DNA from: Turnera subulata
Lineage: Eukaryota; Streptophyta; Magnoliopsida; Malpighiales; Passifloraceae
Length of the DNA: 64,000 nt
Direction of reading: 5' to 3'
Assembly: GCA_028386065.3 (NCBI GenBank)
Contig: JAKUCV010002763.1
Span: 62,001 to 126,000, forward strand
Below, one piece after another: positions 1 through 64,000 of this stretch (position 1 is the stretch's first letter; each line of letters opens with the position of its first letter). Both the position numbers and the translations under genes were made by a program. The notes beneath the pieces were generated by a model. It did not search any database. It worked only from the letters and a program-made list of their open reading frames with translations, and had not been told where the DNA came from.

Positions 1-1350
1 TGAGAAGGAGATTAATATGCTCCTGAAGAGCACAAGTTTACTATGCTCTGGCAGAGCATAAATTTCATTATACTCCTGAAGAGCATAAATTTTGCTACTT
101 ACAATAATAAAAGGAAAGTGAAGGATATTTTATACAAGTCTCAAAAGAATCTACTAATATTTGTTCCAAATGGATATCCTGAGACAATAAGTGGAAGAGA
201 TACTGAATATCTCTCTATTACAAAGGCTACTGCCGCAGGTAACAAACAAATTATGAAAGGATTACTTACGCTATCCGTTAGACTGTTCGAGTCATTAAAA
301 GTAATCATATCCAGCCAGAAGCTGACACACAACAGTCTGAAGTTTGCACTAGAGCGAAGCTATCATATAATTTTTCTTAAGTTATTAAAATCCATAGTTA
401 GCACAGCCCAAAGCTGGCACCAACCCGAAGTTGGCTCATGGATTTATTGTTTGGCATGACCGAGTGGGCCATCCTGGATCAATAATGATGCATAAAATTA
501 TTGAAAATTCAATTGGTCATTCATTGAAAAGCCAGAAGTTTTTCTAATCTAATGAATTTTCATGTGCTTGCTTGCTTACAAAAAAAATTAATTATTCAGC
601 CTTCAGATGATATGGTTGGCCTAGAATCACCAGCAATTTTGGAAATTATTCAGGGAGATGTCCGCGGACTAATAAATCCGCTTTCTGGACCATTTAGATA
701 ATTTTATAGTTTTGATCGATGCATCGACTGGATGGTCTAATGTGTGCTTATTAGACGTAATTTGGCATTTCACACGCTTACTTTTATAATTAAGCCGATT
801 TGCGGGCACACATCCCTGATTATGTTATAAGACTATATGTCTTGCTATTGCTGGTATATTCCTCCAATGGTTAATGCATATCATTGGAAAGAATGGTTGA
901 ACATCCTGTAGCTAATGTTCATACCCAAAATGATCTGGGTGAATCGTTTATTAAATGTTTCCAATTGATTGCAGGACTATTGCTAACGAAAAATAAACTA
1001 ATATTTTACATGCAGCAACACTTGTACTCATCAGGCCAATAAGTTATCATAAGCTCTCCCTATTCAATTGGTTCTTGGTCACGAACCTAATATTTTCCAT
1101 CTTTAGACCTTTCATTGTGGAGTATATGTGCCAATTGCTCCACCACAGTGAACTAAAATGGGTCCTCAATGAAGATTGGGAATATATGTTGGATATAAAT
1201 CTCCACTGAATATAAAATATTTGGAACCAACAATTGGAGATTTATTTTACAGCAAGATTTGTTGATTGTCATTTGGATGAAAATATTTATCAAATATTAG
1301 GGGGAGAAAAGAAGCAGCTGGATAAGGAGATTAAATGGAATGCTATATCG
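1..1350 (+). pseudogene. Ty1/copia polyprotein relic, GAG-pre-integrase and integrase part
   Basis: Decayed 5' portion of a plus-strand copia polyprotein that enters from the left edge. Copia-type text is visible near 170-215 (YPETISGRDTEYL, typical just before the GAG-pre-integrase zinc finger). Integrase-like pieces follow in several frames, and near 1240-1345 there is the post-integrase stretch FVDCHLDENIYQILGGEK. Stops and frameshifts are dense, so nothing is translatable. The reading continues after an inserted solo LTR at 3152, where the residues that normally follow resume. The 5' LTR and gag would lie left of the window. Family assignment to plant Ty1/copia is secure; the lineage is not. 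Confidence 0.8.
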
Positions 1351-1355
1351 TTATC
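1351..1355. repeat. Target site duplication TTATC, left copy
   Basis: The 5-bp TTATC precedes the TGTGAATACCC end of the solo LTR and recurs directly after its other end at 3147-3151. Removing the insert plus one copy rejoins the copia reading (W-N-A-I-S-L-S then S-F-D-L-R-T-N). Confidence 0.85.
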
Positions 1356-3146
1356 TGTGAATACCCGACCCAAAATCACTTGGGCTTATTCACCTAATCC
1401 TTTCACCTTCTTCCTCGGGTCAGTCCCATGTCATTGGAATCACCACCCAAATTTTATTAAGGGCAAAATTTGGGAAAAACCTTTACAAGACTCCTTTAGG
1501 CTACATGGTCATGGCGAACCAAAGACATGGAATCGGGGGTTCGTCATGGATGGGATGGTGTTAGGCACCCATCCGTGTTGGGTCGAAACCTTGAGCAATT
1601 GAAGAAATTATGTATGCCTTGTGCAGGTGTACAAGTGTGGAAGCAAGTCACAAAATTGAATTGGAGGGGAAGGAGAAGAAGGTGCGAGACAAAGGGGAAA
1701 AATAAAATATTTGGGCTTGAGTCTCCACCACTGGAGACCACGTACGTACCCCAACGACCGGGTTCAAAGCCCACGTAGTTCTTGACATGACATCACAAAA
1801 ATCACATGATCAATAAAAACATCATCAAATAATCAACAAGTAGCAATCAATAAAAGTGTGCAATCGAAAAGGGTTAGAACACTTAGCTCGGTTGTTGGAC
1901 AGAATCTATAAGTCGTATTTTTCTTGATTTTGGTCAATTCAAATGGTCGATTCAGCTTCTGATCTCAACAACAAAGTTGTGGCTCTCTCTCTCAGCTTTC
2001 CAGAGAGCCCAAGCTCACAAAAATCCGACTTTTATAACTTGAGATATGAATTATTTTCTGAAACTACTTGCATCAGGTCCTTCTACTTGGATTGCCCACC
2101 TTCTTGGCTCCTAGGTTGTTTTTGATTGATTCCTCCTCTTAATCTCCTCTTGCTGGCTTTCTTCTTGATGCTTTTCCACGAAATTCCTCCGGAGTTTCTC
2201 CCTATGGAATTGTTTCTAGGCTTGGAGAAGTAGAGTTTCTCCAAGCAAATAAAGCTTATGGGGGTGTGTGTGTAATGAGTAATTGCTCCCTTGAAAATGT
2301 GTGTGAGGGGTCTTATTTATAGTGTTCTAGGAAGCCTAGGAGCGTGGACCTACTTAATGGTGAAGATTATGCCCGGAAATCTGGTCTAAAACCGCGTAGG
2401 ATCGAATTAGAAACAAAATCGGAGAAAATCGGGGGATCTGGGCACCTATGACTGCCGCTGCCAGCGGTCATCCACTGAATGAACACCTGTGCCAGCGGTT
2501 ATGTGAGGATGACCGCCGATCACCCCGCATGTCACTCGTTCTTTCCATTTTTGAACCCTCAATCCCCCTAATTCAGCCTTGATTTGATCCTACTGCGTAA
2601 TCAACCCATAATCAACCCAGAATCACTCAATTACTTGATTACTACTCTTCTAAATCATTCCATAACTGATTGATTACACATTAATACCCATTTTAAGCAA
2701 AATCATACCATAAACACCTTTACCAATTAAAGGATGATTTGATTCTGATTTTCCACAAAAATCAGAACCAAAATTAGTCTGTAAGTAAAGTGTTTATGGG
2801 CTAACTAAACTCTAGAGAATTAATTAAATTGGGCTCTCAAACCCATCCTTAAATCCAAAGATAAATCATCTCATTAAAATTGGACTAAAGATAGATAAGA
2901 GGCCCAAGTAATGAAATAAACACATTTCAGTGTAAATTATATATTTTGTCATAAGATTAAATCATCTCATTAATCCTAGTATTCCAATGTACAAAGGCTC
3001 AAATTACTAAAATGCATTGTTTCCACTAAGATAAATTCTTAACGTGCCTTACTCCTAGGATCAAATCATCTCATTAACCCTAAGTTCAAACATGTTTAAA
3101 ACCTAAACTTTGTGGAAAATTCGTGGGTTAAATTTGGGTGTTCACA
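1356..3146. mobile_element. Solo LTR, 1.79 kb, inserted in a copia relic
   Basis: The insert starts TGTGAATACCC and ends GGGTGTTCACA; the ends are inverted copies with one mismatch and carry canonical TG...CA termini. TTATC target duplications flank it. No gag, pol, primer-binding site or second LTR is present, so this is a solo LTR left by LTR-LTR recombination, or a very short non-autonomous element. A TATA-like stretch (CTTATTTATAG, about 2311-2321) could be the LTR promoter. Near 2450-2520 there is a short palindrome cluster built on CCGCTGCCAGCGG. The phrase AAATCATCTCATTAA recurs about every 100 bp near 2866, 2964 and 3064. Small ORFs at 1527-1778 and 1943-2125 look accidental. Confidence 0.82.
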
Positions 3147-4728
3147 TTATCGAGCTTTGATCTTAGAACAAATCATTGTGAACTTGAAGTTCAAAAGATG
3201 ATTCATGTGCAAAATATAGCAAATCAATTGCCAGACACATTTACTGATGTCAATAGAGTGACCAAATCTCATAGTCTAGCTGCAAATGCTCCTGTTAGAA
3301 TTGATGTCCCCGAAGGACAATCTAAGAATGCAAATGAGTCCAAAGTACACTAGAAGTGTGGCAGACCACTCGGTTCCAAAGATAAAAATCCTATACAGGG
3401 AAAAAAAGGAGCAAAAATAAAAGATGGCCCCAACAAAGTAATAAGCACTCCTGTAGAGGTTCAAATTAAAAATCCTCAAGAAGAGGAAAATCCTCCAGAA
3501 GAGGTTCCTGACACAATTAATAAAGTTCCAGAAGTAACTCAGAAATAAGTCAAAATGATGAGATCTCAATCAACTATATTATGTCAGGAATAAGGTGAAA
3601 TCGGCGTGAAATAACCGTCGACGTGATTTTTGCATATAATGTAGCAGTAAATAATATGGAAGGAAATGAGGATCATGAGACTAAATCAGTTGATGAATTT
3701 CGGAATAGAAATGATTGGCTAAAATGAAGAGACACAATTACGGCTGATTTAGACTCGCTCGTGAAGCGAAGAGTTTTTGGGCCTCTAGTCCCTACACCTG
3801 ATGGTGTAAAACCGGTCAGTTATAAATGGGTATTTGTGCAAAAAATAAACAAAAAAAATAAAATAGTGAGAGATAAATCATGGTTTGTTGCACAAGGATT
3901 ACCCGACGACCTAATATTGATTGTGAGGAGACATACTCTCCCGTGGTGGATGCAATTACTTTTCAGTATCCGATTAGTCTAGCAGTACATGAAAAACTAG
4001 AAATGCATCTAATGGATGTTGTTACAGCCTATCTCTATGGATCGATTAGTCATGACATATACTTGAGAATTCCTGAAGGATTCAAGTTGCCTGAAGCAAC
4101 TAATTCCCGGGGTATATAATCAATTAAACTAAAAGAATTTTTATATGGTTCAAAGCAATTTGGGTGTGTGTATATTTGGATGCAGGTCATTTATTTAATC
4201 CATATAAAGCTCAGACAGAAACAAGCTACTTCTTTACATTTTGAGAAATTCTTATATCATGGCGATCCACAAAACAAAGCCTAGTTGCTACCTCCTTGAT
4301 CATGCAGGGATTTTGTCAATACATGGAGCTAGTCAGGAATGTACTTGGCTAAGGTCAATAACACAGTAGGTCCGAGATTCAGATAACAAGAAAAAAATCC
4401 AAAAATGCATTATGAAGATACTGTGGCCTTCATTGCCCAACAGAAAGAAGAATACATTAAAAGTGATTGAACAAAGCACATATCACTAAAGTTCTTTTTT
4501 GAAAAACTAATTACCAAGGCACATCCAACTTGAACTTTTGAAAGGTTGATAAAGAAGAGTGGCTTGCAGTGACTTCGAGATATCAAAGGATGCCAAAATG
4601 AGGGGGAGTAGAATACGCACTACACTTTTTTTTCCTTCACCAAGTTTTTATCCCACTGGGTTTTTCTTGATAAGTTTTTTAACGAGGCAATTTCCCCTAA
4701 GCGTATTCTATTTCTAATACAATGACAT
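3147..4728 (+). pseudogene. Ty1/copia polyprotein relic, reverse transcriptase and RNase H part
   Basis: Continuation of the copia relic. After TTATC the reading resumes with LRTNHCELEVQKMIH, the linker before RT. RT text follows in two frames: 3761-3900 (SYKWVFVQKI) and 3920-4119 (YSPVVDAITF, MDVVTAYLYG, IPEGFKLPEA). The YVDD palm motif is absent: the reading jumps from about 4155 to RNase H (YLDAGHL near 4175, ATSLIMQGFCQYME region 4280-4330, FIAQQKEEYIKSD near 4430). The tail has the usual copia 3' UTR phrase around 4620-4700 (CCCACTGGGTTTTTC, AACGAGGCAA). Non-functional. Confidence 0.82.
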
Positions 4729-4739
4729 TAGAGGGGGAG
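4729..4739 (+). other. Polypurine tract of forward copia
   Basis: Purine run AGAGGGGGAG immediately before the TGTTGTGAAAC start of the LTR, in the position that primes plus-strand DNA synthesis in copia elements. An earlier purine run lies near 4600. Confidence 0.75.
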
Positions 4740-4951
4740 TGTTGTGAAACAAATGCTCATTGTACCCAATCATCAACATTCAAATTCAGATATATTACCG
4801 TATCTATTTAATTCATTGTATTTAATATTCAGTTTACCAAACCTTTATCAGTTGTGTATATGTACCTATAAATAGGCATATCTAGATAAAGAAGAAGATC
4901 ACCAAAATATAGAAGAAGAAAGGAAATACCTTCTCAATTCAATATGAAACA
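4740..4951 (+). repeat. 3' LTR of forward copia, 212 bp
   Basis: Begins TGTTGTGAAAC just after the polypurine tract and ends TATGAAACA, giving TGTT...AACA ends. A TATA-like CTATAAATAGG lies near 4866-4876. It is followed at once by sequence of the minus-strand SIRE-like copia, so this element probably inserted into that one. The matching 5' LTR and the other target duplication copy lie outside the window; the candidate right copy is ATTAG (4952-4956). Confidence 0.7.
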
Positions 4952-6480
4952 ATTAGACCCGAAAATCTTAAAGTAACTATTGTTTGACTTTTTGTCATTC
5001 CAAATCTCATAGGGTGTCTTTTCAAGTGTTGATCTAATAGACACTCTATTCAGTATGTAACATGCTGTGTTTTCTATTTCAGCCTAGAAATAAGTAGAAA
5101 GAATATGTTCATTTAACATAGTTCTTACCATCACTTGCAAGGTTCGGTTTTTCCTTTTTGCTACCCCATTTTGTTGAGGAGTTCTTGGAGCCGAAAAGGT
5201 ATGGTTGATGCCAATTTCTTCACAGAAGTGATTAAAGATAATATCATCGATTTTTCCTCCGTGATCACTTCTAATCTTTTTTAACCTATACTCATTCTCA
5301 TTCTATAGCTTTCTAACTAAGGATCCAAACTCATGAAGAACAATATCCATTTGAGCTACAAAGATGACCAAGTAAAGCGTGAATAATCATTCACAATAAC
5401 AAAGGTATATTGCTTACCTCCTAGACTTACCAAAAGAGATCAAGATGTAAAAGTTCCAATGGCCGGGATATTGCTAGAGCATTTTTAGGTTTGAAAGAGC
5501 TTTGGATTGTTTTCCTAGTTGACAAGCTCGGCATATCCTTTCTTTTTCAAATTCATTGATGGAAGTCCTCTTACAAGCTCCTTCTTTAGTAGGTTTTCAA
5601 TGAGTTCCAAGTGTGTATGTCCCAACCTTCTATGCCATAACTGAGGAGTTTATAGGTCTCCGGTCATGTGTCTTGAGCATCAACCATTGAGTACCCATTG
5701 ATCTCTCTTTTCCTACAAAATAATCAGGTTTTTGGTACCCACACAAGCTTGGGTCCTTAGAGGTTAGTTTTGGTATCTTTAGGTATCCATATAAACTTTA
5801 CTGGACAATATTTCTTCTAAATATGTAACTTTTTATATCATGTCCAGTCCGATTACAATAGTGACAAGTAATGTGACTCTTATGACTCTTATCAAATTTA
5901 ATAAAGAAGTTTATGTGTAATGAAGAGCTTCTGGAGTGTAATGAGCATGGTTATGAACTTTCTTGTTCTCAAAGACATCACGAGTCGCCCCTAGACCTAC
6001 TTTTTGTAGAGTATGTCTTTGCTGCTCGAGAATCATATCTAATCCTTTACTTCGAGGCTCAAATTTCTTTAACATACCATTCAGATTCTCAACGAGTTTT
6101 TTTAGCCTGATGTTCTATTTTTAAGTCTTATCATGTTGCTCTTTGTTAGCTAATATTTTCTTCTTTTATTCACTATATGCACTAACCAGAGCATCCTTGC
6201 TTGTCTTGGCATTATGGATGCCAGATGAACAAGCTATCAGTTCATTTTTAGTCTTTCAAAACTAGCTTGTTGATCTAACTTTTCTGACTCTAAGACCTCT
6301 ATCTTTCTCCTAAGCTGAATGTTTTCTTTTTTCATTTTCTTGAAGCTTTAGAATAGTTCATCATAGGCATCTTGCAAATTATCAAAATCACATTCAGAGG
6401 AGTTAGAATCGATTACCTCATTGTCATCTTTTGTGATGAGTCATGCTTTGGCACCTTCTTCTTATTCTGAATCACTCTCA
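4952..6480 (-). pseudogene. SIRE-like copia internal region, integrase part (relic)
   Basis: On the minus strand this region reads as copia integrase in broken frames. Near 5640-5570 it gives LWHRRLGHTHLELIENLL (GAG-pre-integrase), near 5410 FVIVNDYSRFTW (integrase core), and near 5200-5000 the NGVxxRKNRTLQVMVRTML-type segment followed by NDKKS near 4985. Frames change often and stops are frequent. The region 5750-6480, between gag zinc knuckle and integrase, is too decayed to assign. It is cut at 4951 by the forward copia LTR, so RT and RNase H of this copy are missing here. Confidence 0.75.
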
Positions 6481-7382
6481 GATTCTAGATCATCCCATGT
6501 TGCCATTGCCTTCTTACCTTTTCCGTTGGAAGCATCAAACTTGGATTTTCTTTGTGAGGGGCAATCCACTTTAATGTGTCCAAGGCGATTGCATCCATAA
6601 CAAAGATGTTGATCTTTCTTCGACTCTTCAAGTTTGACTCCTTTAGAGCTTCTTCCTCTTTGATTTCTTTTCTTGAGGAGCTTAAAGATTTTGCCAATGA
6701 CAAGAGTTATATCTGAATCACTCTCAGAATCATCGTCTTGTGTGTTGAAAGCTAACTCTTTCTTTCTTTTGGCTTTTTCTTCAATTTTTCAGCCATGCAC
6801 AATGAGGTTTCCCATGAGCTCATTGTAGGTAAGCGTATTTACATCTTTGGCTTCCTCAATGGCTGTGACTTTGGGTTCCCATTCAGCCGGAAGTGATCTA
6901 AGGATTTTAGTTACCTTCTCTTTTGTTGTGATCACTTTCCCTAGACATGCAAGGTTGTTGCATAAAATTGTGAACCTTGTATCTAGGTCTTGAATGGACT
7001 CGTCACCTCTCATTTGGAACAACTCGAAATCTCTCATGAGTCTGTTCATCTTGGATTCTTTAACTTGATTGGTGCCCTCATGAGCTATATAAAGAAGACT
7101 CCAAATGATGTGCGGTGTTGCATGAACGCATTCGTTCAAACTCGGCTTGGCTAATGCCACAAAGGAGAACATTTTTAGCTTGTGCATCTAGCTTCGCCCT
7201 TTTCATTTCTCCTCCACTGCAGTGCTGCATATCTTTAGTTGGACGTATGTATGGTGTGTTCACTATTTGCCACATCTCCAAATCCTTTCCTTCAAGAAAA
7301 GTCTTCATGCCAAATTTCTAGTGGTCAAAGCTTAACCTATTGAAATATGGAGCATTGTTGATATTGTTTCCCTCGAATGCCA
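6481..7382 (-). pseudogene. SIRE-like copia gag (relic)
   Basis: Minus-strand gag starting near 7382 (MAFEGNN), continuing through FGMKTFLEGKDLEMW and SQAEFERMRSCNTAHHIW to ESMNRLMRDFELFQMRGDES-like text, DLDTRFTILCNNLA and ILRSLPAEWEPKVTAIEEA, the UBN2/retrotrans_gag core of copia elements. Near 6600-6555 is an intact zinc knuckle, CYGCNRLGHIKVDC (CX2CX4HX4C), followed by an acidic DDLESESDSE segment. At least two frameshifts and several stops break it. The order after it (primer site, then LTR at higher coordinates) confirms minus orientation. Confidence 0.85.
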
Positions 7383-7420
7383 TGATCTTTTTCTCCTGGA
7401 GGTTAATCCAACAAAAGAGA

Positions 7421-7437
7421 TCCTTGCTCCACTACCA
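7421..7437 (-). other. Primer-binding site of SIRE-like copia
   Basis: On the minus strand the sequence is TGGTAGTGGAGCAAGGA, close to the TGGTATCAGAGC-type site complementary to initiator methionine tRNA used by plant copia elements. It lies between the gag start and the LTR. Confidence 0.7.
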
Positions 7438-8097
7438 ATTCTAGGCCCAATTTAGCAAAGAGGAGGGTGAATTAACCCCTTTTTTGCCTAATCTCTGATT
7501 TGGCACAATTGATGCCAAATTCTCTTATAACTCGGATTTGCAGATTAAGAATTCAAACAAGTACACTAATGCACTCTTAAGGGAGAAGGAATAGAGAAAT
7601 TGACACAACGATTTAGAGTGGTTCGCCACTAAGGACTACATCCACTACTCAAGGATCCACCTTGAGATTTCTAATCTTCACTATGCCGTGGCTTTTACAG
7701 GTTCAACCACAACCTTTTACAAGCTTTTTCCTAGGCTAAGCTCAAACCTATCACTCACCACAAACCTCTCCGGTTTGTTAAATCCCACCTTAGCAAACTA
7801 ATCCCAAGTTCCTACTAAGGTGTATTTGATCTCAAAGCAAGGAATCTTCAATGACAAAGTAAAGAAGAAGTACAACTAAGCTCAACTCTTTAGCCTTATA
7901 GACAACACTCAATTTAGGCTTTTTTTGGAGAACTGTAAGTATAACTCAAGTAGTATAATGTCAAGACTTCGTAATAGTAGCTCTGACTTGAGTTCTTTAG
8001 TCTTCCTTCAATTTATAGAGGCTAGGGGAAGTGGTAGCCTCATCATCCAACGGCTAGCTATCACTTTCTGCTACCTCAAGATTTGACATCATTGGTG

Positions 8098-8608
8098 CCA
8101 AAACGTTCGCTCCAGTTTCCAGAAAGTGGTCTTTATGTACTGAGCCGTTGCCTAGATTTGAATCTCCTAAGTTGGACTGAATGAGAATGAGTCATTGTGA
8201 GAGTTTTTCAGTCCTTTAAACAAACACCTACACAATAAAGAGAAACAAACTTGTAGGTTTTGTGCTCATAGGAGCGCCTCCAACAGATGGCTCCAATGTA
8301 CAAGAAAGTTAGCCAAAGCTTAGTAGACTCCTAGGTTTGGAGATCCTAGGATGATCAGAATGAAAGCTAGCCGTTGTGAGACCTACCCAGATTCTTAGTC
8401 CAATATTTTTTGAGTTAAACAAAGTTAGATACCAGGTTTATAGAGTATGGGAGCGTGTACAACAAGTTGGCTCAATCTTCCAGAAAATCAGCATAGGCTA
8501 ACTGGGTACCTATGTTTGATGATCCCAAGTTGGGGCTAAATAGAGATGAATCTTTGAAAGCCTTATCCAGATCAATAAACAAATATATTCTAGGTTGATT
8601 CATGCTTA
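8098..8608. repeat. Diverged tandem repeat inside the SIRE-like LTR, about 175-bp unit
   Basis: Three degenerate copies share GGAGCG(C/T)..CAACA, GGCTC(C/A)A, TTCCAGAAA, CCTAGGTTTG, GATCC(T/C)A and TTATCCAGAT-like phrases near 8098-8265, 8266-8440 and 8441-8608. A fourth, partial copy resumes at 10215 on the other side of the inserted solo LTR (GGAGCATCTCCAACAAATG at about 10240). Confidence 0.6.
8604..8608. repeat. Target site duplication GCTTA, left copy
   Basis: GCTTA precedes TGTTAG of the solo LTR and is repeated at 10215-10219 right after CTAACA. Confidence 0.85.
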
Positions 8609-10214
8609 TGTTAGAACAATAGTCCTACGCTAGAGGGGGGGGGGGGGTGAATAGCATTTCTCGGATTAAAACAAAATAAGCAGGAAATAATTGCGGAATT
8701 GAAAGATTGAAGGACACAAGAATTTTTATACTGGTTCACACACAACTAATTTGTGGCTAATCCAGTCCTTCAAGTCTCACTTGAAGATTTCACTATCTAG
8801 TGTTAAGCTTACGGGTGCTTAACAAACCGTTACAACCTAGAGTTCTATTCCCAAGAAACTCTAATTTCTTGCTTGAAGATACCTCACTTCAAGACTTCTC
8901 ACACAAGAAGATATACCCTCTTCCTATGAATCTCAACAAGTGAACTAACCTCCCTTAAGGTGTATAACAATACAATCACTCAACAAAAGCTCTCACAAGA
9001 GTAGATATGAGTTACAGAATTTAAGCTAAAAAAGGCAACTCTCAAATCCTCAAAGGATATTGGCTCAATTAAGATTTGTAATGTATGTATGAATGAATGA
9101 TTGTAGAGAGTTGATTGCTTGAATCAGAGCTGAAAATGCACAATTTATAGCTCTGAAAAGTTATGGAGCTGTTTGAAATGCACTTAAGAAAACAGCTTTA
9201 AACAAGACATAGTGGGTGCTGAAAAGTTGTCAGAAATAACGGCTCAACATCGATGTTTAAAGGTACAACATCGATGTTTTGTCCAGTAAATTTGAATTAT
9301 TGGACTAACGGTAACTAAAACATCGATGTTCTCCAACCCAACATCGATGTTATTTTGATTATGTGTAAAATCCTTTAAAGCATCATGTGAAGAACATCGA
9401 TGTTTGAAAACCAACATCGATGTTATTTTGCTTCTGTGAAAATGAGATGAAAACTGATCATTGAAGAACATCGATGTTTAATTTACAACATCGATGTTAT
9501 TTTGCTTCTGTGAACAAGAGTTAAAGAACCGATTTGAAGAACATCGAAGTTCTAAAGCCAACATCGATGTTTTGCTCATGTAAAAAATATTTTCAAATGC
9601 AACGGTCATGAGAACATCATTGTTTAGGAAGCCAACATCGATGTTCTGAGCCTTTTGCCAATTTTTGGAAAATTATTTAAAGGCAGGAACATCGATGTTT
9701 AGATGACAACATCGATGTTATTTTGGCTCGGCAAAAATGATTTTAAGAATGACTTGAAAGAACATCGATGTTACAAATGGGAACATCGATGTTATGACTA
9801 ATTTTACAAGCAACGACCATTATAACATCGATGTTATAGATTCCAACATCGATGTTATTTGCCTACTGCCAATTTTGAAAAATTGTTTGAAAGCATAACA
9901 TCGATGTTTTAAAACTCAACATCGATGTTATTGACTCAAAAAATAGTTTGATGTTTGAAATATGTTTATGTGATGCATGAGCAAATTTTATCTTATTTTG
10001 AGACAATGTTCTAGAAGAGTTGAGTGTTATACCTTGTACATTTTATAAATCTAACTCTTCTTTCTTGCTCTTCTTTGCACTTCAATGCTTGATCATTTCT
10101 TTGATCACATTGCTTGAGCACTTCTTTGCTTGATTTCTTTTTGCTTCATCTTTGTCATGATCTTGAATTGGTTTGTCGATTATCAAAACCTGTAATGAAC
10201 CATGAGGTCTAACA
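8609..10214. mobile_element. Solo LTR, 1.61 kb, with palindrome array
   Basis: Starts TGTTAGAAC and ends GGTCTAACA, so the termini are inverted TGTTAG...CTAACA, flanked by GCTTA duplications. No coding region or primer-binding site is present. Near its left end is a run of 13 G (8635-8647). From 9246 to 9929 it contains ten pairs of the 12-bp palindrome AACATCGATGTT. It sits inside the SIRE-like LTR and interrupts that LTR's tandem repeats, so it is younger. An open minus-strand stretch at 9244-9471 is a by-product of the array, not a gene. Confidence 0.85.
9246..9929. repeat. Array 1: twenty AACATCGATGTT palindromes in ten pairs
   Basis: Copies start at 9246, 9267, 9319, 9340, 9393, 9413, 9467, 9487, 9540, 9560, 9613, 9634, 9688, 9708, 9761, 9782, 9824, 9845, 9897 and 9918. 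Eighteen are perfect; 9540 (AACATCGAAGTT) and 9613 (AACATCATTGTT) each have one substitution. Start-to-start spacing inside a pair is always 20 or 21 bp; pairs recur every 63-74 bp. Linkers vary, but many pairs are followed by ATTTTG(G)C and CTCGGCAAAAATG or CTACTGCCAATTTTG text. Confidence 0.95.
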
Positions 10215-10530
10215 GCTTAAATTCATGTTCATAGGGTATAGGAGCATCTCCAACAAATGTCTCAAAGTTGTAAGAGAAGCAATAAGGTCCATGGGTATGA
10301 AAGAGACTTAGGCTTACTAAAATAATACCCTTAGTACACATACCAATCCCACTAACCTCAAACCTTAGGAAATGTGAATTCATTATTTAATTCAAGGGTT
10401 TGGGTGGTGGATTAAAATATTCATAAACCTAGTTTGTCATTAATCAAAACTAATTAAGCATATGGTTAAATAATTAAATTAAACAATTAATTAGTCACTA
10501 ATGCACATGTTAATTACCTTAACCCAATAT

Positions 10531-10544
10531 TCTCCCTCTTTTTT
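10531..10544 (-). other. Polypurine tract of SIRE-like copia
   Basis: Minus strand reads AAAAAAGAGGGAGA just before the LTR start and just after TTTGTCATCAT, the phrase that commonly precedes the 3' LTR in SIRE-class copia elements. A second purine run, AAAAGGGGGAGAAAAG in minus sense, lies near 10825. Confidence 0.65.
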
Positions 10545-12780
10545 ATGATGACAAACTTATATGAAAAACACAAGTACGGGAGGGTTTAAAAACGATTTAA
10601 TATCTAAGCTCCCACTCAACCTATGACCTTCCCCCTAAATCTATGATTCTCCTAGCTTATAGATTTTTCCAAATTAAGCACGAATTAATAGAGGAACAGA
10701 GATAGGTTAGAGTAATAATCGATACCAATAAGTATAGACAACCACAATATAAGCATACATTGATATCGAAATCATCAAACATCAATCAACCATCATTGTG
10801 TGTTTTTCGCACACCACTTTTCTCCCCCTTTTGGCATCACCAAAAATTGGTATAAGGGAGGAAAAGATCATTATCTTATAGAAAGATCAATCAATGTAGC
10901 GTAGCAAGATAATAGAACATCATAGACATGAAATATAAAGCAGTTCACTAAATATCCAAACGATCTGGCATCAACAGTGCCAGAACAGACAACAAACCAA
11001 AATATCCAGAATATTCAAAGGAACCAACAAAAGCATAAACCGAATTGAAACATGATGCAATATGAGTCTAGAGTTGAAAATGCATGATCCTAATTGGGCA
11101 TTAGGTCTAAAGGAAGGTTACTCATTGAATTTATCATCAATGGCATCCTTTTTAGAGGAGGAATCCGAGGTAGAGAACACATTAGTATCCGGATGAAAGT
11201 GATTCACAAGCAAGTCCAATTATGCCTTCTGCATATCCATCAGCTTAGCGACCATCCCCTTGATTTTCAAAATTTCTTCCTTTACATATTTTCACCTCTT
11301 CAATTACTGCCTCAACTCATGCATCTTTGGATGAGCTTAGTTGTGTGAGATAGAACACACCTTGCATAATTTTCTTGATACGCATATAGGAGAGAGTTAA
11401 GGTGCATAAGGCATCTGATAGATGATCACTTGTGGGAACCACATCGGCATGTTGCACCATAAGTGTGATCAAATTTCCATAAGGTCTCCTTTTGTGCAAT
11501 AGTATGTGATGGAGAAAGATATACATATAATCAACTAGACTATTGCTCAACAAGCACCCTAGCTGCCATATATCATAAGTCTTCAAAGTTATTTGGGAGC
11601 CATGCTGAGGAATAAGAACTTGGGAATAAAATATAGCAAAATCCTGTAATTTGCTGTCATATTCTCATACTTTCCAACTTTGGTGCTTCTTCCAAATAAC
11701 AACCTTCTCTGCTTAGGAACACTAAGAGTGAGTAGAATTTTTGTGGTACTTCCTTATTTAGTATTATAGTACATCACCCTTATGTCTTTCCCTTTAGGAA
11801 ATTTGAGCTAGTTTCTGATCAATTTGGCATCGACGAAGACAGATTATCCACGGATCACACTATGAACACCAATTGTATGACCATCATCATCAGCCTTTGG
11901 AATCATGTTGGTGAGAAAATTTTGAAGCAATTTCTCATGGGCAGGAGTACTGATAATTTCCGAATTCATCAAATATGTGGAATTATCCTCATGCTCCTTC
12001 AATACTTGTTCCAACAGAGTTGAGGAAGCAAGAACTTCAATCATACTTCTTCTCCTTTTATCAAAGAAACTAATAAAATCTTCAATGTTTTTTTCGGTTT
12101 GGAGTAGAAAGGCTTTTGTGTTTTGAGCTCTGATGGTTGAGTTAAGAGAGAGAGTTTTTGGTTGAGCATCAGTTGAGGGGTTTCTGAATTATCACTCACT
12201 TTTCCCATATTAATGACTAATTGATGGGAATATGGCAGTTACCTTGTATGAGTGGAATTAAGATTGGTAACTGACATTTTGTGGGTTATTGAGTAAGGAA
12301 ATTGTAGGATAAGTATAATAACTAGAGGTTTAGTTTTTGGGTAATGGAAGGTTGAAGAACTCGGTGGGCAAAAGAGGTTTCCCACGCATGGGCTTCTTTT
12401 TCTGACAACCACCCTGGTTCTGCATTTTAAGGAACCGAATTCTCTTTTTTCTCCTTCCCATGTTTCCTTCCAGCTGAAAACACACTCTCCTTCCTCAACT
12501 GAAACTACTCTTATTCAAACATTGTAGAGTGGGCTTTTTATCTTCCGATGATTCTTCTATTCTATCATCTTCCTCTCAACGTTTTCATTAATTCCCATAA
12601 AGCCTTGTATCAAGTTGCATCCGCCAGAAATCACACTTCTCTTTACTCCAACCTGATTCTTCTTTTCCAGAAACCACGACACTTGCTTATTTTCACCCAA
12701 TAATTTTTGTCATGCCAATGCAGTTTCTTTTTCCTTCCTCTTTTAGTATTCTCGATTGATGATTATATGAGCACTTCGCA
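10545..12780 (-). pseudogene. SIRE-like copia 3' region with env-like ORF relic
   Basis: This lies between RNase H and the polypurine tract, where SIRE elements carry an extra env-like ORF. Minus-strand pieces at 12044-11844 (EHEDNSTYLMNSEI, NMIPKADDDGHTIGVHS) and 11586-11317 (KTYDIWQLGCLLSNSLVDYMY, RRPYGNLITLMVQHADVV) resemble the plant transposon-protein domain found there, from recall of the family. Stops separate the pieces. The stretches 10545-11090 and 12100-12780 hold no readable frame. The env-like label is an inference from position and partial resemblance. Confidence 0.5.
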
Positions 12781-13215
12781 TTGACTTATCATCGCAGCCC
12801 AAAAATCATGCCTAGTGATGCGTGTGAATGTGATTTATGCGACATCAAAAATTAAAGAAAGATGTCACCTGATTCATTTGCCAATTTGAGGAGGATTGCA
12901 CATGCCAAGCTCCAACCGAATCTTTTTGAACTGGTCCTCCTTCAATGGCTTTGTAAATATTCCAGCTAATTGATTCTCGATTTGGACAAAATCAAGCATT
13001 ACATCCTTCTTAAGCACATAATCTCAAGTAAAATGATGCCTAATTTCAATGTGTTTAATTCTTCAATGTTGAACCAGGTTCTTTGTAAGGTTTATGGCAC
13101 TTGAACTATCATATAAAATAAGCACATTATTATATGTAAGACCATAATGAAGCAAAGTTTGTTTCATTCAAAGTATTTGTGCACAACAAGAACCAACAGC
13201 CACTATAGTCAATAA
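12781..13215 (-). pseudogene. Copia RNase H C-terminal relic
   Basis: The minus strand from about 13210 reads GSCCAQILWMKQTLLHYGL, then NVLILYDSSSAINLTKN, IKHIEIRHHFT and LDFVQIENQLAGIFTKPL near 12950. These are the standard RNase H C-terminus blocks of copia polyproteins. The reading stops abruptly at about 13215, where gypsy RT sequence of opposite orientation begins, marking a breakpoint between two elements. Confidence 0.8.
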
Positions 13216-13228
13216 ACACCGCAAGGTA

Positions 13229-13826
13229 ATGGGATATACCATTGATGATCTGACAGGTATCAGTCCTAATCTTTGTATGCAATGCATTCTTTTGGAAGAA
13301 AACTACAAACCCATAATAGAACCACAGAGGAGACTGAATGAAAATATGAAGGAAGTGGTTAAAAAAGAAATTTTGAAGTTACTTGATGCCAGAATAATTT
13401 ATCCAATTTCAGATAGTCCTTGGGTTAGTGTAGTACATGTGGTGCCTAAAAAGGGAGGTATGACAGTAGTAAAGAATGAAAAAGAAGAACTCATACCAAT
13501 TAGGACTGTCACAGGTTGGAGGATGTGCATAGATTATAGAAAACTCAATAAGGCCACTAGAAAAGATCATTTTCCTTCGCCATTCATAGACCAGAAGTTA
13601 GAAAGACTTGTCAAGCACACACATTTTTGTTACCTAGATGGATACTCTGGATTTTTCCAGATCCCAATCCACCGAGGTGATCAGGAGAAAACAACATTTA
13701 CATGTCCCTATGGCACATTTGCATATAGGCGCATGCCATTCGGCCTGTACAATGCACCTGCCACCTTTCAGCGTTGCATGATGGCCATCTTCCATGACCT
13801 GATAGCATATAATGGAGGTATTTAAT
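13229..13826 (+). pseudogene. Athila-like gypsy reverse transcriptase, N-terminal half
   Basis: Open for 198 residues. Blocks typical of Athila/Tat RT are clear: LLEENYKPIIEPQRRLNENM, KKEILKLLDARIIYPISDS, VVPKKGGMTVV, TVTGWRMCIDYRKLNKATRK, CYLDGYSGFFQIPIH, TTFTCPYGTFAYRRMPFGL and NAPATFQRCM. The element has no 5' LTR, gag or protease here because it begins at the 13216 breakpoint. The frame ends at a stop near 13826, where the catalytic FMDD box would follow; the next frame overlaps by 14 bases. Confidence 0.9.
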
Positions 13827-14423
13827 GAAAATGACTTCTCTGTTTATGGCACTTCTTTCGATCTTTGTTTGGCTAACCTTAAAACAGTGCTTGAACGGTG
13901 TGAGGCTGTGAACCTGGTACTAAACTGGGAAAAATGCCATTTTATAGTTACAGAAGGTATTGTACTTGGACATAAAATCTCAGGACGAGGTATAGAAGTG
14001 GATGAAGCTAAGATTGATGTTATTGAAAAACTTCCACCTCCAACCACTGTTAAGGCAATTCGGGCTTTTCTTGGTCATGCAGGCTTTTACAGGCGCTTTA
14101 TTAAGGATTTTTCAAAGATTGCAAAACCTTTGACAAATCTTCTTAGTAAGGACGTCGAATTTGTATTTGATGATTCTTGTTTGAATGCATTTAACAGGAT
14201 TGAGGCCTCATTGACCGCAGGCCCAATCTTCCAGCCCCAAGATTGGAGTCAGCCCTTTGAAATCATGTGTGATGCAAGCGACCATGCAGTAGGGGCTGTG
14301 TTGGGGCAGAGAAAAGACAACAAACTTCATGCCGTATACTATGCAAGTCGCACTCTGGATGAAGCACAGATCAATTATGCCACAACTGAGAAAGAGCTTC
14401 TTGTAGTGGTCTTCGCAATTTGA
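13812..14423 (+). pseudogene. Athila-like gypsy RT C-terminal half and RNase H start
   Basis: Continues the RT in a shifted frame. Where the active site should read VF-M-D-D-FSV, this copy reads MEVFNENDFSVYG, so the paired catalytic aspartates are lost. After it come NWEKCHFIVTEGIVLGHKIS, FLGHAGFYRRFIKDFSKI and, from about 14250, RNase H (FEIMCDASDHAVGAVLGQR, YASRTLDEAQINYATTEKE). The frame stops at 14421-14423 with TGA where the family has CGA (arginine) before [10 protein letters not shown]. Confidence 0.9.
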
Positions 14424-14633
14424 AAATTTCGAGCATACTTGCTAGGGTCTAAGATCATCATCCATACTGACCATTCGGCATTGAAATACTTGTTGATGAA
14501 GAAGGAAACCAAGCCAGGACTTCTTAGGTGGATCCTACAACTCCAAGGATTTGACCTGGAGATTCGAGACAAGAAAGGCATAGAGAATGTGGTGGCTGGC
14601 CATCTGTCCAGACTGCCACATACCAAGTGAGCA
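14424..14633 (+). pseudogene. Athila-like gypsy RNase H C-terminus
   Basis: Same frame as the preceding piece after the TGA. Reads [40 protein letters not shown] and [20 protein letters not shown], the end of gypsy RNase H and the start of the connection to integrase. The frame ends near 14630 and integrase continues in another frame. Confidence 0.85.
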
Positions 14634-15993
14634 CATGCCAATTGATGATCGTCTCCCAGATGACAGCCTCATCGCAACAATTCACAGTGTCAGTCATAGA
14701 CTGATGCCATGGTACGCAGAAATTGTCAATTTCTTGGCCTGTGGAGCTCTTCCACCAGATCTTAGCTATTCACAGCGAAAGAAGTTCTTCTATAACATGA
14801 AGAACTACCTCTGGGATGAGCCCCTATTGTTTAGAACATGCAGAGATGGTATAATCAGACGGTGCATTCCTGAGGAGGAGGTAGAACAAGTTCTGCATAG
14901 TTGCCACAATACACAGTACGGGAGACGCCATGGTGCAACCAGAATAGCATCCAAGGTATTGCAAGCTGGTCTTTATTGGCCTACCCTATTTAAGGATGCA
15001 CGCAATTGGGTAGTGACATGCAAGGAGTGCCAGCGCATAGGGAACATCTCAAGAAGACAGAAAATGCCACAACAAGCAATTTTGGAAGTGGAGCTATTCG
15101 ATGTTTGGGGAATAGACTTCATGGGACCATTCCCAAGTTCTTATGGGAACAATTTTTTCTTGGTGGCTATTGACTATGTCTCTAAATGGGTGGAGGCCAT
15201 TGCCTCCCCGACCAATGATGCCAAGACAGTGACAAAGTTCCTAAAAAAACACATCTTCACTAGGTTTGGCACCCCAAGAGCAATAATTAGTGCTGGAAGA
15301 ACCCATTTTTGCAACCGCCAGTTTGAAGCTCTCCTAAAAAAGTATGGGATCAGACACAAAGTAGCCACTCGCTACCATCCTCAAACAAGTGGCCAAGTGA
15401 AGGTGACTAACAGAGGAATCAAACAGATCCTAGAGAAGACAGTAGGACCATCACGCAAGGACTGGGAAGCAAAACTCGTTGATGCTCTGTGGGCATACCG
15501 CACAGCCTACAAGGCACCCATAGGCACCACCCCATACCACCTTGTATTTAGGAAAGCCTGTCATTTGCCTGTGGAGCTTGAGCATAAGGCATATTGGGCT
15601 ATTAAAGCTCTGAACTTTGACACACAGGCTATAGGAGAACAGAGGCTGTTGCAATTGAATGAGCTGGACGAGCTGAGGTCGTATGCATATGAAAATGCAA
15701 AATTGTACAAGGAGAGAACAAAGAAGTGGCATGACAGCAGGATATAGCCTCGAAAATTCAAAGAAGGAGATCAAGTCCTCCTCTACAACTCTCGCCTGAA
15801 GCTCTTCCCTGCAAAGCTTCGATCAAGATGGTCTGGCCCCATCACAATGTCATGTTGTTACCCTCATGGGGCTGTGGAAATCTATAATGAGAAGACACAA
15901 CCATTCAAGGTTAATAGGCACAGACTGAAGCTGTATCACACAAGGACCGATGAGTATCAGGAGACTCAGGTGCTCCATGATCCACCTCCCACC
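14634..15993 (+). pseudogene. Athila-like gypsy integrase
   Basis: Open from about 14587 to 15747. The HHCC zinc domain is at about 14895-15040 ([32 protein letters not shown]). The first catalytic Asp survives in [16 protein letters not shown]. The second is replaced: [11 protein letters not shown] where the family has SDGG. The catalytic Glu is also replaced: SGQVKVTNR where the family has VE. A TAG at 15745 interrupts the C-terminal tail, which resumes as [20 protein letters not shown] and ends near 15993. The enzyme is dead on two catalytic positions. Confidence 0.9.
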
Positions 15994-18900
15994 TAGCAAA
16001 GCAAGATGGAGTCCAGCTAAAAGACATTAAAGAAGCACACACTTGGGTAACACCAAGTGCGGTAAATTTTCAATTTCTTTTACTTTTCATTTGGTTATTT
16101 TTGTTCTTTTTGTGTGTTTCTTTTGTTTTTGATCAATCAGATGCTGAAATTTGATGGAAAAGGGAATCACAGAGTTAGAGATTCGTCAGGGAAGTCCTTC
16201 TAAACCCTTTTTGATGATAAGTCTTCTTCATTTCTTTACAAAAAGGGACTTTTTAGGCTTGCACAGGCTCACACAGGCTGAGCCTGTGTCGAATTTCCAC
16301 AACACCCTAACACCTCATTCGATAATCTCTTGCGTTTAGGGAATCTCTAGAATTAGGGAAGGTTCGAATAGGTAGGGCTAGGACTAGGGTCTCTGCTGAA
16401 AAACTTCCTCTTGCACGCACTAACTCTAAACTAGGACAGCATGTGCAACAGGCTCAGCTTGTTGCAGCCATTCTGCCCAGCGCAATAGAGAAGACGAGAA
16501 GTTTTGCCTTAAACACGTCATAACACAACTGCCTAGTAGGATTATTCCTTCCCCCATCTACGTGTCATTTATGCTAAGGGATACAAATACTCAGCCAAAA
16601 GGAAGCACATAACTGACACTTTGGGCGGCAACAAATGATTACCAACAGACATAACCCTTCGCATTCCCACCCTCTCAACGTCTCTGAATAGGCATTAATT
16701 GCCTACAAAAGACAACCCTTTCCCTTCTCTACTTCATCTTCCTACTTCACACTCTACCGCTGCAACCCTAACTCCACAACCATAGCCAATATCGCCAACA
16801 TCCCCCTGACTCAGACATGGACAACAACACCAACACACCCAATCCTCCACCCTTATCTTCTAACCCAGACATCACCACCATCACCTTCCCTTTTCGCATC
16901 ACCCGACCTCTCTTCCAGATCATCTACCGCCCTTTGCACATTACACCCTGACCTCCCTCCCCTCCACTAACTCATAACTCATTTTGCCCAACTATACCTA
17001 ATTCCCGCCATAGCACCACCAACACCCCCCACCTTACTCGCCCTTCCTGCACCTCCAAACACCCAAACCACTAGACACCCACACAACCACCCCAACACAA
17101 CAATACCGCTGCAAACACCGGCGAGCACAAACCCCTGACACCATCATCGACCTCACTTCTGACCCACCAACCACTACCATGATCAACCTAGAGCCAATCG
17201 ACCTCAACCTCGAACCCACACCAGAATCATCCACCACCCCCAAAGTTCCAATCCGCCATCCAAAAAACCCCCACACCCGCTCAACAACCGCTAAAACAAC
17301 TGCCCTTCCAGAATCTTCCACCGCCGCCGAGGCCCGATCCAAGGAAAACCAGGACCGACCTCGCGAACCACCCACACCACCGCCCACCAATGAACCAGAG
17401 ACAGAGGAGGAAGAAACACAGAGCAGAGACGATGAGGTAGAGAATGTGCCACCCCTTGCTCAGCCTTTATCTTCCAACCTGCAAATGCCAGCCAGTGACG
17501 CGCCTGGGCATTCGCACAGACCTAGATAATTCTTGTCAGCCAGTGGCTGGATGTGGATGCACTCAGAGTCATCGGGGCCAGGAATGGCGTGCGCAGATTC
17601 CTCCAACTAGTGGGGTGGTTGCTGTTTGCCACACTAGGAGAGCCCACCTATGCTGACCTGACCCGCGAATTCTTTAGTTCGCTCTCCTACCAGCCCCTAT
17701 AGGGTCAGCAGCCCGGCACAACACGATTTTGTCTGGGCAACGAGAATAGGGTTCTCACCGTTGCCTAGTTAAATCAGATACTCGAGCTACCAAATGAAGG
17801 ACACCAGGAAAGGCCAGCAGACTTTGCCGTAGAAGACTGTTGGAATGTCTTCTCCACTGACCCCGTATACAACTCCTCCACCAGTTCAGCCACATCATTC
17901 CGTAGCCGCGCACTGCGCATTATCCAGCACTTTCTGTCCCACAACATCTACGATAGAAACAGGAGTCGCTTGGCTGTTCAACACGAGAAGCTATTCATCC
18001 TCTGGTGCATGGTGCACCGCCAACCCCTCAACACTGGCGCCTTTATCCTTTGTCGATTCATCACACAACAGAAGGCACCACACCTTCCAGGCGGCGACAT
18101 CATCACAAGGATTGTGTGCCATTTCCACCTTTCCCTGAATTGTTTTGAGTTGGTTAGCGGAACCGTCAGGATCGACCGTGGCATCCTCAATAGGATGCCT
18201 CTCCCCACCGCACAGCCTCAAGAGAACCACCAAGAACAGGCTGAGGCTGTGGCAGAAGAACCAGAAGATGCACCACAGCCTCAAGGACAAGTTGAAAACG
18301 ACCTTGTACAGCCCCAGCAGCCTGCCGCACAACAAGCACATCCTCAGGCTGTGACTCGAGACCAAGTGGTGGATATTTTTGAGCAGATGCAGGATTGGAT
18401 TGGACAGCAGATCCTCCCAGTCCTTCAGAACCAAACCCGCATTCAACAGACCCTTGCTGCTCACGCAAAACGCCTGCAGCTCTCTAGGAGAGCATTACTG
18501 CACAAGAGATGCGTCTGACCTCCTCTTTGGGAGAAGCACGTACACACCTTAACAGGGGCATCACTAAAGTGTGCGGCATCACACAGACCCAGGGCAGAGC
18601 CATGACTAACTTCCATAGCCATTACATGGCCCAACACGTGCAAGTGACCGAAACCCTCAACAATTTGATGCACATGGCACGTGCACTGACGCGGTCACCA
18701 CAGGCAGGACCTCCACCATCCAGCAACAAGTGCCACCGCCGCTAACTCCACCTTTCCAACACCTCTACTCTACTTTTAGGATGTCTAACCCTAACCACAT
18801 AGGATACAACTTTTAGTTTGGGATATTTATCTTTGTGTTTACAACTAAACCTTTTGTCTTTCATTTTCGATAATGTGTTTTATTTTGCTTGTCTTTGTTG

Positions 18901-20257
18901 TGGCATTGCACCTTTCATTTGCTTAGTTTTAGCAGTGAGGACACTGCAAGTTTTCAGTTTGGGGTATTTTAGGGTACAAACACCATTTTATGTCTTCTGT
19001 ACTTTTCTGATGATTCAATCCAAATTCAAATGCTTATCTAATTTGTTTCTCCACAGTGTGAGCCTGTCCTTATATTTATACATCCTCTATATTTTCCATT
19101 TAATTCTGCTCATACTCTAATCTCAAGACTTGTCTCATTTCCAAAATAAGCAGAACATGCATAATCGAACAATTACATTCTATGAAATCTGTCAGATAAG
19201 GAGGATCTTACTAAATGGTTTTCAGCACGACACAGGCTCAGCCTGTCTACCTCAGAACAGACCTTAGTCTCTGTCAAGGCAAAATTCAAGCAAGAGTCCT
19301 TCAAGCAAGGAAAGGATCTAGGCCATCTTTTTCATACCAACAGACTACATAAATCCATACCACACTCATCAGTCCATTGCAACCCCATTTTAGCCAACTA
19401 GAATGGCCCTAATTTATTTCCTTACCCTGCTCACCTCACCCCAACCACTTGAAGCCGAAACAGGGGCCACCAATCCATCAACAGCCTCACCCTGTTGATG
19501 AGTCTGTGAACGAGATTCAATTCTATCAAGCATCTGAGACTGTTTACACTTAACAAATACATACCTAGAATGTTACCACACATCTTGTACTACCCTTTTC
19601 CCAGCTGAAAAAAAAAAAACAAAATAAGGCAGCCGGCGAAGAAAAGAAAACATGGGAAGGAGAAATGAGGAGAAAAGAAATATTTTGTGAATCAGACTCC
19701 ATCTCAAACAAGAGGATACATTGAGCCTCTGGGTAGCATGAAAACTCAAGGGATATGGAATCAAACAGTCCCTATACAGCCTCACACTGTTCATAAATTA
19801 TACTGAAGTGTTTCAAGTTCACAGGCCACCAACACTTGTTCAGTCCAATCACCATTCATTGACAACCATCACCCTAACCTCGGTACAACACAGAAAAGTC
19901 CTGGAGATCCTTGCTTTATGACTATTGCACATTAGTGGAGATAAGGGATGATGGGTCTGCATATGAGGTAATGTTTTTTTCACTTCCCCAAAAAAATGAT
20001 TTTGGCAGGATCCCTCTGACGATAGATGATTGGAGGTTAGTTGCAAGATTATTCCTGTAAATTTTTATGATAGAAACCAAATACAAGAAATTTGATTGAG
20101 TTGATGCGGTTTTAAAAGAAAACAAGGGGGATTCCTAAATTAAGGCGTCACAAGGGAGAAACCCGATGAAAATTTGGATGCATTGGAACTGCCCTTGCTT
20201 CCTTCCAAACTCATGCCTTCTTTTCTTTTTCTAATTGCCTGAGGACAAGCAAAATCT
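15994..20257 (+). pseudogene. Athila-like 3' region with ORF-1/env-like relic
   Basis: Long region between integrase and 3' LTR. At 16800-17530 a proline- and threonine-rich low-complexity frame occurs (MINLEPIDLNLEPT, then EEEETQSRDDE). From about 17560 to 18180 broken frames read RFLQLVGWLLFATLGEPTYA, REFFSSLSYQP, and LFILWCMVHRQPLNTGAFIL, resembling the ATHILA ORF-1 / plant transposon-protein domain. A glutamine-rich coiled tail follows (18181-18520; DQVVDIFEQMQDWIGQQILP). Purine-rich boxes TTTGGG(G)TATTT occur at about 18818 and 18957. Pieces 18746-20257 contain no readable frame, only palindromic CAGGCTCAGCCTG-like motifs. ORF identity is from recall. Confidence 0.6.
16271..16289. repeat. 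Perfect odd palindrome ACACAGGCTGAGCCTGTGT
   Basis: Nine-base arms around a single G. Related motifs recur along the Athila-like element at 16447-16465 (CAACAGGCTCAGCTTGTTG), 19232-19246 (ACAGGCTCAGCCTGT), 19478-19500 (CATCAACAG arms), 19776-19790, about 20463-20525, about 21683-21722 and 30259-30299. Confidence 0.9.
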
Positions 20258-20273
20258 TCAGTTTGGGGTATTT
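20258..20273 (+). other. Polypurine tract before Athila-like 3' LTR
   Basis: CAGTTTGGGGTATTT follows GAGGACAAGCAAAATCTT; this phrase is familiar immediately upstream of the 3' LTR in Athila/Tat elements. The LTR then begins TGATGCATC. Confidence 0.65.
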
Positions 20274-21810
20274 TGATGCATCTGAAATATGCATAGTTTA
20301 GGGCATAATTTTGGACGCAAATTGTTCTAAATTCATTATGATTATATGCCTCCTATGCAATATTCCACCTTATTCCTCCAATATTCATCCCTTACTGTAT
20401 GATTAGTGATTTCAGGTGCATTTCGATCAATTCAAGAGGATTTCATTCAAGAATGTGAAGATACAGCCTCAGCTACAGCATGAGCCTGTGGCGGAACCTG
20501 TGAGTCTGTCCCTGAGGCTGTTGTTCATCAGAATTCAATTGAAGGCCTCAAACCACCTTCAAATCATAAGATTTCCACTGAAGCTCGTTGCCCTCACTTT
20601 GATCCAAGAAGTCCTCATGACACCTTATCATCGGCAGAAGAAGCAGAAATCAATTGAAAGGAAAGTTGAAGAAGAACTGCAACAGACCCAGGCACAGCAT
20701 AAGCCTGTACGTCCTACAAACCCAGAAATTACAGGAGGAATATAAAAGTTACACCACTTGCACCACCTGCTCCACCAACATAAATAAACATTCTCCTGAC
20801 ATTCCCAGAGCACTTTCCAGGGAAAAAGGAATAGGCACATGCCACTCAGAGGGAATCCACCTTAAAGAACAATTATCCTCTACAAAGGGCACCTTGGAAC
20901 TTACAATCCACCAATCAAGTTGTTGCCCATCACGCCTATCCTGACACACACGCTGGAAGACTGACGAGCCAACTTGTCCAAACACCCACACTTTCCAGCA
21001 AGTTGGGAGGAAGAAGAACAAAGGAGCTGCACCTACAAAAGAGGAAGGGAGAAGACACCAAAGGGGCGGAAACCCATCGACAAAGACACCCCTCAAATTA
21101 CCAGAATTCCTGGAACAGAGGTGGGACCCAGAAACACCAAGGGCCCAAAGGAAACACGATTCTACAACCTTTCTGGGCAGTAATCGTGTTGTCCCTAACG
21201 TCCAGATTGTTCAAAACACTATGACATTCCATACTTCCATTAGTTTTCTAATTTTGATTATGAACTAAACAACCCCTTCTTAGGTTGAAGGGGTAACCAT
21301 GTTTCTGAATTTATTGCAATAAATTGCTCGACTTATTTTCTTAACCCGTCCTTCTTGTTTTGGTTGTTGCAAACTTGCACCATGTCTGAGTCTTGATCAA
21401 ACCCAAGCATGATTACAGGTGGCTAGGTGAAGGACCGAAAGGAGAAACCTTTGCCACTGGAACAACATCAACCAGCCCTTAGTTTTTAGCTTTTGACGAG
21501 AGTTAGAAACTAATAGAGGAACTAGCCTCAACACCACTCTTAATCCCCTGTGTTTGACCGATGCGTGAGCATTAGGAATGTGAGAACCATGGGAGGCACC
21601 TGTGAGCGAAAGCAAATGGGTGCAGTATAGGTTGAGAGCGCCTGCAAGAACCGACTCTATTAATTGACCTTTTTGCTGTCAACAGCCTCAGCTTGTACAC
21701 AGCACAGCCTCAGTCTGTGACAACATAGTCAAGAAGATAACATAATCCCTAATTTGATTCTTGATTGACTATTGGGTAAAATCTTCTAAATTTAGTAGCA
21801 GCTTGGTGAA

Positions 21811-21815
21811 GGACC
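21811..21815. repeat. Target site duplication GGACC, left copy
   Basis: GGACC directly precedes the left LTR and recurs at 30023-30027 after the right LTR. Confidence 0.92.
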
Positions 21816-23340
21816 TGTTAGTGAAATATGCCCAAAAGCCAATCATGGATGATTATTTGTAGTCATGTATACGCATTAATGTTATTCCAATAAGTATCGT
21901 TTATGAGATAAACGCTTGCACATACTTATAACCCTAGAATTTTTCATAATCTTAAATTGTCCCTAGTCGATTATTATTATGGATGGGTTGTAATAATAAA
22001 TTAAGACTAGCGTATGTTGAGAATTGCATATATGATATGAATTCTACATACGGGTACAAGTTAGAGAACTTGTGGACTAGACCGACCCACATAAGAACGC
22101 TACATGGAACGTTATATGATTGTCATTAGTGGCTCTTATATGAATTGTCCTTAGACCTGTGATCATTAAGGTTCCCAACATATGAGTCGTATACTTTGAT
22201 GTTACTCTTGGCTATTTCGTAAATGAGTAGAATTAGTGTAATAATTGGGTATACGATAAGTGTGTAGTGGGTTTTGTATGATCCAGAGGGTGTTCGTCCA
22301 ACCCATATAAAGGGTATATTATCGGATGGTTTCTTGATAGAGTTGAACTGTAAATGCACGGCCGTGCTCGGATTATGATATGTGATATCGTTAGTATCCG
22401 TTTTACACAATTAACTCGAGGATCAAGAAACCGAGATTAAACATATACGAGATTGACATATTCCATGTCTCGGGTTTAATCTTGATAATCGGACGAAGGG
22501 ACGATGACATGTTTGCGAGGCATATGAATCAGTACTGATCTTGCCGTTCGGGTAGCAATGATGTGTTGCTAGACGCCGCTCTTTGCTTATAATTGTAAAA
22601 TGAGATTTTACAATTATTGCTGGACGTTACAAGTGCCTACAGGGTCACACACATAGAGCCGTTGACTCTAGCAGGTGGTTGAACCGTGGTTGGACCATGG
22701 TTCGACCGGGTGTGGTTGGACCGTGGTTGGACCGTGGTTGAACAAGGGTTGTTTTGGTACAATAATGATCTGAATTATTGACCAGAGTTAGTGCTATGGT
22801 GGTGTGTTATCTAATTATGCATTAGTGGAGACAAGATAATGAGGATCATTGTCTTTGGGGCCTAGTGTTGGCCATTATGCCTTATCACTTATGCATTATG
22901 GAAAAGGAAGGTAGGGCACTTGTGTGAGCTGATTACATTCTTGCTCTTCTCTAGCTTGCTTGAGTTTTCAGACTTGAGAGCTTCAGGAGATACACACATC
23001 ACCCTCTTCCTCTTTGAGAAAGAAAAGAGACCATAACACCACACAGCTCCCGAAAATCCGCAGCTAGCACCGCGTTACGGGAGAGCTCGGGTTGGAGATC
23101 ATGAGACGATTTCCGACCAGCAGTCACGGTTTGTGTGGATACCGTAGAGGAGCGAGGTTTTCGTCTGGCTCTTACTGATTCAGCATCTACAGTTGGGTGA
23201 AAGACCTCAACCGAACCAGGTATGTTAAAATTCTTATAACTCGGTTTAGCTATCTTCACTTGGATCCTCCATGTGTATCCGGTTTTCCGCTGTGTTTATG
23301 TTTGCATTTGAGTATCAATTGCATGTCCCGGATACTTACA
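21816..23340 (+). repeat. 5' LTR of the 8.2-kb copia
   Basis: Starts TGTTAGTGAAATATGCCC and ends CCCGGATACTTACA. Near 22675-22745 it contains a short run of GTGGTTGGACC-type repeats (six diverged units). A matching copy lies at 28498-30022. Confidence 0.92.
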
Positions 23341-23341
23341 G

Positions 23342-23354
23342 TGGTAGCGGAGCC
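23342..23354 (+). other. Primer-binding site of the 8.2-kb copia
   Basis: TGGTAGCGGAGCC begins two bases after the 5' LTR end, resembling the initiator methionine tRNA site of plant copia elements. The same string follows the copia LTR at 33648 and, on the minus strand, that at 52571. Confidence 0.8.
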
Positions 23355-23790
23355 ACCTTGTAAAGTTCTAAACCGAATTATATGTGCATATGTGTTATAT
23401 GCCATGTTGATTGTGTATTGATATGATTATATGATATGGTATGAACATGCTAGTATATGTGATATGCTAGGTTCATTTAGTATATGTGATATGCTAGGCT
23501 CATTTTGGTATATATGATATGCTAAATTTCTTGTGTACATGTTGAAGTCCATTTTAGTATATGTGATATACTGAGACTTTTGTGCATATGAGATATGTTG
23601 GATTTCAATTTTGTAAACGTAATACATGATTGATGTTGTGGTTTTGTCAAAAGAGTTTTGACAACAAGAACTTGATTGGTATATGATATCAATCAAGGTG
23701 TTCTTGGCAGTAAGTCGAAGAGTTCGACTAAGAAAAATCGAGTGTCGGTTTGTGTATAGAACGATCGTCGTTCTAGTACAGCCAGGCCAC

Positions 23791-24383
23791 AACATCGATG
23801 TTGGTGCGACAAACATCGATGTTGGCATGATGTTTAGCCTTGGCCGAACCTTCATAACATCGATGTTGTGTGACCAACATCGATGTTCTGATGAAGGTTG
23901 GTCTTGGCCGAACGTTCATAACATCGATGTTGTGTGACCAACATAGATGTTCTCATGCAAAATTTTCAAAACATCGATGTTATTTGAGCTCGGCCAAATG
24001 GGTTTGAAGTTCCAGAACTCACATAACATCGATGTTGAAGGTTCCAACATCGATGTTCTTGAGTTCCAGAACGTCAACATCGATGTTGGAAGTTCCAACA
24101 TCGATGTTATAATGCTACTGCCAAAATCTTGAACTTTCGGAATTCTCAAAACATCGATGTTGAAAAGTTGAACATCGATGTTATTGAGCTACTGCCAAAT
24201 AGTTTGGAGTTCAAGTTACTCAAAACATCGATGTTGAAAAGTTGAACATCGATGTTATTGAGCTACTGCCAAATAGTTTGGAGTTCAAGTTACTCAAAAC
24301 ATTGATGTTGAAATATTGAACATCGATGTTCTTGAGGCTCGGCCAAATAGTTGGGAGAATCAGATTCTCAAAACATCGACGTG
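23791..24383. repeat. Array 2: AACATCGATGTT palindromes, mostly paired
   Basis: Copies start at 23791, 23812, 23856, 23876, 23920, 23940 (AACATAGATGTT), 23970 (unpaired), 24025, 24046, 24076, 24097, 24150, 24171, 24224, 24245, 24298 (AACATTGATGTT) and 24319; a broken copy AACATCGACGTG begins at 24372. Pair spacing is again 20-21 bp start to start. Flanking text such as TTATTGAGCTACTGCCAAATAG or TTTGAGCTCGGCCAAATG resembles the inter-pair text of the first array. About 74 bp from 24191 to 24264 is repeated almost exactly at 24265-24338. Confidence 0.95.
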
Positions 24384-24577
24384 CATATAATTTTTTGGCC
24401 GAGGCTCCGCCCCGAGCCCTGGCAAGGGCGCTGCCCCTTGACCCCGCCCGCTAACTGGCTAGCGGGACCGCCATGCTGCCTCTGCGTAGCGGCTTATAAT
24501 GCATATGATGCATTGTTATTGTATATGAGATATATAATTTGTGAATTACATGCATGACATGTATGGATACAATTGTT

Positions 24578-24822
24578 GACAAGTATTCATCATTGCTTAG
24601 ATCAACATTTGGTAGGTTTTGCCAAAGCAAGGTGCCAATGTTTATCCTAGCAAGATGTGATGGCATAATTGTTATGCATGGAAACAATTATTAATATAAA
24701 TATTAAGTTCTTAGTTGCCTTCCATGGTAAGCACTCATCATTGCTTCGATCAACAAATGGTAGGTTTTGCTAAAGCAAGGTGCCTTTGTTTATCTTAGCA
24801 AGGTGCGAGTTGATAATTGTAA
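24578..24822 (+). repeat. Direct repeat in copia leader, two copies of about 95 bp
   Basis: The copies begin near 24578 and 24724 and share CATCATTGCTT(A/C)GATCAAC, GGTAGGTTTTGC(C/T)AAAGCAAGGTGCC, GTTTATC(C/T)TAGCAAG and ATAATTGT. Period is about 146 bp. Confidence 0.8.
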
Positions 24823-25173
24823 TATCTCGACTGCTTATTGTGGGTTTGGACTTAACTAAGTCATCTTAATAGAATTAAGGACTTAGAGGCAAGGGTTGAG
24901 TAATGTCTATGAGATAAATATGGACAAAGTGTTGTTCACTCAACTATCCAAGAGTTACATGAGATGTAATTGACAAGAGTTGTCTACCTAAATAACTATT
25001 GACATATGCGATCAACCAAAACTGACATATGTTGTAGTGAAATATGGATCTTGGCCTACTTATATAATTGTCTTGATTTATGTAGTAGGAGCACATTTAA
25101 TAGAATTCCTTGTTAAATGTATTTGTATGCATGACTCTTATTTGTGTGAGTTGATCATTGTTGTAGAGTATCC

Positions 25174-25620
25174 ATGGCTTTAAACACTAGCACATTGTCA
25201 CTGCGATCGGTCCTTGAGAAGGAAAAGTTAAACGGGAATAACTTCCTAAAATGGTATCGTAATTTAAGGATAGTCCTCAAACAAGAAAAGAAATTGTATG
25301 TCCACGAAGGGCTTGTTCCAAAGGAACCGTCGCCTAGTGCTTCTAGGGCAGGAAGGGATGCTTAGTAGAAGCATCTTGATGATGCATTGGTTGCATCATG
25401 CCTTAAGCTTATAACCATGGACTCTGAGCTTCAGAAGCAACATGAGTAATTGGGGGCATTCGATGTGATCGAACACCTGAGAGGTATGAGACCTCTAAAG
25501 CATTATTCCATTGCAAGATAGCTGGCCATTGGAAACTAAACTGCCCTGTTTATCTTGAAGAGGTAAAGAAGCAGAAGGGAAGTAAGACTTCTGCTTCAGG
25601 TATTTTCGTTATAGAACCTA
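25174..25620 (+). pseudogene. Copia gag, internally deleted
   Basis: Starts ATG at 25174: MALNTSTLSLRSVLEKEKLN, NGNNFLKWYRNLRIVLKQEK, matching the N-terminus of copia gag. TAG at 25363 follows RAGRDA, then KHLDDALVASCLKLITMDSE and a stop near 25449. The reading then jumps to GHWKLNCPVYLEEVKK near 25530, which normally follows the zinc knuckle; most of UBN2 and the first half of the knuckle are missing. A productive Gag is therefore not encoded. Confidence 0.85.
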
Positions 25621-26447
25621 ATATCTCTATCTCAGCATCAAGGATTTTAGATACCGGATGTGGTTCTCACATTTGTGTAAATGTGCAGGAACTAAGAAAG
25701 AGTGGGAGATTGGCTAAGGGTAAGATAGACCTACGTGTGGGAAATGGAGCAACAGTTGCTGCATTAGCCGTAGGAACTTACTATCTATCCTTACCTAGTG
25801 GTTTAGTTTTGGAACTAGACGATTACTATTATGTACCAACCATTTGCAGGAATCTGATTTCTGTATCTTGTCTTGACAAGAAAGGATTTTCATTCGTAAT
25901 AAAGGACGATTGTTGTTCCATTTATTTCAATGATGTTTATTTTGGTGGTGCATATTTGAGCAATGGTTTGTATGTTCTAAACCTAGAAACCGCAATCTAT
26001 AACGTTAACACGAAGAAGGTTAGAACGAATGATTCCAATGAAACGCACCTTTGGCATTGTCGTTTAGGCCATATAAACGAGACTCGTATATCTAAACTCC
26101 ATAAATATGGACTTTTAGACTCATTTGGTTATGAATCGTTTCAGACGTGTGAGTCGTGTTTGTTAGGCAATATGACGAAGGCTCCTTTTACCGGTAACGG
26201 TGAAAGAGCATCGGACTTGTTAGGTCTTATACATAGTGATGTATGTGGACCTATGTCTACACAGGCTAGAGGTGGTTTTTCATTCTTCATTACATTTACT
26301 AATGATTTCAGTAGATATGGCTATGTGTATCTAATGAGACACAAGTCAGAATCCTTTGAAAAGTTCAAAGAATTCAAGAATGAAGTACAGAATCAACTCG
26401 GTAAAAGTATTAAAATGCTTCGATCAGATCGAGGAGGTAATACTTAG
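25621..26447 (+). pseudogene. Copia protease and integrase, 5' part
   Basis: Open from before 25683 to a TAG at 26445. Protease active site is intact as ILDTGCGSH near 25650. Then VPTICRNLISVSCLDKKGFS, GAG-pre-integrase with zinc ligands (HLWHCRLGH, CESCLLGNM; 26046-26175), and the integrase core (IHSDVCGPMS, FFITFTNDFSRYGYVYLM). The second catalytic Asp is in LRSDRGG; the frame stops immediately after, where the family continues GEYLS. Confidence 0.9.
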
Positions 26448-27153
26448 GCCGAGAATTCCTTGATCATCTAAAGGAGTGTGGTATAGTATCACAGCACACT
26501 CCTCCGGGTACGCCTCAATGGAATGGTGTATCCGAAAGGAGGAATAGAACCTTGCTAGACATGGTTTGTTTGATGATGAGTCAAGCTGATCTTCCTCCTT
26601 CATTTTGGGGACATGCATTATTGAGTGCTACTTTTACACTTAACCGTGTTCCATCAAAATCCGTCGAAAAGACACCATATGAGATATGGACTGGGAAGCG
26701 TCCCAATTTGTCTTTTATGAGAATTTGGGGTTGTGAGGCTTACGTGAGACGTGAAGCATCACATAAACTCGGCCCTAAATCCGACAAGTGCCTCTTTGTA
26801 GGATACCCTAAGGAAACGAAAGGGTATTATTTCTATAATCCTTTAGAGCACAAAGTGTTTGTGGCTCGGACTACTATTTTTCTAGAAAGGGAATTTATTT
26901 CTAGAAGAATCAGTGGGAGGAAAGTAGAACTCGAAGAAGTTCGAGAGATAGAGGCTGAGATGGAACAAGGGCAGGAACCACAAGAAGTTGTGGATGAGAT
27001 TTCTGTGCCTGTAACACATGAACCGCGTAGGTCGGATAGGACTCGGTATGAGCCTAAGAGATATGGATTTCTCATGACTCATACTGGAGACGTGAGCCCA
27101 CTTCCTATCAGCAGGCCATTACGGGTCAAGACTCTGAGAAGTGGCTTGAGGCC
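26448..27153 (+). pseudogene. Copia integrase C-terminal part and RT linker
   Basis: After the stop the sequence continues in a shifted frame: EFLDHLKECG-like text, HTPPGTPQWNGVSERRNRTL (third catalytic residue region, 26500-26550), then an open stretch 26552-27157 with MMSQADLPPSFWGHALLSAT, NRVPSKSVEKTPYEIWTGKR and the linker with an acidic run ending RRSDRTRYEPKRYGFL. A short shift near 27110-27150 leads to the RT. Confidence 0.88.
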
Positions 27154-28274
27154 ATGAATTCGGAAATGGAATCCATGTACCAAAACAAGGTATGGACCTT
27201 GGTTGATCCACCTGAAGGGGTAAAACCCATAGGGTGCAAGTGGGTCTTTAAGAGAAAGACCGACATGGATGGTAATGTGATTACCTATAAAGGGCGATTG
27301 GTTGCGAAAGGTTTCAAGCAAGTTCATGGTATTGACTATGATGAAACTTTCTCACCAGTTGCCATGGTTAAATCCATCCGGATTCTATTGGCTATAGCTG
27401 CATACCATGATCATATGAGATATGACAAATGGATGTCAAAACCGCTTTTCTTAACGGAAATTTTGGAGGATGTGTACTTGACACAACCTGAAGGTTTTGT
27501 CGATCCAAAGTATGCTAATATGGTATGCAAGTTGCAGAGATCCATTTATGGATTGAAGCAAGCTTCTAGGAGTTGGAATCTTCGTTTTAATGATGTAATC
27601 AAAGAGTTTGGTTTCATCAAGAACGAAGATAAACCAAGTGTTTACAAGAAGGTTAGTGGGAGCACCATTGTTTTCTTGTTGTTGTATGTTGACGACATCT
27701 TGCTCATTGGGAATGACATTCCGACACTACAGTCCGTAAAGACTTGGTTAGGAAAGAATTTATTGATGAAGGACTTAGGAGAAGCTGCCTAAGTGGTGGG
27801 TATAAAGATCTATAGAGATAGATCCAAAAGGCTTCTCGGGCTAAGTCAAAGTACGTATATTGACAAGGTGCTAAAGAGGTTTAGCATGCAAGATTCCAAG
27901 AAAGGATTCTTGCCCTTGTCACATAGCATATCTCTCTCAAAGAATCAATGCCCTAATACGACTAAGGAGAGAGAGAGCGGAAGAGTTAGATTCCTTTTGC
28001 TTTGGGAATAGGATCTATCATGTATGCCATGTTATGTACTAGACCGGATGTCGCTTATGCTTTGAGTGTCACAAGCAGATACCAAGCTGATCCCAGTGAG
28101 TGTCACTGGACAGCAGTAAAGAACATCCTTAAGTACTTGAGAAGGACTAAGGATGCATTCCTGGTTTACGAAAGCGTGGGTGAGCTCGTTGTAAAGGGTT
28201 ACACCGATGCTAGCTTCCAAACCGATAGGGATGATTTTAGATCACAGTCAGGTTATGTGTTTTTGTCTTGGAGG
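27154..28274 (+). pseudogene. Copia reverse transcriptase and RNase H, 5' part
   Basis: RT is open from 27154 to a TAA at 27790: VDPPEGVKPIGCKWVFKRKT, AKGFKQVHGIDYDETFSPVA, YGLKQASRSW and the intact catalytic box LLLYVDDILLIGND (about 27680-27720). Position MDVKTAFL-type reads MSKPLFLTEILEDVYL, so that aspartate is not preserved. After the TAA, KIYRDRSKRLLGLSQSTYID continues in frame to about 28000, then shifts to YAMLCTRPDVAYALS. RNase H begins GYTDASFQTDRDD and is cut at 28274. Confidence 0.88.
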
Positions 28275-28483
28275 TGGTAATGTGTGCTGGAAGAGTTCCA
28301 AGCAAGGTACTGTATGCTGGAAGAGTTCCAAGCAAGAGACAGTAGCCGACTCTACAACTCAAGCTGTGTATAGTTCCTTTTGGGAACAAAGTAGGAGATC
28401 TATTGTCTAATCTTCTCACGCAACGGAAGCATGATGGTCATGATAAATCCACATATATGAGATATATGGATGATTGGCTTTAG
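28275..28483 (+). pseudogene. Copia RNase H end with short tandem duplication
   Basis: Remains of RNase H (VCWKSSKQ.TVADSTTQA). GCTGGAAGAGTTCCAAGCAA occurs twice with a 30-bp period (about 28285-28304 and 28315-28334), a duplication within the domain. Most of the RNase H C-terminus is deleted; the reading goes almost directly to the purine tract near 28484-28495. Confidence 0.8.
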
Positions 28484-28497
28484 TGCAAGTGCGAGAT

Positions 28498-30022
28498 TGT
28501 TAGTGAAATATGCCCAAAAGCCAATCATGGATGATTATTTGTAGTCATGTATACGCATTAATGTTATTCCAATAAGTATCGTTTATGAGATAAACGCTTG
28601 CACATACTTATAACCCTAGAATATTTCGTATTCTTAAATTGTCCCTAGTCGATTATTATTATGGATGGGTTGTAATAATAAATTAAGACTAGCGTATGTT
28701 GAGAATTGCATATGTGATATGAATTCTACATACGGGTACAAGTTAGAGAATTTGTGGACTGGACCGACCCACATAAGAACGCTACATGGAACGTTATATG
28801 ATTGTCACTAGTGGTTCTTATATGAAGTGTGCTTAGACCTATGATCATCAAGGTTCCCAACATATGAGTCGTATACTTTGATGTTACTCTTGGCTATTTC
28901 GTAAATGAGTAGACTTAGTGTAATCATTGGGTATACGATAAGTGTGTAGTGGGTTTTGTATGATCCAGAGGGGGTTCGTCCAACCCATATAACGGGTATA
29001 TTATCGGATGGTTTCTTGATAGAGTTGAACTGTAAATGCACGGCCGTGCTCGGATTATGATATGTGATATCGTGAGTATCCGTTTTACACAGTTAACTCG
29101 AGGATCAAGAAACCGAGATTAAACATATACGAGATTGACATATTCCATGTCTCGTGTTTAATCTTGATAATCGTACGAAGGGACGATGACATGTTTGCGA
29201 GGCATATGAATCAGTACTGATCTTGTCGTTCGGGTAGCAATGATGAGTTGCTAGATGCCGCTCTTTGCTTATAATTGTAAAATGAAATTTTACAATTATT
29301 ACTGGACGTTACAAGTGCCTACAGGGTCACACACATAGAGCCATTGACTCTAGCTGGTGGTTGAACCGTGGTTGGACCATAGTTCGACCGGGTGTGGTTG
29401 GACCGTGGTTGGACCATGGTTGAACGAGGGTCGTTTTGGTACAATAATGATCTGAATTATTGACCAGAGTTAGTGCTATGGTGGTGTGTTATCTGATTAT
29501 GCATTAGTGGAGACAAGATAATGAGGATCATTGTCTTTGGGGCCTAGTGTTGGCCATTATGCCTTATCACTTATGCATTATGGAAAAGGAAGGTAGGGAA
29601 CTTGTGTGATCTGATTACACTCTTGCTCTTCTCTAGCTTGCTTGAGTTTTCAGACTTGAGAGCTTCAGGAGATACACACATCACCCTCTTCCTCTTTGAG
29701 AAAGAAAAGAGACCATAATACCACACAGCTCCCGGAAATCCGCAGCTAGCACCGCGTTACGGGAGAGCTCGGGTTGGACATCGTGAGACGATTTCCGACC
29801 ACAGTCACGGTTCGTGTGGATACCATAGAGGAGCGAGGTTTTCATCTGGCTCTTACTGATTCAGCATCTACAGTTGGGTGAAAGACCTCAACCGAACCAG
29901 GTATGTTAAAATTCTTATAACTCGGTTTAGCTATCTTCACTTGGATCCTCCATGTGTATCCGGTTTTCCGCTGTGTTTATGTTTGCATTTTGAGTGTCAA
30001 TTGCATGTCCCGGATACTTACA
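28498..30022 (+). repeat. 3' LTR of the 8.2-kb copia
   Basis: Begins TGTTAGTGAAATATGCCC right after GCAAGTGCGAGAT and ends CGGATACTTACA before GGACC. Same length as the left LTR, with about 3% difference counted by eye. Confidence 0.92.
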
Positions 30023-30583
30023 GGACCGAAAGGAGAAGCCAGGAGTGCTAGACCAACCATAGCCAGCCTTCGCTCCTTAACCATTCGAAAGAAGAAAGGG
30101 AGAGACTGTGAGTATTAGCACCAATATTAAACTTCACCCTTAAGTAGACGACTACTCTAGTGACAGGGGGTAGATGGAAGCTTAGGGAACTATTGATAAT
30201 ATCGAAAGCCGTTGATAGTACTTTAGGTTGAGAGCCCCTTCAAGACATCTCATTAATCACAGCCTCACCCACAGGCTCAGCCTATGACTGAGGCTGTCGA
30301 GCAATTTAAAGCTTGAAACAGAACATGTGAACCCCGGATGCCTAAGAATTCACCAAACTGATCTCTTCCTCATTTATTCTGTTGTTACATTTATCTTTCC
30401 TGCCTAGTTTAGATTTTAATCATTATTCACCCAAATCCATCCTTATTTAATTATTTTCAAGCCTAGTTTGTCTTAATTTGAAAGCAAACAGACTCAACCC
30501 AGTCCCTGTGGATACGACCTTGATAGAATACTACAACATCCCTGTGCACTTGCAGGAACCTACGTTGCAGAATGACAACATCA

Positions 30584-33416
30584 TTAATAAAGAGGGTAAT
30601 TATACTAATTTGCTAATTTTATATATACTATATGTGAGTTGTTATAATAGACTAGTAATTTTGCTAATTATTTAATTTTTTTTCGTAGTTAAGTTTTTGC
30701 AGTAATTATTTTTCAATTGTTTTTATTATCTAATTATTTTTCGTATAATCTAGAGGGATAAGAATTATTAAGAATAATTTTTTGTATAACAATCGTTAAT
30801 TTGAATTATCGTTAACAATATTTGTTGATGTTCATGATATTCCAAATTATATAATTTTTAATATTAAATTATATGTTTAATAAGGAGAGTAATTCTATTA
30901 ATTCGTTAAGGATTTATATTAATCATTATCGTACGATATTTGTTAATATTCATGATATTCTAAATCATATAATGTACAATATTAACTTATATATTTAATA
31001 AAGAGGATAATCCTATTAATTTGCTAACTTTTTATATTGTAAGAGAGTTGTTATAGCAAACTTGGAATATTTGCTAAGTATTTAAGTTCTTTTCTGTTGT
31101 TATGTTTTTGTAGAAATTGTTGTTTAGTTGTTAACTTTTATATTATGAGAGAGTTGTTATAGCAGACTTGTAATTTTTACTAAGTATTCAAGTTTTTTTT
31201 TGTTGTTATCTTTTTGCAGTAATTCTTTTTTGGTTGCTGCTATTTGCTAATTATTCTTCGCATATTCTAATGGAATAGGAATGGTTCAGAATAGCTTTTT
31301 GTATAGCAATCCTAAAATAAGAGAGTTATTATACCAGACTTGTAATTTTTGCTAAGTATTCAAGTTTTTTTTGTTGTTGTGTTTTTGCAGAAATTTTTTT
31401 GGTTGCTGTTATCTGCTAGTTATTCTTCGTATATTCTATTGCAATAGGAATTGTTCAGAATTGCTTTTTGTATAACAATCCTAAAATTGAAATTTTTGTT
31501 AACAATATTTATTGATGTTCAAGATATTCTAAATTATATAATTTATAATATTAAATTACATATGTATTAAAGAAGGTAATTCTATTAATTTATTAAGGAT
31601 TTCTATTAATCAATATCATATAACGATATTTGTTGATATTCTTGATATTCTAAATTATACAGTTTATAATATTAAATTATATATTTAATAAAAAAGATAA
31701 CCTCTTAATTTGCAGTCTTTTATACTATAAGAGAATTATTATAATAGACTATATGTCATTGATGCATCATTCATTAGTTGTTATTATTAATATAAATTTC
31801 AATAAGGGTATTTTAGTGTTTTAATTTTGGGAGGTCATACTTTTTATAGACTGGTATTTATACATGTGCGATGCACATGATGTAATAACATATAATATAT
31901 TTTTTATACTCACTTATTTATTATTTTTTTGATAATTTTATAAATTTTAATTTTATCTATAATTTTATTTTTGTAATCAAGATTTTCCCAATTTATTTAT
32001 ATGAACATGTTTTAATTTATAATCTTCCAGTTTTGTTATATTTTTTTTATAAAATTTGTATTTTTATATAGAGTTTATATTAATAATTTTTAAATTTTTT
32101 AATGAGACCTAATTTTTATTTAAGTTTGGTATTTTATTAATTATTTTTCTTACTTATTATTTTTTTACATATAGACCTTATAAATTTTAATTTTTTAGGA
32201 AGTAAAATATTTTTAGATTTTGAAGGTTATATAAAATAATTTTATTATTTTTTGTGCACATGCGATGCATGTGGCATATTAACATATAATATCATTATGT
32301 ACTAAATTAAGTATTAGTATTGAAAAATATAGTTAATTATGCAAATGTAAATAATAAATTAAGTTAGTTTATATATGAAACATGTAAGAAGGAGTGGGTG
32401 ATTCTTATATATATTGTTTATTATTTATTTTTTTATGGAAGAGTCTTTATATATATATTTTTATCATTTTTAATTATTATTTATTTTTATGTGACACGAT
32501 CTATTTTCAAAGCTCATACTAAATTTTATCTTCATGCTTTTCTTTTCTCTTTATTTTGTCAAATAAAATTTTTTATTCTTTATTTTCAAGTTGATATTAT
32601 ATTATTTCTGAAGTTATAAGTCTTGTCTATTATTATTCATAATTTACTAAATCTGTTAAATAATTATATTGTACATCTCTTTTCGACTCATTTATTTGTA
32701 TTAGGATACTTAATCTTTAATCAACACCACTTTCTACAAAATTTTTCATCAATAAATATTTCTTTGTCTTTTATAATTAATACTTATTTATTATTAACAT
32801 TTAAATCTTATTTAATTTAATATTTAAGTTAGATATATATTTTTTGAAATTTTTATTGTTAACGGTTCATCCTCTTGGTAATAATTAATTAAACAAAATT
32901 TTCACATTGTTAAAGGTTGGATCCACTAACTAATACTCACACAAGCACTTGGGGTTGTAGTTTTCCATTCCTGGAGGTCGATCAGTACAAGCATTGGGTG
33001 GGAGCAACAGAGGTTGTTTTTTTTTTTTTCATTTTTTTGTCCGAATCATGCTTACACTAAGCTCTCTACTTGGGTCCTTATATCAGCGGAAGAGACTTTC
33101 AATAAGTAATAGATTTCTAAGCCCGAGAAGCTATAAGATCAAAAAAAATAATAGAAAGTGGATGATTCTTACTGAATTCGACGAACTAATGGATCAGGCA
33201 TAGAGCAGCTATTGCAGTTTATTTTGCGAACTAATGAGTGATCGCTAAAGATTGGTTCTTTACAAAAGTAAAACCAATGCAAACTGAAACCTATTAAAAG
33301 GAAAAGAAAGAGGAAGAGACTACTATGGAAAAGAGAGAAAAAAAAAAACTAAAACCTAGAGTTATGAATGGAAGATACATGAATGGAAGATACGTTCACC
33401 TATCTTGGGGATTCAC
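30584..33416. repeat. AT-rich stretch with diverged tandem repeats
   Basis: No gene is seen. From 30590 to 31760 diverged copies alternate around two phrases: TTTAATAA(A/G)GAG(G)(A/G)TAAT..TATTAATT (about 30584, 30880, 30998, 31570, 31690) and AAGTATT(C/T)AAGTT..TGTTGTT..TTTTTGCAG with GAGAGTTGTTATA (about 31065, 31155, 31330). At 31866 and 32258 near-palindromic GTGCGATGCACATG and CACATGCGATGCATGTG occur about 390 bp apart, followed by similar text (TAACATATAATAT), possibly ends of a small transposon. The remainder to 33416 is very AT-rich; small open frames there look accidental. Confidence 0.6.
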
Positions 33417-33647
33417 TGTTAGGAGATAATGTGTTGTAAAGCGATAATGCTTACCTGTAGATTAGACATTGTAGCTAATCACAATATAGCTAACTGCTAC
33501 AACCTGTATTGAGCTATCTGTAGCTCCTCCTGCTTATCACGCTAGGAGTTTGTGTTCTACTGTACTACTATTGTTATGCCTATAATACAAGTGTCAAGGG
33601 CACCATTCCTGGTGTGCAAAATTCCATCAGTTCTATTAGCTTGTATA
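33417..33647 (+). repeat. 5' LTR of a truncated copia element
   Basis: Starts TGTTAGGAGATAATG and runs to the primer-binding site TGGTAGCGGAGCCC at 33648, upstream of a copia gag start. The right edge (TTGTATA) is not a clean CA end, so either the edge is a few bases off or the end is non-canonical. No 3' LTR of this element is found. Confidence 0.6.
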
Positions 33648-33672
33648 TGGTAGCGGAGCCCTCTTGCTTTCA

Positions 33673-34340
33673 ATGGCTACCGATCCTAAAAACCCTAATG
33701 CAACTCTCACTGAGTCTCTTATCTCAGCCTCTTCCTCAAAAGTCGATGTGCAATCAGATTCATCTGGTGCAGTCCCACTGGATGTAGCAACTCATCTTCT
33801 TTCTCAGGCTCACCATCACATTTCTATCAAACTAACAGAGACCAACTATGTTTTCTGGCGTGCTCAAATAGAGTCGTTTCTCATCGGGCAAGGTGTTATG
33901 GGTTACATTGATGGCATGTTCCCATGCCCTACCCTGTTTCTTCCCATTGGTGCTGATGGGTTGTTGCGCCCGAATCCTGCTTATCAACGTTGGGTGCAAC
34001 AAGATAGCCTCATCTTCAGGGGCGGATTTGGGGGGAGCAAGGGGGCCAGGCCCGCCCTAACATCCTATTTTATCTGTTTATGGTAATAAATCACAGCAAG
34101 TTCTATGTGGTTTGATGGTTAAGTGTGTGTTTGATGTTAGAGGGGGACGGGGTTTGATTCCTGTGGACACCTTTTCAACTTCATTTTCCTCTGTTTTATC
34201 ATATAATGTAATTTAGGCCCTTACTAATTTAGAAAGTGTATAAATTGCCCCCCCCTAAAAAAATTTTCTAGATCCGCCCCTGCTCATCTTGAATGCTATT
34301 CTGTCACAATTGATGTCTTTGCTGTTGTTGTCACAACAAG
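33673..34340 (+). pseudogene. Copia gag N-terminus, interrupted by a MITE and truncated
   Basis: ATG at 33673 opens MATDPKNPNATLTESLISAS, then DVATHLLSQAHHHISIKLTE, NYVFWRAQIESFLIGQGVMG, YIDG and NPAYQRWVQQDSLI, matching the gag start of Ale/Retrofit-type copia; the copia at 48297-52777 has a closely similar gag. The frame is interrupted at 34017 by a 266-bp MITE and resumes at 34291 (LNAILSQLM). It fades at about 34340. The rest of the element is missing. Confidence 0.85.
34017..34282. mobile_element. hAT-type MITE, 266 bp
   Basis: Begins CAGGGGCGGATTTGG and ends CTAGATCCGCCCCTG, so the terminal inverted repeats match at 13 of 15 positions or better. It is flanked by an exact 8-bp duplication CTCATCTT (34009-34016 and 34283-34290); 8-bp duplications and CAGGG-type ends are hAT hallmarks. 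Excising it restores the copia gag reading D-S-L-I-L-N-A-I. It has no transposase. Inside are TGGTTTGATGG (34108) and GGTTTGATTCC (34151), each one base off the tRNA A-box and B-box consensus and spaced as in a tRNA gene. Confidence 0.9.
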
Positions 34341-34626
34341 GTTTTCTTATTGTTATTTTCTTTATTTTTAATTGTTTGATTAATAATTAATGAAAGGTAA
34401 TTTAATCTTTTAATTTTGTAGAGGTTTTTTTATTACCGAAGGGCATTTTAGTCTTTTAATTTTGGAAGTTTATACTTTTATATAAAAGTAAAGTATATAT
34501 ATATATAAATAGTTTTTTAAATGACTATTATGTCTTTAATTAGAATAGAAAAGAAAGGGTATTTTGCTATTTTAATTTTGCAAGTTTTGGTGACTTACTA
34601 CTTTTATATGTAGTATAGAAGTATAG
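34341..34626. other. AT-rich spacer, no gene seen
   Basis: About 290 bases of AT-rich sequence with repeated AATTTTGG/AATTTTGTAG phrases near 34415-34600 and a short TA run at 34496-34508. It belongs to the same AT-rich background as 37390-37560. Confidence 0.6.
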
Positions 34627-35171
34627 TAAGTATAAGGGGTTTTTGGGTTTCACGGTACCCCATTATACGTTTTGGCCAATTTGGTACCTCGATTTTTTGT
34701 TTGGACGGTCATGTACCATGACTTTTCCTGGGCAGGCCGATCGTGATCCCTCGATCAGGCACCTGTTGACGTGGCGGGCTGCCCGAATTTGAGGCTTGGA
34801 AGGTGTTTCCAAACGACATAGTGTTGTGCCAAAATGACATCGTTTTAGAAGGCTAGGTGGACACATCGGATCCATGTGTCTTTGTGGGCTCCACTTGCTA
34901 CCACCCCGGGTTCTTTACCCAACCAACCAAAAACCCGATGGTTTCCCAAGAACCCAGTGAATAATTTTTGTTATTTTGTGTACTCCATAAATTTAAGTTT
35001 CTTAAACCAAAAAATTGTAAGATTCTAGAGAAAAAAATAAGTAAACACTGGATCCTAAAAAATTGTAAGATTCTAGAGAGAAGAATAAATAAACATTGGA
35101 TCCTACTTTTTCACCATAATTTGTTGCTTAAATTTTTCTTATCCAATTTTTAACGAAATTAAAAACTCATT

Positions 35172-35560
35172 AATAGCTTATTGGCTTATTGAATCAGTTG
35201 CAAAAAAAAATCAAATATCATAATAAATTTACTCCCCTTTTAATGGCTTATCGAGTCAGTTGTAGAAAACAAAAAAAATAAATATCATACGAAATTTATT
35301 CCCCTTTTAATGGCTTATTATTGAATCAGGTATAAAAAACCAAAAACAACTAAATATCATACCAAATTTACTCCCCTTGTAATGGCTTATTGAATCACTT
35401 ATAGAAAACAAAAAAAAATTAAATATCATACGAGATTTACTCTCCATTTATTTACTCCCCTTTTAATGGCTTACTGAATCAGTTATAGAAAACCAAAAAA
35501 AAAAATCAAATATCATCAATTCAACCCACAGAATTTACTCCCCTTTAATGGCTTATTCAA
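35172..35560. repeat. Minisatellite inside the MULE, about 73-bp unit
   Basis: Five to six diverged copies of GGCTTATTGAATCAGTTATA, GAAAACAAAAAAA, AATATCAT and TTTACTCCCCTTTTAAT in that order. Successive GGCTTATT starts are near 35173, 35243, 35308, 35382, 35468 and 35548. Confidence 0.85.
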
Positions 35561-35691
35561 TAAAAAAACCAAAAAATCAAATACATCAATTCGAGAAATT
35601 TGATGGTGGGGACTCCTCAAGTTTGATTAGTTGTAGACTTGATCTTAAATTCAGTTATATTAGGAATAATTAAACCATATAAGTATAGGAT

Positions 35692-35930
35692 TAAAGCGTT
35701 TTTTCGTCCAAGGCCTCAAAGTTGGATTTCATCCTCGTGTAGGTTTTTGGCCACTTTTCATCCCTCCGTTCGACCCGTTTGGTTCGTCCGGCCAGAATCC
35801 GACAAAAATCGTTGACGTGGAACATTTTTCGGTGCCACATCAGATTTTTGGGTCCCACATGTCAGGAAAAACTCAAAACCAAACCAGGATCCACTCGACC
35901 GGTTACCCCCACCTAAATAACCCGGAATCC
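35692..35930. other. Second TIR-like segment inside the MULE
   Basis: TTTTTTCGTCCAAGGCCTCAAAG, shown here only in part (GTCCAAGGCCTCAAAG), with TTTTCATCCCTCC, TCCGGCCAGAATCCGAC and GTGCCACATCAG resembles the repetitive ends of other plant Mutator-like elements. No partner in inverse orientation was found, so it may be a fragment of a different element. Confidence 0.4.
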
Positions 35931-35934
35931 AAAA

Positions 35935-36400
35935 TATAATTTTATTAATTTTAATTATACAAATAATTTGAATAATAAAATTAGCTTATTTCTAAAATAA
36001 TAAAACATAATATATATTTTTTATTTTAAATTTAATAAAACATTTTCACAAAATATGTAATTTTTATTTTAAAATAATAAAGCATGACATACATCAAACC
36101 AATCAAATTTTATATTTTATATTTACTAATAAAATTTTCATAAAATAAAAAATTTATATTTTAAAATAATAAAACAAAATATATATCAAACCATTCAAAT
36201 TTTATATTTTATATTTTATATTTAATAAAAAAATTTCACAAAATAAAAAAATTTTATTTTAAAATAATAAAACATAATATACATCAAACCATTCAAATTT
36301 TATTTTTTATATTTTATATTTCATAAAAAAATTTAAAAAATAAAATTTTTTAATTAAAATAATAAAACATAATATACATCAAACTATTTAAATTTTATAC
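35935..36400. repeat. AT-rich minisatellite inside the MULE, about 75-85 bp unit
   Basis: Four to five copies built from AAAATAATAAAACATAATAT, ACATCAAACCATTCAAATTTTAT, given only in part, and ATAAAAAAATTTCACAAAAT. ATCAAACC/ATCAAACT occurs near 36092, 36187, 36283 and 36378. Confidence 0.8.
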
Positions 36401-36401
36401 C

Positions 36402-36880
36402 ATGAAATCTCCATCGTCGCCGAGTCAAGCCTCGCCTGTCCGCGCCTCCACCGACGTCGCCGGCCACGCCAACCACAACAAGACGTGTCGGAATCTCCCC
36501 CTCCCCCAGCCTCGTCCAACCAACCCTCCTCTGAACTCCGTCGCCGCCCCGATTAGAGCCTCCATCGTTGTCTTCTTGTGTATATACCGGGTTGAATGGA
36601 CTTATCAATAGATTGTATTTTTGTTGTTGTTCGGGTTATGTGTGGTTTTGGTTTCCTTGTTTTGTTGAGGAGCAGCTGCTGTCGGCGGTGGATCTTAGGG
36701 CTACGGACGCTGATAAGGGCAGTAGTTTTCGTGGTGCCTCTCGGTAACCGTCTTCCTCCCTTGGCAGTTGTGGGCACGGTGGCAAGGTCAACAGATGAAA
36801 CCCAGTTTCATCTTCTCCTCCCACACGTGTGCTTCCCTCTCTTTGTATTTTATTTTCTTTTTTTTTTGGCAATAGAACTG
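36402..36880 (+). other. GC-rich block in the MULE, candidate captured gene fragment
   Basis: Abrupt change from AT-rich repeats to codon-like GC-rich sequence. Plus-strand open frames at 36402-36611 (MKSPSSPSQASPVRASTDVA...) and 36596-36889, and a minus-strand frame at 36872-36636, are all short and none is recognised. A non-autonomous MULE with such a block fits the Pack-MULE pattern, where exons of host genes are picked up. Whether the frames are ever translated cannot be told. Alternative: MULE-internal sequence with chance composition. Confidence 0.4.
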
Positions 36881-37399
36881 TTGTTGTAAGTTTTGATTTA
36901 AAAAAATAAAATTGCGTTTATTTTCCATAGTTTCGGAATTCATTTATAACATAAAATTAATTTATGTGGGATTCTTATGTCATCATTATAATATTATTTG
37001 TTTTAATTTTTTAAAAAAATTTGTTCTACTACCAGAAAATGAAAAAAGAGTAAATATTTATTTTCTAACTTTTTATGGTTTGAAAATTTAGATTTAACCT
37101 TACTCTCAATTTTAGCGTTGGTAGCGTGTCGGGTCCATATATACACATGGATCTGATGTGTATAGCCAACTAACTAAAAACGACGTCGTTTAGGCAAGAG
37201 GGGATGTCGTTTTGAAACACCTCCCAATCCCCAAGTTCGGGTATACCCGCCACGTCAGCAGGTACCTGACCGGGGAATCACGATCGGCCTGCCCAGGAAA
37301 AGTCGGGGTATATGACCGGCCAAGCAAAAAGTCGGGGTACCAAATTGGCCAAAACATATAAAATGGGGTACTGTGAAACCCAAAAATCCTAAGTATAAG

Positions 37400-37758
37400 T
37401 ATAGATTAGTACCTTAGACTTAAAGTTTATCGTTTTTATGGAGAATTTATATAAACTGGTTTTTTATGGAACATTAGTTCTAAGAATTTATAATTTTTAT
37501 TAAGAATATACATAAACTGATTTGGCCCATTTAAGTCCCCATCTAAGTCTCAAATTCCCACGGCGGGGAGAATTTGGCACAATCCCAGCTCCCCCCACAA
37601 TCGCCATGGATCGCTGCGCTAAAATTATTTATTTTAAATCTTTATATTTTTCTAATAAAATGCTACTTTTTTGACGTCCCTTTAGCATGTTTACATCAAC
37701 AGAGTAGGAAAAAAAAAGAAAAAAATTACAACAGGCTATGGAAAAGTACGATGCTCTC
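37400..37758. other. Spacer, no gene seen
   Basis: AT-rich sequence. The phrase TTAGTACCTTAGACTTAAA at about 37406 recurs at about 46498, upstream of the small host gene. An ATG at about 37606 opens only a very short frame. Confidence 0.5.
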
Positions 37759-38257
37759 TGTTACTGCACTAGTAAAGCATCGACAATTTCTTCATGCCTG
37801 GTAGAGTCGGAAAGGGCATTGTCTTGCCTTTTGACTGCTGTCTATAAGAGCCGTGTGGCAAGAATTATATAGAACCAAGTCTGATCATTCTCCATTTTTA
37901 GTACAGCTATGTGCCGATGCCCGTTCCATTACATTGCAAGGCAGAAACCACTTCGGTTTGATAATGATTCCCCGACTTGGCTGGCTCTGCATGGCAAGGG
38001 GAATTGGCGTTTCATGATTATAGTAGTCTAAATGTAAGAGTGATACGATGCCGTGCGCTCGTACCATATCTTGTAAGTAGACGACTTGTCTTCCGGGAAT
38101 AGTACAGGAGTATAAGTACTATCTTCCCAACAGATTGTACTCAAGATTGATCATTTTGGAAATACTATTGTTTCGGCTCTTACCTTTTGGCTTGAGATTT
38201 TCCTTTTTGTTCTTTTCTCCTTTCTTGTTTTTCTTTTATGATCAACGGATCGTAACA
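37759..38257 (+). repeat. LTR of an unclassified (gypsy-type primer) retrotransposon, 499 bp
   Basis: Starts TGTTACTGCAC and ends GGATCGTAACA, so the ends are inverted TGTTAC...GTAACA. Two bases later is TGGCGCCGTCTAGG, a primer-binding site of the kind used by plant gypsy elements. A second LTR was not found to the right. Confidence 0.7.
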
Positions 38258-38259
38258 AT

Positions 38260-38273
38260 TGGCGCCGTCTAGG
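38260..38273 (+). other. Primer-binding site
   Basis: TGGCGCCGTCTAGG, two bases after the LTR end; plant gypsy elements commonly show TGGCGCCGT at this place. Confidence 0.75.
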
Positions 38274-38294
38274 TCGAACTCAACCACTGAGCCG

Positions 38295-39054
38295 ATGGTG
38301 AATGCCGATGTACAGAAGTTTGTGGAAGACGTTGTACGCACGCAGTCGTCGGCGATGGGGGTCCATTTCGGGGAGTTGCAGACGCAGATCGCGTCTGGTG
38401 ACACTAATGTCCAGAATCAATTACAGGCCCTATCTTCCTCGTTGGAGAAGACCTTTCAGGACCAGTTTTCTTCTCTGCAATCAAAGCTCGAGCACCTTGT
38501 CCTTCCTTGTGCTTCGTCGCAATCGATTGCGGTTTCGCCTGAGGTTTCGCCTGGTCCTCCGCCAGTGGGTGATCCGAATGCTCTTGGGTCTTGTTCGACT
38601 ACTGCACCGATTATGAGTTCTTCTTCGGTTTTGGCGTCGCCGCTGCTGTCCTCCGTTTCTGGTTTCCCTTCCAGGTCCGAGTTCTCCCTTTATTCCGGTA
38701 GGCTATTCTTTCACTGCTCCGCAGTAGGTTCCGTCCTTCTCCGCACCAGAGACTTCGGCCATTCCGATTGGTAACTTTTTCACTACTTCGCCTTTACATT
38801 CTCCTCATACAGTATCTAGTGTGATGGAATTGGAGAATTTAGGGTTGCCATATTTTAATGGTGATTCTCATATCTCTGAGGTAAAGAAGTATTTACCAAG
38901 TAGTAACAATAGCTTGTTGGAGGGAATTAAGGTTACAGTAGGTGATGAAACTCCATTGAATGCCAAAGACGTAATTCTTGAAACACCACAAAACATAATA
39001 AACTTCTGTGATGATTCTTTGGAGGGAGTTTTTTTTCCAAGAACCAAGAGATAA
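38295..39054 (+). pseudogene. Gag-like frame of the unclassified LTR element
   Basis: ATG at 38295 opens MVNADVQKFVEDVVRTQSSA followed by a likely coiled coil (GELQTQIASGD, ALSSSLEKTFQDQFSSLQSK) and a serine/proline-rich tail to a stop at 38772-38774. A second frame, 38821-39054, has LENLGLPYFNGDSHISEVKK, reminiscent of the LPxFxG start of gypsy gag, but the remainder does not match what I know. Placement just after the primer site supports gag. Identity is inferred from position and coiled-coil character. Confidence 0.5.
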
Positions 39055-40600
39055 TAGTGATCTTTTATTGAATGGTGGTGCCTCGCACAAAGGGCATTAT
39101 ATAGGCAAGGTGAAATTTTCAGCTAAGATATGGTGTGCTTTGTGGAATTTTAGGAAACTGAAGATCACTTCAATTATGAGAAAGTTGAGAAAGATTGTGC
39201 ACATAAAGGATAAGTTGGCAACAGGAAGAAAGAATGGCAGAAAACAAAGATGGAACTTGGGTTAATGGGTGAAGTTTAGAAAGAAAAAAATGTATGATTA
39301 GAACGTTTGTGTTCGGCAACTGCAAAAGAATAGGGACAAGGAAGATGAAGAGAGGAGTGGAGTTTGGTGAGTCAATTGAAAATTGTACAGCACTTATAGC
39401 ACCATTCAATGTCCATGTGAAGCGAGAAGACAAAGAGGATCTTTGTGTCCAATTGGGGTTCAAGAAGAACAGGAGTAAAGGAAAATTTGTAGCTTTTGAT
39501 CCTGGAGGCCCATGGCAGATTAGCTACAATGGATGAAGACTTGTGCAAGATAGTCCTGGTTTTACAATCCTGGACCCTGGAGGATCTTCCAGATTGGTGC
39601 TTCCTGCAAGTGCTCAAATCCATGATGTTTTCCATGAGCTTCCTGGAGGAATTGACGTTGGTAAGTCAATGAGGAAAGAAATGAGAAGGAGGAAAGCAAG
39701 TAGTGCTATGCCAGTATTCTGTGATAAAGGAGGACATGATTCTCAGAATTTTACAAGCAGGGGATTATGTGGTAATAATAGCTTTGGTGCAAAGGAAGAA
39801 TTTTGTTGGTCTACTGGGTTATTACTTGAGAATGTTTCAGTGCAGGGGCTTCGACATAGTTTAAATTGCATTGTTTTTTATCCAGGTGGTCCATGGTTCG
39901 GTGCCTATCCATGTGATATCAAGAAGTTGCTTTTGCAGTCTACGGGAGAGGACTCTTTGACATGGAGACTAACATGAAATCTTTTGAGAAGCAGAAGATA
40001 TATTTGCAAAATGAGGGGGAAGATAAGCTTGTTATGCCTTTGGAACATCAAGTTGAACCAGTTCTTGAAGATCAAACTAATGTGTTCACAAATTGTGACT
40101 TTGCAATTGCTTCTTATAAGATCATGCTGTTAAAAATATTGGATTACAATGCAGCAGCGAGTGGAGCAGTGATTCATGTAGTAAATGGTGATGCTGCAAT
40201 TGCATTTAGTGCAGAAGCTGACTTGAAACAATTGGAGGAGCGGATAATGGATTTACAGATAGAGAAGGGACGCAAGCTTGGTAATGGAATAATTTGTAAA
40301 GAGTTACAGAATTAAATTTTTGATCTAGGAGGACGTTAAGCTATTGAGATATGGAGTTGTGTGATTGCTGGAAGTTTTCAAATGCAGCAAGTTGGTTGTG
40401 TAATTGCTGGATCAGATGCACAAGAAGCTCATGTGCGTAAACAAGCAATACTGGTAAGCACCTTGAATGCTACAAAACTTGAATTTTATCATAAAGAAAA
40501 GCTAGCAGCGTTTGCATTGCAACAACACTCATTAAAGCTGCGGAATGTAGATAGTTTATTCAGTAGCAGCATGTGTGTATACCAGGAGTGGCCTGGCAAT
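39055..40600 (+). pseudogene. Unrecognised internal region of the LTR element
   Basis: Several open stretches of 80-145 codons (39294-39536, 39543-39977, 39962-40315, 40361-40732) overlap in changing frames, as in a decayed coding region. No RT, RNase H or integrase box is seen. LPASAQIHDVFHELPGG near 39600 resembles the short segment near the C-terminus of gypsy integrases (SAQIHxVFHVS). A phrase DPGGPW / DPGGSS / YPGGPWF recurs at about 39500, 39565 and 39890. The element may be non-autonomous or a mosaic. Function unknown. Confidence 0.4.
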
Positions 40601-40635
40601 ATCCCTCTTGAATTCCACGATATTAAACTAAACAT
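40601..40635 (-). pseudogene. Start of LINE ORF2, truncated
   Basis: On the minus strand ATG at 40635-40633 opens FSLISWNSRG, matching the first residues of the plant LINE endonuclease (the LINE at 53003-59085 has FSLICWNIRGLG). The ATG lies 8 bases inside the end of ORF1. The match is lost after about ten codons, where the LTR-element relic begins. Confidence 0.7.
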
Positions 40636-42605
40636 CCCTTTGTGTCATACTCCATTCAACTGCTTCTTTCACCACCAGTTCCTTAGCCATGTTATCAATA
40701 CCCTGAGGATTAGCAGTGTCATCCCATCCTAGAGCATCTCCTAAACGAGTTGTTTGAACAGCCTCTTGGTGTTGGAAAGAAAACACTGGTGTGTGAGACT
40801 CCGAATTATCCCCCATGCGACTTGTCTGAGCTTCATCAAGTGGTTGGGAGGTAACCTTTGCAGTGATTGCCCCTGAGGCTTGAGTTAGCCTCTCATTGAT
40901 TCGCCTAATGTCATTGTTGGTAGAAGATTTTAATGAAGTCAGGCTACCTGTATCTTTGAGTTTCTTAAACTTTTTTCGCTGTGTCACCCTTGCGGTTTTG
41001 ACTGCCACATCAAGTCTCCTGATAAGGTAGCTGCTGGTGTGAGACGCAGGTGAAGAGTGCTCTGTAGAGGTTCTACGTCGTGACCTGGAAGAACTGACCC
41101 TAGAGGTATGGGGTTGCAATCTGCTGTAATCTCCTAGGACTCAGTCCATTATGATCTGACTGCTCATCAGTAGAATCACTCAGTGTGTCAAAAGAATTAG
41201 ATAGTCTAATAGGTTTAGGTCCTGGTGCCGGCCCACCCGAAGCTGCATCCTCCACGTGGAAAGGTTGACTGCAATGAGTACACAAGATCCTTTGGCCCAA
41301 AATTTTCTCCAAAACTGTAGGGGTTACTTTATGCTGATTTGTGAGTAATTCTGCTGTCTCCGCGCAGTGTCCGTTCCCACAATCTAAGCGAGAATTGTGC
41401 TCAAGAATCTTCAGAATACCGAAAGAGTCGGTATTCTTCTCTGTAGGATCCGCCTGCCCATCAATAGCATTAAATTCCCCTGATCTGCGGCTCTGCGGCC
41501 CCTCCTCGTCGCCGGACTTACCATCGGCAGAACTAGTCCGATCATCTATCTCAAGCCCCTCACTGAGTACGGTGCTTCCTTCCCCAGAAAATGCGTCCAG
41601 ATCTTCAATCGCAAAGATAGTATATGTCTGCCCTGCGACGGACACCACAAGTTCCTTGTTGATCAAGCTTCCAAGTTCAGTCAAAATTTCCATGCGTGCA
41701 CTGCCCAAACGTCTCCTTTCCCCAGTCTCTTCATCAATCCGCAATAACTGCCCAAAAATGGAGCCCACTAGTTGGAAAAACTCGTTGCACCATGCATTGA
41801 GGGGTACCCTTCTCACAGTCAGCCAAACACGGCGATTGACCGCAATATCTCCCTGCTTCCAGGGTGCAAAAGTTTTGAACCACAAGGGTATCCAATCAGG
41901 CGGCTGCTGTGTAAACATCATCATTGATTCCTTTGACGGGAAGCACACGAGGACAGAATCACCACCCAATTCAGAGACCTCAACCTCATTCAAGTCGTGT
42001 AGCTTCCATAACAAAAGGATAGATTCCAAACGCATAGGATCCTTTGCAATACCTACCGCACAACGAGATAACCAGCCACTAATATCTGATGAGGGGATAA
42101 AAGAGACACCTGCATTTTCGTTGCTCCCCTTCACCGCCTTAGCATAGGTTCTCTTCTCCTCCACCGTACTATGTGATTGTAGTGGTTCCTTCTGGGATTT
42201 TTGGGGCCGTGCATGTGTTCTACTACGCGCGAGGTTGGCCCTCACCGTCCCTCCCTCCACCTGAACTCGATTGACATCTGCCAAAAGCCGTTGTACATCC
42301 CCCATTTTCCGAAACCTCACGAAGCCGAATCTCCTCCCTGCTCTGGATAACCTGTTCGAGATGTAAACATCTACCACCTCCCCATATTTCGACATGACAC
42401 GATACACGTCCGTTGGTGTCCATTGAGCCGCCAACCTTTCAACGTATAGGCTTATAGCCTGGCCATTATCCATGGCGTCTTGGACCTGTTTCCTGCTCCA
42501 CTTACTGAAATAAAGGGGGACTGGTCGGATTCGCTGTTTCATCTGTGTTCTGCACTTCACCTCTCGCCCAACGAGAGAAGAAAGACGGATTGTCAGTCTT
42601 GGCAT
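40628..42605 (-). pseudogene. LINE ORF1 with RRM domain
   Basis: Minus-strand ORF1 of a plant L1-type LINE. It begins at about 42605 (MPRLTIRLSS) and has VPLYFSKWSRKQVQDAMDNG, then an RNA-recognition motif (ISLYVERLAAQWTPTDVYRV; RRFGFVRFRKM) and a DUF4283-type core (WLTVRRVPLNAWCNEFFQL). The frame runs to a stop near 41100 and continues in an overlapping frame (41119-40628), ending ALGWDDTANPQGIDNMAKEL and TQRDV. The other LINE's ORF1 ends the same way (CLGWSHNDADEV), so this is one ORF1 with a single frameshift. ORF1 carries RNA in the LINE particle. Keeping the 5' half while losing ORF2 is the reverse of usual LINE truncation. Confidence 0.88.
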
Positions 42606-42660
42606 TGAATCTGGCTGACGGTTGCAAAGCAACCCTCCCCTGAAGGTGATTTTGCCCAGC

Positions 42661-43308
42661 CAATAATATCAGCTTAGATGTGTTGAGAATGTCACATGGG
42701 ATGCAGTTGAGACAATTTGTCGAACAGGTGGCGGTGTTGGTGTTTGAGAAGAAGATGCAGGGGGTGAAGAATGTGAAAAGCACCCGGAAGAATGAAATCC
42801 GTTGGCAGAAAGAAAACAAAGTGGAAGTGCTAAGTGGTGAATTGAAGGCGTGGCTGGATCCTGTTAGTCTTTTACAGCTTCACAGGTTTTCTTCTTTGAG
42901 TGGGAGAGAAAAATAGAGGCAGTTTGAATATTCTCCGGCCCCTATTCACACAATGCCTTGCACCTTGGTTCGTCAACAATTAATGGAAGCACAAGGGTTG
43001 AAGACCACGAGGGAGGCAGCAGCCTTGACGGTGGTGGGAAGCGCGGCAGGTGGTGGCGTCAGTTCTTGCGAGTGCGACGAAGAAAAGGTGGAGGGGAGGG
43101 ACAATGTCGTGGGTGGTGGTGGTGGTGGTGGTAGCAGGAGTACGTGCTTGCCTGTCTCCGGCGTGTAACTTTGCCGACTAAAAGAAAAATAGAGCAGAAT
43201 AAGAAGAGGGGAAAGAGAAATTACTCATCACAGCTAAAGAAATGTTGTTACTGTTCTAAAACAAACAAAAATTACGAGGCAGTTCAAGAAATAAACAAAG
43301 GAAAGATA
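42661..43308. other. Spacer with small open frames, no gene recognised
   Basis: Open plus-strand frames at 42680-42916 (basic; RMSHGMQLRQFVEQVAVLVF) and 42953-43168 (with a run of glycines from a GGT repeat at 43113-43132) have no recognised relatives. The composition is more balanced than the surrounding AT-rich DNA, so this may be remains of a 5' flank or gene, but no function can be given. Confidence 0.4.
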
Positions 43309-44171
43309 TCAAACTTTCATTAATCTGAATCCTTTTACACCCTCTAACTTTTCAGGGTCTATGGCCGAAAGGATCATCAACAAACGCAACCTGTTTTGTC
43401 TTGTTAAACTGAAACTATATCTGTCTATGAGAAACAGGATAACCTCTTGGCTCAAAATTTTAATTAAGTCCTCCACTCCTGCATCTCCATATACCAGGTC
43501 CTGCTCCAGCTGCCCAATTTCTTTAAGACCAAGTTTTTCGATTTCATCGTAAAATTTCCCTGCAATCATCTGTGTCAGAAAAAGCAGTTGTGTATTATGC
43601 CTCTACTCTCATATTTCAAATGTCAATGCCTAGGTAAAGCTGATCACGCCATCTTATTTTTATGAATCCTTACTGGATGTGATAGTATTAGTGGGCAAGC
43701 CAGTTGGTACGCAAGTGAGCATACCATGGAATTCGCCTACAAACTTATTGAAGTAAAAGGTCTGTCAAGATGAAATGAGGTGTACTAAAACACAATAATT
43801 TCACCATCGAACAAAACAAGTAAGTAATTTTGGTAAAGGCAAGGTAAGACACATAAGTAACAAGCACTTTCACACATTAATAGGCTTAGTATGCTGAATT
43901 GGAGCGGTTCAGATTGACATCCAAATAATGTTGTTATTTTTAATCTATTTTGAATTCTAATTTTCTTCACCATACTTGCTAAAATGATTTTCCAACACAC
44001 ACAAGGAAAAAGAAGAAGTAACAAGTCAGTATATTGTGGTATTTGTCGAACCATGTCCTGCAGGTCTCGTGCAGACAAGTCATCACCACCTTCCCTACCC
44101 AACAGCAATTCAAGGTCAGTAAAAGAAGCTTTCAAGTCTATTTTTCCAAAATTAAAAGGACGAAAAAACAT
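43309..44171 (-). pseudogene. SEC1/KEULE-like (Munc18 family) exons, relic
   Basis: Two minus-strand exon-like blocks match the central-to-late part of plant SEC1-family proteins, which bind syntaxins and control vesicle fusion. Block 1 (about 44115-44020): GGDDLSARDLQDMVRQIPQY, where KEULE reads LSTRDLQKMVQALPQY. Block 2 (43569-43312): GLKEIGQLEQDLVYGDAGVE and NRLRLLMILSAIDPEKLEG. Between them is an intron-sized gap, and block 2 ends LMK before GTTTGATATC, a possible donor. About ten residues are inserted before LTRQNRLRLL, possibly retained intron. No other exons were found on either side, so this is most likely a gene fragment. Confidence 0.75.
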
Positions 44172-45130
44172 TGCCGTTTCAATTGCAACTTAGCAATTGA
44201 TGGACAAAGGCAGTTCAGACAGTAGTTGAACTCACCACTCACGTCAGAGAGTAGAAAGAAAATATATGAACTATAATCCTTATTTGTAGAACAGAGAAGA
44301 AAATCCCAGCAATAGAGTGATCACTCTATGAAATATATCCAACAAGTTACACTTTTTGGATACATAATCATCGTCAAGAGAACATCATATCGGATTAAAC
44401 TTATCTATAGTAGCAATAAAATTTAACTACATTTAATTATGTGGACAAGTCAAAAGATGGTCTCAATGCAGAACAAACTCGTTACAAGCTTCCAGGATCC
44501 ACTTTCAGTCAACTTTTCATCTCATATGGGCAATTCATTCCTATGAACAACGTTAGAATAAAAATTTCAAGATTTTAAGACAGCCAGGAGATGGAAGGTT
44601 AGGGAACAAGTGGATTTTTGGTCCCTGTACTCCCCTCGATTTTGAAATGTCAGTCCTGTATCGATTTTTTACGGCCGTCCGGTGACACGTGTCACCATAT
44701 TATTTGGCCACATCATCATGTGGGACCCGCTGACCGTGCAGAGGGCTATCCAATACTGTATATGCTATCACTCCATTCTCCACTGTGCAGAAGGCTTCAA
44801 TTTTAGTGCCATCAAACCTAACCATCGAGGCTTTAACTGTTTAATTGTGATTAAACAAAATATCTAAAAGGAGGGGGAAGGAGTTGCTAGTATGAAATCA
44901 CACAAGTCAATCACAAAACAAATAGAAACAAACATTAATTAGTAAAATTGAATCAGTTACTTTAAATGATAGTTAGGATCACCAGTTGGCACAAATAATC
45001 AATTTGCCATGACCTAGACATACTAGTATCATGGTCATCCCAGAAGAATTCAACAAAAGAGAGAAAAAAAAAAGTCTTTGAGACACAAAAGTTTCATACC
45101 TTAATACATTCAAACAGTTTCGTACCTTAA
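44172..45130. other. Spacer holding a duplicated segment and a TIR-like edge
   Basis: No gene is seen. At 44610-44735, TTTTTGGTCCCTGTACTCC, CACGTGTCACC and GTGGGACCCGCTGACC resemble ends of Mutator-like elements. At about 44755-44950 the sequence matches 60650-60848 (TATATGCTATC(A/C)CTCCATTCT, AACTGTTTAATTGTGATTAAA, AATCACACAAGTCAATCA). A 32-base phrase TACCTTAATACATTCAAACA is repeated at about 45100 and 45125. Confidence 0.6.
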
Positions 45131-45203
45131 TACATTCAAACAAAATTATACTGACTTGCCATGGTTTGTCTGTCCAACATAGGGGCCAACATAAGCATCA
45201 GAG

Positions 45204-45968
45204 TTAACTATTTTCATTTTCCGAAATCTTCCCAAACTTTTGCTCAACCTTCTCGGTTTGAAGAGGTACAAGACCAAGACGATATCCACTTTCCTCAAGC
45301 TTCTTGGTTTCTCGCACGTACGTCTCGTGCAATTCATTAATTGTCTGGTACATTAGATAACAATAGCCGCCAAGAGCACCAATTGCGCCCCATTTTAAAA
45401 GGTTCTGCAAAGGATGAAAAGAAACGGGGGGAATATGAGGGCAACACAAGCTATCATCAAAGAAAGAATTACATTACACACAGTACTATTTAGCAAACAC
45501 CTCTAGTTTCCATCACAATAGACACCTCCAACATCACAAAAGGCTACACACAGTACTAATTAGCAAACACCTCTAGTTACCATCACAATAGACACCTCCA
45601 ACATCACAAAAGGCAGGGCAAACAGTACACACACACAAAAGCCTCATCATCAAAGAACAATAAGAAAGACAGCACTCTCCAACACACAGCCAACAGACAG
45701 GATATCAAAAGGCAACACAAGCAATCATCAAATTAGAATTACAGACAGTACTAAAACAAAATCCAGATCATCCAGCCCATCAGATTCAGACACGGAGTCA
45801 CAAGAAAAGAAAAATTAATAATTATTTTTTATTTTAAGTATATATATATATATATATATGAACTTTAATGTCTAAATTAGGGTTCTTGGGCGCAAAAGGG
45901 TTACATACCACAAAGGTGTATAATTTACTGGTTGATCCCCTCATCTGCAGAAAGGAGATAGATTTACA

Positions 45969-46029
<61 letters not shown>

Positions 46030-46271
46030 TAATAATAAAACAAACATAGCGAGAGAGATTAAAATTATGTAAAGGAAGAGAAAAAAATAAAAGAAACATA
46101 AAAGAAAAAGCATTGGCTCTGAAAATGACAATAGAAAAAGAATACCTGAATTACGATAACTGTAGACGGACGACGAGACGAACTGTAAGCGAACGATGAG
46201 AGAGGCAGAGGTGCAAGAAAAGTAAAGTTTGGAATTTGCAAGAAAAGTAGACGGCGGCTGGGCATAGGCAA
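45204..46271 (-). CDS. Small two-exon plant gene, 108 aa, one predicted membrane segment
   Basis: Minus-strand gene of two exons: 46271-46146 (42 codons) and 45404-45204 (66 codons plus stop). The donor reads CAG|GTATTC and the acceptor TTTGCAG|AACC; the junction falls between codons. The first exon, MPMPSRRLLFLQIPNFTFLA, is basic, serine-rich and poor in acids, as expected of a mitochondrial or plastid targeting peptide. The second has NLLKWGAIGALGGYCYLMY, a likely membrane segment, then a charged helix (ELHETYVRETKKLEESGYRL) and FGKISENENS. No stops or frameshifts occur, unlike everything around it. I do not recognise the family; a small organelle inner-membrane protein is a guess. The 741-bp intron holds TA and AAT microsatellites and a 70-bp tandem duplication. 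Confidence 0.65.
45476..45615. repeat. Tandem duplication of 70 bp in the intron
   Basis: Two nearly identical adjacent copies sharing AGCAAACACCTCTAGTT and CATCACAATAGACACCTCCA, at 45476-45545 and 45546-45615. Confidence 0.85.
45839..45859. repeat. TA microsatellite in the intron
   Basis: About ten uninterrupted TA units. Confidence 0.9.
45970..46038. repeat. AAT microsatellite in the intron
   Basis: About 22 AAT/TAA units with one break near 46029; likely length-polymorphic. Confidence 0.92.
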
Positions 46272-46714
46272 CCTTTTACCGTCTTCACCGCTAATTAACC
46301 GCCCGATCCCTTCTAATTTTTAAAAGTTTTACATAAAATTCCTCATATTTTTATAATTTCTAATCAAATATTATTTACTAATATGTTTTATTAGTTAAAT
46401 TATAATGTTCATTAGTTTTTTAATAAGAATAATAGCATTAATAATAATTACTTTATAGTTTTGTCGATAATTTTTATATAACTTCTTTTTTCTTGTATTA
46501 GTACCTTAGACTTAAAATTTCCCAACAGTTTAGTGTCTTTACTACGATGAGCACACTCAATCAGAGTGGAATCAATCCAACAAATTATCGTGTCGTAAAA
46601 AACTCAATTCGGTCTCGAGTTCAGGCTGAGTGTTTGTGTATTTAGAAAATTCTTCCGGCGATTGATAGAAGAAGAAGAAGAAAAAAAAAAAGCTGACCTA
46701 GGATGAAACCAGAT

Positions 46715-47115
46715 AAGTCGGGGCAAAAAAACTTTCGAATTTCAACTTTACTCCGGATTTCTTTAGACAGGAACAGTCTCTCAAATTTTCTTCCCAAAAC
46801 AGTAGGCAATATCATTTGAGAGATCTCCAAGTCCTCTTTTTGCAAGATAATTTCCCGAGCAACACCCTTCCAGTCCTGAACTTGAATTTTTCACCTCTTT
46901 AGCGAATTGTAGAGCCTTGAAAAAATTGTGTCTGGACAACAACTTATTCTCACAAGAAATCTAACTGAGCTGGTTATGGATAATAACAAGATAGTGGGCA
47001 ATATTCCAAGTGAACTTGGTAACTTGATCGAGTAGCTTAGTTAATAAACTTGTCTTTGAGCTGAAACAATTTGAGTGGAGCTGTTCCAGCAACTGTAGCC
47101 AGCATGAGAAACCTT
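46715..47115 (+). pseudogene. LRR receptor-kinase fragment A
   Basis: Broken frames read late LRRs of a subfamily-XII receptor kinase: STLLRISL-like text, then TVGNxxDLQ-type, PSSPELEFFTSLANCRALKK, LCLDNNLFS, VGNIPSELGNL-equivalent text in another frame near 46995-47025, and NLSGAVPATVASMRNLQ-type near 47070-47115. Numerous stops and frameshifts. The same LRRs recur at 52783-53002 and 62540-62870. Because these later repeats stand upstream of earlier ones (47380 onward), this is a separate gene copy, not the start of the next. Confidence 0.75.
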
Positions 47116-47252
47116 CAATAGCAAGTGACTAAGGGGATAAAAACTCACCTATTTTGTTCTGATCATGTCATATTAACTACAGGTGATGCCAACCATAGCA
47201 AGTTACTAACTTGCTATGGTTGGAAAGTGACCAAGTTAGTCACTTGCTATTG
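47116..47252. repeat. Nested inverted repeats, potential cruciform
   Basis: The outer arms are CAATAGCAAGTGACTAA (47116-47132) and its exact reverse complement (47236-47252). Between them lies a perfect 35-bp palindrome (47189-47223): 17-base arm CCAACCATAGCAAGTTA, one central C, and the complementary arm. Both arm sequences share TAGCAAGT. It stands exactly between two receptor-kinase fragments, so it may be a fold-back element or the scar of a rearrangement. Confidence 0.9.
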
Positions 47253-48296
47253 ATAGATGTTAAAGGCAATCAGTTCCATGGATATATACCCCCGGAGTTG
47301 GCAAACTTAAGAAGGATGCTATTAAGTTTCTTTTTGATGCTAATCGATTTTTATTGAAAAAATAATAGTAAGATACAATAAAAGAAAGTATATATGGAAA
47401 TCTTCCAACGGACATATGTGATAATCTTCCCAACTTGGTATATCTTCAGCTTTCGGAAAATCTACTTAGCGGCCAGATTCCATCAGGAATCTGGAAATGT
47501 AGAAAACTGCAGTCAATATCCTTGTCAACGAATAATTTTGTGGGAAAAATACTTGAAGAAGTTGGGTACCTACCCATGCTCAGAATTTTGCTTCTTGGTG
47601 GAAACAATCTTACAAGTCTGTATGATCATGTAGTTTTTGGATTAATGGAGCATTTTTTCCCCCTTGCTACTGCAGTAGTTTTTTTAAAAATAATTCTTCT
47701 CACTTCTACATTTCGATTACAGGTCATATATCAGAGTCAATCTTCAACATGACTTCCATCCAAAATATGGATTTTTCTTTCAACAGTTTGTCGGGTAATT
47801 AATAATCTTTACTTGAGTTACATTCTATACATTAGTCACCTTAAATGTCCAATATCAACTTCTTTCTTCTTCTTTTTGTTGTTTTTACTAATCAGTTACT
47901 TCAGGTTTTGGAAACTATACAGTTAGTGTTGGTATCTTAGTAGTTGAGGTTGCAAGGCTTAGACCATATGGTTTGAAATTACACTATGTTTGTACAGTTA
48001 ATTAATCTATCAAAAGCTAGTAAATTATGAATTTAACTTAGTAGTAGTATTTTTTATAGTTAATTGAAATTTGAAACCTAACATTTTTATAGTTTTTCCG
48101 TTACAGGAACAATACCTTCCAATGTAGAAAATGTTGCCAACTTGTAGCATTTGATGTTACAGTATAATAATCTAGCAGGCCATATTCCGGCAAGTGTGTT
48201 CAACATCTCAACTTTACTCTCAGGTTTTCTTCCAACAACAATCGGCAATTTGAGAGATATCCGAAGCCTCTCTTTGCAAGACAATTTCTTGAGCAA
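47253..48296 (+). pseudogene. LRR receptor-kinase B, early LRR part
   Basis: Starts with KGNQFHGYIPPELANLRRM, then DICDNLPNLVYLQLSENLLS, GQIPSGIWKCRKLQSISLST and LPMLRILLLGGNNLT (47395-47610). An intron-like break follows (47611-47722, acceptor ATTACAG), then GHISESIFNMTSIQNMDFSF (47723-47797), another AT-rich gap, and GTIPSNVENVANL, HLMLQYNNLAGHIPASVFNI, and IGNLRDIRSLSLQDNFLS to 48296. These are 24-residue plant LRRs as in the FLS2/EFR/Xa21 group of pattern receptors. It is interrupted by a copia element exactly inside an LRR codon run. Frameshifts and a TAG make it a pseudogene. Confidence 0.85.
48292..48296. repeat. Target site duplication AGCAA, left copy
   Basis: AGCAA stands before the left LTR and again at 52778-52782; the paralogous fragment at 62547 shows the uninterrupted TTCTTGAGCAATGACCC. 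Confidence 0.92.
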
Positions 48297-48503
48297 AGTT
48301 GAAAGTGATTGAATGTATTTCAGTGTATATTGCTAGGCAACAGATTACAGGTATAAATACACAGAGAGATAGTTATACACTACACATCAAACTCATAGAG
48401 ATAAAGACTATCACTAGGGTTACATCTAATCTGATAACCTTACACAAGATAGTCATTAGCATAATATAGGATAGACACTATCCTTGACGTATATCTGTTA
48501 ATA
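48297..48503 (-). repeat. 3' LTR of the 4.5-kb copia
   Basis: 207 bp. On the minus strand it follows the purine-rich CATCTTGTGGGGACA and starts TATTAACAG. Confidence 0.92.
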
Positions 48504-49215
48504 TGTCCCCACAAGATGAGGGTGGTATTGGACCAACCCGAAGCTTGTCCCGAAGAAACTCAAACCGTTTCCGTGCCAGAGGCTTGGTTAACAAATCAGC
48601 TAGTTGATCATGACTAGAAAGAAAGGTGACACGTAATTTGCCCGCAGCTACCTGCTCATGCACAAAATGATAGTCAATCTCCACATGTTTTGTGCGAGCA
48701 TGCATGACCGAGTTTGCAGCAAGATAGGTTGCCCCGATATTGTCACACCAAAGAGTGGATGTGGAAGGATGAGGGACATGAAGCTCACATAGTAAAGATG
48801 TTATCCATGTAAGCTCAGCTGTACCATCAGCTAAAGCTTTATACTCCGCCTCAGTCGACGAGCGTGAGACTGTTCGCTGTTTTTGAGAGCGCCAAGAGAC
48901 CAGGTTAGAGCCAAGAAAGACTGCCACACCACTCGTTGAACGTCGATCATCATGGCATCCAGCCCAATCGCCATCCGCAAAGACCTGGAGAGCAAAAGAG
49001 GAGCATGGTTTGATCAAGATACCATGGTCACTGGTGTGTTTGACATATCGCAGGACGCGCTTCATTGTAGCCTAGTGCGTGTCTGCCGGATTGTGCATAA
49101 ATTGGCACAGTTTATTCACTGCATAGGATAGGTCCGGACGAGTCACCGTGAGATATTGTAACCCCCCAACAATGCTCCTGTAAGCCTTGGCATCAGCATA
49201 TAGCGGCTGGTCTGT
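48504..49215 (-). pseudogene. Copia RNase H of the 4.5-kb element
   Basis: Minus strand: [20 protein letters not shown] and [14 protein letters not shown], a stop where ATMKRVLRYVKHTSDHG follows, then the RNase H domain with FADGDWAGCHDDRRSTSG (first catalytic Asp), SRSSTEAEYKALADGTAELT and NIGATYLAANSVMHARTKH. It closes DLLTKPLARKRFEFLRDKL. Open from 49065 to 48478. The TAG near 49066 stands where the family usually has TGG (W). Confidence 0.9.
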
Positions 49216-50310
49216 TTATGAAGGTGTGGCAATGGGTTTAGCATCCTGCATCGCAGCTTTTCGTAAAAGCTCATTGGCATACTTTTGCTGAGAAAGGTAA
49301 ATACCTGCACTACTATATGTGGCATGAATACCCAGAAAATAGCTTAGTGTCCCCAAATCACGTAGAGAAAACTCTTCTCCAAGCTTGGTAATAAGAGAAT
49401 TAGTCATTTGTGCATTACTGCCAGTGACTATGATGTCATCGACATAGATCAAGATGAACACCTGATGAGGAGCATGATTATAGAGAAACAAGGAAGCATC
49501 ATTCTTAGAGGACTGGAACCCAATGCTAAGCAAGAAACTGGCCAACCGAGCATACCATGCACGCGGGGCTTGCTTCAAGCCATAGAGAGATTTGTGTAGC
49601 TTGCACACATGATCCGATTTCAAGGGATTAACAAACCCCGGTGGCTGCTGCATATAAACATCCTCAGCAAGAATACCATTCAAAAAGGCATTATGAACAT
49701 CTAACTGGCGAATAGCCCAACACCTAGTGACTGCAATGGACAAAACAATGCGAACAGTAACAGGTTTGACAACTGGAGAAAAATGTCGGCATAATCCAAA
49801 CCTTCTAGTTGATGGAAACCCTTAGCAACAAGACGGGCCTTGTACCTCTCTAGTATACCATCAGCCTTCAGTTTTGCACGGTAGACCCATTTACAACCAA
49901 CCACATTCATGGAGGGATGCCGTGGAACCAACGACCATGTGTGATTTTTGGTAAGTGCCCGGATTTCATCATTCATGGCAATCCTCCACTCAAGATGGCG
50001 GCTAGCAACTGCATATGTAGTTGGCTCTTTAAGGACAGATGATAGGGTTGTGGTGTAGGAGACATAATCTCGAAGGTGGGTGTTGCATTTTGGGTTCGTC
50101 CGGGTTGTCATGGTATGTGTTCGAGTGGCTGGTGAGGGGTCAGGTTGTCTGGGGGGTGCTGGTTGAATATTGGTGGGTGGTGCATTTGGCGGAGGAACAG
50201 GGGGAGGTGTTACTGTCTCAGGGACCCGAGCCATTGATGGACTTTGTGGAAGGCAAACCAGAGAACTAGACCAAGGAGAAGTCGGTGTGGGAGTGGATTG
50301 CACAGCCGGT
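49216..50310 (-). pseudogene. Copia reverse transcriptase of the 4.5-kb element
   Basis: Minus strand 50303-49701 carries a proline-rich linker, then EWRIAMNDEIRALTKNHTWS, CKWVYRAKLKADGILERYKA and AKGFHQLEGLDYADIF. A one-base frameshift near 49770 leads to 49743-49216: AIRQLDVHNAFLNGILAEDV, YMQQPPGFVNP, YGLKQAPRAWYARLASFLL, and the intact catalytic box ILIYVDDIIVTGSN, then LRDLGTLSYFLGI. Apart from one frameshift and a terminal TAG/TAA region at about 49215, the domain is well preserved. Confidence 0.92.
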
Positions 50311-51473
50311 TATTGGTAAGGAAAGACATCTTCCAAAAAACGAACATGCCTAGCAATACATAGGCGATTGGTGGCTAAATCTAAGCACTTATAACCCAGA
50401 TGTTGGGTGCTATACCCTAAGAACAAACAAGGGTGAGAACGAAAATCCATTTTATGGCGATTATATGGACGCAAGAAAGGGAAACAAAGACACCCAAATA
50501 TGCGAAGGAAAGAATACTTAGGTGCTTGGCGGAAAAGAGTCTCATGAGGCATTTTTTGAAAAAGAATTTTGGTAGGCATACGATTAAATAAATAGACAGC
50601 CGTTTCGAAAGCATGATGCCAAAACTTTGGTGGAAGTGAAGCTTGAGCAAGCAAGGTAAGCCCGGTTTCCACTATATGACGATTCCGGCGCTCAACCATG
50701 CCATTTTGTTCATGTGTATGCGGATAAATTAAACGATGAATTATGCCTGCTTCATTACAAAGTTTGCTTACTGATCGGAATTCCCCACCCTAGTCAGTTT
50801 GAAGACTCTTTATTTTGGAGTGAAATTGGCGTTCAACAGTTTGCTTAAAGGACAAGAATATAGAAGGAACATCTGCTTTATTGAATAAGGGAAAATACCA
50901 AACAAACCTAGAGTAAAAATCAACGAAAATAAGAAAGTAACGATGGCCCTCGGTGGACAATACCGGTGCCGGACCCCAAACATCAGCATAAAGTAAATCC
51001 AAAGGAGCTGAAACATTGGGAACACTGGATGCTAAATGTAACCTACTAGATTTCTTTAACGGACAAGACTGACTTGAAACGGAAACCCGTGTGGAATGGA
51101 GATTATTTTGGCGTAGAACTTTTTGAAGAACCTCAGAGTAGGGATGACCTAGACGATGATGCCAAACCTCACTAGTAGTACGAGTGGTGAGGAGAGCAGA
51201 TGGACCCTTAGACAAGCGGACACGATACAAGCCATCAATGTTCGGGCCGAAAAGGAGCACCCTCCTAGTAACCTGATCCTTGGCACAAAAATAAGAGGGG
51301 TAAAATTCAAAGTAGGCATCATTATTCGTAGCAAATTGGCTAACAGACAACAAAGATTTGGTGATATTAGGAGCACAGAAAACATTTCGCAAGTGAACAG
51401 GTTTAGAAGTAGTAGGAACAATTAATGAACCAACATGAGTAATAGGTAGGTGCATACCATTTCCAACCTGCAT
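50310..51473 (-). pseudogene. Copia protease end and integrase of the 4.5-kb element
   Basis: Minus strand 51473-50790: VPTTSKPVHLRNVFCAPNIT, GAG-pre-integrase with zinc-type histidines (VWHHRLGHPYSEVLQKVL), integrase core LLYADVWGPAPVLSTEGH (first Asp) and FLIFVDFYSRFVWYFPL. The frame halts at a TAG right after the second Asp (QTD, where the family has QTDWGGEF or similar), then GGEFRSVSKLC continues and 50699-50310 supplies HEQNGMVERRNRHIVETGL (catalytic Glu), FWHHAFETAVYLFNRMPTK and LFLGYSTQHLGYKCLDL. All three catalytic acids are present; the stop alone disrupts it. Confidence 0.92.
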
Positions 51474-51683
51474 CTAGTTCGGACCCTTGTAATCCTCGAC
51501 ATGGCTCAGGCTGGCTATGTCGGGAGTCACATGATTGGTGGCGCCACTGTTCGGAAACCACGAATGATAAAAGGAAGGTGCCGGTGAGGGGGGTGCAGGT
51601 TGCATCAGATATGCGGATTGACCAGGAGGCTGCAACCGATAACACTGAGTGGCGATGTGATTCAGACCATTGCACAACTAACA
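51474..51683 (-). pseudogene. Copia zinc knuckle and protease, active site changed
   Basis: Minus strand reads CxLC-type text (C..LCNGLNHIATQCYRL, zinc knuckle) and then HSWFPNSGATNHVTPDIASL. In copia proteases this is DSGAT/DTGAT; here asparagine replaces the catalytic aspartate (GAC to AAC). A TAG at about 51474 separates it from the following frame. Even without stops the protease would be inactive. Confidence 0.85.
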
Positions 51684-52508
51684 TCATAAGGGTCCAGGAA
51701 CATAGGAATTCGGAGAGTTCCCGTGTTGACCGCCGCGACCTCGTTCTCTAGAATAGCGGCCACTACGACCCCGACCACGCGGAGCAGGCTTGGAATAATT
51801 GGAAGTTGGGTCAGAGCGTTCCGGAGCCGCAACAACCTGAGTATTATTGCTCTCTGGTGTCGGAACAGAAGAGGAGATATCAAGCTTGGCCATGGAATCA
51901 CAGTGTAAAAACTCGTGGCTGAGAAGAAGGCTGTGAAGCTCTTGGAAGGAGACCGGCTCGGGTCTAGCTTTCAAGGTGGTGACAATATCCTTGAACTCAG
52001 AACGCAGCCCACGAAACACATAGAGATTAAAATCCATAGTTGTCAGCGGACGACCAGCAGCAGTAAGATCGTCGGAGATGCGCTTGGCACGGTACAAATA
52101 GTAGGAGATCGACTCATCTTTTTGCACAAGGAGCTGCAGACCGAGATGCAACTCCATAATCCTGGTTTGACAGGAAGAGGCAAAAGACGTGGCCAATGAA
52201 TCCCAGATCGCCTTGGACGTGGGAAGGTCCATGATCATGGGCATGACACCTTCAGTCATGGAGGAGTATAAGGTACTCACAAGCAGTTGATCTTGCTGAA
52301 CCCAGGCGGCATAAGCCGGATTAGGCTTGTCGCCTTCAAGAGTGGCCACAGGGCACGAAGTTGTGCCATCAACATAGCCCCAAAGCCTCTATCCTGTAAC
52401 AAAAGCCTTCATCTGCGCACGCCAAAGAAGATAATTAGTCGGCAAAAGCTTGATCGAAACATAATGACGCGCATTCGGAAGAGTTGGAGAGGAGCTAGCA
52501 GCCGCCAT
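51684..52508 (-). pseudogene. Copia gag of the 4.5-kb element
   Basis: ATG at 52508-52506 opens MAAASSSPTLPNARHYVSIK and LPTNYLLWRAQMKAFVTG; a TAG at about 52388 stands where CAG or similar would give Q. It resumes RLWGYVDGTTSCP and runs open 52349-51684: NPAYAAWVQQDQLLVSTLYS, MDLPTSKAIWDSLATSFASS, YYLYRAKRISDDLTAAGRPL, FRGLRSEFKDIVTTLKARPE, then an arginine-glycine-rich tail (RGRGRSGRYSRERGRGG), usual before the zinc knuckle. This is the UBN2-type capsid of copia elements. Confidence 0.9.
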
Positions 52509-52559
52509 GGGTACACAACGAAGAAAAGAAAAGAAAAGAACAACGAGGCATAGGTGGTG

Positions 52560-52570
52560 CTCCGCTACCA
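52560..52570 (-). other. Primer-binding site of the 4.5-kb copia
   Basis: Minus strand reads TGGTAGCGGAG immediately inside the LTR, matching the two other copia primer sites in the window. Confidence 0.85.
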
Positions 52571-52777
52571 AGTTGAAAGTGATTGAATGTATTTCAGTGT
52601 ATATTGCTAGGCAACAGATTACAGGTATAAATACACAGAGAGATAGTTATACACTACACATCAAACTCATAGAGATAAAGATTATCACTAGGGTTACATC
52701 TAATCTGATAACCTTACACAAGATAGTCATTAGCATAATATAGGATAAACACTATCCTTGACGTATATCTGTTAATA
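52571..52777 (-). repeat. 5' LTR of the 4.5-kb copia
   Basis: 207 bp, two differences from its partner. Plus strand starts AGTTGAAAGTG and ends ATCTGTTAATA. Confidence 0.92.
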
Positions 52778-52782
52778 AGCAA

Positions 52783-53002
52783 TGACCCCTGCAACCCAGA
52801 ACTTGAGCTTTTCACCTCTTTCGCAAATTGTAGAGCCTGACAAGAATGCACCTCGCCGAAAACTTATTCACTGGCATCCTTCCATAGTCCATAGGAAATC
52901 TCACAAGAAATCTAACGGAGCTAACCATGGATACTAACGAGCTAGTGGGCAATATTCCAAGTGAACTTGGTAACTTGAGCAGCTTAATAATGTTGTCATT
53001 GG
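52783..53002 (+). pseudogene. LRR receptor-kinase B, middle LRR part
   Basis: Resumes the reading after the copia: NDPCNPELELFTSFANCRA, frame-shifted LAENLFTGILP-type text, then LTMDTNELVGNIPSELGNLS and SLIMLSL. The match ends at about 53002 inside an LRR, where the LINE begins. Confidence 0.82.
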
Positions 53003-53025
53003 GCGTGACTGTAAACACAAGTGTT

Positions 53026-55158
53026 ATGGTGGCTAGTGCTCCCCCCTTCACCCAAATGTCCCCTGGCCTTACCCACAAACCACCCACTTTGTTTCGGCCG
53101 GCCACCACAAGCAAAACCCTACCACCCTACCCCCATCCTCATCTTCCCCACACCTTCACGTCCCAACCTCGTTCAACTTACACTCTCCACCCCCTTTACC
53201 TTTCTCAGCCACAAAATCAGATCAAATCAAACAATACCCAAAACCACCCCCCGCCACTTGTCTTCTCGAAATGGAGCAGGAACCAGGTTGTCTCTGCTAT
53301 CAAGGATGATCAACTAGTGAGCCTTTACGTAGAGAATCTCCCAGCAAGTTGGATGATTACAGATATTTTATCAAACCTTGCTAAGGTGGGTGAGATTATT
53401 GATATCTACATTCTAGGAAAAGTGTCCAGAAACCGGAAACGTTTTGGTTTTATCAGATTCAAAAAAGGAGTTCCAATAGATACATTGATATCGAAGTTAT
53501 CATCGATTACAGGCGCTGAGGGCACACTTCGTGCAAGCCCCGCTAAATCCAAAAGCCATAAAAGAAGAGTTAACATGCAGATTTTACCGCCCCGCATCGG
53601 AAACAAAACCCAAGACGGGTTATCTTTTGCTCAGTCGCTGAAGGCCAAGGAAAAGGTAGCGGAGACCGACATTTGCAACGACATCTCTAACCTGGTTTTC
53701 AGTCCACCGGAGGAATCCGAATTATGGTTGTCCAGATGCATCTACGGTGTCTTATCACACCCCATGGAGAGAACAACTATTCAGGGAGTCTTCGCCTCAA
53801 AAGGCCTTAACGATTTCATCATCAGTGAATTAGGTGGTGAGGCAATTCTTATACATACCCTATCAGTGGAGGCTCGGGATAAGCTGCTTAATGATATCCC
53901 AGACTGGGTCACAGATTTCTTTCAGTTGTTCAGGGAATGGAAGGTAGGCGACAATGCTTACAACAGGACTTGTTGGATCAAGTTAACAGGTGTCCCTCTT
54001 CATGCATGGTGTACGCAATTCTTCAAAAAGGTCAGTAACTGTTTCGATAAACTGATCAAGGCGGCAGAGGCAACTGAATCTCGATCATATTTGGAATTCG
54101 CCTTCATTCAAGTTCTCAAAATGGTTAAGAAGTAATTATCCTGGGAAGTGAACTTTGAGGTCAAAGGAGTTAAGTACACTGTGACTTGCACCGAGGTACC
54201 GACTCCTTTCAATCCCATTCCCATGGGCTGTGTCAATGACTTATCAGTGAATGATCTCATCTCTCTTGACCCTGAGACACCATTGAACATACATAGGGGT
54301 TCGGTGTCTGCCACCGTCCCGAAAAAACCGATCGGCAAGGCCGGCAACCGATTCTCTGCCCTCAAAGTAAGTGTCCCAGATTCTGACCCATTCCAACTGA
54401 ATGGAATTATCGGGAATTCAAAAATTCCAGTTAGGCCTCCCTCTCGAAACTCCAAATTCCTGTAGAATGTTACTCCCTCGTCAGCCAATGCTGTTAATAT
54501 TAGCAGCGCACGGGTATGTAGTCCCGAGACGACCCCTAGTTCCAAGGACAGGTCATCAGGCTCTTCCATACAGTCCATAGTTGGAGAATCTCCAATTTCA
54601 AAACGTGCTTGTAATAGGGGTATTTTTGGTATTGACAACCCTTCATGGGAGAAAGGCGAATCATCAGGAAGCAGCAGTGAAAAAATGGGCCATTGGGCTA
54701 ACCCTCAGTATGAAGGCTGCATGCAACTTACTCCTTTCAACGGACCATATAACGAAAGTGGCCCTTCCTCATCTTTGGGAGATCAGAGCAGTATCAATCC
54801 GGATTGTAGGCTCGCTGCCTTGATAGAACAGAAGATAAAAATCGCCCTTAATACAAGGCCGATTCGGAAGAAACAAAAATACAAGAAGTTTAATTGGTTT
54901 TCTGGGAGTATTATGTCAAGGGACACTATGTCGGACTTGGATTTTCGATGAATGAACAAGAAGATTGTCAATACCAAGTGCTCCATAGAGGAACCTTGTC
55001 CTTCTGTGTGTGACTACGATGCAGAAGCTGAGTTCACAATTCAGGTGGGAAAATGTTTGGGCTGGAGTCATAACGATGCCGATGAAGTCAGAGAGGCAGT
55101 TCGTGACCTGATCGAGAAAGAAGGGCAGGAGTGGAGCAAGAATCAAGAGGAACATTGA
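53026..55158 (+). pseudogene. LINE ORF1 (RRM and DUF4283-type), 3 internal stops
   Basis: ATG at 53026 leads a proline-rich head (MVASAPPFTQMSPGLTHKPP), then LVFSKWSRNQVVSAIKDDQL, RNA-recognition motif (VSLYVENLPASWMITDILSN; RKRFGFIRFKKG), a DUF4283-like core (CWIKLTGVPLHAWCTQFFKK), and an acidic end with CLGWSHNDADEV. The entire ORF stays in one frame for 710 codons, broken only by TAA at 54133, TAG near 54463 and TGA near 54949. The truncated LINE at 40628-42605 carries a homologous ORF1. Role: RNA binding and particle formation. Confidence 0.9.
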
Positions 55159-55203
55159 CGTAATCTCTGCGTTCAAGCCATAAGTGTTGTTAGTTCCTCT
55201 TTT

Positions 55204-56441
55204 ATGTTCAGTCTCATATGTTGGAATATTAGAGGGTTGGGCTCTGGGATTAAGCATAACTACCTTAAAGACCTAATCAATCAAAATGAAACTAATATGG
55301 TTTGCTTATGCGAGACAAAACAGAGTGGTATCGATTTGTATTTCTGTACGAGACTCTGGAACATCGGAGACCTGAACTTTAGAGCTGTTGATTCAGATGG
55401 GTCCTCAGGCGGTCTCCTGTTGATATAGGATGAGTCTTACTTTAAACTATCAAAAAGCCATGTCAGTAAAAATTGGATAGTAGTGGAAGGTACCTTTAGG
55501 GGATCACACGATCCGTTATGTGTGTGCTTCGTTTACGGGGCTTGTAATGTAGAGAGTCGAATGGAGATGTGGAATGAGCTGAAAGAACTGAAGCAATCTT
55601 TTACCATGCCATGGCTGATTATCGGTGATCTAAACGAGACTATACAAGCAGAAGATAGGAAGAGCTATAGACTAAACAGTAGAGGGGCTGGAGCTCTCAG
55701 GAATTTCATGGAAGTCATGCAACTGTTAGAATTCCCTCTTATTGGCAGAAAGTTTACTTGGGCTAATTCTCTGTATGCTAGTAAAATTGATAGAGCTATG
55801 GCTCAGGCCGAATGGAGCTTAGATTTCAAGTCCCTAATCCTAACAGCAGGGAAAAGAGGCCTGTCAGATCATTGGCCTTTGATCCTTGCTCAGGAAAAAA
55901 CAAAATAGGGCTTCAAACCCTTTAGATTTCAAGATTGCTGGTGGAATCATAGGCTGTTCAGGCAGTCGTTGAAGTCTTTTTGGGATAGATGTGAGGAAGA
56001 GTTCCCAGGAAGATTCAAATTGATGAAGAAACTTGGCTTACTTCGCAAGCTGCTGGCTGAATGGAATAAATCCACCTTCGGAGACGTTGACAAGCAGATT
56101 ACGATTCTGCAGGAGGAGATCGAGACTCTGGACCTTAAAGCTGAAACTGAGAACCTATCTGAGTTAGAAGTCAGAAGGAGAGGGTCGTTTAAACAAGATC
56201 TGCAGCAAAAATTGAAGCGGAAAGAGATCCTTTGGAAACAAAAATCAAGAATCAACTGGCTCAAACTTGGTGATCATAATACAAGATTCTTCCATGTATC
56301 TGCATGTGCAAGGGGCCGTAAAAATTCCATTATATCTATTTATCACGATGGTAGAGAGATCTCGGAGCCTCAACTCATTAAGGACGAGACCGTGAGATAT
56401 TTTCCAAGCTTTATAGCGATGACTTAGGCTTCAGACCTAAG
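55204..56441 (+). pseudogene. LINE ORF2, endonuclease part
   Basis: Opens MFSLICWNIRGLGSGIKHNY. AP-endonuclease landmarks: NWIVVEGTFRG, VYGACNVESRMEMWNELKEL, PWLIIGDLNETIQAEDRKSY (catalytic GDLN), FTWANSLYASKIDRAMAQAE and GLSDHWPLIL (SDH). Stops at about 55426 (TAG where TGG is expected, after GGLLLI) and 55906. The linker contains LAEWNKSTFGDVDKQI and KQKSRINWLKLGDHNTRFFH. A one-base frameshift near 56420 precedes the RT. Confidence 0.92.
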
Positions 56442-58879
56442 GTGAGAGGCAAAAATTTCTTCTCAAGGTTACAGTCAGACCAAGCACAGTCCTTGGTAAA
56501 AACTATTAGCTTGGAGGAAATCAAGAATGCCGTCTGGGCATGTGAAGGATCTAAGGCACCGAGGCCCGATGGCTTCAATCTGAACTTCTTTAAGAAGTGT
56601 TGGGATCAGATCAAAACGGATTTATTCGATCTTGTGATGGAGTTTTTGGATAAAGGAAGACTTCCTAAAGTTGTAAATAACTCTTACATCACGCTTCTTC
56701 CAAAGGAAGATGGTGCATCAGAGTTCAATGACTTTAGGCCCATCACGTTGGTGAATGCTGTGTATAAAATTATTTCGAAGATTCTGTCTTCCAGGCTAAA
56801 AAGTATGCTTCCAAGCCTAGTCAGTAGCTCTCAGTTCGCCTTCCTTGAAGGCAAGAACATACTGGATGTTGTTCTATTGGCCTCGGAGTTTATACATTCG
56901 TTAAAGAAGAACAAAGAGACTACAGTTTTATGGAAATTGGATTTTCAAAAAGCATATGACTCTATTTTATGGAACTATCTATCTCAGGTTATGGAGCACA
57001 TGGGCTTCCCACAGAGATGGATAACTTGGATTAATGTGTGCTTGCAGTCTTCCACATTGGCTGTCCTTATCAACGGATCACCTACCTCCCAATTCGGAAT
57101 GTCCAAGGGACTCAAGTAGGGTGATCCACTATCGCCCTTTTTGTTCCTGATAGCCGTCGAGGGTCTGAGGGTGTCGATTGATGTCGCTATTGCAAATGGC
57201 TTTGTTGAGGATCTCAACCTTCATAATACGTCCGCAAACCTGATTCAGTTTGCGGATGACACTCTGATCCTCGCTAAAGCTGACACTACTTCTCTCCTCA
57301 ACCTTAAAAGAGTACTATGCTGTTTCGAAATGTCAGGGCTGAAGATCAACTTCTTCAAAAGTAGTATTATTGGCATTAATATCGACACGTCATCAGCTAG
57401 ACATTTTGCAGATATCCTTTTTTGCTGATTGGAAAAACTCCCAGTCAAATGCCTGGGGCTCCCTCTTGGAGAAAATATGAAGAAGTTTGAGAGTTGGTCC
57501 CCTATTTTCGACAAATTCAAGAAAAGACTGAAGAGTTGGCGAGCCAGACTGCTCTCCTTCGCAAGTCGAGTCTTACTTATCAAAGCTACCTTGTCAGCTC
57601 TGCCCATTTACTATATGTCACTATTCAGATTACCTTCTACTGTGTCCAAAAAGCTGACTCAAATTCAAAGAAAGTTTCTCTAGAGCGGTTGTCAGGAGAA
57701 AAGGAAGCTTTTTTGGGTAGCCTGGGATAAGGTGGCGAGGCCTAAAGAATTCAGCGGGTTAGGGATCGAGCCTTTAACCATTAAGAGCAACAGCCTCTGC
57801 TTCAAGTGGTACTGGCGTTTCTTGCAGGAGGAAGGTTCAGTATGGAGAAACCTCATTAAAGAAAAGTGTATGTAGGTTTTCGGTACGATGGAACCTGTCT
57901 TCTATCAACAGAAGATGTCTCCTGTGTGGCGGAATGTGATCAGGTGTACCAACGACGGTGGAAGATCGCATGTCGCTCTAAAAGAAAATTTTCAACTTCA
58001 AGTAGGATCTGGTACAAAAATCTCTTTTTGGCATGATCCATGGTGCTCCCTTGGCATTCTGAGTATCACCTTTCCTAGACTATTTTCAATAAGCATGCAT
58101 CAGGACAGTTCTCTAGCTATCGTTGCTTCCTTAGCACCTTTATCTTTGGCGAATGTGTGGAGAAGACATCTTTACGAATGGGAAAGTGATTCATGCAAAC
58201 AGATTGATGGTGAATTGTTGCTTGTGACTTGCAATCCTAGTCGGGATGATCGTTGGCTGTGGAATTCTTCTAAGGATAAGGCATACTCATTAAAAGCAGG
58301 TAGTGATTTCATATTTCATGCCACCTTGCAGAAAACCAAACCACCAAATGTATGGATGAATCTACGTCCGCCCAAGTTCGAATGTTTCCTGTGGCAATCT
58401 TGCAATGGCGGCGTGGCTGTCAAGGCCAACTTAGTAAGGAGAGGAATCATAACAATTGATCAAGGCTTATGCGTATTATATGGCCAGGAGTCAGAATCTT
58501 GCGCCCACTTGTTTTTGCATTGTCCTCTGCTTGGTCCTTTTGGTGCAAACTCTGCCACTGGTGGGGGATTTCATGGACATCACCGGCTTCATTAGAGCAA
58601 TGGCTTCGACAATGGCCATGGTTGGAGACTTCTCAATCAAGAAGATCAGTATGGATGATGTTGGGTATTTCCCTTATTTGGTCCCTTTGGATGGCAAGAA
58701 ATAAAAAGGTTTTCGACAATGAAGATACCCGAGGGGATTGCTTGTTCGATGTCACAGTTATGAGAGTTTTTTGGTGGATTAAATCTTTACAACCGGAATT
58801 CCCATACTCCCACTACAACATCTTAGCCTCCGTCGAAATCCTTAGGCAATGGAAAGGTGTTAGCAGGAGATTTGATTAG
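56442..58879 (+). pseudogene. LINE ORF2, reverse transcriptase and zinc-finger part
   Basis: RT blocks: CEGSKAPRPDGFNLNFFKKC, YITLLPKEDGASEFNDFRPI, LASEFIHSLKKNKETTVLWK, LDFQKAYDSI (first Asp), SKGLK then TAG then GDPLSPFLFLIAVEGL, and LIQFADDTLILAKA (57240-57280), the intact catalytic FADD. Thumb text CLGLPLGENMKKF and WRARLLSFASRVLLIKATLS follows. Stops at 57117, 57426, 57681 and 57873 fit TGG or CAG turned into TAG or similar. The end, with PPKFECFLWQ and a CX2HX-type zf-RVT segment (SCAHLFLHCP), shifts frame near 58530 and ends SRRFD at 58879. Confidence 0.92.
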
Positions 58880-59085
58880 GGTCAGCCAACGATTCAGAGT
58901 TGTACTGAAGGCTTCATAGCATTTTTCATTCTCATTGAGCTGTTTTTTACCTAGGCTCTTTGCCTTTTGTGATGTAACCGACCATTTATTGTCATCTTCT
59001 TGATGGCTTGGTCCGCGTTCCCTTCTCTACTATCTGTCTCTATTTTTTTCAATGAATAAAGAATCGATTAGCATCAAAAAAAAAT

Positions 59086-59876
59086 TATATCTATGTAACG
59101 CAAGCAGCTTAAGCGAATTATACTTGCGAAGAAATAGGTTGTCTGGAGCCTTACCTGATTGCATTGGACTTCTTATCTCATTAAGAATCCTTGCTCTTGA
59201 TGCCAACGCCCTAAGTTCACCCATTCCAATGTCATTGTGGGGCCTTAAAGATCTTCTCACTTTGATGTTGAGTTTCAACTCGTTCAACGGCTCACTTCCC
59301 CTTCAAGTTGGACAAATGGTGGCCTTAACACAGTTGAATTTGTCAGGAAATCATTTTTTTGGCAATATTCCAAGCACCTTAGGCCAAGTCAAGGATTTAA
59401 GCACTCTCTCTTTATGGAATAACAGGTTCCAGGGAGCAATACCAGAATCACTAGGTAAATTGAAAGGCTTGGAAATGTTAGACCTGTCATCGAACAACTT
59501 ATCTGGTAACATCCCCAAGTCATTGGAAGAGCTTGAGTCGTCGGTATATTTCAATGTATCTTTCAATCCACTGGAAGGGGAAATTCCAAGTGGAGGAAGA
59601 TTCATATATTTCACTGCCGGATCATTCACGTCAAATAAGGCATTGTGTCGTCCTCCTAGACTGCAAGTCAATCCCTATAGCAGTGACTCTCATCATCATT
59701 CGCGGACTACTAAGTCTATACTATTAAGGTTTGTTTTGCCTCCGGTGGCATATGTGGTTCTCATGGTGGCTTTCATTCTTCTTCTTATATATCAAAGAAG
59801 GCAAAGAATTATTCCCAACGGAGGAGCATTGCCATTGGCTAATCAAAGGAGGATTTCTTACCTAGAGCTCATGTGA
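59086..59876 (+). pseudogene. LRR receptor-kinase B, late LRRs and membrane segment
   Basis: Continuous for about 265 residues. LRRs: ASSLSELYLRRNRLSGALPD, LRILALDANALSSPIPMSLW, LTQLNLSGNHFFGNIPSTLG, LSTLSLWNNRFQGAIPESLG and LEMLDLSSNNLSGNIPKSLE. Then the usual cap (FNVSFNPLEGEIPSGGRF, SNKALCRPPRLQV), and the membrane helix FVLPPVAYVVLMVAFILLLI followed by a basic stop-transfer QRRQR. The frame closes at TGA 59874-59876 (in RISYLELM then ATNKLHESN), where the family has arginine or valine codons. This is the extracellular-to-juxtamembrane part of an FLS2/EFR/Xa21-like receptor. Confidence 0.92.
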
Positions 59877-60540
59877 GCTACAAACAAATTACATGAAAGT
59901 AATTTGCTGGACAAGGGGAGTTTCGGGTCTGTTTATCAAGGAACACTTCAGGATGGACAAAGTATAGCAGTTAAGGTCTTTGATTTGCAATTGGAAGAAG
60001 CGGTCAACAGTTTTGATAGAGAATGCGAAATCTTGGGCAACATTCGTCACCATTTGTTTGTATCTTACTGATTTTTGTTTTGGCCTATAAAGGTTTTCGG
60101 CTTGAATTTTTTTTGTCACATCTCTTATGCTTTGCAAATAATGCAATGCAATTCTTATCTTGCAGAGTACGGCCTGGATGGAGTTGTGTCCACAAAGATT
60201 GATGTTTATAGTTTTGGAATAATGTTGATGGAAACTTTCACCAGAAGGAAGCCCACAGATGACTTGTTTGATGGAGGGATAAGCTTCACAAGTTGGGTTG
60301 AAGCATCACTACCATGGTTCAACGATGAACATCGTGGATAGCAACATGCTAATTGGAGAAAACCGAAACTTCGTAAATGTGGAGAAATGTCTGATATCTA
60401 TAATGGAATTGGCTCTTCATTGTGCACATGAATTGCCAGAAGAGAGGCTCAACATGATTGAAATATCAACAAGGCTTAAAAAGATCAGAACTATCCTCTT
60501 ACCAACAAACCGCAGGAGACTACAGCGACCACAGCATTAA
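59877..60540 (+). pseudogene. LRR receptor-kinase B, kinase domain with catalytic core deleted
   Basis: N-lobe: ATNKLHESNLLDKGSFGSVY (G-loop), QSIAVKVFDLQLEEAVNSFD (VAIK-type Lys) and CEILGNIRH near 60047. It then jumps directly to an intron-like stretch (about 60058-60165, ending TTATCTTGCAG) and the C-lobe YGLDGVVSTKIDVYSFGIML, METFTRRKPTDDLFDGGISF, a frameshift near 60325, ELALHCAHELPEERLNMIEI and a stop at 60538. About 100-130 residues with the HRD and DFG motifs are missing, so no kinase activity is possible. The intron at this place is normal for the family, so the gene arose by deletion, not by retroposition. Confidence 0.92.
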
Positions 60541-61584
60541 ACTTATCACTTCAATAATCTTATGCAATATTTTTATTTCTCAGTTGTCATGTAGGGATGA
60601 TGCCACAATTCCGGTACCACATTATACCAATGCTGTTAAGTTCTCATATTTGCTATATATGCTATCCCTCCATTCTAGTTTTCACTACTGTGCGAAAGGG
60701 TTAAATTATATTGCCATAAACCTTAACCATTGAGGGTTTAACTGTTTAATTGTGATTAAAAAGAATATCTAAGTGGTCAGGATTACCATGGAATCACACA
60801 AGTCAATCAGGAAACAAATAGAAACAAATCAACCATTAGTATAATCCCAGAACTGAAACTTACCTGGGTTTGCCGAGGAGCAGTCTCTGCCTCTTAACTT
60901 CCAAAGACAAGGAGATCACAACAATTAAGGCTCTGGAGCTATGTATAATGATCGAGAATTGCTGTGAAGATCAAATACTTCTCTGGCAATTTTTTTAAAA
61001 ACAAATTCAAATTTTGTTTGGTTTGCAAAGAGAGACTATGGAGACACTATAAGCTCTAATTAGAGTTTCTTTTCTAGTAATTCTATCTCAAAACTAAAAT
61101 TACATATATAGACTTTTTATTTCCTTTTTAGGTGGCTTATCATGTGCCTCTCATGACACAAGATTGAAAAATCCTAGTTATTATACCCAAAATGAAAATA
61201 TCCTAAGAGATCGAATTCATTTGGAATTGATACCAATTAGCTCTTCAGTTTGGAATTAATAATGATAGGTCATTTATATGAATATCACTATCATTTTGTT
61301 TTTTTTTTAAAAAGAACTTTTTCATGTAAGAATTGCTTGATATAATCCGTAGTGAATGGAATAAATAATTAATTGATACCCCTCAATAATTTTATTGATA
61401 AAAGTTTCCTACTAGCATCTTCATGGTTAAACGGTTTAGTTTTTCCTATAATATTAATATACTATGATTTCGTTTCGATAAAATCTTCTCCAGTTATGAA
61501 TGGTGCTCAAAACAAATAGTATAGAAGGGCTCACGCTCTATTAAGCAATATACATTTGTTATTTTTCTGTAATTAGGACCATTT
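60541..61584. other. Spacer downstream of receptor-kinase B
   Basis: No gene is seen. At 60650-60848 it matches 44755-44950 (see findings). The rest is AT-rich with short A and T runs (61295-61310, for example). Confidence 0.6.
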
Positions 61585-62030
61585 GCATCATAAAATCTTC
61601 AATCCTCCCTTCGTTGACTAAACCATCAACCAGAGGCCGGACTATTGGCTGATGCCCAAAGATTCACTCTCCTATAAATAATTGCCTCTTTACACAACTG
61701 AAGAGCCAACTCAAGATCACACTTTGGAACTAAGAAATGGAATTCAATTAATGTCACAAAGGTCACCTGACGAGGCTTAAGATTTTCCCTCAGCTTCGTG
61801 TGTGTGCCATTCTTTTTGCTCCCTCTAAATTTCCATCTTTACAGAACCAACCAATCAACTGGTTATAGCTCACAACATTCGGTTTTATTCCCTTGCTCTC
61901 CATTTCATGCAATAACTCAATGGCCTCTACTACCCTATTTTCTGACAACAATCCCTGCAACCTGGCATTATAACTCCTAGCATCAGGAACATGCCAACTA
62001 TTTTTGTTATTTAACCTCTTTATGCTTTTA
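61585..62030 (-). pseudogene. PPR-repeat protein fragment
   Basis: Minus strand from about 62012: SWHVPDARSYNARLQGLLSE, NRVVEAIELLHEMESKGIKP and NVVSYNQLIGWFCKDGNLEG, two clear 35-residue pentatricopeptide repeats. A stop and frameshifts follow, then QVTFVTLIEFHFLVPKCDLE-like text near 61745 and PLVDGLVNEGRIED near 61615. Such proteins bind organellar RNA. No start, targeting peptide or full repeat set is present. Confidence 0.8.
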
Positions 62031-62299
62031 TTGCAGTTTCCAGTTGCATCTTAATTTTACCTGTCAACTCCCTCTTTGGAAGAAAAAAATTTGTTCCCAA
62101 AAAATTATCCTTTCACAATCTTCAATGATCATCAATTGAATTTTTTATATACTTATCATTTAGTTTACCTGATAATTATTTTAATTTGCTTACATTAATT
62201 AAAAGTGAAATAAGGATAATCATTTTAATTTGCTTACAACAGTTTGTCAGGTAATATTGTTTACCTAGCTGCTAGGCTTAAATTACAATATTTTGGCTT
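62031..62299. other. AT-rich spacer, no gene seen
   Basis: Contains a near-direct repeat around TAATTATTTTAATTTGCTTAC (about 62170-62190 and 62215-62240). CAACAGTTTGTCAGGTAAT near 62238 resembles the end of an LRR exon plus donor (N-S-L-S-G|GTAAT), as seen at 47787-47803. Confidence 0.5.
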
Positions 62300-63010
62300 T
62301 CATCATTATATATCACTCTATCTGTGCATGGAAATCTAACAATGTTTTTCAATTGACGGAAACAATACCTTCCCATGTAGTCAATGTCCCAAACTTGCAA
62401 GAATTGTTTTTACAATCTAATAATCTAACAGGCAACATTCTCCGCAAGTGTGTTCAACATCTCAACTTTAGTCCGGATTTCTTTAGACGGGAATAGACTC
62501 TGAGTTTGAGAGATCTCCAAGTCCTTTCTTTGCAAAAGAATTTCTTGAGCAATGACCCTTCCAATCCTGAACTTAATCTTTTCACCTCCTTAGCAAATTA
62601 TAGAGCCTTGAAAATGCTGTACCTGGACAACAATTTATTCAGTGGCATCCTTCCACAATCCGTAGGAAATCTCACCTAACCTATTTGAATTTGTTATGCG
62701 AAATAACAAGTTGGTGGGAATTGGCAACCTGAGTGGCTTAATACGCTTGTCCTTGAGGGGAAACAATTTGAGTGGAGCTATTCCAACAACTGTGGCCAAG
62801 ATGGGAAATTTTCAACTTATGGATATTTCTTCAAACAAGATCAATGGCTCGATTCCCGTTGATCTACTCGTTACGCAAGAAGCTTGAGCGAAGTAAATTT
62901 GCAAGAAAATCATTCAGAATCATCGTTCTTTTTGCAATTCCTTTAGCTCATTCATCCCATTGTCATTGTGGGGTCTTAAAGATCTTATTATTTTGTCCTT
63001 GAGAATTAAT
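62300..63010 (+). pseudogene. LRR receptor-kinase fragment C
   Basis: Third relic of the same family. IPSHVVNVPNLQELFLQSNN (62362-62425), frame-shifted DLQVLSLQKNFLSNDPSNPE, NLFTSLANYRALKMLYLDNN and LFSGILPQSVGNL (62510-62680), then MRNNKLVGIGNLSGLIRLSL, GNNLSGAIPTTVAKMGNFQL and ISSNKINGSIPVDLL (62696-62880), and SLWGLKDLIILSLR near 62960-63005. It shows the undisturbed sequence at both insertion points of copy B. Frameshifts and stops are frequent; membrane and kinase parts are absent. Confidence 0.82.
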
Positions 63011-63600
63011 TGGATCATTTATGCTGTCTTTCAAAAACTGGTCAATGAGGAAGCCGTGAGCCCCATGTATCAAAACCTGGGGATCGAAGACAACATAGTC
63101 AGCATACAGAAAAGGGTAAAAAGGTATTGGGTAAGCCTTTTAGCTGCTAAACAAAAGGAACAAATACTTAGTCGTCTTGGAGGTGTGAATTCATCAGTCT
63201 GTTGGGCATCCGGTGCTTTGTCTGTAGAAGGGATAGGTGATTGCCCATCTGGTTGGTAACCTGCAAGCAATAGTAGAAGAACCAGAGTAAGATCTCAACC
63301 CAACTGAAACTGATCAATGTACAAAGATTGAAATGGTATCACTACACTTGAAACAGAGTATTCCTTTGGATAAAACCAAAGAAGAATCACAGGAGAAGAT
63401 AGTGTTTTTTTTCAACCAAGGTTTGAACAAACAGAGATGTATTTTTTCATGGTCAAACATATGAGTCAATAGGCAACATCAACAGTGACGGGCAAGATGG
63501 TTCTAGTATTCTCATTTTCCTATAAAGGGTAGATGGAAAAAGTTGGATGGAGGAGCTTAAGTCCACATGCCAAAATTGTACCATTTGTACCAGCGACACG
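63011..63600. other. Spacer, no gene recognised
   Basis: An open plus frame from 63020 to 63259 (EEAVSPMYQNLGIEDNIVSI; QILSRLGGVNSSVCWASGAL) has no recognised relative. MYQNLGIEDN.. could be transposon-derived. No support for a gene. Confidence 0.4.
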
Positions 63601-64000
63601 GGGTTCAATACATTTTACCCCCTGAACTTTAGGTCAAATCGCACTTGCCCCCTGAAAAAAAAAAACCGGTATTTCGCCCCTTGAAGTTTATTATTCTACG
63701 GTTCAACTCTTATGGTTGGACCGATTCCGTTTTCTAACATTAAATTAACGGAATTTGTAAATGTCAGACACCTGGATTGTTTAGCACCGTTGATTGTGTT
63801 CCCTGATTTATTTTTTCACTCTTTTTTTTCTTCTTCTTCTTTCACTCGTATTTTGTGCCTTTTTTTCCTTTCTTTTTTTCTCTTCTTTTTTTTATTTTCT
63901 TATTCTTCTTTTTATTTTCTCTTTTTTTTTCGTCCGACCCACGCACTCTTTTTTTCTCTTTTTTTTTTCTCTACTCTTCTTCTTCTTCTTCATCAGATTT
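63601..64000. mobile_element. Probable edge of a DNA transposon, with a polypyrimidine tract
   Basis: From 63601, GGGTTCAATACATTTTACCC, CCTGAACTTTAGGTCAAAT and TTGAAGTTTATT resemble the ends of Mutator-like elements in plants. From about 63810 to 64000 the plus strand is almost only C and T in runs (TTCTTCTTCTTC, TTTTTTTTCTC). The element, if real, continues past the window, so neither its inverted repeat nor a target duplication can be checked. Confidence 0.4.

Follow-up and report, generated by a model that had tools for sequence, protein, structure and literature searches.

A phased palindrome array in the LTR of a Sirevirus-type element and the leader of an unrelated copia element of Turnera subulata: a candidate enhancer module probably handed between retrotransposon families

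In the available sections of Bousios et al. 2010 (PMC2829016), the repeated motif (RM) boxes of Sireviruses are called Sirevirus-specific and absent from classic elements. Like the module reported here, the RM boxes are palindromic, occur in high copy number, cluster in the upper half of the long terminal repeat (LTR) before the TATA box and have extra copies in the linker before an extra ORF. The closest published entry in those sections is the RM of Tnd-1, ACAATCGATTGT, an exception to the CGG-CCG signature that has the ATCGAT core in common with our AACATCGATGTT module; the signature is absent from the module, whose core is ATCGAT. The present module differs from the RM described in those sections in that it is also found in two other copia lineages and in one gypsy-gag element, where it lies in the leader or at the LTR 3' end, is inverted and has steps near helical multiples.

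Three other systems are comparable in part. The gypsy insulator of Drosophila, as described in the available text of PMC2374998, also consists of clustered protein sites (12 for Su(Hw)) within the 5' untranslated leader of an LTR element, but the site is another one and the binding protein has been identified, whereas for our module it is predicted. Tandem repeats are also found in the leaders (5'UTR) of Tirant and ZAM, and those of Tirant seem to have been captured from the host genome; however, the available text of PMC5408687 describes no module common to superfamilies. In maize, one palindrome is shared by two transposable element superfamilies of one genome, as the Sirevirus palindrome CACCGGAC-N3-GTCCGGTG is also abundant in Helitrons (PMC10760457). 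This is a different palindrome, and arrays moved into leaders or shared unit text are not described in the part of that paper available.

A stretch of 64,000 nucleotides from Turnera subulata (the window) was analyzed. When AACATCGATGTT was searched with up to two mismatches, 42 matches were found, compared with a mean of 3.68 and a maximum of 10 in 100 shuffles, and the exact copies were confined to two arrays, one in a solo LTR and the other in the leader of a copia element (Table 1). The preliminary description of this DNA had reported a second array of palindrome pairs, with the same 20-21 bp spacing, between the primer-binding site (PBS) and gag of the 8.2-kb copia. This observation is confirmed: the within-pair steps are 20-21 bp in both arrays, and the PBS-like site at 23342 and the gag ATG at 25174 place the 18 sites of the leader array between PBS and gag. 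The unit length is 73-75 bp in 8 of the 9 solo-LTR units; in the leader, counted without the single-site stretch 23970-24024, it is 74 bp in four of eight units and 50, 51, 64 and 65 bp in the others. The palindromes are 97.5 % and 96.4 % identical among themselves in the two arrays, and their 4-bp flanks 29-35 %.

Table 1 Features of the two array-bearing elements in the window
Feature	Position	Strand	Remarks
Solo LTR of Sirevirus-type element (family S)	8609..10214	-	1,606 bp; TSD GCTTA; array, TATA box and polyC in Sirevirus order on the minus strand
U3 array in solo LTR	9246..9929	-	20 AACATCGATGTT sites, 18 exact
Part of solo-LTR array collinear with the E2 leader	9708..9934	+	Collinear with 23970-24187
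5' LTR of host copia E2	21816..23340	+	1,525 bp; located by self-BLAST and flank reading; element flanked on either side by TSD GGACC
PBS-like TGGTAGCGGAGCC in E2	23342..23354	+	After the CA end of the LTR
E2 leader array	23791..24383	+	18 AACATCGATGTT sites, 15 exact; mostly pairs 20/21 bp apart
Four-pair block of E2 leader	23970..24187	+	Collinear with solo LTR 9708-9934; 70 % identity, 93.3 bits
Broken gag-pol of E2	25174..28483	+	gag start, then gag_pre-integrase, SH3-like and RVT_2 pieces in several frames
3' LTR of host copia E2	28498..30022	+	K2P 0.0288 versus the 5' LTR

The copia in the window (copy E2 of family E) is 8,207 bp long and belongs to Ty1/copia by its RVT_2 match (PF07727, E 4.5e-55). 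The distance between its LTRs corresponds to about 1.1 My at an assumed rate of 1.3e-8. Three Sirevirus marks were looked for in E2, namely a polyC signal, the AGGGGGAG polypurine tract (PPT) and the CA/ATTGG junction, and none was found (0/3). Several other repeats were observed in the element. Boxes resembling GGTTNGACC and GGTTNAACC recur with a period of about 11 bp in its LTR (22675-22743) and form a second candidate regulatory array. In the leader, tandem 27-28-bp repeats around TATATGATATGCTAGG lie upstream of the palindrome array (23428-23524), a GC-rich stretch lies directly 3' of it (24394-24490), and a block of about 92 bp is duplicated at 24581-24820. The leader (23341-25170) also contains 73 ATGs, 23 of which are inside the array, so that gag could hardly be translated by scanning unless splicing or some other route is used.

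The array of family S is the 'repeated motif' of Sireviruses, placed in U3 ahead of the TATA box and found again in the linker before the extra ORF of one element. On the minus strand, the solo LTR has its 20 palindrome sites at 286-969 of 1,606 bp, as expected for RM boxes (at least eight copies) in the upper half of a Sirevirus LTR. A TATA box follows about 97 bp after the array (CTATAAATTG, TATA at 1066), and a C13 run ends 26 bp before the LTR end, where Sireviruses have polyC at about 21 bp from the 3' end. Two relatives from the same genome, L076 and L081, also have polyC and a TATA-type ATATAAATAG after the array, and their polyC-bearing LTR end reads on into CA/ATTGGTAGCGGAGC. From the Sirevirus order on the minus strand, together with the running of this LTR end into the PBS, we infer that the sense of the solo LTR is the window minus strand. 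The CA/ATTGG junction is present in both relatives, with TAGCGGAGC as PBS versus the published Sirevirus TATCAGAGC. The linker array was found in L078, a rearranged family S copy, at 3341-3789 upstream of a 374-aa ORF with PF20167, which is the linker position of Sirevirus RM boxes, and L082 is a possible second case by a weak match. No exact AGGGGGAG PPT was found in L078. The reverse transcriptase (RT) of family S (L086; PF07727, E 1.5e-77) belongs to Ty1/copia, and we take it to be Sirevirus-like in appearance. Remains of a Ty3/gypsy polymerase (RVT_1, RNase H and integrase) were also observed near the solo LTR, at 13151-15747 (+).

The earlier statement that the module sits in an LTR in one element and in a leader in the other therefore holds for both positions, with the correction that the LTR is a solo LTR on the minus strand. 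Due to this sense, the module is inverted between the Sirevirus-type element (antisense text, in U3) and the leader copia (sense text). As an observation only, the text direction from the predicted promoter outwards is the same in the solo LTR and in the E2 leader.

The inter-pair text of the two arrays is alike, as had been described beforehand: CTACTGCCAA and CTCGGC(C)AAA are present on the same strand in both. The best blastn match between the arrays (Table 1) spans 233 aligned columns on the plus strand, compared with 53.6 bits on the opposite strand; it is collinear across four pairs, one of its units being shortened at the same point in both arrays (steps of 42 and 30 bp). The array-only score of 84.2 exceeded the maximum of 77.0 from 1,200 shuffles of the spacers in which the palindromes stayed fixed, and with another aligner the observed score was reached by 0 of 300 spacer shuffles. 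The global mean spacer score was reached by 0 of 500 shuffles, and the local spacer scores, a weak signal, by 24, 55 and 17 of 500. An HMM of the LTR units scored the leader array above all 200 shuffles; for the leader-unit HMM on the LTR array, 32 of 200 shuffles reached the score and the other strand scored higher. Of the comparisons suggested in the preliminary description, the alignment of the two arrays gave a collinear block, and the tree of repeat units was without any supported branch. Outside the arrays, masked BLAST found no similarity between E2 and the solo-LTR element (best match E 0.19, obtained with solo-LTR limits 8618-10213; final limits 8609-10214). The hosts are thus as unlike as had been stated, and a common LTR or leader ancestry of the two around the array was rejected on this basis.

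The leader array is old and present throughout family E. Sampling covered 30 loci found via the upstream leader and 30 via the downstream leader, with the best 40 candidates scored per search; each set includes the window once, and L032 and L043 belong to a single element. The palindromes adjoin the leader in 28 of the 29 other upstream-leader loci, the exception (L024) ending with its contig, and are present in all 29 other downstream-leader loci, including L044, which was kept with the caveat that it has two palindromes only. In total, the array lies beside the leader in 57 of the 58 other loci fetched. Wherever the leader-array query matched in family E, its best strand was the element strand, and this includes subfamilies in which the LTR pieces mostly have 68-76 % identity. 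Against the solo-LTR array, the same strand was favoured by 27 of the 28 upstream loci with matches, which are related loci. The single exception in this comparison, L033, holds a second element and was kept with that caveat; L024 (contig end) and L034 (N-rich) had no value in the strand count. Presence at nearly all loci and a constant orientation in diverged subfamilies indicate an old family trait, not a late insertion.

In the plant's own genome (519 Mb), 31,022 exact pairs were found versus 15 for a reversed control pattern. Among the matches listed, 18 clusters were recognized (contigs C3 to C27), all inside LTR elements, although one (C15:37569, L082) was placed weakly. Eight are Sirevirus-type (in the LTR, or in the linker before the PF20167 ORF), eight belong to a third copia family, T, one to family E and one to the gypsy-gag element, G. 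Three of the eight listed T clusters are in L072, where one lies in a full T and the other two in a small T-like element that has diverged. L082, due to its weak match, and the N-rich L074 were kept with a caveat. No free satellite array was found among the 18 clusters from the matches listed, so an independent satellite, named beforehand as an alternative source, has no counterpart there. The suggested survey of carrier families thus extends the putative exchange beyond the two families first noted.

Family T is represented by L071, a copia some 5.8 kb long with an LTR of 869 bp, the PPT AGGGGGAG and the PBS ATTGGTAGCGGAGC; its RVT_2 match (PF07727, E 7.1e-91) places it in Ty1/copia. In the L071 LTR, a TATA-like box (at 291) precedes the array, which lies in sense orientation at about 500-830, and in the copies fetched the family T array lies at the LTR 3' end. 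The RT identities (E-S 35 %, E-T 40 %, S-T 49 %) separate three copia lineages. In G (L083), a single copy, a repeat of about 0.83 kb (94 %; more copies after) precedes the PBS core GGTAGCGGAGC at 989, and the array starts at 1094 in the leader. The ORF downstream of the array matches Retrotrans_gag (PF03732, 28.8 bits versus a cut-off of 24.1), and no polymerase domain was found in five ORFs scanned (L084). In E, T and G, the array is within the predicted transcribed leader and inverted relative to the Sirevirus (S) orientation.

Two side observations concern these elements. The PBS core GGTAGCGGAGC, not the Sirevirus-known GGTATCAGAGC, occurs at window position 23342 and in L071, L076, L081 and L083, which are members of all four families, as if the primer tRNA differed. 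The small T-like LTR element at L072:2734-5354 (C8) has an LTR of 745 bp and an internal region of about 1.2 kb, and its ORF 3842-4558 (minus strand) matches the DEK C-terminal domain (PF08766, E 2.4e-10), possibly a captured host gene.

Spacer shuffling was also applied to 12 arrays of the four families, with 300 shuffles per pair and a count of the shuffles reaching the same-strand score. For E2, the count was 0 of 300 against each of four T arrays and 0, 2, 0, 36 and 3 against five S arrays. For L075, it was 0 against the solo LTR and 1, 1, 1 and 14 against the other S arrays, and 2, 8, 0 and 0 against T. The solo LTR versus T gave 6, 223, 0 and 10, and the other S-T pairs 2 to 285. Comparisons with G gave 3, 18, 2, 29 and 45 for S, 12 and 4 for E, and 25, 133, 126 and 7 for T. 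In the pair E2-L071, the opposite strand was above all 300 shuffles too, and one block is collinear between E2 and the T-type array of L072, a shortened unit occupying the same place in both. In a test with 20 shuffles, all shuffles were beaten by 13 of 24 E-S and 17 of 24 E-T pairs but by 1 of 16 S-T pairs, so that the S-T text similarity is mostly at chance. Eight of the 24 E-S pairs scored higher inverted, including L067-L007 (69/93), L058-L076 (42/65) and L058-L007 (58/76); these are mostly in the distant E subfamilies L052, L058 and L067. The link to the Sirevirus text is clear for the window's own E subfamily; elsewhere, the text comparisons probably reflect more than one event, or drift.

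The steps between palindromes are mostly near multiples of 10.5 bp. They cluster at 20-21, 30-32, 43-44, 51-54 and 72 bp, the 43-44-bp steps being 1-2 bp off helical multiples. For the two arrays of the window, the best periods are 10.51 and 10.54 bp; shifts of the spacing classes by as much as 5 bp gave an equally good fit in 3 of 121 and 18 of 1,331 combinations, the observed one included. In 61 arrays with at least eight palindromes (window arrays included, smaller arrays dropped), the best period in a scan of 8-14 bp was 10.28-10.68 in all 61 and within 10.4-10.6 in 39, although these tests are not independent, since arrays of the same family are related and a few loci overlap. L079-L081 and L083 agree with the phasing.

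The solo-LTR array has retained CpG (observed/expected 1.3), in contrast to the remainder of its LTR, where CpG is depleted (0.25). The E2 LTR is not CpG-depleted (0.88), so the contrast is limited to the solo LTR. Palindrome conservation, CpG retention, phasing and the U3 site before the TATA box together point to binding of a dimeric host factor at the DNA level. We consider the module a portable, enhancer-like cis-regulatory array of host-factor sites that was handed between families, and we give this explanation as a whole a probability of roughly 0.6. In the module, units of mostly about 73.5 bp follow one another in tandem, and each holds two 12-bp AACATCGATGTT palindromes 20/21 bp apart and semi-conserved inter-pair text. 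Each palindrome would bind a dimeric host DNA-binding protein, which is the most likely function, and sites near one helix face would permit cooperative binding and so act as an enhancer for the LTR promoter. Enhancer action would explain why the module can lie on either side of the predicted start site and in both orientations. Common units would have passed between families, hence the shared unit text and the collinear blocks. RNAs of one family's members recombine within one particle, according to the available part of PMC12786077. For passage between families, the route may have been template switching between co-packaged RNAs, or recombination between nested copies.

Neither shared LTR or leader ancestry of the two elements nor, among the 18 clusters from the matches listed, a free satellite was found, and the text is shared on one strand and in a collinear block, so exchange between families, as first proposed, is better supported than two independent origins; the spacer text above all 1,200 shuffles and the four-pair block carry this conclusion. 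Judged from such sequence comparisons, transfer is well supported for E-S and E-T, and a transfer involving G has weak support. In the most inclusive form of the proposal, LTR retrotransposons of one plant genome, from different copia lineages and from both sides of the copia/gypsy divide, would exchange one palindromic enhancer module with helical phasing. One family would have it ahead of its promoter and others in their transcribed leaders, so that unrelated elements would answer to the same host factor. This form is tentative, and its chances are somewhat less than even.

Among the rival explanations, convergence is unlikely but ranks highest. Each family would have amplified the same host-factor site independently, with the factor complex dictating spacing and inter-pair text and GCC(A)AA serving as a further site. 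Selection would be expected to fix the palindrome and the spacing, and the flanks vary; the S-T and most S-G text is at or near chance, and palindromes that differ in sequence but are analogous occur in the Sireviruses of distant plants (PMC2829016, Table 3, in the part available). However, convergence does not readily account for the E2-solo LTR and E2-T similarity above all shuffles, for collinear multi-unit blocks that contain a shortened unit, or for the single strand favoured by 27 of 28 upstream family E loci, related as these loci are. A late insertion of a satellite or Sirevirus LTR fragment into this one E2 copy after its integration is very improbable. A Sirevirus-type LTR does adjoin family E gag-pol sequence at L073, but the leader array is without Sirevirus LTR flanks, free arrays are lacking among the 18 clusters from the matches listed, and the family-wide presence of palindromes beside the leader (28/29 upstream and 29/29 downstream other loci) contradicts it.

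The array may instead act in RNA, where each pair would form a 12-bp hairpin in the transcript for dimerisation, packaging, translation or small-RNA recognition; we regard this as less probable still than convergence. The leader array folds far better than shuffles (z -14.9, 0/20; five single pairs z -5.3 to -6.2), as paired palindromes must, it lies in the predicted transcribed leader of E, T and G, and maize Sirevirus palindromes are small-RNA hotspots in the part of the source available. On the other hand, the family S array is inverted in U3, upstream of the TATA box, the between-pair spacing is also near helical multiples, which a hairpin would not need, and the leader array puts its ATGs ahead of gag. 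In family E, outer-base changes covary between the two sites of a pair (outer stem p 1e-5), but the inner stem is without covariation (p 1.0) and the symmetry within sites covaries too (p 1e-14), all these values being inflated by relatedness; covariation therefore does not separate a DNA dyad from an RNA hairpin. No covariation signal was found in families S and T, and Rfam gave nothing at gathering score on 8500-30200. Improbable to a greater degree is an insulator or anti-silencing role, in which the sites would bind a host protein that keeps the element promoter insulated or unmethylated, like Su(Hw) in the 5'UTR of Drosophila gypsy. The layout with a site cluster in the leader is the same (12 sites in 340 bp in gypsy, according to the available text of PMC2374998), and the palindromes of the solo LTR retain CpG in an otherwise CpG-poor sequence; but in Sireviruses a U3 location beside the TATA box suits an activator equally, and the copia LTR is not CpG-depleted.

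A bacterial or phage link was rejected, as the six GTDB and IMG/VR loci are short repeats with a 21- or 22-bp step that look like coding repeats. In L003-L006 (Kiruna MAG) and L002 (Tannerella MAG), AACATCGATGTT or close variants recur every 21 bp and would read as NIDV-type peptide repeats, an apparently unrelated but striking coincidence. An RT search of viral contigs found no relative.

In the open-access literature searched, there was no report of a module exchanged between retrotransposon families. A search with the 12-mer AACATCGATGTT returned only unrelated papers (judged by title and start of abstract), and other searches found neither a plant factor with an ATCGAT site nor the polyC string. 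RM boxes are known in Sireviruses, and the new element is the same module in unrelated families of one genome. As far as sequence can tell, our results suggest that unrelated retrotransposon families in one plant genome share or swap a switch for the same host protein. Parts that control promoters would then be able to move from one retrotransposon family to another, and an entire group of elements may rely on a single host protein. From the phasing near 10.5 bp, a dimer bound to DNA is predicted, and the placements in U3, at the LTR 3' end and in the leader are natural variants of position and orientation for testing the function of the boxes.
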